A stretch of DNA of 64,000 nt, from assembly GCA_903813345.2 (NCBI GenBank), contig CAIIXF020000012.1:14750020-14814019 (forward strand). Direction: 5' to 3'. The notes under the pieces were generated by a model. The model saw only the letters and a list, made by a program, of their open reading frames with translations. It made no database searches and was not told the DNA's origin. The stretch comes from Owenia fusiformis (Eukaryota; Annelida; Polychaeta; Sabellida; Oweniidae). Made by a program: the position numbers and the translations under genes. Of the stretch, positions 1 through 64,000 are shown one piece after another. Each line of letters begins with the position of its first letter. The first letter of the stretch is position 1.

Positions 1-180
1 ATAGCACGATGAGTCGATATCATTGATGTCACATTGGTCTTGATGTCATTGGTGTCACATTGTTCTTGATGTCATTGGTGTCACATTGTTCTTGATGTCA
101 TGTTGTTCTTGACATCACTGATGTCATGTTAATCTTTGGATCATTGATGCCACATTGGTCTTGGCATCATTGGTATTGCA
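1..180. repeat. Degenerate ~27-bp minisatellite
   Basis: Imperfect tandem copies built on the phrase GTCTTGATGTCATTGGTGTC run from the window edge to about 180. The window starts inside the array, so its true length is unknown. No coding frame is implied. Confidence 0.75.
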
Positions 181-340
181 GTTTTTAAATAAATCTTTTT
201 ACATTTTACTTGGAAAAGCTGCACCCAGAATAAAATAAATCTATTGCAGCTTTTAAAAATTCTAATAAATCTTTTTACATTTTACTTGGAAAAGCTGTAC
301 CCAGAATAAAATAAATCCATTGCAATTTTTAAAAATACAT
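181..340. repeat. Two-copy ~90-bp direct duplication
   Basis: The segment containing CTTTTTACATTTTACTTGGA and the following GCTGCACCCAGAATAAAATA occurs twice, once near 195-245 and again near 268-325, with few differences. This is a recent local duplication in non-coding sequence. Confidence 0.7.
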
Positions 341-1480
341 ATATCTTGCTATATTTAGATTGCTGTGCAAATGATATTATTGTAATTTATAACTAATAGT
401 ATCTTAGTTCCTTTGGTTCTCGGAAAAGTGATCAGATTTTATTGAGAAGGTTTATTTTCATTGACAAATTAATCTGAAAAGCAATCAGCATTAAGGGAGA
501 AATTCAAACTTGGATAATGGGGATTACACCCGCAGAACAACACTTAACATCAACTTTTAAATCCCTTATAATTTGGTGAATGGGTTCAAACGATCTATAC
601 TATAGCATAGTTAGAATTAAATCTCTCCTTTGAAAGAGCTCAACTTGCATATATTTCCTAAATTGAGACAATTTGAGAAAGTCTTCAGATCTTACCTACA
701 GCCCATCAGAATATACATATCTCGCCATTTTCTGACTTTAACAGCTACCATTCATTTGGCTTCAATTCATGCTCCTATAAATGTACATTCTGGAGGCATG
801 GCTTACCATGATGACAAAAGTCCAAGTGTTGCCCTTGTTCGTCAAAAAGTTATATTTTATTTACTTTCACCTTTAATTAATTGGAATTCATTTATATATT
901 TATGTTATACAGAAAATATGATCAATGTAGGTTCTACAGACCTCGATCATCAAGAGAGCATAAGATAGATAAAGAGGGACTTTGATAATGTTAAATATAT
1001 CAGATGAGGGAAAAGAAAATTTGTAATTGACCACCTCCAGTCATCCCATTAGGGTTCAAATTTTATCTGCATTATAAAACGCAAAATCATTTGTAGCATT
1101 TAGAGGCCATGCAGTGTTGTTAGATGAAGGAGATTTAGGATACATGTACAGTGAAATATGTGTACAGTGAACACCTTGGAGCCAAAAATGTGTTCACTGT
1201 AGGTAGGTGTTCACTTCAGAGACAATTTTCTACAGTACTCAATGGAGCATGCCCAGAAAAGAGGTGTTCTATAGACACAGGTGTTCACTAGACACAGGTG
1301 TTCCCTAGAGTGAAGTGTTCATTAAGACATCTTTACTATATTAAATTTGTCTTGCCATTTTAAGGCCACAGCATATGGAATCAATTTGAATGTATAGTGT
1401 ATCATGTCATATCTGATGAGAAAACACAGTAGTTATTAGCCATGGTGTGAATTGACCTTGACCTTTATTCTTATATTTTC
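341..1480. other. Non-coding stretch with a relic Tigger/pogo-like end
   Basis: I see no gene here. Between about 1140 and 1340 the words GTGTTCACT and CAGTGAACACC recur in both orientations. They resemble the degenerate termini of pogo/Tigger-type MITEs seen better at 14.4 kb, but no full element can be drawn. Confidence 0.4.
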
Positions 1481-1482
1481 AG

Positions 1483-2020
1483 TAGTCTCGGCAACCTACA
1501 ACCATGAGACAGAACTCATTGAAATATGATGCCAGATTGAATAATCTACATAATGGTGCAACAAATTCCTGCTAATGGTGCAGCAAATTCACATTAATGG
1601 TGCAAGAAATCCATGCTTATGGTGCATTTACACATTGGGTGTCCTCCACTTCAAAAAGACAAAGCTAAGAGAAGTCTGAGTCCAATCATGCCTCGTGCAG
1701 GAATGAGACCCCTTGGGTCTGTTAGAAAATACGACTTCAATGACACCGTGCCAAAACTACCAAATGTTAAGGCCACTGTTAATCAAAATGGTGAACCAAA
1801 CTTGACTGGTGGCATACATGGGAATGCTATGACTGTTCCACCTAAATCACCAGAAAAAGAACCAGAAAAAATAATTGTTAATAATAATCGAAAAGCTCCA
1901 TCACCAAGACGACCGATTACATCAAAGTCCGATGAAAGTAACAAATCTGATGACAGCATTGATAAAAAGAAAATTAAAGTGGTCCAAGAGAAATCTGATA
2001 AGGAGCTTAAGGATGCGCTG
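1483..2020 (+). CDS. Coiled-coil gene, exon 1 (5' UTR plus N-terminus)
   Basis: A pyrimidine-rich tract ending TTTTCAG at 1482 makes a good acceptor. The sequence just after it cannot code in the frame used downstream: that frame has a TGA near 1505 and a TAA at 1595. The first part is therefore probably untranslated, or the true acceptor lies later. The open frame from 1613 (or 1688) runs to the donor CTG|GTAGGT at 2020/2021 in phase 0. Its product is rich in Pro, Lys and Ser with runs such as KSDESNKSDD, consistent with a disordered region. Confidence 0.6.
1551..1632 (+). repeat. Four imperfect ~23-bp repeats at the presumed start of the coiled-coil gene
   Basis: The word AATGGTGCA with an A-rich tail (ACAAATTC, GCAAATTC, AGAAATCC) is repeated four times at 22-23 bp spacing. 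Because the unit is not a multiple of three, the copies fall in different frames. An upstream ATG at 1504 is terminated inside the array (TAA at 1573), and the main frame is closed at 1595 before opening at ATG 1613. Confidence 0.6.
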
Positions 2021-5000
2021 GTAGGTAGAGAAGTTTCGTTACTGGTAGAGTGCAATAATCGTAAATGAAGTCTCATATGAATTTAGGCAATTATTTATAG
2101 TGGGAATTTACCATAAAGGCCGGGATTTTCCATCCCTTTCGAAATGTCAGTTGATTTTGTTCCTAGAATCATGGGATGCTTTGATTCAATGATATGAGTC
2201 TTATTTGAGTAAATCGGCATTTGTTTTACAGAGAAAAAAATAAGTGTATATTTTGTTGAAATTCTTTAACCTCAAGCAATTAATGTAATTGTATATAATC
2301 AATAGGTGAAATATGTTGATATTTTAGATGCAGGGGTTTTGTTATGTCACCAGCATAACTAGTGACTTATTGTTGTAGTCTCCAACTTTTTTTATGGATG
2401 GCGTCCGGCTGTTGGTGTTTGGCGGTCGTCTATAACATATGTGGCAAATTGTAACAAATGGCACGGGCTGGTGGTGACATTCTGCATGTTAATGCCTGGT
2501 TAGAATTTCTGACAATGTGCAAAATGAATGAAGACGACAGGCTTACTTATTTAGTTTTTTGGAAATGGTTGCAAAATTTCTCAAAACAGATTTATTGCTA
2601 ATTAATTCCCTGGGATGTATAACAGGATCCTGTTTCTAAATCAATATTTTGAATTGCCATTCATTAAATCCAGTATTTTATGATGATATTGCCATTGTTA
2701 CATCATAAAAGATAATTGAAATTCAGGAATTGTTATTTACGATGCTTTCAAGATACACATCCCTGGAGATATCTCCTTATAAAACCATGTGCCATGATAA
2801 GACACACTGTGAGAACATTATTAACAACAATGATACAGGGTGGGCCAAAAAATATGTTTTTGCCAACTCTGTATGTGATGTGCAGCTGTTTCAAAAAAAA
2901 TCCCATGATGAGAAGCCGATATCGTGAAATATTGTAACTAATTTGACCAATTAATATTTCCAACCCTCCCCCCAAAAGAAGTGAGTAGCTCCCATAATAC
3001 TATCATATTCTATCATATTCGGGGATTCCCCTTAGCCATCCCATATGGTCATACAAGCCTTATATGGATCTATCACATGATATTCAAAATGGCGGACAGC
3101 GGTCAGTTGGATTCCTATATGGTCATGTAAGCCTTATATGGATCTAGCACATGGGTACCACGTGATCGAATATGAAGGCTGAACTTTGGGAGATCTCCCC
3201 CCCCCCCCTGCCCCCCCTTTCATAAAACGGTATGATAGTTCGATTGTAACTGTTGTGGCTAAACACTGTTTTCTTATTTTTAGGCAAAGGAAAAAAGTTT
3301 AAAGCAGAAAGTATCATCCCTTCAGAAAATCATAGATGAGTTAAAGAATGATGTAGCAACAAAAGACCAAATCATAGAGCACAATACCAACACACATGCT
3401 AATGAGGTAAGCATGAACCCGCAGACATCTTTTGCAAGAGACCAAAATTTGACCAAGATTTGTTTAAAAACAAGTTCAATAACACTTAATTATTCTTAAA
3501 ATCTTCCAGTGTTCTTTATAAAACTTATGAAGCTAGTCTTTATCCGTTTGTTTAAGCCTGGCTTTACGTCTCTGTGAAATCCTGCTAAAAGTCTGAGGTC
3601 TATGCTTGGTTTACACTATATACATTTTTTATAACTCATGTATGCCCAATAGACTCAAAAATGCAATTCCCAATCAAAATGCAATACAACCTACCCCTCT
3701 CCTATGAATTAAGGATTTAAGCCCTGGACTCAGTGCATCGCGTGCTGAATCATTCCTAGCTATGTGTGAATTCATTTTTGCGGTGCATGCCCACATCAGA
3801 AAGTTGTTTCTTGAGGAAGGTTCAACTTAAGAAGTTTTGCATTTTTCAAAGAATAACTGTATTCATTTGTATACTGTATAAGTGGTATTTAATCCGAGTG
3901 GTTAATTTTCCGAATGGTCAAATTTCATCATTTTCCTAATTTTAATTTTCCTAATTACAAGAAACCTCCCATTGGATAACATTATAAAGACAATATTTCC
4001 GACATTTAATTTTCCGAACCTGGCAAAAATTAGGGAAATAGGCAAATTAAATGATTAGGCAAAATTACCACTTATACAGTATTTCCATGCTAATGAAATA
4101 CAATTTTTAATATTTCTTTTAAGCCATTTACCAATGAATAAACCCGAAAGCTTTTAAGATAATTGAGGTACGCTTGAGTGTTGGAGTTGGAGTGAAGTCA
4201 AACAAATGCAAAAGATACCATTTATATGCACTCAATTTTCATTTATCATTCTTTACTATACCACTGAAACCCCCTAATCCCCTTTATTTTCATTTGACAT
4301 AAAACCATGAAATATGGAACAAGTATATCCCCCTTTTGGGCCATAATAACTACAGAAATTAGTTATTGTTATTGTATGTTATTGCTTGCGTTGTAAAGTT
4401 TTATCGTTATTTATATAATATTTTGCTCTACATAAAAGTTACACTAAGGTTCATTCGCATAAAATGTTTCCTGAAGGGATATGATATTTTGAAAAGTGAT
4501 TTCCAACATATGAATTTATAAAGAATGCATCTGTTAGAGTGCCATATTTACATTCCCATAATTTCTAGGTAACAACTTGTATAACAATAACATATATGTG
4601 ATGCTGATCGACCAACCAACCAATCAATCAACCAATCAATCAATCAAACAACCATTTTATATTCAATGCCCTTCACTGCAGCAAGAATGGTGTGCTGGCT
4701 TAAGGTGACTTTAAAACCTTAGATTATATTTGCTCGTACCTTACAGATGAGGGCATTTATGAAATTAAAAAATTCTTAAATTTATTAAGATAGCTTTTTA
4801 ATTTAATTTTTTCCAAAACTGAATTCAGATGTCACCATCACAAGTTATAGCCTCCAACTTTTTTTAAAAATAGTCTTTGACATTCTGTGGTTGGTGTTTG
4901 GCATTTGGTGTTCAGTGTTCGAGGGTCAGCATCTGTAACAATATTGGCAATAGTGATAATTTACATGTTTAAATTCCTTGTTGCTAAGGGGATAGCAGTT

Positions 5001-8000
5001 TCACTAATTGAGAGAGTGATGAAATAATGTACCAAGTTTACACGAGAAGAAGAATCTTATGACCATATATGGTATTCCTATTTAAGATATTGATGCAAAC
5101 AAAGTACTTCATGTGTATCCCTCAACAATCATGAGAGCATTAGCCTGCAAACAAGGATGTTTAAAAAGAGTAGATTTGGGGGAAGGGCCCTGTGTCGGGA
5201 ATATTTGACCAGATTTATTGCTCCCAGGGTGGACACATTTATTTGGCCTGGGGTAAGGATTACTAGACAGGCCAATTTTTTTGTCAAAGTCCCCATACAT
5301 GCCCGTGTGTGTGTGGTGGGGGGTCTCACTCAAATTTTTGAATGATAATGAAAATGGGAAAAATTGCCTTGCACTCAGTGAAAATTCTTTTTTAGGGTAG
5401 TTTTCGAAAAATTTGGAAAATAGTTGCTATTTTGACCAGTTTATTGACATGAAAAGTCATTTGAAAAGTTTGGACCCACCTGAGAAAATATCTTGTGAGA
5501 ACAATTAGAAATGAACAACCTACGTAGTTTCCTGGCCAATGTAAACTTTTCATTGTGTGAACTTTGCTGTATTTGTCATCTGTTGAAAGCTCAGCTTAAT
5601 TAATTTATGTTGTGGAGAAAAGTCTTGCTGTGGATATTTCAACGAGTGCTAGACATATTTTCTATTGTTAAAACTTGAAATAAATTCGATAAATTAATAT
5701 CAAAATTGAAGTAATGCAATTAAATTAGAATGATGTTTCCCCAATTTTTTGTTTTTTTAACTTTTAAGAAAGTGCACTAAATACAGCCTGTGTTGAACAT
5801 TTGGCATCTTAAATGGACAGTTTTGTTGTTGTAAGAACCCCAGGGTTCAAAGATGACATACGCTTATAATGTAAATCTGTATTGCGATGACATCGTTGCT
5901 GATTGGTTTAGCGAGTCGATCGTTGATTGGTTTAAAACTAGGTCAATTTGAAAACTTTGAAAACCAAGATGGAGGGTAAGTACTTCCGGGAAAGGAGGTG
6001 TGCGAAGGATGAAATCGTATGTCATCAATTGAATCATGGGGTTTTCCCTCCTCTTAAGAAAAGTTAACCAGGCATAAGCAAACTTTCGAACTGAGCCACT
6101 CTCCTGTACAGTCATATGAAAATGTAAATTGACAAAGGTACCAAGGTTACTTTTGGCTATTAGTTATGCGATCCTTGCCATTAATAGATGTGGTCATTAG
6201 TTGATGATACTGTCATTAGTTATTTGATCTGTCCGAAAAGTATTTTATAATGTTTAATAATGATTACTGTCTCCTTATTGTAAATCTCCGATTACATTAT
6301 TCTTTTAATATAACTTGAGCAGAAATATTATACAACTTCCTTTTAACTAATTTGTCTCCTGTTGAAGATTTTGGAAAATCATGACAATTTCATATTTTCA
6401 TTAATTTGACATTTGATATAGTTTTACATTTTGATAAGTTTAAAGCCTCAGTCCAATTTCCTCTTACCCTTTGCAATCGTTTGACTTCACTTCTTAAAAG
6501 AGAGCTTCGTCTTCACTCTTTCAAACTAAAATAAACCTGTGACCTCACCGCCCCAATCAGTGTTTGCGGCCAAATTTGACCGACGTTCTATATATGGTCA
6601 TTCCTTCTGACGTCATCGTTGAGCCCGGAATTGACCAATGACATGCGCATATTTAATTAGAATGCTATTTGGCGTATGTTTCTTCAAGCTCACTGATTGG
6701 TGGAAGAAAGTTCAGCGTGTAGGTCAAAGGTGATTTATTACCCAAACTGTAGTTTTTTCTCTATTTTGGGAAGCTATGACTGCTGTGCAGTTGCTGTACA
6801 AATGTACCTGATGCATTTTGTATTTCTTGAACAAAACCAGACTGTGTCTTTAAGTCAAGTAGAATATCTACCCAATTTTTGCACCGATGGGTTAATTTAA
6901 TAAATTCTTCACTATCATGTTTTTCCGTTAAATATAATTAAGACGGTGCAGAATTGTTGTCTAAGGATTCAATAAAGTCGGAAATGATTTAATTAGTGAA
7001 TTTACATCCTGGACATATCATTGAATCCCCATGGTATTTGTCTTGACAGCACATTAGTTTTCATTGTTATCACGTTGCCATGACAATTCTAGAGCACTCA
7101 GTGTCAAAACCTAATTCCAATTCCAAATAGTCTAGTCCATTTCATTTGTCTAGAATTTGGACGATGGTATCAGATTCCCTCATACTTCAATATAATTTGA
7201 AAGCTGACCATGCTGACTACATGCCTGTTTACTTTATTCATCGCCAATTCCACGATCTGGTTTACTACATAACAATCCAAATTACATTTTGTCACGGAGA
7301 GTTTTGCAACTAGAATTCACATCAAATTAATTACATTTTATAAATTATTAAGCTAGCTAAGGTTAATAGTGATTTTTCGTGACAGCCTTCATGGAAAATC
7401 ATATATTCATTCTTGTTTATTTCTTGCCAATTTCTTGAAAATTTGAATGAAGTATTTGATTTTCTCAAATTTCTATATAATTTAGAGTGTTCCTTGTATG
7501 ACTGTCTATTTTATTCCTTGCTAATTCCACTCTTTTTGACACCATTTTGCATTTTAAACCATGATCATTATGTAATTTTGGTTTAGATTGGAGTTTTAGC
7601 GCTTCACGTCATAGTCCATATTTATGGTCACAGTTATTGCTTTGAACATCTCATATGCATATCAATTTTCAATTATCTTTTAATATATATTTATAGTGGT
7701 TTTTAAAAAGCTTTTTTGGATCTAAATTTTCATTAGATTTCAATTTGGGAGATATAGATAGACAGATATACGAGATATGATCATTCACATAATTTTGTTT
7801 AATGTTTCCGCTTTATTAAGATATAACACTAACGGTGTAAAATTATACAGTCAGTCTTGAAGATTTTGTCCTTTGAAAGGTTGCTAGAATTGAATTTAAA
7901 GCAATGTGAAGATTATCTTTTTTCAGGTTTATGAAAAAGACCGACCCCACCGACCACCGACCGGTCGGTGTTTTCCACTGGTAGCCTCAAAACAGGGTTT

Positions 8001-11000
8001 GAAGAAAATGTGTAAAAGACCGACCATAGTCATTGGATTCCCAGTTTTAGTTTTACTTCTAATTTTGCATTTTTTCATCTTTATGTAAAAGACCGTCAGC
8101 CGACCACCGACCACATGTACCTAACTGTGGAGAGTGACTGGTCGGTGGTCGGCAGTCTCTTTTTTCACCAGTTTTTCCTCCAATGTCATACTGTATGGTA
8201 TATGATGTAGAATCTGATATCATAAATTCACAATATATTCTTTTTTCAGAATCTTTTCTATTAAAATGTTGATATTATCTATTTGAAGTATATAATTAAT
8301 TAAGCTCATCATAGTGTAGGTCTCTTGCCAGACTTTTAGACTGTGGCGCAGCACCACTCTCTATTTAGCACCCACCACAACCTATTTGCAAATCATGACT
8401 GTTTCTACTGTCTAAACTTGACTGAATACACAATAATAGCACGTAAAAAGGATAAAATATAGCATAAATATGATTTATCACGATTGAATGGTCATGCTGA
8501 AGATATTTGCACCACACCCTAAATATTTCCTGGTGAGAGCCAGTGTTAGGGTTCAAGGGTTTAGCCAAATTTGTTATATAAACACAACTTCTTTGTTGTA
8601 CAGTTGCTACTGTCAGGGAAAGTCAGAAGAGAATTTCAGTTTCTTCAAAACAGCTAAAGTGGTCGGGGAATTTCAGTTTCCTAAAAAGCAGCTAAAATGG
8701 TCAGGAAATTCTGGGAAAGTTCAGAGAAAACCCAAGGAATTTGAAGGGAATGAACATTTGAAAATTCGATCACAAACTGAAAAAAATTGCAAAGGGAAAA
8801 AGATTAAATAAAAGTTATCATCGTGTAATTATAGATAACAAACTACAAAGATCTACTTGAGAAAGAAAAGACTAGTCACGCAGAAACAAAGAAAAAACTC
8901 TCCACCAGTAAACTAACAGTGACTGAGAGGGACGCTACTATAGCAAAGCTACGGGAAGAGAATGCCAAACAATTAGAGGAACTAAGAACTAAGGTAAGAA
9001 ATATCTAAGCACAGATGCCAAAGAGGAAGGACCAAAACTGTAAAGAAACCTAGCAAGAAAATCTTTTTTGTGTTTCTATTTTTTTCCATTTTATTTTGAT
9101 GTCGACCAGCTGCTCAAAACTCTTTAATTTCGTAGCAATTACAACAAACTTGAATTTTATTTCATGTCGAAGCTAATGCCAGTAAAAATAACATACTTAT
9201 GTTGAATTAAAGTTAGAGGTATGTTGCTGAATTATAACTTCCTTTAACTGAATTCTCTGTTGAAGTGATTACTGTCATTGTCAAAAGTGAAAGTATATTT
9301 AACTTGACCTAATCATTATCATGCATAATTGCCTTTAAAAAGTGCTATTATCATACATGAGTACCTTTAAAAAGTCTTATTGTCGTACATGAGTGCCTTT
9401 AAAAAGTGCTATTATCATACATGGGTACCTTTTAAAGCTGTATTGTCATACATGATTGCCTTTAAAAAGTACTATTGGCATACATGGGTGCCTTTAAAAA
9501 GTGCTATTATTGTATATGGGTACCTTTAAAAGCTCTATTGTCATACATGAGTGCCTTTAAAAAGTACTATTGTCATACATGAGTGCCTTTAAAAAGTGCT
9601 ATTATCGTACATGGATACCTTTAAAAGTTCTATTGTCATACATATGTGCCTTTAAAAAGTGCTATTATCGTATATGGGTACCTTTATAAGCTCTATTGTC
9701 ATACATGAGTGCCTTTAAAAAGTGCTATTGTTGTATATCAGAGTACATTTAAAAAGTGCTTTTGTTGTACATGAGTGCCTTTAAAAAATGCTATTGTCGT
9801 ATATGGGTACATTTAAAAGTGCTATTGTCGTACATGAGTGCCTTTAAAGTGCTTTTATCATACATGAGAGTACATTTAAAAAGTGCTATTGTCGTACATG
9901 AGAACCTTTAAAAGCTCTTTTGTAATGCATGAGTGCCTTTAAAAAGTGCTATTGTCATATATGTGCCTTTAAAAAGTGCTATTATCGTATCGTATGAGTG
10001 CCTTTAAAAAGTACTATTTTCATACATGAGTGCCTTTAAAAAGTGCTATTATCATATTTGGGTACCTTTAAAAGCTCTATTGTCATATATGAGTGCCTTT
10101 AAAAAGTGCATATATAATTGTCGTATATCGGAGTACATTTAAAAAGTGCTATTGTTGTAAATTAGTTCCTTTAAAAAGTGCTATTGTCGTACATGAGAAC
10201 ATTGAAAAAGTACTATTGTCGTTTTCTTGAGCTGATGGATATACAGGTAGGCAGGCGCCTGGCAGCACAAAAGTTTGTCAATTTTTAGCAAGAAAATTGG
10301 CTTGAAATTTTGGCAGATTCAAAAGTAGACTACTGTGCTCAGATCTTGTTAGGTTTTTGGCTTACTACTGGGTAATTAATGAGGCAGCCATTTTGAATTC
10401 TTTCTAAGTGCCATATCTGTTGGTACACTGTTTGTTTTATTTAATTTAATATTTAATTTTCGATTAAACAATATTTAATTTAATAATAAGAAATGTTGAC
10501 TATTTGAAAGGTACTGTTCTCAGTCCTTAAAGCTAAGTTCACACCAACGGCACTTTGATGCCGCTTTAAAGAGTCATAAAACATCCTGTATAATGGTTAA
10601 TCAGGATTTGGTATATAAGAAGAATACAAGGGTGTGGAATACCTTTGCCGCCATGTCAGGATATATGTTCCAGTAAAACATCTAATCCAAACGTCACTGG
10701 GCCTGGTTAAAAGTGTTTGGATAAGTCAATGTTCATATCTAGGTTTTGTGGGTGGTGTTTGATTGTTGGTGTTTGGTAGTTGGCATTTGGTGGTCAGCAT
10801 CTGTTACAAATGACAGGTGGTGACATTTTGCATGTTAATGCCTTGTTATAAAGTGAATCAATGGGAAATGACAGATTTGGGACTGAGAAAAAGTGTTCCC
10901 ATTTTGAGGTTTTAAAAAAATATTAGGATATATAGGTTTCGTTTTCTAATTGAATTATTAAAAGTTTTGTTCATGTGTTTTTGTGTTAGCAAAGAGCAAT

Positions 11001-14000
11001 GCAGGCGTACAATATATTTCACATTGTGGCATGTTAATTGATTATGAAACGACAGTCCAAAATTATGATTTTGGCATCAGAAAATTAAACAGCCGAAAAG
11101 GCTTCTTAAACAGTGCAACAGCACTTTATGAAAGAATGATGACAAACAAAGTGACCAACATCGATTTAAAAAAAAGCATACTGATTACATTATTCTAACT
11201 TTATTATTCCATGGAGTTCCTGTAAGTAATGTTCCTATGCTATATTCAGAAAGTAATGTCTGTCATTGTAGGATAAATAATTTTTTTGGATTACTTTGAT
11301 CTGGAATTATTGTAGAAATAATCATAGTGTTTAGTGACAAAATAATAAGGTTTGGAAAATTAATTCATTTGTCATGTCTGGAAAGAGTTCAGTTCATACA
11401 TACAGTAAAGAATTAACCTGTTGAAAATCTGGACAAGGCACATAGTAATAAATATCTGACTTTTTATCGAAAAATTCATGTAATTTACCAAGCATGCCCA
11501 AAATCTAGTCAGATCTTGTCACTAGCATGCGCATGCATATGTAAAAAACTGGAGTTGAAAAGTTAAGTAGTTTTCCTGGAATTTTGATGACATGAGGAGC
11601 CTGACCCTTTCATTTAATGAGCCTTCCATCTGTGGCAGACAGACTCACGTAAACATGCTTCCATGCACACCCACCAGCCAAGACAATGACAAAATAGCAC
11701 TTTGAAAAGTGCAATATATGCCTCCTTAATGTTTTAACATATTTATACTAAAATAGGCAAAATTAGGATTTTCTGGATTGAGAAATGACATGTAATAGAG
11801 AGACACTATGGTAGACTTTCTTAAAGGGGCAGCAAATGGAGATATCAATAGTTTTTTAAAGGTGCAGCAAAGGAAAAAATTGAGTAGATGGTAAAATTCC
11901 AAAAAGGCATAACTTTAGATTTTTTTCAAAGAATTCTTGTCATGCCCACATATTATACCATTTCGCTTCACGCTTTTCAGATCAATTCAGATTTTCAATT
12001 CTGTTAGTGATCCAGAGACTTCAATCTTTTGAAAATATCAAAATAAAAACTGCCTGATTGTGATCAAAGGCAGCTTTCTCTTGATGTATACAGTGTACTA
12101 TAACCCCTATTAACCCTATGTAACAGCTGGTAAATGGTCTGTGAAATTTACTTAAATGGTATCAGGGGGTAGGCTCGAAATGTTGTTATTCTTCTTAGAC
12201 TTGACAGTTGCCTTTCAAAGGGCTGCCATTTGGGGCTTTAATCAAATTAAATGGACTTAGCATGTCAGTTCCACCATTTCTCTCAAGATCTGGTCTAAAA
12301 GTGTGTTAATACAATTTAGAATGTTGGCGTCATGTCTATTTCATATACACAGGGTGGGCCAAAAAACATCCATATTTTATTTTGCTAAAATTTATTATCA
12401 ACACCATTTTCTGACTGGTGTTAGCAGTATGTGTATGGAACAAATTATTTCACCTATGTAACCATTTGCAATAGCAGGTGGTGACATTTTGACATATTTA
12501 ACACCAAGTTCATTTTGCAGCATTTCAATGTCACTCCATTTTTCTCAAAACTTCCCATGTCAGCGGTGGCGGTAGGCATATATTTCTGTGAGTCATCATG
12601 ACTCAGGTAGTTTCAAAAAGTGAGTCAAAAGAAAAAAAGTTGAGTTAAAGCTATTAAAGTGTTTTTCTTGAGTAAAAATGCATACAAAATGTAGAAACCA
12701 CATACAAAATCTATTTTTGATTTTGTGCATACCTTTTATTGTACTCTTATAGCACATTAACAACTACTAGTAACAATTAATTAATTAGGCAATTGCAAGA
12801 AAAATGTCACTATTAATCATCTGATTATCTGGTCCAGCGAGTCATGGGTGGCACCTCATACCAGTCACCGCTGCTGGGGCAGCATCTGGTGGCACTGTTG
12901 TTACCCATCTGAAATCCTCCACCCATTTAGCGAGAAACTGCCTCACTACAGGCATTTTATTGAATTTTATTTGAATTTTATTTGACGTTTTCAAAAGCTT
13001 CCCGCCACAAACATGGCAACTTCCGGGAGATACACTCACGCCACCTATAAAACTGAATAAAAATCTTGAATCCCGGGAATCTATCTTGAAAAGCTGTTTC
13101 GTTCGTTGCGTAGGAAGGAGGCTCGATTACGCTGAACGAAATATTAGATTTCCGGAATTAGCCAAATTATAAATTTGATCAATCACATATTTTCACGTAT
13201 AGGGATCAATTTAACCAAGTACCAAGCAGGGATTTGGCATGTGAAACAAACGTGCGTCAGAAAGACTCGGTAGACAATGAATATTTGCGTCAGAGTTGCA
13301 AAAATGTGAGTAAAAAACGTAAAAAATTGCGTTAACGCCACCTCTGCATGTGGAGCACCTTATAACAGCACCAAAGGCGTTCCTCTTATATGTTCCACTT
13401 TATTTTGCATTTCAAAACATGACCCAATTACATTTCTGTTTGGCAGCTATCTGAAGATGTGCAAGCTGTCAAAGATGAGATGGACAAAGAGATCGCAGTC
13501 AGAGAGACAAAACTCGCTAAAATGAAACGTCAGATCGCAGATGCCCTCATGGGAAATTCTCAGTAAGTAGATTATTTACTCATATGTAAGGGCTCCTTTG
13601 TCCAGGGCTCCTTTCCTCTGAGCTGAGCAGGCAGGCTCCAAGAAAAATATTCGGCCCATATTTTGGATCCTTTAAAACTTTTACCAAAATTGGATTTTCT
13701 TAAAGCGAAGGCATTCTATTTAATTATGATATAAGAGCTCTTAGAAAATATTCCCTCCTGAAATGATTGCTCTGCTTATATGATTTAATTTCCTTTCTAT
13801 TTTGGGCACCCACGCCATAAATTCCCCCGATACTGCAATCTGTTAACTTAAAGATGAAATGTGAAATAGATGGGAAACTTTCAGATAACAGTTTTGAATA
13901 TGCTGCCATCTATATAAAATTAAAGGCAGTATATGCTTGCCATCTATAAAGAAATGAAGCATCAAATAGCAAAGATGTCTTATTGGAAAAGGCTCAATTA

Positions 14001-15063
14001 GGAGATTCAAACTAATGCCATCTATATATGCCATTCCAATAGCTTACACAATGATTTATATTTGCAGGGAGCGCCAACAGCAATTAGAAGAGCTTACAAA
14101 AGAGTTGAGCCGTCTGCAAGAAGAAGCTGATATGTTGAGAGCAAAACTTAAGCAGAAGTCTAAATCAAATGTAATTTTCTTTTATTAAGCAGTTATGCTT
14201 TTATAGTCTTTAAGACGATTTGATATGCCACCCCAGTCACCAAAATATCAGTTTTTGGAAAAATATTTCAATGAAGGATTCGATTCCTGTCCTATAATTA
14301 AATTTACATTAAAAGGAAATTTTGCCTATGTTCATTAAGAGTACCAGAGCATTTTTTCTTGTCTTATGTTTTTGCCATATTCCTGTCGTAATATACAATG
14401 TTTGTTTTGGTTATACAGTGAATGCCTGGCTAATCCGAACACCTCCCAATCTGAACACCTTTTTTCAGTCCCATTTTTCCTCCCATTGATGCTAAAAATT
14501 GAAATGTGAACACCTCTCAATTTGAACAGTGAACAGTCATATTTGAAAAATGCCATAAAGCTATGTGGAGGGAGCTATAAATATTTATTGGGAATGTCTT
14601 CATATTTCTTTAAAATCCTGTCCCAATGGCATTCAGATTAGACAGGTTTTACTGACTCGCTAAACAAGGAAAAATTAGACACATTTTAATACATATTTTG
14701 GATAAATTGAACAAAATTTCTCAAGTTAGAGCCAGAGAAATTCTGTGACTGATTTTTGTCATTCTGGGAATTTAATATTTTCACTTAAAGAAGGTGACTT
14801 TTAACCCTTGACTCTTTTGAGACCTTTGACCCTTCTTTACACTCCATCTGCATAATCCTACTCATTTTCATTTCCAGGGCCCATGTCCAAATTGTGACGA
14901 GCTTACAAAAGAAAGAGACAGCATTAACAAAGTTGCCAAAAGCAAAGATGAAACAATAAAAGAATTGAACAGTTTATGTGCAAAGTTTGAGAAACAATTA
15001 ATTCAACAAGATGAACTGCTGAAAACCTGGGTTGAAAAAGAAGAGAAGAAAATGAAGAAATGA
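1613..15063 (+). CDS. Six-exon gene for an unidentified coiled-coil protein
   Basis: Predicted exons are 1613-2020, 3284-3406, 8835-8993, 13447-13562, 14068-14170 and 14878-15063. Every junction has an AG acceptor and a GT donor, and the phases (0,0,0,2,0) keep one frame from exon 1 to a TGA at 15061-15063. The product is about 364 residues from ATG 1613, or about 339 from ATG 1688, where the local reading MPRAGMRPLGSVRKYDF looks like a natural N-terminus. The first ~135 residues are basic, Ser/Pro/Lys-rich and probably disordered. Exons 2-6 are almost entirely heptad-rich Glu/Lys/Leu coiled coil. Exon 6 opens with a CPNC pair and ends in a Lys-rich tail. There is no signal peptide or membrane segment. 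A structural or cytoskeletal/centrosomal role would be typical of such proteins, but I recognise no family. The exon structure is confident; the start codon is not, and a 5' non-coding exon beginning at 1483 is likely. Confidence 0.75.
2355..2500 (+). repeat. Dispersed repeat family 'GTTGGTGTTTGG', copy 1
   Basis: This segment has diagnostic words TTGGTGTTTGG, GTAACAAATGGCA and GTGGTGACATTCTGCATG. It recurs near 4830-4975, 10735-10860 and (partly) 12470-12520, and in inverted form near 25455-25540. The order of the words is the same in each, so these are copies of one old interspersed element of unknown class. Confidence 0.55.
2999..3240. repeat. MITE-like segment with an internal ~75-bp duplication
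   Basis: The word CCTTATATGGATCTA occurs twice about 75 bp apart, each after ATATGGTCAT. The words ACTATCATATTC at the left and TATGATAGT at the right are inverted relative to each other. This suggests a small inverted-repeat element in intron 1; no clear target duplication was found. Confidence 0.4.
3284..3406 (+). CDS. Coiled-coil gene, exon 2
   Basis: The 41-codon exon lies between TTATTTTTAG and GAG|GTAAGC, phase 0 on both sides. It reads AKEKSLKQKVSSLQKIIDEL and continues as heptad-rich coiled coil. Confidence 0.8.
3871..4083. mobile_element. MITE with ATACTGTATAAGTGGTA inverted ends
   Basis: The left end ATACTGTATAAGTGGTATTT and the right end ACCACTTATACAGTAT are inverted copies bounding about 210 bp in intron 2. 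A related right half, inverted, lies near 25541-25640 and shares ATAATGTTATCCAATGGGA, so this is a dispersed family. Confidence 0.65.
4090..7900. other. Intron 2 of the coiled-coil gene, mostly unique
   Basis: No exon was found. Near 5835-6115 there is a segment (words GGTTCAAAGATGAC, GTATTGCGATGACAT, GATTGGTTTA, TTTTCCCTCCTCTT) that recurs in the same order at 15970-16330. A copy of the TTGGTGTTTGG repeat lies at 4830-4975. A CRE-like TGACGTCA at about 6609 sits among CCAAT words but no transcript start is implied. Confidence 0.5.
7928..8167. mobile_element. MITE with GACCGACC-rich inverted ends
   Basis: The left end AAAAAGACCGACC followed by CACCGACCACCGACC is mirrored by GGTCGGTGGTCGGCAGTCTC TTTTTT at the right. 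The internal ~170 bp is unique, apart from repeated AAAAGACCG words. It lies in intron 2 just before exon 3. Confidence 0.55.
8835..8993 (+). CDS. Coiled-coil gene, exon 3
   Basis: The exon of exactly 53 codons lies between ATTATAG and AAG|GTAAGA, phase 0 on both sides. It begins ITNYKDLLEKEK and ends QLEELRTK, a continuous amphipathic helix without Pro or Gly. Confidence 0.8.
9330..10222. repeat. ~35-bp minisatellite, about 25 units, in intron 3
   Basis: The unit is built from GCCTTTAAAAAGTGCTATT, then GTCATACATGAGT, with many variants (GTACCTTTAAAAGCTCTATT, TTGTATATG). Its period is not a multiple of three and it contains frequent stops, so it is non-coding. Confidence 0.85.
10230..13446. 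other. Rest of intron 3 of the coiled-coil gene
   Basis: It holds a copy of the TTGGTGTTTGG repeat (10735-10860), a mariner-type terminal word CAGGGTGGGCCAAAAAA at about 12354 without a partner, and one notable minus-strand ORF at 12842-13039, entered separately. I see no other structure. Confidence 0.5.
12895..13039 (-). CDS. Orphan minus-strand frame with a CxxC pair (doubtful first exon)
   Basis: On the minus strand an ATG at 13039 opens a frame beginning MSVSPGSCHVCGGKLLKTSN and continuing VVRQFLAKWVEDFRW. It is followed by a possible donor TGG|GTAACA at about 12894, after which the composition turns low-complexity. A CHVCG pair and an aromatic, charged tail are reminiscent of an N-terminal zinc-binding exon. 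There is no partner exon and no matching family that I recognise, and the frame sits in an intron of the plus-strand gene. It may equally be a transposon fragment or chance. Confidence 0.2.
13447..13562 (+). CDS. Coiled-coil gene, exon 4
   Basis: The exon lies between TTTGGCAG and CA|GTAAGT. It encodes LSEDVQAVKDEMDKEIAV and more coiled coil ending ADALMGNS. It ends after two bases of a codon (phase 2), which the next exon completes as Gln. Confidence 0.8.
14068..14170 (+). CDS. Coiled-coil gene, exon 5
   Basis: The exon lies between TATTTGCAG and AAT|GTAATT. One base completes the split Gln codon, then 34 codons read ERQQQLEELTKELSRLQEEA and end LKQKSKSN. The donor is weaker than the others (GTAATT). 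Confidence 0.8.
14418..14660. mobile_element. pogo/Tigger-type MITE
   Basis: The left terminus CAGTGAATGCCTGGCTAATC and the right terminus GATTAGACAGGTTTTACTG are inverted imperfect copies. The words CCGAACACCT and CTCAATTTGAACA inside are typical of the Tc1-mariner/pogo group. A left-hand TA is present before the element. It lies in intron 5. Confidence 0.6.
14878..15063 (+). CDS. Coiled-coil gene, terminal exon 6
   Basis: After the acceptor TTTCCAG the exon reads GPCPNCDELTKERDS, continues as coiled coil, and stops at TGA 15061-15063 after EEKKMKK. The CPNC pair could be an isolated metal or disulfide site, but no partner cysteine pair is visible. Confidence 0.85.
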   Translation, partial: GPCPNCDELTKERDSINKVAKSKDETIKELNSLCAKFEKQLIQQDELLKTWVEKEEKKMKK

Positions 15064-15129
15064 AAAGAAAACGCATCCTTGTGGTTATGTTTTAAAATGA
15101 AACATAGTGATGAAGGAACTGAAATTAAC

Positions 15130-15720
15130 AAGGAATAAAGTAAACAGGCATTAAATGAACACTCTAAATTATTTAAAAATGCAAGAAAATCAGATAGTTC
15201 ATTCAAATTTTAGAGAGAAATTGAGTGAAATCAGCGAGGAATAAAGGAAACAGTCATTTAATGAACACTCTAAATTGTATATAAATGCAAGAAAATCAGA
15301 AAGTTCATTCAAATTTTAGAGAGAAATTGAGTGAAATCAGCAAGGAATAAAGTAAACAGGCATTTAATGAACACTCTAAATTGTATATAAATGCAAGAAA
15401 ATCAGAATGTTCATTCAAATTTTAGAGAGAAATTGAGTGAAATCAGTGAGGAATAAAGTAAACAGGCATTTAATGAACACTAAATTATATATAAATGCAA
15501 GAAAATCAGGGAGTTCATTCAAACTTTAAAGAGAAATTGAGTGAAATCAGCAAGGAATAAAGTAAACAGGCATTTAATGAACACTCTAAATTGTATATAA
15601 ATGCAAGAAAATCAGGGAGTTCATTCAAACTTTAAAGAGAAATTGAGTGAAATCAGCAAGGAATAAAGTAACCACGTATGTAATTAACACTCTAATTTGT
15701 ATAGAAATGCCCAAAATCAG
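15130..15720 (+). repeat. 106-bp minisatellite repeating a poly(A) signal after the stop codon
   Basis: About five and a half copies of a ~106-bp unit begin 67 bp after the stop codon of the coiled-coil gene. Each unit carries AATAAA, at 15134, 15240, 15346, 15452, 15556 and 15662, followed by GTAAACAGGCATTTAATGAA and ending GAAATTGAGTGAAATCAG. The array therefore presents the 3' end machinery with up to six evenly spaced hexamers. One unit has lost 2 bp. Confidence 0.85.
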
Positions 15721-15834
15721 ATAAAATAAGCCTGACTACCTTTTACATTTTCTATAATTCAGTCCCTCATTTGTACAAAACAGTATTATTCGAAATCTGA
15801 GATGCAGCATAGTAGTGTTGTTGGACAGAGGGGG

Positions 15835-16340
15835 AATTACCCAGAATTCAAAGATGAAACTGTCAACATGTAAAGTTGAACCTAGAGGTTTGTCTCTACA
15901 TGAAGATAGGTTCATCTTGGAATTATGGGTTATTACCTCCTGAATTTGTTGGACTAATCATGGTATCTTGGTTTACAGGGGGAATGACCCCATGGTTCAA
16001 AGAAGATGTATGCATACATGTAATTTGTATTGAGAAGACATATTGTCATGATTGGTCAAATCGACAGACAAACAATGGCGGTTTCAAAATTTTCGAAACA
16101 CGCTTCGAATAATATTATGTTAATCTCTGGTGTTTTGAGTAATATCACGACAGCTTGTTATTTTGGATCAAGATAAAGAAAGATGTAATGAATATGCTTA
16201 CATCGATTAAAAATTTCACAACGACTTTTTATTTTCGAAAATTAAGTGGTGAGAAGTTGCGCAAGTGGAGGTGGTACGCAAGAGACATAATTATATCCAT
16301 TAACTCTTAAGCTCTGGGACTTTCCCTCCTCTTCTTGGTT
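15835..16340. repeat. Dispersed repeat shared with 5.8-6.1 kb
   Basis: The words GGTTCAAAGAAGATGTATGC, TGTATTGAGAAGACATA, ATGATTGGTCAAATCG and TTTCCCTCCTCTTC occur here in the same order as in intron 2 at about 5835-6065. Both flanks diverge. The class is unknown. Confidence 0.5.
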
Positions 16341-17228
16341 TATAGAAAGTAGGCCAAGTAAGAGAGAAGGGGGTGCTGAAGGGGAAGGCAATAGGCAAAG
16401 AGATTTCCTAAAGGCGATGACAGAACAGAGATGGGCTTTCAGCTGGCCTAAAATAAAGTAATTGAGAAGAGCACAAAAGCACAATTATTGAGGTGATGGC
16501 AGGACCAGTCAGAAAGTAAACAGATTGTTTAACCATTTCGATTGTTTGATTGATTGTGGTCTGTTGGACTATTTCCTCATTCACATGTGACAAGTCAGGA
16601 AAAAAGATGCATAATTTCAATCTGGTAATTTGAGGCTAAAACAAATTGTAATTTTGAGCAACGACATGAATTTCTTTAAGTCACTGCTTCGAGGCACATA
16701 TTGTAAACCGCATTCTATAGGCATTTAATGTAGCCCAACGAGAGCTATTTTAAAGCCTTTTTATAAGGAACTGTTTAATTCAGAATCCGTCCACTTAAGA
16801 ACTGTGATATTGTCATTCTCATAACAGTATAACATACATATAGTGCAAATATGTAATTGTGATGAGATAAAAAAAATAATAGTGGTGAGTGGAAAAAATA
16901 TTTGAATTCAGGAGGAATAATTCTAATAATTAGATAAATATGCATTTTAAATTGCTCTATATATATAGGACCATATTTGCGTATAATTCATGTATTTGTA
17001 GTCCATATTTTATTAAATCTTAATTTTTGGGTTATATGTTTAAATCGTATAAGCAAATTGTTTTTAAATGGCATTACCAAGTATCAAGTGCAAACATTAT
17101 CTAGTTTTTACAGGATTAGGAAATCTATTCTGGAGATGGGAATTCTCGACATCACCAATATTTTCAAATCACTATTGCTCAGTGATATATTGTGATGTCA
17201 TATTTGGTCTAGCTTGTTTTAATTAAGA

Positions 17229-17396
17229 AATATAGACCTCAGAGCAGGGGTTATATCGTCGAATACACCCCGCAGGGCTAGGCACAAACGTTTTCTGTAC
17301 CCCAAACGACCGAAGGGAGTGAGGGGTTCGAAAGCTTTTGTGCCTAGCCCCAAGGGGTGTATTCGACGATATTACCCCTGCTCTGAGGTCTATATT
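17229..17396. mobile_element. Foldback (palindromic) MITE 1
   Basis: A left arm of about 60 bp starting AATATAGACCTCAGAGCAGG is mirrored almost perfectly by the right arm ending CCTGCTCTGAGGTCTATATT. Both arms contain ATCGTCGAATACACCCC and GGCTAGGCACAAA. The loop of ~45 bp contains CGACCGAAGGGAGTGAGG. Three similar foldbacks with short GC-rich loops occur elsewhere in the window. Confidence 0.85.
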
Positions 17397-18267
17397 ACGA
17401 TTCGAACATGAAAACTCACCAAATTGTTTCGAATATTCATCATGGTCCGCCATTACTACGACCCAACGTTATGACGTCACACATTACACATATTAACTGG
17501 GTTATTGATCTCGAATATAACCCAGCTGAAGCATTGACTTTGTTTACAGTTTATAGAAGGCATGAATACAGTCATGTTCGAATGAGTAATAGTTATCCTT
17601 AGAGGCACCAGAGATTGTGACCAGGGGGACATTTCTGTAAGCATTCTTAAATTTACTGAATTCAAAAGTTACATCAATGGAGTTATGATCTAGCTTAGAA
17701 TGTTACAGAAATTACTATCCAGGGGTGGAACCATGATTTGAAAATAGACTAGGCTTTTAAAATAAAGGGGACATAATGGTACTATTGGACGTTCAGTTTT
17801 ATAGTTTTATAGCCTTACCCAAGTTGGTCTCTTAGCTTTTACTTATCTTGATTTCTATCATGAATTCAAGATCAGGATAAGTAAAAATAAAAATATTGAC
17901 TTGGGCAAGGCTATCAGTTTTATAGTTTCACTTAAATTGTTCTGAATGTATAATTTTCTCTGAAATTTTACAAAAACTTTTGCCTCTGTACCTGCCTATA
18001 TCAGTGCCTCAAATTAATACAATTTGCAAACAAATAAAGTTTAACTGTACAGTAGTTGATGATTTGGTGCCATTTTGTTGTTTTATAATTTGCACTTCAG
18101 AAATCTGAAGAATTACTTTTTTAGTTTAATAAAAAAACTTGAAATTTAGTCTAAACAGTATGCTGTTATAGTAAATGATTTGTAAATTTTTAATTTTTCT
18201 ATCTTTTTCAAAAAATGTCTTAATATATTCATATGTTATATAAATAAATAGTAATTTTTGTATACTA

Positions 18268-18467
18268 CAGGGTGTCAAATAAATATCTTTTCCCCTTAAT
18301 TTCAAAAGTATGAACTTTTGTGCATAAAGTTCATCTCAATGAAGTTGAGCTCGTCATCTAAAACTTCTTGTGGAGATCAATTCAGATATCATGCAGACAA
18401 AAAAGTTATGCAACATTATATGGATGTTAAAGCTAAATGGGGGAGAACATATTTATTTGACACCCTG
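18268..18467. mobile_element. Tc1/mariner-type MITE, 200 bp, TA target site
   Basis: The element is bounded by TA on both sides (18266-18267 and 18468-18469). Its inverted ends are CAGGGTGTCAAATAAATAT and ATATTTATTTGACACCCTG, with similarity continuing inward to about 29 bp. There is no coding capacity. Single related ends (CAGGGTGGGCC, CAGGGTGACCCC) occur near 2836, 12354, 34999, 38051 and 46044. Confidence 0.85.
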
Positions 18468-18704
18468 TAAATAGTATCTAGTGATTTACTAGACCTAGTC
18501 TATGCTGTTAGTAAATGTACTACGAATACAAAAATATAAGACAAAATTATTTTTGAAGATGGTGTTATATTATACTTTATTTTAAGACTAGAAATATAAT
18601 CAGCAGTACAAACACATTACAAAACTAAATCATAATTACACATATTTTATTTTTGAAACATAGGACTGATAAAAATGACTTGTAATGGCTATTTAGAAGC
18701 TTAA

Positions 18705-19424
18705 ACTAGATAACGGCAACTCCGCGGAGTAGCAAATCCCAACGAACAAAATATCAACTACCGAATTCCAATCAATTATACTCATTACTTTGGTTGAAAA
18801 TGAAAAAATTAGATTTTAGAATTGCGAATTCCTGCAAAGCAGCCATTTTGAATTTTCTGAGATACAAATCTGAAAAATAATACCATAATTGTGATCTACT
18901 CCAAAATTCCTTCAATTTGAGTATAATATAGCCATACTTTGAAGGGATCGAAAAATTATTGCGAAATCGTACATTAGACGGCCATTTTGAATTTTACGAG
19001 GCTCGAATCAGAAAAAAGATACAATATTTGCAATCTACTCTTAATTGCCTTTCATTTGAGTATAATAAAGCTATACTTCAGAAAGATCTAAAAATTAGCG
19101 AAAATTTCTGTTTTCCTGTCCCCCCATACATGGCCCCTGGGGGTCAGGATGAAAAACACGGAATATATGTGAAATAGATAAATGTTGTGAATACACTACC
19201 AAAATTTCAAACAATAATATTAATTACTTTGGTTTAGAATAAAAAATTTATGATTTTTGCGAAAAAGTCCCGTCATTTTTAAAGCGGCGGCCATATTGAA
19301 GAAAATCTGTCAACTAGTATTTGAGTTATCTTCCGGACAGACGGACGGACTGACTGACTGACGGACAGACGGACGGACGGAGGGCTTCACTATATCCCTA
19401 ACGAACTTCGTTCGTTGGGATAAT
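18705..19424 (+). mobile_element. Pearl/DINE-1-like (Helentron-associated) element, copy A
   Basis: The left end reads ACGGCAACTCCGCGGAGTAG then AAATCCCAACGAAC. The right end has an ACGG/ACTG microsatellite followed by CGAACTTCGTTCGTTGGGAT, which can fold into a hairpin and mirrors the left-end TCCCAACGAAC. Left sub-terminal repeat, core, microsatellite and 3' hairpin are the layout of Pearl/DINE-1 elements. It is nearly identical to copy B at 40.36 kb over about 600 bp. Confidence 0.75.
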
Positions 19425-19467
19425 TACGCCTATTTTGCATAATATTGTTCTATCTTTGCCTATGAAG

Positions 19468-19971
19468 TAGGGATGGGACGGTTCGGTTCGGTTCGGTTTT
19501 TCGGATCATCAACCGTCGGTTCGGTTTTTTCGGTTCGGTTCATTCATTTAAGGATTTGTATTGATTGACATGATTAGCTGCTTTGTCTCTGACGTTATAA
19601 CAATATTTTATAGATGGAATTTTATGTTATAGTATTTCATGAACAATACATATTATTTAGAATACACGACTAAAGAATATAGTACCAGGGACCACATGAC
19701 TGATTACCGAGGGATACGAATACGCGGATACGAAACAAATCTAGTAAACGAGTGAGCTAGCAACAGACAAGACAGACAAGGTAGGGACTAGGAATATCAA
19801 AAATGTTGCTGTAAAACAGTGTTTTTAACTGTTTTATTGATCTTGACCAATGAAATATTAATCTGAAAATGATCCGAAAAGCTGATCCGAAAGTAGGGCC
19901 GTGATCCGAAAACCGATCCGAAGGCTATAAACCGCGGTTTTTCGGTATTTCGGTTATCCGTCCCACCCCTA
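19468..19971. mobile_element. hAT-type non-autonomous element with perfect 8-bp target duplication
   Basis: The flanks carry the identical octamer CTATGAAG (19460-19467 and 19972-19979). The termini TAGGGATGGGACGG and CCGTCCCACCCCTA are inverted copies in the style of hAT ends (TAGGGGTGGGA). The subterminal regions are full of GGTTCGG on the left and CCGATCCGAA on the right. The 504 bp encode no transposase. Confidence 0.9.
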
Positions 19972-19979
19972 CTATGAAG

Positions 19980-20527
19980 CAATTTACTCTGAAATCATAA
20001 AAGTGCTACCTTTCAATAACCCTAAAATAAATAGAGAATAATATTACAGCTGTACACATAATGGAAATATGTGATTAGCAATTCTCTTCAAAATGAGCCA
20101 TAGATCGTTACATTCAAGAAAGGATAGCTACATGTAGATACATGATATAATTCAGACTCAAGCAGCTGTCTAGGATACAGTAGCAAACCCATATACTGGC
20201 CCTTATTTCACCTTGATCTATAAATATGACCTTGACGCCAACATCCGGGGATCATTACTATCACAAAAATGTAGAATACAATTCTTTGACCTTTAAAATG
20301 TGACCTTAACTTTCTATGACCTCAATACCATAATGAAGAATATATGAATTCTATATTGCAATTACAAACTCAGTGTGACCTTGACCTTCTAGGATTTTAC
20401 ATGGGCTGCCAATTGCAAAAGAAAGCTTCGAAAGCCCATGGAGTGTAGAACAGTAAGCATTTTAACTGAACTTAACTAAAACTGCTTCCAACAAGCAATC
20501 ATATACAAGCGTTTGAACACCTATTAT
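19980..20527 (-). other. 3' flank of the ankyrin-repeat gene
   Basis: There is no coding sequence. Downstream (minus strand) of the stop at 20528 I see no strong AATAAA close by. The plus strand carries several TGACCTTGACC words between 20220 and 20400, probably a degenerate local repeat. Confidence 0.4.
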
Positions 20528-21003
20528 CTAACCAGACAGTAATTTCATCGCCACAATCCGAGTTCTATGCTTAGTAATGGTCCCTTGCTGACATATTCTG
20601 TTAATGTGTTTTTCAAATGCTTTTACATGTTTCCTCAGATCTTGCATAATTTCTAGATCTTGTTTCACTTCCTCAATGTCCACTGTGTGTCCTCCTTCTA
20701 AACATTTCACCATTTCAATGATGACATCATCAGACAATGCATTATTATTGTTTTTAGTAAACTGTTTCAGAAATCTCAAATTGTGAAGCTTGATGTAGCT
20801 CTTCAAAATATGACTGATGAAGAGCACATATTTCTGTACCTCCACAACAGGAGAGTACTTACAGTTTGGCTCAGTGCCAAGAATGTCTGAGTATAGTTCT
20901 TCTGACGGCAGATAGGTGTCAGTAGTGTCTACTTGTGACATCTGTGAGAGTGACATCTGGGAAGAATCAAACATATCTTGACTCTGGGAGGAAGACTGGC
21001 TAT
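20528..21003 (-). CDS. Ankyrin gene, terminal exon
   Basis: The acceptor AATTGTTGCAG precedes ATAGCCAGTC. The exon begins SQSSSQSQDMFDSSQMSL, a Ser/Gln/Met-rich linker with several SQ dipeptides (possible ATM/ATR-type sites, in keeping with a DNA-damage role). A predicted helical region follows (KYVLFISHILKSYIKLHN). The protein ends IVAMKLLSG followed by TAG. Confidence 0.85.
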
Positions 21004-24000
21004 CTGCAACAATTGAGAAAAACATTTTGACAATCTCATCAGTGAAATAAGACATGCAGTGAACACTCTGAAAAGTATAATGGCTGTTATGTAATTTACC
21101 CAGCATGCTTAAAACCTTATCAGATATTGGCGCTAGTCTACACTTGGATCTGTAAGTGTTTTTTTCAGGAATTTTAATGACAAGATTAATGTGGTGATGA
21201 CAAGATTAATGTGGTGATGACAAGATTAATGTGGTGATGACAAGTTTAATGTGGTGTTGACCCACACACACTGACGCACAGCAATAAGCACAAGCAAAGG
21301 CAATATAGCGCTTTTTCAAAGTGCAAAAAAATGTTGACAAATCGCCAACCAAGTCGTTAGAATCTATAAAGATGAATAAAGTGTTTGTTTCTAAATTGAA
21401 ATACTTGATTTTGATTGGTCAGAAAGCAATGATTTGTATTATAAGATTATTAATGAATCAAAGAAGGTTCAAACCAAAAATGACTTACTTAGGATATATT
21501 TGCGTTTGATCGGTGTGACGATTACTGCTTTGTTTGTTGTTTGGGTGGTTGTCAGGACGAGCTGCATGTCCTCTGTCTCAGCCAAATCCAATGGTGTTTG
21601 CCCAGTCTTCGATTTTAGATTCAGCAGAACTGGACCTACGGAGTAGATGATTTAAATTTTAACTCATGATTGTATATTTTGTAAAAATATTGCATATTTT
21701 TACGAACAAAAGATGGCAGAGTTTATTTGGAAGATTTCTTTGGCAGTTATTTTCAATTTTAAGTGTCAGAGTCAGCTAAATGCCAGTCTACTTAATTCCT
21801 TTGATTTCACTCTTTTTCACTGAATTATGCCATTTAAAACCACAACCACTTTTTCGTCCACAATTACAACTTTTAACCTGCACATTGCATCAATAAAAAC
21901 TCATGTGTGCACATTTTCCAGTTATTAGTTGTGTTTTCCTTCTCTCAATAAACTGCCTTGAATTTATTTTATTCCTTGCTAATTCCACCCCTTTTTACTC
22001 TAGTTTACATTTGAAAACATGTTGAGTTTCTTTACAAGCATGCTGAATTAAAGGCAGAATCTGATCTATAGGGGATGACAAAATTACAAAAAACATGTAT
22101 AATTAATCTTCCAATCTATTCCTTACAATATCAAATACAATATCTCCCAAAAGATTCACAATATGTTATAAATTGGTAAAGTTATTATTGATCCAAAGTG
22201 CAAAAATGGGTGAAAATTTTTAATTGGTAACCATTCTTATAGAAAAATAATACATTATTGTAAAAATCTTTAGTTTTCCTGGAATAAAGTATGCACTTTT
22301 GTGATTTTTAGAAAATAGACATGACAAGGAGTGACATGAGCAAAAAATATTCTAAAATTGGAACAGTTTTTTGTTTAGCCTGCTCGCTATATCATTTTCT
22401 CTCTTTTATAATGTTACCATTTGCATGCTGCATAAGTAATGATACCACGTGCATTAGTGATGTTACCACTTTCTTACCTGCATGCTGCATTAGTAATGTT
22501 ACTTCTTTCTTACCTGCATTAGTAATGTTACCACTTTCTTACCTGCATGCTGCATTAGTGATGTTACCACTTTCTTACCTGCATGCTGCATTTGTGATGT
22601 TACCACTTTCTTACCTGCATGCTGCATTAGTGATGTTACCACTTTCTTACCTGCATGCTGCATTAGTGATGTTACCACTTTCTTACCTGCATGCTGCATT
22701 AGTAATGTTACCACTTTCTTACCTGCATGTTGCATTAGTAATGTTACCACTTTCTTACCTGCATGCTGCATTAGTAATGTTACCACTTTCTTACCTGCAT
22801 GTTGCATTAGTAATGTTACCACTTTCTTACCTGCATGCTGCATTAGTAATGTTACCACTTTTTTACCTGCATGCTGCATAAGTGATGTTACCACTTTCTT
22901 ACCTGCATGCTGCATTAGTAATGTTATCACTTTCTTACCTGCATGTTGCATTAGTAATGTTACCACTTTCTTACCTGCATGCTGCATTAGTAATGTTACC
23001 ACTTTCTTACCTGCATGCTGCATTAGTGATGTTACCACTTTCTTACCTGCATGCTGCATTAGTAATGTTACCACTTTCTTACCTGCATGCTGCATTAGTA
23101 ATGTTACCACTTTCTTACCTGCATGCTCTATTAGTAATGTTACCACTTTCTTACCTGCATGCTGTATTAGTAATGTTACCACTTTCTTACCTGCATGCTG
23201 CATTAGTAATGTTACCACTTTCTTACCTGCATGCTGCATTAGTGATGTTACCACTTTCTTACCTGCATGCTGCATTAGTGATGTTACCACTTTCTTACCT
23301 GCATGTTGCATTAGTAATGTTACCACTTTCTTACCTGCATGCTGTATTAGTAATGTTACCACTTTCTTACCTGCATGCTGCATTAGTAATGTTACAACTT
23401 TCTTACCTGCATGCTGCATTAGTGATGTTACCACTTTCTTACCTGTATGCTGCATTAGAAATGTTACCACTTTCTTACCTGCATGTTGCATTAGTAATGT
23501 TACCACTTTCTTACCTGCATGCTGCATTAGTGATGTTACCACTTTCTTACCTGCATGCTGCATAAGTGGTGTTACCACTTTCTTACCTGCATGCTGCATT
23601 AGCAATGTAACCACTTTCCTACCTGCATAAGTGATGTTACCACTTTCCTACCTGCATTAGCAATGTTACCACTTTCTTACCTGCATGCTGCATTAGTAAT
23701 GTTACCACTTTCTTACCTGCATGCTGCATTAGTGATGTTACCACTTTCTTACCTGCATGCTGCATTAGTAATGTTACCACTTTCTTACCTGCATGTTGCA
23801 TTAGTAATGTCACCACTTTCTTACCTGCATGCTGCATTAGTGATGTTACCACTTTCTTACCTGCATGCTGCATTAGTAATGTTACCACTTTCTTACCTGC
23901 ATGCTGCATTAGCAATGTTACCACTCCTATGTGGTTGTTCTCAACAGCATCGTGAAGTGGGGTTATACCAAATTCATTATCTACTGCTTGTAGATCCAAT

Positions 24001-25314
24001 TTCTGTACAGATCCTGAAAAACACATGGGCCTACAGTTAAACTTACTCAATCCAAGTTTTTGGAATAGCAGATTTCTAAATATAAAGGTTTCTTACTGTT
24101 AAGACAATATACGTAGATAATTAAATTGAGACTGAGAAAAAATGTTCACATTGAGAGGTGTTCTGATTAGAGAGGTGCTTGAATATAGAAATTTTACTGT
24201 ACTAGCAACAGGGCTCCCATTAGGCCTTTAGACTACAGCACAGTACAACACTGTTGCCCTATACTTATGTTAAACATACTTGTACCTACAGCTTAATTTG
24301 TCTATGTTTAAGAAGAAAAAAACAACCAGAATCCAAAGTGACAAAAGTGTGCCTTAATCCCCAATTATAAACATAAAGGAGATACACAAAGTTGCATCAA
24401 AACAGGAAGATAACATGGTCTATATGAATATTGACTTCTCTAAATAATGCAACTCAATTAGCAGATGAGATTCATTTTTGTAAGCATAAGGTTTTCTAGT
24501 CAATGTTTATTTTAAGCACACATGCCCGTAGCTAGGGAGGGGGGGGGGTTGAGGGGTTTTGGCAAACTCCCCTGGCTGAAAAAATCTTTCAAAATCATGC
24601 AGGTTTAACGATTCTGAGTATTATTCATGTGATTTAGGCCCAAATTAGTCAAAGTGAACCCCTTGGAATTTTTCGTATAAGTGCCCCCCCTGCCCCCCCC
24701 CCCCCCCCCCCCCGCAAAGGCTGGCTACTTGCTTGACATAGTTTATATTGTTCAATTTCCACAATAAATCAATAAAAATATGTCAGTTGTAATAATTATT
24801 ATCTCTGTCTCATCAGCAATTTCCTATAATTCCGTACTGCTATCACATGTTAATTAATTGCACTCTAATTATTGCACTTAATATGCGCAAATGGAATTTT
24901 CTGTATAGCATACAAGTGGGCGCTTATTACAGTATGTGTCTATGTACAGCAAGGAAATATGGCAGACTATGTGTGAAAATGAAATGATCCAAACTACAAA
25001 GAAATAGGGACTAATATTGTCATGACATCAAGGTTGTTTTAAGGAAAAAATAACTTTGCTAATACCCCAAAATGTGAAGAAAAACTCTAAATCCATCCTT
25101 GGCTAACCTTTGTTAAAATAACTGGTAATAGTTTTCTGTGGTTTGTACTTCAGCAACTCAGCAACGCATTCTGTGTTGCCATGGTTACAAGCCTCATGGA
25201 GAGGTGTCCAACCAGCATTGTCCCTGGCATTCACATCTATCCCCTGAATCTGTAGCAGCTCCACGACCCGTGAAACCTGGTTCTTGATACAGGCTACATG
25301 CAGGGGCGTCTCAC
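20528..25314 (-). CDS. Ankyrin-repeat protein, C-terminal four exons (SLF1/ANKRD32-like)
   Basis: Transcription is right to left. Exons are 25314-25108, 24013-23897, 21635-21489 and 21003-20528 (TAG at 20530-20528). All three introns are GT-AG and all are phase 1, so the four exons join into one frame of about 315 residues. Ankyrin repeats run in order: GETPLHVACIKN, AGWTPLHEACNHGN, FGITPLHDAVENN and a shorter GQTPLDLAETED. Across the second junction the product reads LLMQHA then GPVLLNLKSKTGQTP. From memory of the family this is the pattern of SLF1 (ANKRD32, the SMC5/6 localisation factor that works in DNA-damage repair), which also ends soon after its ankyrin repeats. TONSL-type ankyrins are the main alternative. 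After the repeats comes a Ser/Gln-rich linker and a helical C-terminus. Upstream exons, including any BRCT domains, were not found, so the gene is 5' partial here. Intron 2 contains the 36-bp splice-donor minisatellite. Confidence 0.75.
21179..21258. repeat. 20-bp tandem repeat, four copies
   Basis: CAAGATTAATGTGGTGATGA is repeated three times perfectly and a fourth time with a TTT variant. It lies in the last intron of the ankyrin gene. Confidence 0.85.
21489..21635 (-). CDS. Ankyrin gene, exon with ANK 4 and linker
   Basis: It lies between CTCCGTAG and CTAA|GTAAGT. It encodes PVLLNLKSKTGQTPLDLAET and then a Thr-rich linker ending KRKYIL. Phase 1 at both ends matches its neighbours. Confidence 0.85.
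22440..23932 (-). repeat. 36-bp minisatellite made of amplified 5' splice sites (about 40 units)
   Basis: Read on the minus strand, the unit comprises GTGGTAACATTACTAATGCA and GCATGCAGGTAAGAAA. It equals the final exon bases, the donor GCAG|GTAAGA and the first intron bases of the ANK 3 exon. In the exon frame each unit translates as VVTLLMQHAGKK. The first seven units after the ANK 3 helix keep that frame. A pair of 29-bp units at about 23605-23660 (7-bp deletion removing one CATGCAG) shifts the frame to a stop. Beyond them about 30 further units form an uninterrupted frame of 371 codons, then another 29-bp unit near 22515 and degenerate copies. Variation is mostly T/C at the Leu/Ser codon. 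The plus strand is also open (MLPLSYLHAALV), an inevitable shadow of a stop-free 36-bp unit. Confidence 0.95.
23897..24013 (-). CDS. Ankyrin gene, exon with ANK 3, ending in the first minisatellite unit
   Basis: The acceptor GTTTTTCAG leads into GATCTGTACAG. The exon encodes GSVQKLDLQAVDNEFGITP and then the ANK helices LHDAVENNHIGVVTLLMQHA. The donor GCAG|GTAAGA at 23897/23896 is a near-consensus 5' splice site. The last 28 exon bases plus the first 8 intron bases make up the 36-bp unit that is repeated about 40 times to the left. Using this first donor gives the correct phase for the next exon. Confidence 0.85.
24040..25100. other. Intron of the ankyrin gene with two relic elements
   Basis: Near 24125-24205 there is half of a Tigger/pogo-like MITE (GTTCACATTGAGAGGTGTTC, ending TTTTACTGTA). 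From about 24525 to 24735 lies a degenerate copy of the CCCGTAGCCAGGGG family with long C and G runs; its end reads GGCTGGCTAC. No coding sequence is seen. Confidence 0.5.
25108..25314 (-). CDS. Ankyrin gene, first visible exon (ANK 1 and 2)
   Basis: The acceptor TTTTCATAG precedes GTGAGACGCC, and the donor is AAAG|GTTAGC. The exon is 207 nt, starts with two bases of a Gly codon and ends with one base. It encodes GETPLHVACIKNQ and GWTPLHEACNHGN, two complete ankyrin repeats with TPLH motifs. Confidence 0.85.
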
Positions 25315-25319
25315 CTATG

Positions 25320-26100
25320 AAAATAAATGAGCAAAGAATATAGGCCATCAGATCTACTTTATCTGAGACATTAATAATCACTTCTCATCGACCATTTTAC
25401 CTATTCATTTACATATCTGTGTGATAACCAAGAATTATGCTTGATAATTATAGTCACCAGACACCAACACCAACTGCCGAATGTCAAACATAAACATTGA
25501 ATATCAAACACTGTCCACAATTAAATTGGAGACTATAACAATACTGTATACGTGGTTTGCCTATTGCCTAAATTTTGTCGGAAATATTATCTTCATAATG
25601 TTATCCAATGGGAAGTGACTTGTCATTAGTGAGGAAGTGATTGAAAATACTTGGTGAGAATTCTGATAGACCAGTCACTGTATTCACCATACCATTGTTA
25701 AACATGGCGTAATTAGTTGGCAAACTGAACAAACAAAAACACACCTCAACTTAATTGTTTACTTTCTCCTGAGCATTAAAAACCTGCTATTTATGACAGC
25801 TGACAAATCATAATCATAAAATATGTACTATGTAGATTAACTACAGAATACATTTGATAATTATGCTCCTTTAGAAATTGCTGCTATAAGTTATGTGCTG
25901 AACAAATACCATTAAGACGACCATTAGGAGTTTTGTTTTCATTTTGTAAACACATAAAGAGAATAGATATAAATGTTAGAATAGTGATGGTATAAAAATA
26001 TGTTACCCAACATGAAAGTTAACATCAGTCTCAAACTACTCCATTTCTACATATCTTTAATTGTTTATGCTGGCTTTGGTATTAAATATGATGAAGAACA
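25320..26100. other. Upstream intron or flank of the ankyrin gene
   Basis: No exon was recognised. It holds an inverted copy of the TTGGTGTTTGG family (25455-25540), directly followed by half of the ATACTGTATA MITE family (25541-25640). Confidence 0.4.
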
Positions 26101-26139
26101 TTTCATATTGTACATACTGCTTTCAGTCGAAATGTTGAG

Positions 26140-26990
26140 GCATGCGCAGACCTCTATTTAGTGATATTTTCATTTCAAATATGGCGGCCAATCCGATGTC
26201 TGACGACCCTTACAAAGAATCTAGGCAGTTTGCATTTTTACCTCCTGTGAAATAACAAGTGGAATTTAGTAGTTGTTTTGTGTTTTATTATCATTCTGCA
26301 TCGTAATTCTATGTGATGTGGTGTTGAAATGTCAGCAGAAATACATATCCATACGATAATCGAGTGAATCAGATAACAGATTTTTCGAAAACCCGTCTCG
26401 TGCTAAGAGTGTAAAAACTTGTATTAACATGCTCAAAAGTGCTAATGTGCACATCAATGTCAAGCTAAATCAATGTTGTGTCTAAAACAGGTACCCGATC
26501 TACTCAAAACAGCTTGTCATTCACGTATACACGCTTAGCAAACACGGCGAAATGACCTGAATCTTGGAATTTCGTTCAAGAGCTAGTAATGTTTGCTCCG
26601 GTCTTCGTCATAAGTGTTCATCAGACTTCACGCATGCGCAGGAGAAAAACCATCAACCAATAAGGTTTATAAATCAATTTTGCGCATGCGCCTTACAACG
26701 GTAAACAAATGCGTATTTATAAACGAACCAGTTTGAGATAACCCGATATCAGTCGGAGAAATCTGACGATCTACGAAACTCACTTCAAAAAATCAAATGC
26801 GGACTGACGGCGTATTCTACTATGTTTGGATCTAAGATTTTCAGTATAGATAAAGTACGTCTTTTATGATCTTTCGAATGAGGTAAGTCTCTAGTTCGAA
26901 AGACAATCGTATCAACTTGAACAAAAGTTGAGTTTTGACGAAACATTTAACATGCGCAGAAGTCCCATTTTCGTTGTACCATATTGACTG
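26140..26990. promoter_or_regulatory. Promoter-like region with NRF1-type GCGCATGCGC motifs
   Basis: Palindromic or near-palindromic CATGCGCA words occur at 26141, 26631 (CGCATGCGCA), 26681 (TGCGCATGCG) and 26951, in a stretch richer in CpG than its surroundings. A short plus-strand frame at 26174 begins ATGGCGGCCAATCCG (MAANPMSDDPYKESRQF) but stops after 24 codons. NRF1-like sites are common in animal housekeeping promoters, so this could be the start of a gene on either strand. No transcript can be assigned from sequence alone. Confidence 0.35.
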
Positions 26991-27150
26991 CTTTCACATG
27001 TAAATATGTCAATTAAAATGTAAAACCATTGGTTTTCAATTATGAAAACCCATGGTAAAACCAATCAAGAAAGAAAAAGGAAAAAGCACGTCCAGTGAAA
27101 TTGCACATTAATGAACTTGAATTAATATGCTAGAAATATTGGAAATGAAT

Positions 27151-27200
27151 AGGAAAATAGCAACTCCATGGAGAAGCAAATCCCACTTAAAAATCATAGT
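27151..27200 (+). mobile_element. Left-end fragment of a Pearl/DINE-1-like element
   Basis: The words AGCAACTCCATGGAGAAG and AAATCCCAC match the left end of copies A-C. The body that follows does not align visibly, so I treat this as a truncated copy. Confidence 0.45.
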
Positions 27201-28077
27201 TAGTCAAATAACTACACATTCAACCATTTCATAATTGAAATAGAAGTTGTATATTAGGCAAAATTACAACAGTAAAATATAACCTTAAGGTGCCCTGGTA
27301 GTTAACAGGAAATGACAAAACAGGAAGTGACAAAACCATGCTGGATTTCAAATATTTTTTGAACCAAGATATCAGAGTTCTGTTTTGACCTCCAGTCAGT
27401 TAAACAAGTTCCACATATCATTTACATGACCAGGATCACGATGGCCATGGTCAGAATGACCCTTAAAACATGATGAAATAACTTTTCCAGCTCTCTGAAA
27501 ATGTGACTGAAAAATGGCTAATAGTAGGATCGTTTATGGTTTACAGCATGGCAACTGACGTGATTGGTTCTCATCTCATGCTGGTTTCATGTGATTGTAA
27601 AATCTAAACAAGTTCATTGGTTGAATTGCCTGTATTAACTAATAAACACACCTGCGGTGAAACATTCAATCTCCGAGCCTTTTGTTCAGTGCAATCCGTA
27701 CATGCAACAAACAAAATGAATTTTGAGAATGTGAAACATTATTAACAAAACTTCTAACTGTAGAACCTACCGCGCATATTTCTTCTTATATTTGATGATT
27801 TATGAAACATTTTGACAAAATAATGTTTGGGGAACGTAAAAGAATATATATCTTATAAGTTGTGTGAAAATTGAGTACATCTGTGATGAAAACGGGGATC
27901 ATTTTCTCCAATTTTGGTGATTTCTTGGAAGTTTGATCTTCCACCAATAGACGGAAAATGGTGCCTTCCTGTGCATGCGCACTGACCTACATTCTATTCT
28001 ACCTAGCAACCAGTTTTATTTACATCTAAACCTAGCAAAACTCCCATAATACATACATACAAGAACACAAATGTGTA

Positions 28078-29612
28078 CAAAATGTCCCCACCAATGGGTG
28101 ATCCCGTCAAATGGTTATCCTGAAAGTGAGTAGACAAGACTTTACCGACACATTTTGAGGACGGGAAATCCAAATGGCCACCTTAAATTTTAACCAGAAT
28201 GCCATAAAATTAGTCAGTTCTAGATTTTCATACTATGAACCACCCCAGATGCCAATATGGCGATTGGTGGCCGAAAATGTATTGACTTTACTTCAATAAA
28301 GTTTATACTATAAAAAAAAAAAAAACACCCCAGAAAATTTGAAATTGATCCGTCAAACAGTTAACCAGAAAACAGGTAAACAAGACTTTACAGACAAGAT
28401 TTAATGATGGAAAATCCAAAATGGTTGCCTTGACATTTACCCAGAATGTCAAAAAACTAATCAGTTCTAGATTTTCATACTTAGAATCATCCATGAAAAT
28501 TTGAAATTGATCTACCAAACGGTTCACCTGAAAACGCGTAAACAAGACTTTACTGACAAGATTTTAGAACGGAAAATCAAAAATGGCTGCCTTGACATTT
28601 ACCGAAAATGCCAAAAAACTAATCAGATCTAAATTTTCATACTAAGAATCATCCCTGAAAATTTGAAATTGATCTACCAAACGGTTCACCTGAAAACGCG
28701 TAGACAAGACTTTACTGACAAAATTTTAGGACGGAAAATCCAAAATGGCTCCCTTGACATTTACCCAGAATGCCAAAAAACTAATCAGATCTAGATTTTC
28801 ATACTAAAAATCATCCCTAAAAATTTGAAATTGATCTACCAAACGGTTCACCTGGTAATGGTTAGACAAGACTTTACAGACAAGATTTTAGGACGGAAAA
28901 TCCAAAATGGCCGCCTTGACATTTACACAGAATGCCAAAAACTAATTAGATCTAGATTTTTGTACTAAGAATCATCCCTGAAAATTTAAAATTGATCTAC
29001 CAAATGGTTCAACTGAAAGCGTGTAGACAAGACTTTACAAACAAGATTTTAGGACGAAAAAATGCAAAATGGCCGACAATAAAAAAGTGATTATAAGTTT
29101 TTGCTGATTTCTTTTTACAAAATTATCACATATAACTGCCATTAACAATAACATAGGCTTTTACAACAAAGTACACCTGAAATTTTTTATAAAGCTACAA
29201 AATAGTTAAACTATGAAAACTCAACAACACCATTCAATATGATACAAAGTTTTATCGCACGCTAACTTTTCTTAAGACATTAAAATGGCTGCCATGACTG
29301 AGCTAACAGGTCCAAACCTATTCAGATGTAGAATGAAGTGAGCTGAACAAGATGTTAAAGTTTGAAAAGCAACTATGAAGCAGATTTTCTTAAAGTTTGC
29401 GGACAAGGATTTTAGCATTTGACTTCAAAATGGCCGACAGGAAGTAGGTATCGATTTAAAAAAATTTTCATCCACATCTGTATGCACTCATAAGTTATCC
29501 CTGAAAATTTGAAGGTGATATCTGTAGCGGTTTTGGAGAAAACTGCCGGACGTACGGACGGAAGGACGCGCCTAGGCCGACAATATGGCCCCACACTATG
29601 TGGTGGGGACAT
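28078..29612. mobile_element. Tandem-core repeat element E with GTCCCCACCA ends
   Basis: The left end ATGTCCCCACCAATGGG is mirrored by the right end ATGTGGTGGGGACAT. Between them lie about six units of ~165 bp containing AATGGCCGCCTTGACATTTA, GATCTACCAAACGGTTCACC and AGACAAGACTTTAC. Near the right end is a short ACGG-type microsatellite. The layout is that of Pearl/DINE-like elements but the termini differ from copies A-C, so it is a second subfamily. Confidence 0.7.
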
Positions 29613-29844
29613 AAAAACCAATCAATTTATTATTAATTTTTATTAGCATACAAATGCCAGGACTTAACTTCTTCTAAGGCCAATGTATCGTGCAAGAATT
29701 GGCTAGAGACTCGAGTAAGACAGGACCAATATTATAGCAATATTATTTTAGCAAAAACACACACACACAAATGGACAGACAGCTTCTCCATATTCCTTTC
29801 AAAAACTTATATCAGTGGGGTAATACGAGAGAAAGCTGAATATA

Positions 29845-29989
29845 TTGGAATTACATCAGCTAGGTATGGGTAATTGCTTGTCAGACTGGATTGCTAATAG
29901 ACACATAAATAAATTGAAAATGTGTGGAGCAAGTTTAAACAAAGTGGCATTGACAGTGTGTCTTTTCATAGGGACCATACTGATCATTG
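29845..29989 (+). CDS. Sulfotransferase exon 1 (signal anchor)
   Basis: The donor ATTG|GTAAGT is strong. The frame reads MCGASLNKVALTVCLFIGT, a short tail followed by about 17 hydrophobic residues. Upstream in-frame ATGs at 29845 and 29866 are possible, so the start is not settled. Membership in the same gene as the 33.7 kb exon is inferred from phase, order and the lack of a membrane anchor in that exon. Confidence 0.6.
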
Positions 29990-32900
29990 GTAAGTACATA
30001 TATATATATATAAAAGGAATAATCAAATATCATATTAATAGTCTAAACATGAATAAAAAAACAAAATAAGAATTTATTTGTAGATTGAAAACCCCGTAAT
30101 AAAGTTGAAATAAGTTTTTCTTGTAAAAATTTCAGATAAACTAGATTCATAACATTGTTTATGTAGACAGTATCAGATATTGGCGAGCATACCTTGTATT
30201 GACAAAAATTGAATAAATCTTTGAATTGAATAAATATTTTTGGCTCATATCATTCCTTGTCTTTTTCTAAAAATCTACAATGTGCATACTGTATTAACTT
30301 ACATGTACATGTACTTTATTTCATGAAAACAAAATATTTTTGAATTGTGTATTGCTTTTCTATAAATGTCATGTACATTTATTATTTGGAAGAATTTAAA
30401 CATTTTCCCCATTTTTGAACTTTGAATCCTTATAACTTCATTAATTCATAATACATCCCGGATCATTTGGGAAATATCATATCTGAGATAGTAATGAATA
30501 CATTGTAAGGTAAATTTTCATTTTGCTTGCAATTTTGTGACCTCTTATAGCTCTGATACTTCCTTAAAACACTGCAACATATGCCCCTGGGTGTCTAGCG
30601 GTATGATTTTATAGTGTATATTATATAAGAAATTATGAAATGAATAAATAGATTTGAAAATTGAATATACTATAAACTGACATATATGTAAATAATTGAA
30701 AACTGCATTATTAAATTCAATGTGTGGACCTTACAATATATTAATAATTATCATCAAAACAAAATCAGTATATTTTAAAATGCTATTAAATTCGATGTGT
30801 GGACCTTACAATATATTAATTATCATCAAAACAAAATCAGTATATTTTAAAATGCTATTAAATTCAATGTGTGGACCTTACAATATATTAATTATCATCA
30901 AAACAAAATCAGTATACCGTATTCTCTGTAATTAGCGCCCAGGGCGTTTAGAAAATTGAAAATACATTATTTAGAGGTTATAATGAAAACACGCGCTAAG
31001 CGCTAACGCGCCACGCGCCAATGCGCTAATAGAAAATGATCCTTCCCCCACGATGTTTGCGCATGTTTTAAGCACATGTTTATGATTGGTCTATACCCTT
31101 GGCCCAGGGACATGTATAATTAGGGTTATGACTCCCTGGGAACTTGTCAAAACATTGACACTTCAAAGACTGTATAAATCACCGCTAACCTGTCAATCAG
31201 ACTTTGATGTGAACTTTGCGGCCGCAGGAAATAAACAAAGCCTCTCGAAAATTACACTTTTCAAGTTACGATTTCTCTAAAAATATAAGACCAATTAAGA
31301 TGTTCTTCACACCGTTAAAAAACAGAATTCAACTTCAATTTAGGAAATAATTCCAAAACTAAATGAACGTGTACTTTTCTCTGTATTTGACCTGAAAGAA
31401 CATGAGTAACTTAGAATTAATAAATATTTACGGCCAATTACCGGACAATGATAAAACACGCTGGTCGGGTTTACATTACTTTTTAAATCGTCTCTTATTT
31501 AAAACTTTAATTCCAAATGAAATACAATCCTGTTTTCAACAATATTCCTGGTAAAATAGGTAATACAATTCACTGGGACTGACGTAATTCAAAACTTTTT
31601 TAATCTAAAATCAAATTGAGAAAAAACGAAAGCAAACATGAAAGGGGGGTTCATAGGGGTCTTGGAAATCCATATACACTATTTTTCACAAGCCCTTCAG
31701 TCTTATACCATTTACAGCATTTTTCACCCCTTTTACATATATAACATAGTACAGTGTATGCAATATTTTTCACATCTCCCTATATAGACGGTGAACCAAC
31801 ACGATCCTCAGAGACCCAGAGGGTGCATGAATGCACCGACTCCCTATAGTACTATATTTTACAAAAAGGTCGGGTAAATAATATATCTGTACGATAATTT
31901 TGAAATTACCGTTGAGAAAAGTTTGGATAATATTCAGAAGGAATTAACATAATTATTTGCATTTGCAAGAATCCACGTAGTACCAAATGTAAGCATACGG
32001 CAAATAGGCAGTACACAGCCCCGAAGCCAGGGGGTTCGGAGGGTGACTTTGGAATTTTTGAAAAAGTGACCCCCCCTGGGAAATCCTGGTTACTGTCCTG
32101 GCATGTGGCATATAGAGACTACTATATAGAGATCTGGATTACCCCCATAAACGTGGGACTGATTTTTCAAATCACCCCCACAACCAGGCCCGTAGCCAGA
32201 GGGGGAGCTGGGGGAGCGGAGCTCCCCCTCTGGCCAGAGATTCTTTCAAAATCATGCAGTTTTTCACCATTCTGAGATTTTTTTTCATGATTATTAGCCA
32301 AAATTGTGAAAAAGCTTCCCCTGGAAAAAAGCTGGCTACGGGCAAGCCCCCACAACTACTTGTGTATTGAAATCCCAAATTTATGGGGATAAGCTGGATC
32401 TGCAGTATTCGTTCAAACTGCCTTTAAATTTCATAATAGGCTTCTTTAATTCTTTTAAAACATATGTTTATTTAACTTATACGATGCCATATACGATAAA
32501 TGTTGCCCCCTCTTATGCGGCCATACACAATAGATTTTCACCCTCCTCTTATACGATAACCCTATACACCCCCCCCATGAAAGCGAAAGAGAGTAACCGG
32601 GCACGAAAAGAAAAATGGAAAAATATAAATGCGACGCCTGAATTATTCCACCGTTTGGTAAGTCATGTGAGATATAACTTCAAATACAAAGAGTAAAGAT
32701 ATATAAAACATCCATGACTTGATATTAAGAGGTAACATGCGACAAATAAACATTATATTAAGTCATTAGTCAAGTAGTCGGGCCCCCGGGTCAGATTTCG
32801 AAACGGGATTTTTCTCGCCGATGGATGGACCCAAAGAATGCAATGAAATAGGGAGCATATTCGCATATCTGCGACCATTCATCTTGTAAGGTGCTACTTT

Positions 32901-34930
32901 CTATCTTCCTTTTAAATCAGATAAAACACACTGACAATCGATAATCTTTGCACAGTTAACGATCAAACATTGGGGTTCTTCATACTTCTGCTTTCTGATG
33001 AGCCACCTAATCTCTTCACTCACTCGATTTTTATACATGTTCCCGGGCCTGTGGGAACGATCATTCTGAACAGTGCGTTAGTGCGCTAGCGCGTGTTTTC
33101 ATTATAACCTTATTTAGACCATTCTAATAAGCGCCCATGTATGAAAGAAATCAGAAATCCCGAGGAATTTCATGTATGGCAATTTTTCTTGACAAGAATG
33201 CATTTTCTTCAACATATTTTTATAATAATATGACAAGTGCTGTTATTGGAGAGAATACGATAAAAATCGCTTAGACAATATTGACAGTGGTTGAAGACCC
33301 GTCTATGTCTAATTTATTTCCGGCACGCCCACTTTGTCATTATCGCCGATTACCTTCAATATTTCCACTAGAGACTGCTGGATATTGATCTAAAGTTATA
33401 CATTATTTCTAATTTGATGAGAGATCATCATTATTCGTGCAAAAGTCGTGTAAAAGTCGAGAAACATTAAAAAGAAACCAGACCTTGACATGCGCAGAAC
33501 ATCTGCGCAGTAGCTTTTGAAATTTCTGAATGCCGATAAAGAACAATTCCTTCATTCATTATGGATTATTATGATTCCTCGATGTTTCTTGAACTTTGTG
33601 AAGCGGGGTGGGCGCTTATTAGAGAGTGGGCGGTAATTACAGAGAATACGGTATTTTAAAATTCTGATTTTTGAAAACTTAATGTGCTCATTAGATGGTC
33701 AATAATACGTCTTCAACTTTAGTTTCAGAAATCTTTGAATTAAAACCACTGCACAAAATAAAAGACTGGAATATACAAACTGAATTGGCCAAACTCAATC
33801 TAGCTGAGTTGTCAACAATGAAGGTCCTCAAAGAAAGACGTCAACATTTGGAGAAAATGTGTGCCTTACACCCGGAAATTTCAAAGCAAAATACACCTGG
33901 TGGTTCTGTTATGGTTGGAAAACATTTCCCTTTTGTATATTGCAACATCCAAAAGGTGGGTAGTAGCACTTTCAAAAGAATTCTATATAGCCTTGAAAAA
34001 AACATATCCAATCCTTACAAAATGCGGGCAATAGAAGCACATCTTCATGGCGGTGTGAGAACATATATTGTAAAACAAAATAACATAGATGCAAAAATGT
34101 TGAACAAAATAGAGAATTATACTAAAGTTGTAATTGTACGAGATCCAATTAATCGGCTTATATCTGCATATTGGGACAAAATGTACAGCATCAATCCAAG
34201 TTTTTGGTGTAGAAGGAACATAGCAGGTATGATATTCAACCTCTATAGACGTGGTAAAGTGTCAACTGATGACACATCAACAGTTAACTCCTTTAATGAA
34301 AGTGGTGACACATCAACTAACAATGACACATCAGTACCCAACTGCATATGTGATATATCATTTAAAGAATTTATAGGATATATCATACAACAGGATAACA
34401 AACATATTAACCTTAACAAACACTGGCGCCCCCTTTACAAAAACTGTAACCCATGCAAGGACATGAAATATGATGTCATAGCACATTTAGAAACTTTCAA
34501 TGAAGACACAAATTTTTTCTTAAAGAAGATAAGTGGAACTAATCAACAACATGATGAACACGATAGTGATGTCATAACACGGGAGGTTGACATTCTTCTC
34601 AGGGGGTACTCAATGCCTCAAACGAAAAGCATGTGTGGATACAGTATGCAGGATTTAATAGTGAGGGCCTTCCAAGGCCTTGTTGCTAGGGGCTACATAA
34701 GTCAAGGGGCAATGCTACCAGCCCTGAATCCGGACCCAAAGTTCTACACCAGAGAAAGATTATATGCACTTTTCCTAAAACTTTATCAAACATCAAATGG
34801 ATATAGAATTAGCAAAGCAGAACTAAGGAGAAACATGTTAAAACAACTGCCTAGTGATATGATCGAGAAAATTTATGATATATACAAATATGATTTTGAA
34901 CTCTTTGGTTATGAATATAAAACACAATAA
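29920..34930 (+). CDS. Carbohydrate sulfotransferase, Sulfotransfer_2 / CHST8-14 family
   Basis: Two exons are proposed: 29920-29989 (or from ATG 29845 / 29866) and 33723-34930. Exon 1 gives a short cytoplasmic tail and a signal anchor, VALTVCLFIGTILII, as expected for a Golgi type II enzyme. Exon 2 encodes the luminal domain. The 5'-phosphosulfate-binding loop is NIQKVGSSTFKRIL and the 3'-phosphate-binding motif is VIVRDPINRLISAYWDK. Together these identify PAPS-dependent sulfotransferases that transfer sulfate to GalNAc or uronic acid of glycans such as chondroitin/dermatan. A Ser/Thr/Asn-rich insert (DTSTVNSFNESGDTSTNND) separates them from the C-terminal half, which ends DFELFGYEYKTQ, a typical family ending. 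Total length is about 425 residues, in the family range. Exon 1 ends in phase 1, and both acceptors before 33723 and 33729 are in phase. Substrate specificity cannot be read from the sequence. An AATAAA overlaps the stop codon. Confidence 0.85.
30696..30920 (+). repeat. Three ~72-bp tandem repeats
   Basis: The word TTCAATGTGTGGACCTTACA with the following AATATATTAATTATC and CAAAATCAGTATA occurs three times. The third copy runs directly into the left terminus of the 2.7 kb inverted-repeat element. Confidence 0.8.
30915..33653. mobile_element. 2.7 kb element with ACCGTATTCTCTGTAATTA inverted ends, in the sulfotransferase intron
   Basis: The left terminus TACCGTATTCTCTGTAATTA and the right terminus TAATTACAGAGAATACGGTA are exact inverted copies. 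Inner arms are also inverted: GGTTATAATGAAAACACGCG at 30969 against CGCGTGTTTTCATTATAACC near 33090. No transposase frame is visible; the interior holds a nested CCCGTAGCC-type element at 32185 and unique sequence. The right end lies only about 70 bp before the sulfotransferase exon 2 acceptor. A further single end of the family lies at 35790. Confidence 0.7.
32185..32346. mobile_element. Small hAT-like MITE of the GCCCGTAGCCAG family, copy 1
   Basis: The ends CAGGCCCGTAGCCAG and CTGGCTACGGGCAAG are inverted copies. The flanks share CCCCCACAAC (32175-32184 and 32347-32356), an 8-10 bp target duplication. Related copies lie at 24525-24735 and 39312-39468, with single ends near 38975 and 42745. 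Confidence 0.75.
33723..34930 (+). CDS. Sulfotransferase exon 2 (catalytic domain)
   Basis: The open frame extends upstream to an ATG at 33695. With exon 1 the likely acceptors are CAACTTTAG (exon from 33723) or TTTCAG (exon from 33729); both leave phase 1 and differ by two residues. A TTAG at 33691-33694, just before the ATG, would give an immediate stop when joined to exon 1, so it is disfavoured. The QKVGSST and RDP motifs lie about 60 residues apart, the normal spacing. Stop is TAA 34928-34930. Confidence 0.9.
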
Positions 34931-34989
34931 AGTTTAACATGTTTTCCTTGATATAAGAGTTTGTTACCTGCAAATGTTGGGATACTTTG

Positions 34990-35230
34990 TATTTACAGGG
35001 TGACCCCAAAAATTTTAATAAATTTCCCAAATATGAAGAGTTCAATGCATAAAACATTTGTGTGCTTGCATAGCAACTAGAGTTATGTTTTCCTTAGAAG
35101 CATGCTTTGGCACCAAACACTCAAATTGTAAGTCAGGAAATTTGTCTTTGAAAATTTACATAATAAGCAAGTCAGTTGATCATATTTGACAAACTTATTT
35201 TAAAAATTGGTAGATATGACATATTATCCT
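34990..35230 (+). repeat. Mariner-like relic starting CAGGGTGACCCC, copy 1
   Basis: The segment from CAGGGTGACCCCAAAAA through GAGTTCAATGCAT, AATTTACATAATAAGCA and GTTGATCATATTTGAC recurs in the same order at 38051-38235. Only one terminus is visible in each, so both copies are truncated or old. Confidence 0.55.
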
Positions 35231-35297
35231 ACACTTAGTGTACTAAATGTATAATAACATGAAAAAATAAATTTGATATTTATTGGCAAAATGAATA

Positions 35298-35396
35298 TCC
35301 GGAGGATATCGTAACGATATACTCCGGGCGGAGGATATCGTGACGATATACTCCGGAAAACCCAATATGCGGAGGATATTGTGACGATATACTCCG
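35298..35396. repeat. Three tandem copies of a 27-bp palindrome
   Basis: The unit CGGAGGATATCGT-(A/G)-ACGATATACTCCG is itself an imperfect inverted repeat and occurs three times at 35300, 35329 and 35369. The spacing is short and AT-rich in one case. It can form three small hairpins or one large cruciform. Confidence 0.85.
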
Positions 35397-35498
35397 CTTG
35401 TTGATTTCCCGCCAAATTAACTCTATTTGGCATGAAATTCATTTTACATTGATATTATACATTCAGTACACTCCTTGTAAGTGTAGGATAATAAGAAC

Positions 35499-35633
35499 AT
35501 CCTATGATTTTTTTCAGAATATCATTTTAATCTACTCGGTGATATTGATATATGCACTCGTTCGCTTCGCTCTCTCGTGCAGATATCAATATCACCTCGT
35601 AGATAAAAATGATATTCCTCAAAATCATAGGAT
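35499..35633. mobile_element. Foldback MITE 2
   Basis: The left arm ATCCTATGATTTTTTTCAG, then GAATATCATTTT and GGTGATATTGATAT, is mirrored by the right arm ending AAAATCATAGGAT. The arms are about 60 bp and the loop TTCGCTTCGCTCTCT is only about 15 bp. Confidence 0.85.
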
Positions 35634-35639
35634 ATCCTA

Positions 35640-36935
35640 TAATTATTGATAATATGTATGAAAGTAATCCAATAATGACTCAAATAATGGCTAAGACAAA
35701 AATCCCAATCTCAGATAATAGTATTTTTGAACATTTTTAGACAATATCATGTGCATGAGAGTATGCCTTGATGAATAAAAAGGTAATTACCGTATTCTCT
35801 GTAATTAGCACCCAGGATGTTAAGAAAATTGAAAATAGACCCTTCAGACCATTCTAAGACGGATGCAGGTTTGCCAAAAGCACAATATTGAACTATGGAG
35901 CATGTTGTTGTTTACAGCAGTGCTGTAAACTATCAACCTTGTCATGAAATACTGTAGGCTGGTGGGAGATTGAATGATGTACACATGTACCAAATATCAG
36001 GGAGTATAGCGACAGGGTTGCCGTTTTATTTGACCACCCTGCACATACAATTTACATCCCCTCCAAAAGTTTGGCAACCGGAGTGTTTAAGCCTCCTTAT
36101 GTTTGAATTCTTATTTGAATGATATGTACAGTGTAAAGAAAAAATGTTTTTAGGGCTGGGAAAAATAAATTGACATCATTTCCGATACCTGCATTTGATT
36201 TCGCAAAATACAGTTGAATTTGAAAAAGTTAAGACAATCTGATTTTCTATATTAAAATAGTTGTCGGTGAATCTTTTACTGAATATAGTTAGCCTGAAAT
36301 CTGAAGGCAAAATCATACATTTTAATATAACATATTTGTTTAATGAAATCCAAATAAAGAGTTAACATACATTTAAGGGCAAATTCCAACATATCTTTAA
36401 GGAACATATTTTTAAAACAAGATATTTTAGGGAGACTTCAGAGTTCAATATGTCAAATTCTGAAACATGCGATTCCCACACTTCAATACTGAGGTAAGAT
36501 GATGATTTGAAAAGATTACAAATCAAAAGATTTGTATTTGGTATTTCATTTTATAATAGAGGAGTGTTCTTAAATGACTTTAATAAACTTAGAGTTAGTT
36601 ACTGAATAATGGAGTATTTAATAGCAAATATTTTCGAAGAATGTAACTATTCATTTAATCATGGGGCACATATAAAAGTCTGTATGGCTACACGAATACT
36701 CTCAATTGGTACTCAAGGTATCCATTGTGCTCCGTAAACTCTAAAATTAAACCTTTTTTAAATTCCAATGCCTTGCAACAAAGAATACATATAGTGGTCA
36801 AAATACATGTTTGTTCTTTCTTTGAATTGAAAATAAAAAATAATCTGTACTTACAGGCAGAATCAGATCTATGGGGCTGACAAATTTCTAAGTAACATTT
36901 TTTTTAAAATTTGAAATAACATTTATTTTCCTTTA
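35640..36935. other. Intergenic, AT-rich
   Basis: Apart from one terminus of the ACCGTATTCTCTGTAATTA family at 35790-35870 I see no gene or repeat structure. Confidence 0.4.
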
Positions 36936-36940
36936 AAACC

Positions 36941-38008
36941 AGAACAACGGCAACGCCAAAGCGTAGCGAATCCCATCGAACAGAAATGGCTGGCATTTTT
37001 ACAAACAGAATATATAGCAAATATCATAAAATAACACCCATAAGAAAGGCCACCATTTTCAAAATGGTTGCACACTAGCCAAATTGTCATCAGAAGAAGT
37101 AATATGCTTTTAAGTAGCCACATATAAAATTTTCAAAAAATGGCACACACATACATGTAAATGCTGGCCATTTTTTAAAATGACCACCTTCTACCCAAAA
37201 TGTCATATTTTATAAGACAGTATGCAATCCTTACGAGTATTTATACTTTTTGAGTTATAGTAAAAAATGTAAAAATGACAGCCATCTTTTAAAGTGGCTA
37301 CCTACTACATGAAGTGTTATGAGACAGTGTGCAAGGCTCATAAGTATTCACATATCAAATATGAACAAAATTACTCCACTACTTTTGAAGTTATAGTAAA
37401 AAATGTAAAAAATGGCAGCCATTTTTCAAAATGGCCACCTACTACCCAAAGTATGATTAGACAGTGTGCCATGCTTATAGTATTCACATATAAAATATAA
37501 ACAAAATCGCTCTACTACTTTTTGAGTTATAGTAAAAAATGTAAAATAACACACATAAAAATGACGGCCATTTTTCAAAATGGCCGCCTACTACCAAAAA
37601 TGTCATTAAACATTGTGCCATGCTTAAAGAATTGACATACCAAATATGAACAAAATCGCTCCACTACTTTTCAAGTTACAGCAAAAATTGTAAAATGATG
37701 TGCAAAGGCAGCCATTTTTCAAGATGGCTGCCATGTATTTCTTCCGTATTTACATATCTAGCTTAATCAATGTCCTATATAACCTTTTTACATTTGAAAC
37801 ATATTGCTTTTACAGTTTTATATGCAGTACCTAGATTACTGTAAAATTGGCACTAAAATGGCCGCCATTTTTTAATGAGCGGCCATTTTGAAAATTAGTT
37901 TTCGAGTAGAACTTCTACCCCCATTGGGTATATGTGTACAAAATATGAACAAAATCGGGCCAGTATTTGAGCTATTGCCGGACGGAGGCGTTCCCTATAT
38001 ATATAATT
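36941..38008 (+). mobile_element. Pearl/DINE-1-like element, copy D (right end eroded)
   Basis: The left end ACGGCAACGCCAAAGCGTAG then CGAATCCCATCGAAC matches the family. The core has about six ~130-bp units built on AAAATGGCCGCCTACTACC and CAAATATGAACAAAATCG. It ends GCCGGACGGAGGCGTTCCC without the terminal hairpin. Confidence 0.7.
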
Positions 38009-38050
38009 AACTTACAATTATACATTTCTTAGTAACATGAACAATTGTAC

Positions 38051-38240
38051 AAGGTGACCCCAGAAACGTCACCTCCTTAGTTTGGGAATAACTATCTCCT
38101 TTTGAAGGAATTTCTATGATTTTTTTTGTAGATGGAGAGTTCAATACATGTAGCATTAGAATTTACCTAATAAGCAGTCAGTTCATCAAATTTGACAAGA
38201 CTATTGATAAAAGGGTGGATTTTACAAACTATTCATAATA
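38051..38240 (+). repeat. Mariner-like relic, copy 2
   Basis: ACAAGGTGACCCCAGAAAC, GAGAGTTCAATACATG, AATTTACCTAATAAGCAG and TCATCAAATTTGACAA parallel the copy at 34999. It directly follows the Pearl/DINE-like copy D. Confidence 0.5.
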
Positions 38241-38244
38241 TGTG

Positions 38245-39310
38245 TGAAAGAAATCCAGACAATTTCAGAAAATTGCATTTTTACATTTTTGAACAATTGC
38301 ATTCTCAAAAATATATGAAATCGAAGTGATGGATAATAAATACTTTACCCATTCGATTAAATTCTTGTGTTTATAAATGATACATACATGTATGCTTTAT
38401 ATAATAACTCATTCCAAAATGTTTCAAAATTATTTGAAATTTATTTATCCGCCCCTATATGAATCACCTTGATAATGTCCTCTCCCGGGTGTCACCTTGT
38501 CATCCCCCCTCTTCCAGATCAACCAATTGTTTTAAGCCATGCTTCCTATGTTAACATTATCATATAATCATGCAAAACTGGTATCCGTTTGAGTTTTCTA
38601 ACCCTGCTATGAAGGATGTAACAAATATACAATGTATCTCGAATGGTATATTACTTTTTTCTGAATGTTGATATCCAAAAAAACATATCTTTGGTTTATC
38701 AACACATACTGGACACAATATAACGATTATACACATTGTAACATAGATAAGAGAATTGGGGAAAATTACAATCCCTTTGATCATTCTTTGATCAAATTAT
38801 TAAAATTTAATCTCCAGCTGAGGTGGAACCAAAGTGTTCATATCAAACATTCACATTATAGTTTACTGTGGAACTCCTTCAATAAACGCAACATATTTAC
38901 CATTTTAGATTTCATATTGGACTTTCTGCACAATGATAAAATGTTGATGATATAGTTTTTGATAAAACCCCAGGGCTGTAGCCAGCTTTCAGTCATGTTT
39001 ATGTCTTTTGAATGATGTCTGCCCCTTGATGCATGTATCCTTTAATAAGTGGTGTTAAGAATATTGGTGTAGGCCCTGGTGAAGGGAAATGTCATAAAGA
39101 TTTGACGTATATCGCGATATAGCCAAGCCCCCTTTGTCTTTATCCTTTTAAGCAAATGGCAGATAAGGGGGGTTCTGGCATACCAGAATGTTTGACGTAG
39201 GATTAAAAAGGAACAAGTGATTGATCATTATTGAACTGATGTTTAATAAGCCACTTACAAGATACAATTTTAAATATAGTTGATATTGTGTAAAGTTTGT
39301 TTTAACACAT
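38245..39310. other. Intergenic sequence with an unexplained open frame
   Basis: An open frame at 38665-38955 (+) encodes 96 residues (MLISKKTYLWFINTYWTQYN...). It has no recognisable domain, no splice context and AT-driven composition; I do not call it a gene. A single CTGTAGCCAGCTTTCAGT end lies at 38977. Confidence 0.3.
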
Positions 39311-39311
39311 A

Positions 39312-39468
39312 GGCGTAGCCAGGGGGGTGAATGATCGCACCCCCCCCCCCAATAACCAATAAAGAAGTTTCATCAATTTTTGTAAAATTCAAGATAAATC
39401 TTAATTTTTTGGCTTGGCCCCCTTTCGCACCCCCCCCCCCCCACTGAAAGCTGGCTACGCCCCTGTAA
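39312..39468. mobile_element. hAT-like MITE of the GCGTAGCCAGGGGG family, copy 2
   Basis: Ends are AGGCGTAGCCAGGGGGG and GAAAGCTGGCTACGCCCCTG, with long C runs beside both. The flanks TAACACAT and TAACATGT could be an eroded 8-bp target duplication. Confidence 0.65.
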
Positions 39469-39750
39469 CATGTATTCTATTGATATAGCTATAAAATACA
39501 AGAAGACATGACTGTTTTGGCATTTTGAAAATAATATTTTGGTTTCCTTTCATTTTGTGATGTGTCCTTTTCAGGGGGGTTTGGTGGTTGGTGTTCTGCT
39601 AGGAATGGATTGAATCGGGGTTTCATTTTGCAAGCGAATCTCGAAACAGGCGCTAATTGTGTAAAAGCGAATCTCGAAACAGGCGCTAATTGTAAAAGCA
39701 CAATTACCTTTATTTTACAACAAGGAGTATATTCATTGGGAGGGCTTAAA

Positions 39751-39918
39751 TAATAAACAAATATTCCATTCTATGTTCGGGCAATACCTGTTCATCTTTC
39801 AATGATTTTTGCAGCATATATTGCCCGCGGCCCGAAGGGCGAGGGAAATACATGCTGCAAAAATCATTGAAAGTGCAACAGGTATTGCCCGAACATAGAA
39901 TGAATATTTGTTTTATTA
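39751..39918. mobile_element. Foldback MITE 3
   Basis: A left arm of about 75 bp (TAATAAACAAATATTCCATT, CTATGTTCGGGCAATACCTG, CAATGATTTTTGCAGCAT) is mirrored by the right arm ending in AAATATTTGTTTTATTA in inverse order. The loop contains CGCGGCCCGAAGGGCGAGG. It lies 38 bp beyond the donor of the orphan Crypton-like exon. Confidence 0.85.
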
Positions 39919-39955
39919 TATCATTGCTACACATTCGCTACGATCATACATGTAC

Positions 39956-40208
39956 TTTGCAGACTGGCACTCTTGTAATATTCCCCATCCTTCGTTCGCA
40001 GTTCAAGAAAAAAATCCTCTAAAATTCCATCCAGAACGATTTTATCGATAGATTTAACGTTTATTTTGATATCTTTTTTGTCCACATAACACTTGAAAAT
40101 GTTCCAAGACTTTTCCTTTGATTTAATGGTGTTTTTGGAAGGCATATCCCTCAAGATGTCGTTCTCTTCATCGGAATTCAGACTTATAAATCTTTTTCCA
40201 TCTGCCAT
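39956..40208 (-). CDS. Orphan first exon of a Crypton-derived (KIAA1958/QRICH1/ZMYM-like) protein
   Basis: On the minus strand ATG 40208 opens MADGKRFISLNSDEEN, followed by TIKSKEKSWNIFKCYVDKK and then a conserved-looking block LEDFFLELRTKDGEYYKSAS. The pattern K-x-W-x-x-F ... L-x-x-F-x-x-E-x-R-T-K-x-G-x-x-Y-x-x-x-S-L is what I recall from the N-terminal part of Crypton tyrosine-recombinase-derived proteins. They are repeatedly domesticated and multicopy in invertebrates. A donor CAAA|GTACAT at 39956/39955 ends the exon after 84 codons. No following exon was found to the left, where repeats take over, so this may be a truncated copy. The frame continues open upstream into the GC-rich sequence at 40210-40300, which repeats GGGCAATACG. 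Confidence 0.5.
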
Positions 40209-40356
40209 TTTAATGCATGTCACAACTGTACTGGACGAAACGGGACGATTCAGAATTCCCGGGCGGGCAATACGCCGGGCAATACGTCTTTTATAATTCA
40301 AAAATTAAGGGAGCTGTGAAATACGCTTTGGTATTTTTGATCACATGGTACTGAAC

Positions 40357-41264
40357 TAGATAACGGCAACTCCGCGGAGTAGCAAATCCCAACGAACAAA
40401 ATATCAATTACCGAATTCCAATCAATTATACTCATTACTTTGGTTAAAATTGAAAAAATGAGATTTTAGAATTGCGAATTCCTGCAAAGCAGCCATTTTG
40501 AATTTTCTGAGGTACAAATCTGAAAAATAGTACCATTATTGTGATCTACTCCAAAATTCCTTCAATTTGAGTATAATATAGTTATACTTTGAAGGGATCG
40601 AAAAATTATTGCGAAATCGTAGATTAGACGGCCATTTTGAATTTTACGAGGCTCGAATCAGAAAAAAGATACAATATTTGCAATCTACTCTTAATTGCCT
40701 TTCATTTGAGTATAATAAAGCTATACTTCAGAAAGATCTAAAAATTAGCGAAAATTTCTGTTTTCCTGTCCCCCCATACACGGCCCCTGGGGGTCGGGAT
40801 GAAAAACACAGAATATATGTGAAATAGATGAATGTTGTGAATATACTACCAAAATTTCATACAATAATATTAATTACTTTGGTTTAGAATGAAAAATTTA
40901 TGATTTTTGCAAAAAAGTCCCGTCATTTAAAGCGGCGGCCATATTAAATTCCAATCAATTATACTCATTACTTTGGTTAAAATTGAAAAAATGAGATTTT
41001 AGAATTGCGAATTCCTGCAAAGCAGCCATTTTGAATTTTCTGAGGTACAAATCTGAAAAATAATACCATTATTGTGATCTACTTTCGAAAAACTATTCAC
41101 CAATATACATCTTTCCACTAAATATGAAGAAAATCCGTCGACTTGTATTCAAGTTTTCTTCCGGACGGACAGATGGACGGACGGACGGATGGATGGACGG
41201 ACGGACTGACTGACGGACGGAGGGCTTCACTATATCCCTACCAAACTTCGTTCGTTGGGATAAT
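40357..41264 (+). mobile_element. Pearl/DINE-1-like element, copy B
   Basis: This is nearly identical to copy A from ACGGCAACTCCGCGGAGTAG to the GGGCTTCACTATATCCCTA end and the CTTCGTTCGTTGGGAT hairpin. It is about 190 bp longer because a block around CCAATCAATTATACTCATTA is duplicated at 40945 before the ACGG/ATGG microsatellite. Near-identity with copy A indicates recent activity or gene conversion. Confidence 0.75.
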
Positions 41265-43690
41265 CAGCCAATCAAAGGACACAAATTCTAGCAATGATAT
41301 AATAATGTGTTTTAAATAGAGAGTCTATTCCAAATATTGAGTTTGGTTTAAAGAGAAGTATCCTGGGAGAAGTATGAGGGTCCCGGTATCATTTTTAATG
41401 ACAAGGGATTATTCTTTAAGAGCTTTAATTTTATAATCCATATAACCTGAACTTGTGATTAAACTAATGATCAAAGGATGGCTTTTTGCATCAATGTTAA
41501 ATTGGGGATAATTTTGACAATACCCATGGTTAACTTGGAATTATTATAAAACACTTGATTCCAGTTTTATAAGGAATTTGAGTTTGATTTGTTCATGATT
41601 TGTTAGACTTTGTCTAATGTCAATTGATATTGTTTTTCTAGATATTTAATTGATCAAAGATAAAAAAAAAAAGTATAATCTTATGGCTGTTTAAAACACT
41701 TTTACAAGATTCAAATGCCCAAGATAAATAATTTTCCTTGTTTTAAACGCTCTAAAGAATTCATTTGTGCCCGTGTGCCAAGATTTTACTTTGTTGCCAT
41801 TTGAAATGAGATCATTTGCATATTCCAAATTTCCGATCTTTCAAATAAAAGTCAGACGACAGCCTGGCTATAGGGAAATAACTAGAATCAAACCCCCATA
41901 TTGGCCCCCTGGCATCTTAGAGACTTGATCCAAATATCGATATGCAAGAAAAACAAACTGGAGACATAGAAGATACCGGGGGGGGGGGGGGGGGGTGAGT
42001 ACACGGGACAGAGTTTTCCCCCCTTTGCAACAAACCTTTAGTACAGGCTTGTATCACAACAAACTGCTTGGTTTAAAATGTACAATTAAGGGGGTAATTC
42101 ATTATAACCAAACTTGTAATCTGTTCAGTTCTATTAAACATTACAAAATTCAGCCAAGATATATAACTACATGTATGTAACTATGAACCCCGGGCTATGA
42201 ACTACATGCATTTAGTTAGATCAGAGAGTTTCAAAAATAGAAATTCCATCAAAACAACCTAATCAATGGAATTAGGATTTAATCCCTTACATGTAATCAT
42301 CAGTGTTGGTAATTATGATATGTAATCAGAAAGATGGAATCTGTTTTGTTTAGATTAATGATCAAGTGTTTTGGTACCTTGATTCAAAGCTCTTTTAACC
42401 TCATAATTTTCCGGTGGTTTTAAATTTCAGTTCATACAATTCATTTATTTGGGATCGTAAGATTTTTCTGAATGATTACGCTAAACATACACATGCATAT
42501 GTGAGCCTGAAACTATTATTTGAATATATTTTAAGATGAGTTCCTAATGCGTAAATCTTGTTTGTTCCGTCAACATTTTAATTGCGATTCTTCAACATTT
42601 TGGATAGTTAAGACTCATTTAGGATAAAGACGCTCTACCCCCCAATCATTTTCAATATATATATGTAAGTAACATGTAAGTAAACATTAGTAACCCGAGT
42701 TAGATGCTAGAAGTAACGAATAATGTAAATTGATATACCCTACAGGCAGGGGAGTAGTAAGCTTTCAGTCTGGGGGTGCTCTTTTCTTCATCTATCTCAT
42801 AATTTCGATTTTTAACACAGGGTAGATGCAAACAACCCACCTACATGTTTTTTCAGAAATGTTTTCCTAATTTTCGACCCCTTCCATCCCTGCTTTTTTT
42901 AATTTTTCTTGCATCAATATGTTGCGTTTTGACACATAGTTAACCACTTTAAAGGAATAAATGATTCCTTCAGGGGTTTTAAAGATACCCACTATGGGTG
43001 ACCAAACTTAGCTGAAAGAAATGATTTTTCCCTATGGGGAAAATAACATGGGAAATATTGTTTTCCACTTTATCTAAAAGGAATCATTTATTCCTTTTAA
43101 GGGATTAACTGTGTGTCAAAACGCGACATATTGATGTAAGAAAATTAACAAGGCACAGGACGTGAACGAGTTCACACCATCAAATAGGCAGACACTATGA
43201 ACCAGGAAAACTGTTCTCCTATTAGTCTAGAAGAAAGCCGGGGGGGGGGTTGTTTTGGAGTATATACAATGTTTTATTGCAAAATATGTTGGTCTGATGT
43301 GTTCTGATGAAGATTAGACAAATATGCAGTAATGTTACCTTGAGCAATTTTTTCTGCAAGGTCAGCAAAATTTGCAATATTCCATAAGGAGGGATTTTAA
43401 GAATCTAGTTTTAAGAACTTATATACTTGCTTTTACATGGTTCTAGTTATTTCATGTCATATTTACATGATTAGCTTTGAACTGAACCGAGAAACTGATA
43501 AAAATTAATGCCGTGATTAAGTGCTGAGTCAGCGGTAATAGTTATTTTTCTCATTTCAATTGATTTTACATATCTAATCAATTTACAACCATATATTTGG
43601 ACTTGGATGGTCAAAACTTAATGTTTCAAAGAACAAGGTTACTCTTTTAACTAAGATGTCAACTTTATTCGAAATATAATATGCTGATGT
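41265..43690. other. Intergenic, no gene seen
   Basis: It contains a G run at about 41979-41995 and a single family end AGTAAGCTTTCAGTCTGGGG at about 42755. Around 42940-43140 there is an imperfect inverted repeat: GACACATAGTTAACCACTTT with AAGGAATAAATGATTCCTT on the left against AAAAGGAATCATTTATTCC and GTGTGTCAAAACG on the right. The last could be an old foldback of about 200 bp. Confidence 0.45.
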
Positions 43691-43724
43691 CAGCAAAATA
43701 CTTCATCAAATTAGTAAAGCAGTC

Positions 43725-44125
43725 AGTTTCACACCAGGTGGCTGATTCGGGGGAAATAACATGGCAGGGTATTACAAAATTCCTTTAAACTTGAATATTC
43801 AGTTTTAGTGGTTCGCTCTTCACATTACCCTTATGTATGTGATAGTCATACAAATTAAAATATGTCCAGTAAGAGAAAATATTATCTGCCCAACACAAGA
43901 AAAGATATTTCACTTTTTGTGGTTTTACAATATGGGGTCTATTGGGAATCTCCCCGACCTAGAAGTCACATTTTCTCAGGAAAATAAATTTTCACAATTG
44001 ATAAACTCTTTGCAAAACCACATTTCTAGATGTAATTTTACATGTAGATTCCAAATATGACATCAGTTTGACTGAATTGTGAATTTTTAATGACGTAAAT
44101 CAAGATTATTTCTACTCGCATATAG
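43725..44125 (+). repeat. Dispersed ~400-bp repeat, copy 1 (direct copy at 53.86 kb)
   Basis: The words CACCAGGTGGCTGATTCGGG, CAAATTAAAATATGTCCAGT and CGACCTAGAAGTCACA recur in order at 53860-54260 with about 80 per cent visible agreement. No terminal repeats were identified. Confidence 0.7.
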
Positions 44126-44479
44126 GATATTGGCCCTAGAAGCTCTAAGGGGGGGGGGGGGGGGGGTTGTACAAAAGGCCCTCACAGTTAAGGTTTTCTC
44201 TAAAACCTTCTAAAGGCATCAGGTAGAATCTTCAATTCCTCAGTAGCTTGAGCTAGAGATACAACAAATGTATTACGAAAAAATCAGCAGAATTGTATGT
44301 AGGGTAATTAATTTATTATGATGAAATCATCAGCTCCAAGAGACAAAACCTTATTATATAAACTGAGAATCACTAATTCACGTTCAAACCAGACAAATAT
44401 ACAATCTTAGATCTAGTACGTTCAGAACAAACATGGGAAAATACCCTATAAAGAAGACAGGGTCAAACCTGTGGAACAC

Positions 44480-45600
44480 TTTACTTTAGTCAGAAACCCA
44501 TGTCTCTCTATCGTTTCAAAAAATTTACCCAACGTATCGGTCTCTGTTAATTTATGGCATCCATACTTTTTTGAAAGGTAACACTTTGAGGCTTAATTTT
44601 TTGCCGGATGCCCTTGCAAACTCTCATTGGTTCCTCTGTATTGTAGCATTCCGTTACCATGGTTACGCATCTATTGACATCTTACCTTGGAATCTTAAAT
44701 CATTTGCAACTTTGTCATTATTTGGTCTATAGAGATGATATTGGTATCAAATTAAACCTAATCAAATTTCCCATAAAGTAATGATATTCAATTATGCAAA
44801 TTAGCTCATTTGCATAAATTGTGACATCATCAATCAATTTTTGATTCAGAATTTTCAAGTATAGCAACGTATCTATTAGAACTGAGGCCGTATGTCAGAA
44901 TTTCTGCAAAGTTTGGTCCTTTAGACTATAAGAAGAAGGTATAAGCAACATAAAAGTGAAAACAGATTCACAATTGGATCAGTATTACCAAAGCTATTAA
45001 ACTTTCGAGGCAGCTACTGTGAATGTCATTATTTGATAATTATATTCAGACATCTTACCATGGACGTTTAAAATGTTTGTAGCTTTGTCATTATTTGGTC
45101 TATAGAAATGACATTGGTATCAAATTAAACCTTATTTCCTGTATGATTACAATATTCAATTATGCAAATTAGCTAATTTGCATAAATTGTGATGTCATCA
45201 ATCAATTTTTGTTCGGAATATCCCAGTTTAGCAACATACAGTATATATTTGAACTTAGGCTGTATGACAGACTGTGTGCATAGTTTTGACCTGTATTTGA
45301 TGAGTGGAAGATATAGGCAACATTCAAGAGACAATGGATTCAGCATTGGATCAGAATTAGCAAAGTTATTCAGCTTTTTGGGCAGCTACTGTGAACGTCA
45401 TTGTTTTACAATTATAAAAAATATTACAATAACGAAAAAAAAGAAACAAACATAGTTGTTTCAATCTTATTGAGTAAAAATGTACATAACTTGTTCATAT
45501 TTTTCCATTGAACTGGACATGTAAGTGTGTGGATATGTTATATGTATTTTGTCTATCATTCACAGGGGTCAAAATCATGTGATCTTGATCCTGTATTTCA
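44480..45600 (+). repeat. Left arm of a large inverted repeat, with ~365-bp tandem units
   Basis: The segment 44490-44710 (CCCATGTCTCTCTATCGTTT, GCATTCCGTTACCATGG) is the reverse complement of 52495-52720. The following ~365-bp units (44680-45040, 45050-45400), each with ATTTGGTCTATAGA and a palindromic octamer, match inverted units at 51180-51760 and 52320-52500. The word TCACAGGGGTCAAAAT at 45562 matches TTTTGACCCCTGTCAATG at 51075. Confidence 0.75.
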
Positions 45601-45609
45601 AAATACAAT

Positions 45610-47790
45610 TTTATAATTCACCATATACTGTCAATGATCCATATGAATACATAGTAATGCTTTAATTATGCTTTTTTGACATATGTTGACAAATATACAT
45701 ATCAATATTTACAAAATTTATATGGAGTAGTATTCCTGGTTTCATTTGATTTCTAACATGTGATAAAGCTGAAAACAAAGCTGTTGATATTTGGACATAC
45801 GCTAAATAAATCTTAATTACCATTTTTTATTCAAAATACAGATAGAGTGTCAACTTTAGAACTTAGATATTAACATTTCCATCTCATGTCCCAATGTGCA
45901 AAATGAAAAGTGTGATGTGAGAAAGTCACATCACACCCTCCAGGACGCCTATCTTTGATGGAGCTGTCACACTTAGGCCTTGTAGCTCATCATTCGCCAC
46001 CATGTGAATACTTTCCGACAGATGGCAGGGTACAGCATGAATACAGGGTGGGCAAAACAAATAGTTTTACAGAAAGATATCCTCATCACACCAAATAAAA
46101 AGTAAATTAATTAAAAAAAAACAATGCCCAAAATAAATCAATTGGTGGCAAATGGCAAGCCCACACAGCTAATGTGACAACTACTTAAGGGAATTTTTAA
46201 CCTTCAAAATCCTTGGTGATTCAACCTTAAAATGGTTTATGTTATAGCTTTTCTGAAAATGGACTATAAGCAGAAAGTAGGTACTTCGGGAAGCAAAATG
46301 AAAAGTTTAATTTTACATAGTATAACCTCTTTGATATGCAATGAAAAATGATGAAAAATCCATACAAAGAGCTCAGTAGTAGTACTAGTAATCCTGAAAT
46401 TAAAGTGTATTGATCGAAATAGCCACAAAGAAAAAATGCCCTTTAAAATATTTTTGAAAGAAGTGATTTTTGTAGGACTTTAACTAGCCCTTCCTACATC
46501 TACATATAGGTTTCCTACATCTAACTCTTATGGAAGTATGTGTGGTATAGGACTTATAATCTGAACTTGTTTTAAAGGGTTTCCAAAATATGAAATATGT
46601 AAAAATCTATGAAAAATATGAGTCTCAGATGGATGGATTTCAGGTATATCCCAAAGAGTATGGATACCATTCAAAACTGAGAACAGTAACAACAGGAGAT
46701 TTTAGCACAAAATAAAGGAGTTAATCACGTAGTATGATTGACAGAGGTTGAATAAACTATTTTAATATGCACTTTTTATAGCTTAGAAGCTTTAATATGG
46801 AATGAAAATAGCATACCGTATGTAGTTTAGGGAGCATAGATTGCAATTCTGAACGAAGACCAGTAGAAGATATTATTTCATTGTAAGGATTTAAATTATT
46901 TTCAGACAAGGGTTTCTGAAGATCTGATCAATATAACAGATTATATCCAAAAGTCATAGATGTACATGTAGACCTGAATGTTGGGGCAGTTATCCAAAAG
47001 TCATCACAATAATATAAGATGTGCTGAGAGGAGCTGAATCAATGTCACAGCTCTATATGATGTTAACAAGGAGATTAATGTCACACAGATGATATTTGGG
47101 AGTTAAATCAAACTGGTGAGGTGAACATGGAGATGTGACAAAGATGATGGAAACATTAAGAATAAAAAACATCCCTGTCATGAAAGTCACCACTGAAATA
47201 GATACATAAGAACAATTCAACCACTGCCATATGAGTCCAAGACATGGGTAATGCTAAATGAATATCAATGTTACATATACGAGATGTAGATGGTTATAAC
47301 ATGAATGAATGCCATATAGTTGATTTTAACGCGGATATCAATGTCACACTGATGACATTAAATCAGTGTCATATGGATGTAGAAACTCTCGGGTTAAAGC
47401 CCTCACTATTCATTTATACGCTTCATTAACACTTAATATAAAAATGCAATGGTATCTATAAACTATGATAGGTTGGTATGATAAATAATACAAGTTGTCT
47501 CAAAAAATGTACCTAAAAGTATATAAACGGCACAGTTAAACCAATTAATATTTTCAGACATTTTTGCATGGTCATGTTGCTGAAGCATGTACGTTTCCTT
47601 CCTGATACAAAGTTTTTAGTTCAGTCTTGCCTTTTTGATGATCTAACCCTTTACTTTTTATTTCATATTTCAATGACAGCCTGTTTCCTTATGCTACATT
47701 GTTCATCACATTTGATAATGTTTCAGGTGGAATGTTTTGAATTTCTCTTTGTGTGTTGGCCTTATGTTGTTCTAGGTCTTTTGGGTTGGG
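45610..47790. other. Spacer inside the inverted repeat, no gene seen
   Basis: A mariner-type end CAGGGTGGGCAAAAC lies at 46044 without a partner. The segment 47495-47575 (GTCTCAAAAAATGTACC, AATATTTTCAGACATTTTTG, CATGGTCATG) is an inverted copy of 50510-50600. The open frame at 47568 (+, 75 codons) is hydrophobic and unrecognised, and I do not call it. Confidence 0.4.
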
Positions 47791-47800
47791 ATTAGCTTAA

Positions 47801-49874
47801 AGGGATAATAACCTCAAGTAAAAACTATGATTCATCAGAATAATAAGTCTATAATCAAAAACATGACCCGGGTATGAGCGACGATCTTATAATGCATCGG
47901 CAGATATATTGGAATTAATTTTGAGGTATTGGATCTTCACCTGGATTATGGAGGTCGCCATAACCTACCTATGAATATTCATGAGCGGCGTCACTGCGAC
48001 TCGACAAATTCCAGCATTTTGATTGGCCTGAAAAATGCGCATGCGCAATTGTAGCGGGGCGGCCACATTGAAAAATATTACGAACTTCTTAACAAGAAAA
48101 TGGAGCAATTTGAAGATTTTGACGATGTATTTGGCATATTGACATACTATAATATGATATCACCTGTTCGAGAAAAACATGACCATGTTCACATCAATAC
48201 TTACAATTCATAGAATTAACTCCCAAAGTGCCAATCAAAACCAAAAACTGACCAACTCGTGAACGTTGGTTACCGACATGACAGGAAAATGCGTTAATTT
48301 TATGTTGACAATCAATTATCTCTCGATCGTTTTGCTTGAAGATTAAACATATTCGGATCTTTTATTTAATAAAATGACGAATGGCAGATATTAATTGGAT
48401 TTTTGACACTCTGTTATAAATATAAGGCAGAACTGATAATGTATTTCCCGTCATGAATGATCGCGATCGATGACGCAAGGTTCGTCATTTCGATCACCAT
48501 GGAGGTGTATTTCTGTTGTATTTACAGTAGACAACAAACAATTTAAAGGCTCGTAGACCTAGTATGTTATATTTATTTCACAAATATGGTATTAAGTTAT
48601 AAAGCTATTAAAGACATACGATACGATACGCTACAATATATTCAAAAAGTTTTTTCAAAATGGCGTCGACCTAACCGGCACATGACCTGGTTCAGTTCTC
48701 TTTTTGGGACCGGATTGCTCGCCTTGAATCCGTTTTCTTTTGTTTCTTGTGAGAGAATATGTATGGTATGGCAACTGCCCGAACGACAGTGAGATTCCAT
48801 TGTCGATAACGACAGTGTTATTTCTGTTGCCGATAGCAAACTGTCGTGAGTAAACCCGGAAGTAAAATTGTGTTCAATCTACGCCGTTTGAGGAGAAAAT
48901 CAGCTAAAACAACTTGCCCCGCGTGTCTAGAACCATCATCACTGTAGCGTCTATATAATCAATACTTACTTGAAATTTCCTGACATCGAACTAAATAAAC
49001 CACTCTAACTTCAGTTGTTATTCATTTTTATTCACCAATCTATTTTGAAGAGCTTTTGAAGAGCGATTTCAGCATTTGAGGCAATCTGCGCCAGTTCCTC
49101 TTGATTCGGAATCTAGTTCATGCGCATCAGAATGAATAATTTGATTGGCTTAATTCCAAAAACACATGCGCACTTGTAAATTATTTCAAACTACTAGGCA
49201 TGCGTAAAGAGTTGAAGCAAAAACGAAACTGCTGCAGATTACCCTACTTATTCGATGGCGGAATTGGAAAATTCTTTATTCAAAATGTTTTCCCGTATCC
49301 GGGAGAAAAAACACAACCCCAGGATAGATATAGGACGACAAACAAGACAATAATAAGTAGGAATCTTTGATTGTTAAAAGCCGTGCATGAAACTTTTCAG
49401 AAACTATAGTAAGTGACACTGTTTTAAATGTGTTCTATTCCCCGGGGATTCGGTCCACGACAACGACAGCTGGCTTGAACTGTCGACAGATTTTAATTCT
49501 ACCGTCACCAGCCGACTGTCGTACTGTCGTTCAGGCATTTCTTTTAAAGTCCTTATCCCAAGTCTAGCTCTATCAGTGGAAATATTTGAACAATTTACCG
49601 CACAACACATAGGCATTTTCCTTTGTTGTGAATGCTTTCAAGATGGCGGCTCAGGTCGCAGAAACGTCACACTTCCTGTCTACATCCGGGTCTCTGAGGG
49701 AAATATGGAGAGCCCCGTCCAACAGACAACTGGGTCACTGGGTCAATTTATGATTTTTATTTTCAATATTATACAAAAACTAACACATAACAAGATTTTC
49801 AACTTATTGCATTTTATTCAGTAGTATTGTAACTACATATAATGATGATTAGAATACCTGACATTATTTCCGCT
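47801..49874. mobile_element. Candidate ~2.1 kb TTAA-flanked element (Kolobok-like?)
   Basis: TTAA borders the region at 47797-47800 and 49875-49878. The adjacent ends, AGGGATAATAACCTC and (inverted) AGCGGAAATAATGTC, are similar but imperfect inverted repeats. Inside are CATGCGCA motifs (48033, 49115, 49165, 49199), several short ATG-led frames, and a minus-strand frame starting MPMCCAVNCSN at 49616. Kolobok-group transposons use TTAA targets and can carry THAP fingers, which is why I link the two, but each piece of evidence is weak. A genuine bidirectional promoter is the alternative. Confidence 0.3.
49404..49616 (-). CDS. Possible THAP-like N-terminal frame (doubtful)
   Basis: The frame begins MPMCCAVNCSNISTDRARLG, with the early C-x3-C spacing and start-proximal position of a THAP finger. 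The downstream Trp, second Cys/His pair and AVPTIF-type motif are not visible in the 70 residues, so either an intron follows or this is a decayed or chance frame. It is divergent from a plus-strand frame at 49643 (MAAQVAETSHFLSTSG, 36 codons) with only 26 bp between the start codons. Confidence 0.25.
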   Translation of the reverse strand: MPMCCAVNCSNISTDRARLGIRTLKEMPERQYDSRLVTVELKSVDSSSQLSLSWTESPGNRTHLKQCHLL

Positions 49875-50117
49875 TTAACATGTCCCTTCAAATAGCCCTA
49901 GAGAAAGAAGTTCCAAGGTTGAAGATGGCAGAACAATCACAGAGAACCAGGTCAATTCATCGTGAGATATAACAGCCTTCTCTCAGTTTCCTTCTTGTGC
50001 ATAGCAGAGATGGTCTGAGTATCAGAATGAGGTCAATTATCGTCAAATGATTTAGCGGTTAATTGATAATGGAGTTCCATCTGCCAGAGTTACGGAGACT
50101 GAATGAAATATAAATGA

Positions 50118-50406
50118 GAACACAGTTTGAGCCCCTCCATGTACAACAATGGCCACACAAAAATTCCCATGAAAGGAGTTTCTTCTCTCTGCATATAGAC
50201 ATTGTGAGGGCCTCCCTATTCAACAGATTTGACACCCCAAACATTTTCTCTGGGATGACTTCAAGAACCATGTTTATGCTTATCCCAAGCCTAGAGACAT
50301 AGAACAACTTGAGATCAACATGTTAAAGGAAATTCAAAACATTCCACCTAAAACATTATCATATATGATAAACAATGTTAGGATGCAGGCTCTCATCAAA
50401 ATGTAA
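50118..50406 (+). pseudogene. Decayed mariner/Tc1-type transposase, C-terminal part
   Basis: From 50242 to the TAA at 50404-50406 the frame reads HFLWDDFKNHVYAYPKPRD, then EQLEINMLKEIQNIPPKTLS. This is the standard tail of IS630-Tc1-mariner transposases (F-L-W-x-x-L-K-x-x-V-Y ... I-P-x-x-x-L). Upstream, GAPPCTTMATQKFP preserves a trace of the block around the second catalytic Asp, but stops and frame changes interrupt it. The word TAGGGTGTCTCAAAAATGTA (minus strand, near 50595) may be the element's right terminus. Confidence 0.65.
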
Positions 50407-51059
50407 GGAGGTTAAATTAAACACATGGTATAAAAAGGGTTAAAAAGCATCAAAAAGGCAAGACTGAACTAAAAATTTAGTATTGGAGAGAAAACTTACA
50501 TGCTTTTCCTAAATGACCATGCAAAAAATATCTGAAAATATTGATTGATTTATCTTTGCTGTTGATATTGCTTTGGGTACATTTTTGAGACACCCTAGAA
50601 AATAAAAATTGTATCTTTCATGTCACTGCCAGTAATCTGACAAAATGAGTGAAGGGGAGCCGATTTCTGCTAGAAAATTGAACAAATAAGATTTATTGCT
50701 TCAAAAAGCATATAGTATGGTATAATCAGTTAGGTGTTAGAATGGCGCAACGTCATCAGCAGTCATCATCATAACAATATGTCACCGATTTTGGTGGTGA
50801 CATGAAAAACAGCAATGATATAATCTATAATAATATAATATAATGTTTAAAAATTCATGTAGATGTTCACTGCTTGAATCGCAGAACAAATATTGATGTT
50901 TGACCAGGCATGATGTTTCATCTCTTTAAATAGATTGATGCCTATGAAACAAATCAGTTTAAAAATTTATAGATTACATAACAGATTTCACAATACCATT
51001 CACCCATTCACTAACTGATGAATCCATAACTTTCTCACAAACAATAAATCATGTTACAA

Positions 51060-52720
51060 AATCAAAAAAAACTGTTTTGACCCCTGTCAATGATAGTCAA
51101 AATTATAAATACTTGTATCATTTCTATACACCAACTAATTCAGTGACTTGGAAAATATATAGATTTCACTCGATAAGCTTGAATCAGCTTTGTTTCATTT
51201 ATGTTATTTCAGTGTTTTATTTTTGATTGTCAAATAGTAACATTCATAGTAGCTGCTTCAAAAGCTGAATTACTTTACTAATACTCATTCAATTTTGAAT
51301 ATTTGTTTTATGTTGCTCATACATCTTCCACTCATAAAATAAATGACAAACTATGCAGAAACTACGCCATACAACCTTGGATCTAATAAATATGTTGCTA
51401 TACTTGGAAGTTCTGAAGCAAAGATAGGTTGATGACATCATAATTTATGCAAATTAGCTAATTTGCATAATTGAATATCGTTTTCATACCGATTATTCAA
51501 TTAGGATCAATTCAATACCAAGATCTCCTTTTAATAGACCAAATAATGACAAAGCTACCAAACATATCAATTCTTAGGTAAGATGTTTAAAGTTAATTGT
51601 TCAGTGATAACGTTCATGGTAGCTGCCTAGAAAGCTTAATAACTTTGTTAGATCTGATCCAATTTTGAATCTGTTTTCACTTTTATGTTGCTTAAACCTT
51701 CTGCTCATAGAATAAAAGTCTAAACATTGAAGAAATTTTACCGTACGGCTTCAGTTCTTAAAGGGTTCCGATAAGCATCCCGTATAAAAACAATATGGCG
51801 GCTCCAGGCGAATCGACTGGATCAGTCCATTTTTAAGAAATAAGGGGAGTTCTGTAAAATCCAGTTTATTGAAATTGTCTTTGAGATAAAGTAATCCGTT
51901 TATAATGATTTTGAAAACATTATCCATAGAGTGATTGCTTTCAAAGAATATGTACAACAGCCAATATAAATCCTTGTATTAGAACTGCTTTGTTTCATTT
52001 GTAGGATATTTCATATACCAAGCTGTGTGCTATTACGTTATGGGGAAATTTAGATGTCAATTTTTCCTTATTATACACAAATAGAAGATCCTGAAACTTC
52101 ACCCATAAATGTGGAATTGATTTGTCAAATAAAAATCACCGTTTTATAAATATGTGACGATCTATAATATACTTATGCTATATAACAGTTAGAGGTGTTG
52201 ACACAACGACCTCGAGCCTGTGAACCCTTGAGTATTATTCCGGGATCGGGCCTTTTATACTAAACGGTGAGCAACACCAGAAACGAGCGTTCGATTTGCT
52301 AAACGATATGCGTCACCCTTTAAAGATACATTGCTATACTTGAAAATTCTGAACCAAAAATAGATTCATGACGTCACACTTTATGCAAATGAGCTAATTT
52401 GCATAATTGAATATTATAATTCTATGGGAAATTTATTTAGGTTTAATTTGATACCAATATCATTTCTATAGACAAAATAATGACAAAGCTACAAATGATT
52501 TATGATTCCAAGGTAAGATGTCTATAGATGCGTAACCATGGTAACGGAATGCTACAATACAGAGCAACCAATGAGAGTTTGCAAGGGCATCCGGCAGAAA
52601 ATTGAACCTCAAGGTGTTACCTTTCAAAAAAGTATGGATGCCATAAATTAACAGAGACCGATACGTTGGGTAAATTTTTTGAAACGATAGAGAGGCATGG
52701 GTTTCTGACTACTTCATAAA
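51060..52720 (-). repeat. Right arm of the large inverted repeat
   Basis: This is the inverted counterpart of 44480-45600. It is interrupted by a 558-bp TTAA-flanked insertion at 51762-52319 that the left arm lacks, so the inverted duplication is older than that insertion. Octamer palindromes lie at 51445 and 52381. Confidence 0.75.
51762..52319. mobile_element. TTAA-flanked MITE inserted in the inverted-repeat arm
   Basis: TTAA flanks both sides (51758-51761 and 52320-52323). The ends AGGGTTCCGATAAGC and (inverted) AGGGTGACGCATATCG share the first bases and a GATA/ATA pattern. TTAA targets are used by piggyBac and Kolobok groups; the ends start AGGG rather than CCY, favouring a Kolobok-like origin. 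The empty site is visible by comparison with the left arm at 44.9 kb. Confidence 0.7.
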
Positions 52721-52884
52721 ATTACTAATTCTAATACTCTTTCCACCTTCAAAAAATTAAGATTACACTTGCTCAACAATTAACATCATTACTTTAAGAA
52801 AGAATCAATGAAGCGAGCAGCCTAACAAAAAATTGTTTCAATTTTCGAATATTTCTGGCTTATGTCATTCCTTTTCATGTCTAT

Positions 52885-53290
52885 GAGGGTTGTCCCAGAA
52901 GTAATGCACTATATGCTCTAACTTTCTTTAATATTCTTCAATTCAGCTGAAATTTTGTGTATATTACAATTGAAGTTTTATCTATTATATCCTGAATTTT
53001 CAGCATCATTATTAAGTCTTAATATGGTTGCTATAGCAACATGTGGGTAGGGGTGGGTGGGGCAGGTACCAATTTCTCTTATGAAAATATCCAAAGTGTT
53101 ATTTTATAAATATTTCTTTCTTTTAAATGATCAAAATGTTTGGAAAATTGTTAAATTTATTCAGCATGATGTTTACTAAGTACAAATTATGACATTCAGC
53201 ACTGTGATGTCATAATATTACAGTTCAATAGTCACAAATTAAAATACAGTCACAGTCAAGAAATTGCAAAAATGGCAGCAATTCTCACCT
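52885..53290. repeat. Mariner-like terminus GGGTTGTCCCAGAAGTAATG
   Basis: The word at about 52888 resembles a mariner-family inverted terminus, but no matching right end was found within 1.5 kb. No coding sequence follows. Confidence 0.35.
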
Positions 53291-53489
53291 GATAACAGAA
53301 GGCCTTGCGTTTGGTGGCCTAATTTCATACTTCACTTGGACTCACAGCCACACAAAACTTATGCTACCATGAAGAAAGTATACAAAAATTCTCAAAAGTT
53401 CATGAATTAAATTAGGTAAGATATAGCCCATCATGAGAAATCATGGCCTTCATATTTCTTGTTGAAGGCGGAAATATGTGATGAGTATC

Positions 53490-54690
53490 AGAATGGATTT
53501 AACCATTTACTGTGTCCATGTAGACCTATGTAGCATAGTAGTCCCATTCAAATCTAAAACAAGGGCGGGATGTCAAGGAGCAAAATCCTTTCATCAGAAT
53601 ATTAAAACATAGTATTTGCCCATTTAATTTGATTCTTGATAATAGTTTTTTTTCTGAAAAGTTACTTATTCACAATGAAGCAACTATGTATCTTTTGAAT
53701 CAATATTTTATAACGAAGTGTATTTTTAGAATTTAAATCTTAAATAAAATAGGATTAGTATCAGAATGAAATAGATTAGCCTACATAACAATTTAATAAA
53801 TGAGAAAGGTAGAAACGGTATACTCTTTTATGATCAATAATGCAGATGCGAGTAGGTATTTACCAGTTATACCACCAGGTGGCTCGTTCGGGTCAGATAG
53901 CATGGCGGGTATAGTATAAAGTTCCCTTTAACTTAAATAACATCTGTTTTAGTGGTTCAATTTTCATATAACCCTTATGTATCTAATAGTTATGCAAATC
54001 AAAATATGTCCAGTAAATGAAAATGTTATCTGACCAATACAAGAAAAGATGTTTCACTTTTTGTGATTTTGTAGCATGGGCTCTATGGAGAATCAACCCG
54101 AACTAGAAGTCACACTTTAAAAAATAATTAAATTTTCAAACTTGATAAACAATTTTCGAAACCACATTTCTAGATGTACTTTTAAATGTAGATTTCAAAT
54201 ATAACATCGCTTTGACTAAATTTTGAATATTTAATGGCGTAAATCAAGATTTTTTCTACTCGCATCTAGTCTATTAGTGTTGGCTCATATGGACAAACTA
54301 GTGACAAAAATTAATGTCAACTTTACATTAAAAGATAATCTTCCAACATTAACAAGACAAAATGCCACACAGGTTATCGCAAATAAATGAATAGATAGAA
54401 TTCAATCATTTACGGTGTTTATATGTAGCGTATGTATTAGTCCTGTTCGTATCTATTACAAGAGCAGGGTGTCTAGAACACGTTTAGAACATTACTACAG
54501 TAATACTAATTGGCCATTTAATTCAAGTCTGAATGATAGTTTTTTTCTGAAAAGATACGAATTCACAATGACGAAACGGGTATCTTTTGGAATCAATATT
54601 CTATAATGAAGTGTATTTTTAAAATTTAAATCTTAAATAAAATAAGATTAGTGTCAGAATGAACTGGATTACATATTACAATTTAAAAAA
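53490..54690 (+). repeat. ~910-bp direct tandem duplication
   Basis: The block 53500-53830 (words GGATTTAACCATTTACTGTG, TTTTTTTCTGAAAAG, TCTTTTGAATCAATATT, GAAGTGTATTTTTAGAATTT) recurs at 54405-54690 in the same order. The intervening 53860-54270 is the second copy of the 43.7 kb repeat. The ORF at 54415 arises from the repeat and is not called. Confidence 0.75.
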
Positions 54691-54920
54691 AGAAATGAAG
54701 GAACATTAAATAATTTTAGTTGAATAAAGTAAAATATAAGATTTCATAAGCAAAGTTGTTTTAATACTAAATGTGTAATTTCAAGTCTATCTGCTATTAC
54801 ATGTTAAAGGTTATTGTTTTGGAAATTGTTTTGAAGTTATGAAATACTTGTATATGTTTAGGTTCAATTATAGCAGGTGACAATAGATTAATAATACTAC
54901 CTTTTGAAGTAAGAGTAAAA

Positions 54921-55460
54921 CATAAGCTTACATTTGCAAATGCAACTAACAGCTAGCGACTACCGGATTAACCTACTATTTTATGACCAATTCATTTAAA
55001 TATGAATGCGGAATAGTGGCAGGTACTATTCATATCTAAATGAGTTGCCCATAAAATAGTAGCCCTTAAGAAAAAACGCTTGTTTTCTCCTCATGTGGTT
55101 AAAAGATGACCTTTTTTTAACCACATTTTTACCACTCAAGATATGTTTAAGTGTGGTTGTGGTCACTTGTTTTGACATTCATAAAAGTGTGGGCTCTTTT
55201 GGTATTTCTTCCACAATTCCAAGAAATATCTCCCCATAGTTTCTCCTCATAATGAGAAAGTGTGGTTAAGGTGTTCCTGAAACTATGGGTGAGCAGGACA
55301 TCAACTTAAATATGATTTAAGGTTACCATATTGTTAATAGGGGTTAAAAGGGTTAATGCTTGTTAAATATATTTTTGGATTTATTGTACATGATAAGTCT
55401 GTTATACCTGTTATTCTGGTATCTAAATTGTTTCATGCATCTTTTTCATCATCTGTTTTC
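54921..55460 (+). repeat. Left inverted repeat of a 7 kb interval
   Basis: This arm, with AACGCTTGTTTTCTCCTCAT, TTAACCACATTTTTACCACT and CATAGTTTCTCCTCATAATG, is the reverse complement of 61490-61972 with small differences. A 90-bp foldback (54973-55062) has inserted in this arm only. Confidence 0.85.
54973..55062. mobile_element. Foldback MITE 5 (90 bp) inside the left arm
   Basis: CTACTATTTTATGACCAATT with CATTTAAATATGAAT is mirrored by ATTCATATCTAAATG with TTGCCCATAAAATAGTAG. The right arm at 61.9 kb lacks it (sequence GGGAGGTTATTCGGG), giving an empty-site comparison. Confidence 0.8.
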
Positions 55461-55479
55461 CCAGGGAAATATGAAGGAA

Positions 55480-55615
55480 TAAAAATCGTATTGAATCGTA
55501 TTACATGAAAAAATCGTATTGTCCCCGGGACAAAAAATCGTATTGGAGCGTATTACATGAAAAAATCGTATTGTCCCCGGGAAAAAATCGTATTGGAACG
55601 TATTAACCTATTTTT
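55480..55615 (+). repeat. Two-copy ~66-bp tandem repeat with ATCGTATT words
   Basis: ATCGTATTACATGAAAAAAT or a close variant, followed by CGTATTGTCCCCGGGA, occurs twice, with further ATCGTATTGGA words at both ends. Confidence 0.75.
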
Positions 55616-55694
55616 GGTTTTCCTGTTATTTTTAACCTTGGCTAATTGATAAAAGCATTTTCAAAATGTAACATTTTAGAGGAATGTATTATGG

Positions 55695-55834
55695 AATAAA
55701 TAGGTTATTTCTGGTCGGGATTGAATATGGGTTTCATTCCTCGGAAAATATGATATTGACCTTGGGAAATATGATATTGACACTCGGAATAAAACCCATA
55801 TTCAATCCCTCCCAGTAAATAACCTATATTTATT
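55695..55834. mobile_element. Foldback MITE 4
   Basis: AATAAATAGGTTATTTCTGG then GGATTGAATATGGGTTT is mirrored by AAACCCATATTCAATCC and AGTAAATAACCTATATTTATT. The loop carries AAATATGATATTGAC twice. Arms are about 48 bp. Confidence 0.85.
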
Positions 55835-55839
55835 GGTGT

Positions 55840-57600
55840 ATATTTTAATCTTTGATTATCCCAGAGTTTAATCTCTACAGGATATTTCAGTGAAACGCCT
55901 CAATTTGTGGAAACTGGTGACCTATGAAAGTGAACTGTTGACAATACCAATCAATTAAATTTCAATATGCTCCCATACCAATTAATTTGTACAATAGTAT
56001 TACACCACAAAGCCATATCAAATGTCAAATAGGGACCAAATACCAAACTAATTGTCTAAATATAAGACCAAATATCTGGGAAACAATCAAAATCAACCTC
56101 AATTTTTATTCACTATCAACTGAGACCATGCCACCATCATAAAATTTTTTATGTTAGTCTCAGCTATCAGAGAGGATGATGTTTGAATATGACTATTCAA
56201 CGTTCATTGAAGGCTGCTTGGCACCTTTCGCCTGACTGTAACCAATGACAATTCTGCAATAAACTTTGTAAAATATATAAAAAGTGTAAGCTCCGAAGAT
56301 TAATAACAGTAAATAAAATCAGTATTTGCTATTCATACCAAGGTTAAGATTGAGTCTATTGCCGAAGTAGGGTGGGTTGTTCTATTATGAGAAATCTAGC
56401 AATTCTAAGCAGTGTAAAAACTAAATTGAATTAAAAGAATTCCATTATATATAAAAACCACTGACCATAAGATTCAAAGGTGTGGGTCGGGTGTGGTATG
56501 AGTGTGGTTTGGAGATGGTATAAGAGCAGTACAGGTATGGGTGATATATAATATGAATAAAAAGTGTGGTCTAAAAATGTGGGAAAAGTGTGGTCTTTAA
56601 GTCAACAAACCCAAAATTGTTTACATAAGTTATAACAACAATGTTCAGTTCCACAGCTAGGACAAAATAAGTTTACTCAGATCTAGCTCAGATATAGATT
56701 TAATGAAAATAAGCATCCAAGATCCATATTTAAACTTATAATTATTAATCAAATGATTAATTATTATCAAATAATTATTAATTAAAATGGACACATTGAA
56801 GTGAGGAGCCTGAACTGAACATACAGAGGCAATCAGAACATGCCATCTAGATAGATACAGAAAAGTATCATTTAAAGCTCTGTAGATGAATTGAATTATC
56901 AGTTAACCTCCTTACAAATCTGGAATATGGTCCCTAAGCACAATAATGTACATTACAAATGTTTACTATAAAGGAAAGATATGTAAGACCTTCACTGAAA
57001 ATGATAATAATTGAAGAAAAATAAACTGTGACCAGTTCACGAAAAAAGATCACATGATTATGAATATAAATATCTCCCACAAAATGCATCAACTTGGGTT
57101 GTTGCTATAGAACAACCTAATATCAACCTTTGGTATCAACTTAAGATGTGTTTTTCAGAATCTCACAGTCTTCACTAAAACTGCTTTTAATAATCTGTCC
57201 ATATAACTGTAGCTTTAAGGGTGATTTAAAGTACAAAATATGTCATTGAAAATATACTGAAATTAAAGTTAAATAAAAATCACATTGCTAGGTTTCCTCA
57301 TTCGCATGAATTTAGGGTTTTTGAAAAGATATTTAGGACTCAACTTGTCCACAAAGCACATTCAGGAATGTGTAATAACAAGTTAACAGACTTATTGAAC
57401 TATTGTTTTTATAAACATATCAGCAACATCCTTTTCTTATTTAATCTTTAGATTTAGACTGTTGATTACAATTATAATCTTATTATTAAAATTAACATTG
57501 ATGTAATTCAAATAAATTCACCAACTACAGGTACAACTTTTATTCTCGTACCTACAAGTCTTTGATGTCTAAGAAATAATAAAATCATGTCTGGACTATA
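55840..57600. other. Interior of the 7 kb interval, no gene seen
   Basis: AT-rich sequence with GTGTGG-rich patches near 56480-56600 and no exon-like frame. Nothing resembling a transposase was found. Confidence 0.4.
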
Positions 57601-57614
57601 CTTTAACATTGATT

Positions 57615-58184
57615 CCCGGGGGGTTCACTATGTATAAACCTTGACGGGGATCCTCGGCGCATGTGGGGTACCTTTTTCAACGTTTGGTATGGCAATGGAC
57701 CCATATTTTAGGATTTGGTATGGAAATGCCCGGAAATTTCTGACTTCTGAGGTATGGCAATGGTCGGACTTTTGCTCTTCTGGTATGAGAATGGTCGTTG
57801 TTGATACGTTACCTAACATTCGTGGTATGGCATTGGTCCAGTAGTTGCCAAATTTGAAGTTGTTTTGGATCGTTTCCCGAAGTATCTTCTTTTCTCAGGG
57901 CCTTCTTCACTTTTGAATTTTATATGGTATGGCATTGGTCCTACATTTTGACATTTGGTATGGCATTGGTCCCATAATTGGGCATTTGGTATTGCATTGG
58001 TCCTATATTTGGACATTTGGTATGGCATTGGTCCTATATTTGGACATTTGGTATGGCCTTTGGGCGTTATTTTGGTTGGTATGGGAACATATTGAAATTT
58101 GACAGATTGGTATGGGAACATATTGATATTTGAGGCTTCAGCCTAGGACCCCTGTCGAGTTTTATATACAGTGAACCCCCCGGG
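57615..58184. mobile_element. 570-bp element with CCCGGGGGGTTCACT ends, 8-bp target duplication and internal minisatellite
   Basis: Identical octamers CATTGATT flank it (57607-57614 and 58185-58192). The termini CCCGGGGGGTTCACTATGTA and (inverted) CCCGGGGGGTTCACTGTATA continue as imperfect inverted repeats for about 43 bp. The interior is about ten units of ~31 bp, TTTGGTATGGCATTGGTCC plus a variable AT-rich segment. An 8-bp duplication is the hAT signature, but hAT ends normally start CAGNG or TAGNG, so the superfamily is open. Confidence 0.85.
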
Positions 58185-58199
58185 CATTGATTACATGTA

Positions 58200-59450
58200 T
58201 TTGTACAGCAGACATCCTGTTATTCTTTAATTAGTCTTATAATAAGATTAGTCAGTTCAGTCAAAATAAGCGTCCCTTTAGAATAACTAATACTTTGTTT
58301 TATATTCATGCAAACTTCTGATCTCCCTAAATAGAAAATTCAAGCATCATCTGGACTTTCAATAGCAGGGGGCGAGTGTCCGAAATCGCTGTTTGTTTTC
58401 GATAATTCGCCGTTTGTTAGAAGTCGAATATAGTTTCGGGGAAAAATAAAAGTCTTCTATAGACTATCCTTTATTTTATTCAGCGATCTTGTTTTGCACT
58501 TCCTTGTCTATGATTTGTACCTCAGTTTCGAACTGCAATGGAACTCACTATAATCGTAAAGATCACTTGATCTCATTATAGTAGTAAACACCGTCCAATT
58601 TTGTACCCGTTTGGGCTATGCATTTTAGATCACTATCTAACCACTATCATGTGCATGATAATTCAAATTCCAACCTTTGGTATAATCAGAGTTGGTTATT
58701 TTCCACTGGACATGCAGTTACATGTATGATTGATATAACTCTGTACAACCAGTCACAGTACAGTCTTTCCAATGGGTGTAAAATTGTATTATTACCACCT
58801 TGCCGGGCCAGTTCTAGGGGGTTTTAGTGCTAAATTAGAAGGCATTCAATTTACTATATCGACCTGAGAAATGTGTGACGTCATAGTGGTGGTCCATATG
58901 GACCGGTCTAGAATATATTCTGGTCCGGCAATTTTTCCCCGGGAAATTAGATATCGTTCAGTGCGTAAGATTTTCTTGCTATTTCAGCCCTGGTCGTTAA
59001 CGGTGGTAATAATACTTATAACGTCATTTCACTATATTCCCCTTAGAAATGATGTTATTGTACTATTAATCAGTTAAAGGCCCCATATAAAGTTTAAACC
59101 ACTTTGGCTTATATTTTTGTCTTATCCAATGTTATCAAAGCGTGAAATGTGAAACTTTTTATTAATTTCAAAAAATGTTTTTGAAGGACTTTTTGTTAAA
59201 AATATCGTGAATTTATTTAAAATTAACTTAAAGAGGTAATAAGAGGTCAATAATTCTACATGTTCACGTACAAGTTTAAAAAATGTGTATCTTAAATTAA
59301 TGTAGAACTACGCCTTTGTATCAGAGACACACTTTCATAGGTGCGTCTTTACAATGAAACACAATAACGAGAATTGCAACTTTAGGATCTTGAAAAAAGT
59401 TGCAATATCCTTCCTGGTTAGAATCGGTTTCCATGTACAACTAAAACACT
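58200..59450. other. Intergenic, no gene seen
   Basis: Unique AT-rich sequence. A TTAAAGGCCCC word at 59075 resembles a TTAA-type element end, but no partner was found. Confidence 0.35.
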
Positions 59451-59457
59451 ATATAAA

Positions 59458-60738
59458 ACTAGAAAAACAGCAACTCCACGGAGTAGCAAATCCCACCGAA
59501 CAAAACATGTTTTGATAAAAAAAATTGAGCCAAATTCATCCACTGGTATTTGAATTATCAAAGATTATGTCTTTATGAAACATGGTTGCCATTTTGAAAT
59601 TCAGCTGTCATCTTTTGATTTCTTCTTTAGCAGAGAATGTCCGTAAAATGGTATCTGGGATATCAAAGATTACTTTTTTAATGAAAAATGGCAGCCATTT
59701 TGAAATTCAGCTGTCGCCTTTAAAATTTATTCTGAAGCAGATCTCCTTTTCCCTAAACATCAGCATATAAAATTGGAACCAAATCCATCCACTAGTATTT
59801 GAGTTATCATTAATTACGTTTTTTACGAAAAATGGCGGCCATTTTGGAATTCAGTGACCATCTTGAAAATTTATTTTTGAGCAGAACTTCTTTGTCTCTA
59901 GGCATCAGCATATAGAATTTGAACCAAATCTGTCAACTGGTATTTGAGTTATCAAAGGTTACGTTCTTTTATGAAAAATAGCGGCCATGTCCCTATGTCC
60001 CTAGGCATCATCATGTAAAATTTGAACCAAATCCATTCAATGGTAATTGAGTTATCAAAGATAATGTTTTTTTAAAAATGGCCGCCATTTTGAAATTTAG
60101 CTGCCATCTTGAAAATCCTTTCTTGAGCAGAGCTCCTATGTCCCTAGGCACCAGCATCTAAAATTTAAACCAAATCCATTCAATGGTATTTGAGTTATCA
60201 AAGATAACGTTTTTTTAGGAAAAATGGCCGCCATTTTGAAATTTAGCTGCCATCTTGAAAATCCCTTCTCGAGCAGAGCTCCTATGTCCCTAGGCATCAG
60301 CATCTAAAATTTGAACCAAATCCATTCAATGGTCTTTGAGTTATCAAAGATAACGGCTTTTTACGAAAAATGGCCGCCATTTTGAAATTTGGTGGCCATT
60401 TTGAAAATGTCTTCTTGAGCAAGGCTCCTTTTTACCAAGGAAACAGCATATAAAATTTGAACCAAATCCATCATCTAGTATTTGAGTAATTAAAGATTAT
60501 ATTTTTTCCGAAAAATGGCCGCCATTTTGAATTAAGCGGCCATATTGAAAATTCCTTCTCGAGCAAAGGTCCTACACCCATAAGGCATAAGCCTATAAAA
60601 TTTGAATAAAATCCGTCAACCGGTATTTGAGTTATTGCCCGGACACATGAACGGACGGACGAACGGACGGACGAACGGACGGACGAACGGACGGACGGCT
60701 TTTCTATATCCCCCTCGAACTTCGTTCGGTGGGATAAT
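59458..60738 (+). mobile_element. Pearl/DINE-1-like element, copy C (long core)
   Basis: The left end is ACAGCAACTCCACGGAGTAG then AAATCCCACCGAAC. About eight ~145-bp units carry AATGGCCGCCATTTTGAAAT, ATGTCCCTAGGCATCAGCAT and TTTGAGTTATCAAAGATAAC. Then come six ACGAACGG/ACGG repeats and the hairpin end CCTCGAACTTCGTTCGGTGGG. This is the most complete copy: left end, tandem core, microsatellite, hairpin. Confidence 0.8.
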
Positions 60739-60744
60739 AACTAT

Positions 60745-61485
60745 CTATACACCATCAATGCAAATATATGCTTTCTTCCATTCTGATACTCATGGCATCT
60801 AATCTGTTTCACTTGAAACACAGGGCTGAGAAGAAATGAGATGTCATGGTTTATCATGATGGCTTTTTTCGAGAATACATAATGCGGGTCCGGGAATGCA
60901 GGGTGCCACATTCATTGCAACACACCTTGCAACAATGTCTTATGAGGGTATATTTCTTATATTGAGAAGTTTATCATCTATTGAAATTAAATACTTGTAC
61001 ATGTAGCTACAAAAAGCGAATTTGTTTGAGCAGTCCTAGCTCGACATATTATAAAGAAAACAATATTTACAACATGGTATGCTTAGTAGACTGTTCAATT
61101 TGGAATTTCGAAGCTTAGCCAAACATCAGCTTTCTAACAAAAATCATCAAAAAAGGATTTTATCAAAGTCTTCCATGCAAATGAAGGTGCGAATTCACAT
61201 TAACAAATTAAGATAAGATCCACAATATGTTATCAAATGGTTAAATGCGCAAAATGGAAATGACTTTGACAAACCTTGGACATCTTTCTTTCAGTCCATG
61301 GACTCTAAAATAACAAGAATTTGCATTGTCGGGAGCGTAAAATTGGTTATTTTGAATGCCGCCTCTTGTATTTTTCATCTGCCCCTTGTACACAAAGTTA
61401 CTGAAACCACTGATCATTCATTTGACTCTAACCCTTATGTCATTTTACTGAAATATTTTGCAAAGATTAAACCGTATGTTTCAAT
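60745..61485. other. Interior of the 7 kb interval near its right arm, no gene seen
   Basis: An open frame at 61298-61597 (+, 99 codons) overlaps the right arm and has no recognisable domain. I do not call it. Confidence 0.4.
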
Positions 61486-61489
61486 CATA

Positions 61490-61972
61490 CAACATTCTCA
61501 TAGTTGTCACATGCGTAATGGAATATTTCAAAGAAGATGCATAAAACAATTTAGACAGAATAATAGGTATAACAGACTTATCATATACAGTAAATAATAA
61601 AAAATATTTTTAACAAGCATTAACCCTTTTAACCCCTATTAACAATATGGTAACCTTAAATCATATTAAAGTTAATGTCCTGCTCCTCCATAGTTTCAGG
61701 AACACCTTAACCACACTTTCTCATTATGAGAAGAAACTATGGGGAGATATTTCTTGGAATTGTGGAAGAAATACCAGTGGGGGCCACACTTTTATGAGTG
61801 TCAAAACAGGTGACCACAACCACACTTATACATATATCTTGAGTGGTAAAAATGTGGTTAAAAAAGGTCATCTTTTAACCACATGAAGAGAAAACAAGCG
61901 TTTTTTCTTAAGGGAGGTTATTCGGGTAGCCAACCGCGTTAGTTGCATTCGCGAATACAAGCTAAGACTGAT
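61490..61972 (-). repeat. Right inverted repeat of the 7 kb interval
   Basis: Reverse-complement partner of 54921-55460: ATGAGAAGAAACTATGGGGA, AGTGGTAAAAATGTGGTTAA and GAAAACAAGCGTTTTTTCTT match inverted words there. The ORF at 61647-61886 arises from this repeat. Confidence 0.85.
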
Positions 61973-61974
61973 AT

Positions 61975-62590
61975 CATAGTGTATTATATTGCACAAATAA
62001 TCAAATTGAGTTAATGTTAAAAAATATGCATAAAAACACAGTTGTGGTACACTTCTTTTACCCCGATACTCATAATTGAAATACTAGATCGTATTTATTC
62101 TACTCTAATCTAGGGTTATGTTATTCAAGTGAAATTAACTCCACTTGTAACACATTTATATTTTTAGCTTTACAATGATACCAAATCTCTGTTCTACCAA
62201 AGGTGAACCCGTTATAAAAATCAGACAATCGTTACTGCACTTAGTTTACATTGTTCTGGTAGTGTTGATTTAATGACTTAATTTAATTACTGTATTTTTC
62301 AGAGAGAGAATGTTCACAGGTAGATATGTATATTGCAAGTCATAAATTAAACAAAAATAACTGATAAGGGATTTTTAACTCCATTTAAATACATGAATAC
62401 TACCAAATGTGCCACGCCCCCTTTCAGAAATATTACATAATTTTAAAAAGACAATAGAAAAAAACGCTCAACCTTCCACAACTGCATATTTGTGGCTTTT
62501 TGACCAGGACATGTCTTACTATCAAAAAATGCAATAAAACATTGTATATACTCCAAAACAAGGTTCAGTAATAAATCCTTTGTTTTCATC
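61975..62590. other. Intergenic, nothing recognised
   Basis: AT-rich unique sequence without an exon-like frame or repeat structure. Confidence 0.4.
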
Positions 62591-62599
62591 TAGACTATA

Positions 62600-63294
62600 T
62601 TATGGTTACAAATTTCAAGAACAAGAAACAAGATTTTTCAAAAAACCTTCAAAATGGCCACCAGAAAACAAGATGGCCGCCCAAAAGTTAATCAGCTCTA
62701 GTACTTGATATCCTCTATCATTTGTGTAAATTTGAAGGAAATCCGATGAGCGGTTTTCCTGAAATGGCGATGACAAGATTTTTCGAAAAATCTTCAAAAT
62801 GGCTGCCAGAAAACAAGATGGCCGCCCAAAAGTTAATCAGCTCTAGTACTTGATATCTTCTATCATTTGTGTAAATTTGAAGGAAATCCGATGAGCAGAT
62901 TTTCTGAAATGGCGATGACAAGATTTTTCGAAAAATCTTCAAAATGGCTGCCAGAAAACAAGATGGCCACCCAAAAGTTAATCAGCTCTAGTACTTGATA
63001 TCCTCTATCATTTGTGTAAATTTGAAGGAAATCCAATGAGCGGTTTTCCTAAAATGGCGATGACAAGATTTTTCGAAAAACCTTCAAAATGGCCGCCAGA
63101 AAACAAGATGGCCACCCAAAAGTTAAACAGCTCTAGTACTTCATATGCTTTATCATCTCTGCAAATTTAGAGAAAATCTGATGAGCAGTTTTCCTTAAAC
63201 GGCGATGACAAAAAGCGGGACGATCATGATCACGACCACGATCACGACCACGATCACGAACAGTATGACGACTATATCCCACCGATGGTGTGAT
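62600..63294 (+). mobile_element. Tandem-core repeat element F (Pearl/DINE-like, left end unclear)
   Basis: Four ~146-bp units contain AAATGGCTGCCAGAAAACAA, GATGGCCGCCCAAAAGTTAA and TCAGCTCTAGTACTTGATAT. Then come an ACGATCACGACC microsatellite and the end CTATATCCCACCGATGGTGT, with GATAA. The right end resembles copies A-C (TATATCCC ... GGGATAA), but the left terminus is not the CGGCAACTCC type. Confidence 0.65.
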
Positions 63295-63299
63295 AAAAA

Positions 63300-64000
63300 A
63301 GCAGGGATGGAAGGGGTTGAAAATCAGGAAAACATTTCAGAAAAAACATGTGGGTGGGTTGTTTGCATCTACCCTGTCTCAAAGTCGAAATTATTTTATC
63401 ATCTCTAGAAGTGATGGCCAAAATCAAACATATGACTGTAAAAAATCTGTTGCACTAATTTGCCTCCTCCTTTGCCTCTATTTTCAGTTATCTTTCTCAT
63501 CTTCATCTCTTTTCTTCATGATGTTCTACAAGGTGGTTTATAATGATTTGAAATTTAGCAGTTCGTAATGAAGTACAGTAAAATCATGTCATCCTTGCTG
63601 TAAGGGTATTTTACAAGTATATTTAAGCATAAATGAAGTCCTTTGAAGAAGGATGAAATCATGTAAACCCAACCACTCTGAAATGCAAAGAACATATCAT
63701 TAGAATCCACATGGTAAAATCACTCACTTGGCTGATCATAAATTGTTTTCATAACATCCTTCTTACTCGATACTGAAGGGAAGTTGGAACGTCTGATATG
63801 CAAGCTATGTTAAGTATTATGTAGATTAACCATATGCATGTCAGTTTTGTGATTTGGTAATCTAAAAACAGAAAATTTGGTGAAATATACATTTTCGTTC
63901 GGCGGGTTTTTGATTTTGCTTCATTTATCAACTCAGTTCAGGTATTTCGGTTGAGCCAATCACTGAATCCTGTCACCAAACGAATCTTGAGTCTCTTATA
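63300..64000. other. Right edge of the window, no gene seen
   Basis: Open frames here (63205, 63290 +; 63749 -) are low-complexity or shadow the microsatellite. No splice-consistent exon was found. Confidence 0.4.

Follow-up and report, generated by a model that had tools for sequence, protein, structure and literature searches.

When a 5' splice site has been multiplied in tandem behind a coding exon, does the spliceosome choose among the copies, or does it meet one donor and a long intron? The question is raised by an ankyrin-repeat gene of the annelid Owenia fusiformis (assembly GCA_903813345.2, contig CAIIXF020000012.1), which we read within a stretch of 64,000 nucleotides. This stretch is called the window, and its positions serve as coordinates unless a prefix such as C1 is given. 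A preliminary description of this DNA had seen in the gene a minisatellite made of splice donors and had offered three readings, namely a splice-slippage device giving a family of isoforms, a decoy cluster that titrates U1, or a neutral by-product protected by its frame.

Anatomy of the array and its host gene

The coordinates of the array and of the exons placed around it are collected in Table 1. With TRF, the array was found at 22450-23925 with a period of 36, 41.6 copies and 92% matches, which is within the minisatellite range for both unit length (36 bp) and copy number. Our unit map begins at 23924, ends near 22395 and distinguishes 44 units, of which 38 are of full length, with a degenerate distal end. 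The ANK 3 exon contributes its final 28 nt to unit 1, the rest being GTAAGAAA, and the unit had thus been correctly described as exon end, donor and intron head at this exon. The roughly forty tandem exon/intron boundaries that had been proposed correspond to 41 mapped donor-like sites, the native one included (38 perfect CAGGTAAGA, two GTAGGA and one GTAAAA), and the donors at 23896, 23860, 23824 and onward do follow one another at 36-bp spacing. Among the 38 full units, 17 distinct variants were counted, and the array takes up roughly two thirds of the intron, which is 2,261 bp long. With the array as query, a search of the 498-Mb genome that skips very common words gave one other match, on C8 with 70%, and no further copy of the array. 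The C8 match was considered as a dispersed relative of the unit and rejected, as it is an unrelated 30-bp array.

Table 1. Features of the host gene and its array (window positions; a slash marks an exon boundary)
Feature	Position	Strand	Basis or remark
ANK 1-2 exon of the SLF1-like gene, 207 nt, phase 1 to 1	25108..25314	-	Pfam Ank 6.6e-17 (ORF)
ANK 3 exon, phase 1 to 1, 117 nt, final 28 nt = first repeat copy	23897..24013	-	
Native donor GCAG/GTAAGA, first intron base 23896	23891..23896	-	join to 21635 gives HA-G-PVLLN
36-bp donor minisatellite, ~42 copies, 41 donor-like sites, distal copies degenerate	22395..23924	-	TRF and unit map
Array part open in frame from the exon: six in-phase donors, frame shift, stop 23639	23640..23896	-	
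ANK 4 exon (GPVLLNLKSKTGQTPLDL...), phase 1 to 1, 147 nt	21489..21635	-	sequence reading
Probable last exon, stop TAG	20528..21003	-	acceptor GTTGCAG/ATAGCC phase 1, open to stop

Coding phase is kept along part of the array only. That every extra unit offers a donor in the same phase holds insofar as the period is divisible by three and the unit is open in frame; it fails for donor 23651 and for 31 donors that are one phase off. In phase with the native donor are six further donors, from 23860 to 23680, and not seven as first counted, because the seventh extra unit is 7 bp short, which puts its donor 23651 out of phase and lets read-through end at the stop at 23639. Seven bp are missing from three units (donors 23651, 23622 and 22513), at a place where the unit has an internal GCAG repeat. 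The 31 shifted donors (23622 to 22542) lie past the second short unit, and the final two, 22513 and 22477, are again in phase. Only six longer in-frame isoforms could therefore be formed via one later donor.

All four exons placed in the host gene have phase 1 at their inner boundaries. As read, the ANK 1-2 exon is bounded by the acceptor ...TTCATAG/GTGAGA and the donor AACAAAG/GTTAGC, and the ANK 4 exon by the acceptor CTCCGTAG/GTCCAG and the donor CCTAA/GTAAGT. The open reading frame of the ANK 3 exon, which extends into the array, matches the Pfam families Ank_2 (2.3e-6) and Ank (1.2e-4). For the ANK 4 exon we found a weak ankyrin match (8.8 bits) and partial cover by the SLF1 match described below; scanned alone against Pfam, it gave no match. 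The probable last exon had nothing above the Pfam cut-off and no match to solved structures. A 21-G run lies at 24693-24713 on the reverse strand, in the intron preceding the ANK 3 exon.

Splicing from 23896 to 21635 would yield LLMQHA-G-PVLLNLKSKTGQTPLDL as the native join, and this predicted join is consistent with SLF1. The four-repeat protein read from these exons aligns with SLF1 (PDB 8pef) in a single stretch, query residues 1-129 of 143 on chain residues 9-121, with an E-value of 1.2e-34, so that the ankyrin domain of the host gene is collinear with that of SLF1, which was also matched in further searches. We take the segment GPVLL...PLD to resemble SLF1 as well. SLF1 ranked 22nd among the 54 matches of the four-repeat protein, below designed and classical ankyrin proteins, which tend to outscore others when repeat proteins are compared. 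Because these proteins score higher, the host gene is probably SLF1 (ANKRD32)-like, an identity short of proven. The N-terminus of SLF1 carries BRCT domains. The runner-up among genome matches to ANK 1-3 was 43% identical, with scores computed for 150 of the 552 candidates.

Elsewhere in the window, a 411-aa open frame at 33695-34927 on the forward strand matches Sulfotransfer_2 (7.4e-39). TRF gave 53 rows for the window, with large arrays at 9315-10220 (~32 bp), 15120-15721 (~106 bp), 28329-29073 (~162 bp), 59647-60635 (~145 bp) and 62628-63211 (~145 bp). Two similar 139-bp tandem pairs are each followed by (CGGA)n, one at 18842-19097 with 19334-19381, the other at 40492-40747 with 41162-41221; these two loci are perhaps copies of one mobile element.

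Arrays at other splice junctions

The genome was scanned for at least three tandem CAGGTAAG words (303 places, 100 listed) and with two spacing-based scans, one listed in full and the other for 100 of 122 places. Grouped by eye, the places form at least 26 loci including the array of the SLF1-like gene, and the other 25 were fetched and read. Left out of the 26 was a dispersed repeat family whose unit bears CAGGTAAG, with at least five loci (C1:38277825, C3:7460328, C4:3454492, C5:12849927 and C7:13594135). An exon end was called where the first donor closes a protein-like open frame that begins behind an AG, and all such calls were made by eye and not blind. We relied on reading because a codon score, for which about 570 codons had served as training set, separated poorly and placed 9 of the 26 arrays, but also 6 of the 39 sampled words introduced below, above the 5% null.

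Among the matches listed, the first donor is an apparent coding exon end at 20 of the 26 array loci, and in the pieces fetched the number of perfect CAGGTAAG donors behind an apparent exon end ranges from 4 to 42. At L004 and L013, the apparent exon stops about 50-90 nt upstream of the array (L004 with a tRNA-synthetase match, 4.5e-4); no exon was seen on reading at L008, L011, L014 and L015. When all 20 exon-end loci were scanned against Pfam, ten gave matches with E<0.01. Above the family cut-off were EHMT Cys-rich (1.6e-16), B56 of PP2A (4.7e-11), PF15874 (6.1e-8), Peptidase_M24 (2.7e-7), RecQ zinc-binding (3.5e-7), F-box-like and, for the SLF1-like gene, Ank_2. Three of the ten (L005, L010 and L021) stayed under it, the families being kringle, dynein heavy chain and a weak MBG_3. 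On reading, several exon-end loci presumably also resemble XPNPEP3, DERA, CKAP5, SCCPDH and others.

A second donor word, CAGGTGAG, gave apparent exon ends at three of six loci (among 100 of 315 matches listed), one of them with a Rieske match (3.8e-8). A possible exon lies about 190 nt upstream at L046, and none was seen at L049 and L050. The seventh listed locus was L008 itself and was left out, and L048 was read together with L065. By a simple homology rule, 19 of 23 exon-end arrays have a repeat that covers at least 9 nt of the exon. In the remaining four, it enters the exon by 2-3 nt only, and these arrays therefore begin at the junction rather than across it. The array of the SLF1-like gene seems to be one case of a recurrent, genome-wide set of repeats.

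Arrays also occur on the acceptor side (L033, L035, L036, L039, L043, L055, L060 and L061). For TTTTGCAG, all 16 loci were fetched, the array at L040 possibly extending beyond its piece, and the last copy opens an apparent coding exon in five of them; four of these five were scanned against Pfam and gave one weak myosin-head match (0.0098). For TTTTTCAG, 14 of the 18 non-dispersed loci among the matches listed were fetched, and one of the other four is the array of L009. Here the last copy opens an apparent coding exon in 3 of the 14, with Pfam matches to Nup93 (1.6e-15), TMEM144 (1.5e-11) and RING (2.7e-9), a count that leaves out the doubtful L056 and L064. Acceptor-side arrays fit the rule that tandem duplication of a junction is tolerated as long as the exon-adjacent copy remains intact. 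Copies of a dispersed tandem family, with the unit TTTTTCAGAAATCTACCGTAAAAACTCC and variants of it, were seen as well, e.g., at C1:48347959 and C3:20454433 (among 100 of 250 matches listed).

How often would such arrays meet an exon end by chance? The genome holds 13,495 CAGGTAAG words versus 11,848 of the reversed word. As a control, 39 CAGGTAAG words were taken as spaced picks from the first 3.3 Mb of C1 (among 100 of 13,495 listed), and 11, or up to 13, of them read as exon ends. Compared with 20 of 26 arrays, this gives a Fisher P of 1.5e-4 to 8.8e-4. Pfam scans of 12 of the 39 sampled peptides gave four matches with E<0.01, one of them under its cut-offs; by family match, the comparison is 10 of 26 arrays versus 4 of 39 words (P 0.012, where anything unscanned was treated as a miss in both groups). 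With exon ends called by eye, arrays appear about 7-8 times commoner per site at true CAGGTAAG donors than at other CAGGTAAG words. The rate at non-donor CAGGTAAG words, 6 per ~9,000-9,700, lies near the 10 loci per 11,848 of the control word GAATGGAC, whose matches were listed in full. For another control word, AAGGTCAG, at least 12 loci stood among 100 of 132 matches listed, which reach into C7 (a locus count only), and the raw count of donor-word arrays is therefore at most modestly raised. It is the placement, rather than the number, of these arrays that stands out. The 7-8-fold excess at true donors apparently goes beyond what neutrality alone explains. We may tentatively speculate that minisatellites in this genome are born preferentially at working splice donors, a proposal that we regard as possible and still rather doubtful.

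Known repeats across exon boundaries

The preliminary description knew of no described case of this kind. There are precedents: lancelet mirages (PMC3087553, PMC3902484), human exon-boundary repeats (PMC2812944) and human IFI6 (PMC4526556). In lancelets, the genes Adh3 and the globins BflGb6 and BflGb9 bear tandem repeats over exon/intron boundaries, on the 5' or 3' side, with units of 10-160 bp and splice signals in many units, and the authors suggest normal splicing (PMC3087553). Another paper added troponin C, compared PGBD5 and states that mirages yield no aberrant mRNAs (PMC3902484). Like these mirages, the units of our array include exon end and splice site, and both 5' and 3' boundaries are affected in the Owenia fusiformis genome, as judged by eye and in part backed by Pfam. 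Different from lancelets are the annelid host, the ~42 copies of 36 bp and the recurrence at some 20 donor loci. The domain Eryth_link_C, regarded as specific to annelids, lies above its cut-off at three clustered places of this genome, and 14 control genomes gave no match to it. Within the literature searched, which was covered in part, we found no such repeats called mirages other than those of lancelets.

The minisatellite of human 6-16/IFI6 (G1P3) offers multiple donor sites, two downstream units of which are used, so that three mRNAs arise, according to PMC4526556; PMC2572611 likewise cites Turri et al. 1995 for it. As in IFI6, the units of our array carry a donor adjoining a coding exon, and the 36-bp period keeps the frame, with six further in-phase donors. 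Unlike there, where downstream units are used in mRNA, the sister arrays in Owenia keep the frame no more than expected by chance. The IFI6 unit is 12 bp long and keeps the frame.

Human internal tandem repeats in segmental duplications have ~30-bp units at exon-intron boundaries and are reported to be able to bring about alternative splicing via novel introns in recent paralogues, with about four copies on average (PMC2812944). Our array likewise is a minisatellite at an exon-intron boundary; in contrast, it has ~42 copies, and no close paralogue of the SLF1-like gene was found among the scored 150 of 552 candidates. Introns have reportedly also been created by tandem duplication of AGGT-containing exon segments, with Rogers in 1989 and Gao and Lynch in 2009 named as sources and a potato RdRp gene given as a case. 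In common with our array, such a duplication carries splice signals and can keep the native protein intact. There, however, a new intron forms within an exon, whereas in the SLF1-like gene an existing intron would grow from its own boundary.

Splicing of the array and its meaning

From these observations, the array quite probably is a mirage-type minisatellite that is silent in splicing, with native mRNA made from the first donor and the copies drifting as intron. A segment reaching from the 3' end of the coding exon across its 5' splice site into the start of the intron would have been duplicated in tandem; unequal exchange or slippage would presumably have expanded the duplication later and made its copies partly uniform. 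With the exon and its adjoining donor left as they were, native mRNA could still be produced from 23896, which we assume to be the donor used in cells. The downstream copies, donors included, would be intron that is spliced out and free to drift. Of the readings first offered, the neutral one is hence favoured, yet protection by frame is not the reason for neutrality, since the sister arrays keep the frame no more than chance would have it: of 23 exon-end arrays, 11 have a period divisible by three (P 0.18 versus one third; at one of the 11, L006, the unit is uncertain, 59 or 60).

The same arrays bear on the possibility that donors 2-7 are sometimes chosen, which would add 12 to 72 residues (KKVVTLLMQHAG units) ahead of ANK 4. 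For such a ladder of isoforms speak the six further donors themselves, which are identical, in phase and open, the two downstream units serving as donors in IFI6, and the alternative splicing that human exon-intron boundary repeats are reported to be able to give (PMC2812944). Variation inside our array points in the same direction. Its donor varies less than the other unit positions do (ratio 0.26, a marginal value from one locus that is inside the 0-2.0 spread of the controls), one of the 17 distinct variants falls within the 9 nt of the donor where 4.25 would be expected (P 0.05, again marginal and from one locus), and 9 of the 17 variants are synonymous (P 0.04, marginal, with most units out of exon phase). 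The exon-end arrays as a set argue against such a ladder. Twelve of the 23 have a period that is not divisible by three, and a period divisible by three together with an open first extra unit occurs in 9 of the 23; a multiple-of-three period as a sign of selection for isoforms was accordingly rejected. Over 20 exon-end arrays, ours included, variation in the donor word is about equal to that in the remaining unit positions (median ratio 0.98, pooled 6.7% versus 6.0%). For 14 control-word arrays selected by the same procedure, the values were 0.56 and 4.2% versus 6.4%, and donor conservation showed no difference between the 20 and the 14 (P 0.27). Lancelet mirages are reported without splicing interference or aberrant mRNAs, and the inserted residues would sit within the ankyrin stack. 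The splice-slippage family of isoforms thus draws at most marginal support, from one array, and finds no frame or donor constraint in the others; we consider it unlikely.

Another proposal is that dozens of U1 sites behind the exon act on splicing, which they would slow, fix or enhance, or keep polyadenylation from happening prematurely. Such a decoy or platform would agree with the 41 donor-like sites at and behind the exon end and with exon-end arrays being apparently 7-8 times commoner per site than non-donor-word arrays. The donor words are, however, without extra constraint over the 20 exon-end arrays, and arrays on the acceptor side, picked without the donor word, also occur. The U1 cluster of the preliminary description is left with the marginal signal of the one array, the extra donors of its sisters being not specially conserved, and appears very improbable. 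Least credible of all is an assembly artefact in which the repeat was collapsed or expanded. Arrays are difficult to assemble, but the full units differ in so many distinct variants, the same arrangement is found at many unlinked loci, and one published Owenia fusiformis assembly used long reads (PMC9977687), which counts against an artefact if it is the same assembly.

What had been supposed to be a one-off splice device thus turns out as a case of a recurrent and apparently silent kind of repeat, and the lancelet mirage pattern is extended to an annelid. If minisatellites are truly born preferentially at working donors, this would suggest that a mutational process coupled to transcription or splicing acts at exon ends. 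Proximal-donor choice has otherwise been studied using artificial duplicated splice sites. For Owenia fusiformis, RNA-seq over development has been produced (PMC9977687). In Owenia fusiformis, about twenty natural genes pose this same test, in which the spliceosome would choose the first among many near-identical donors.
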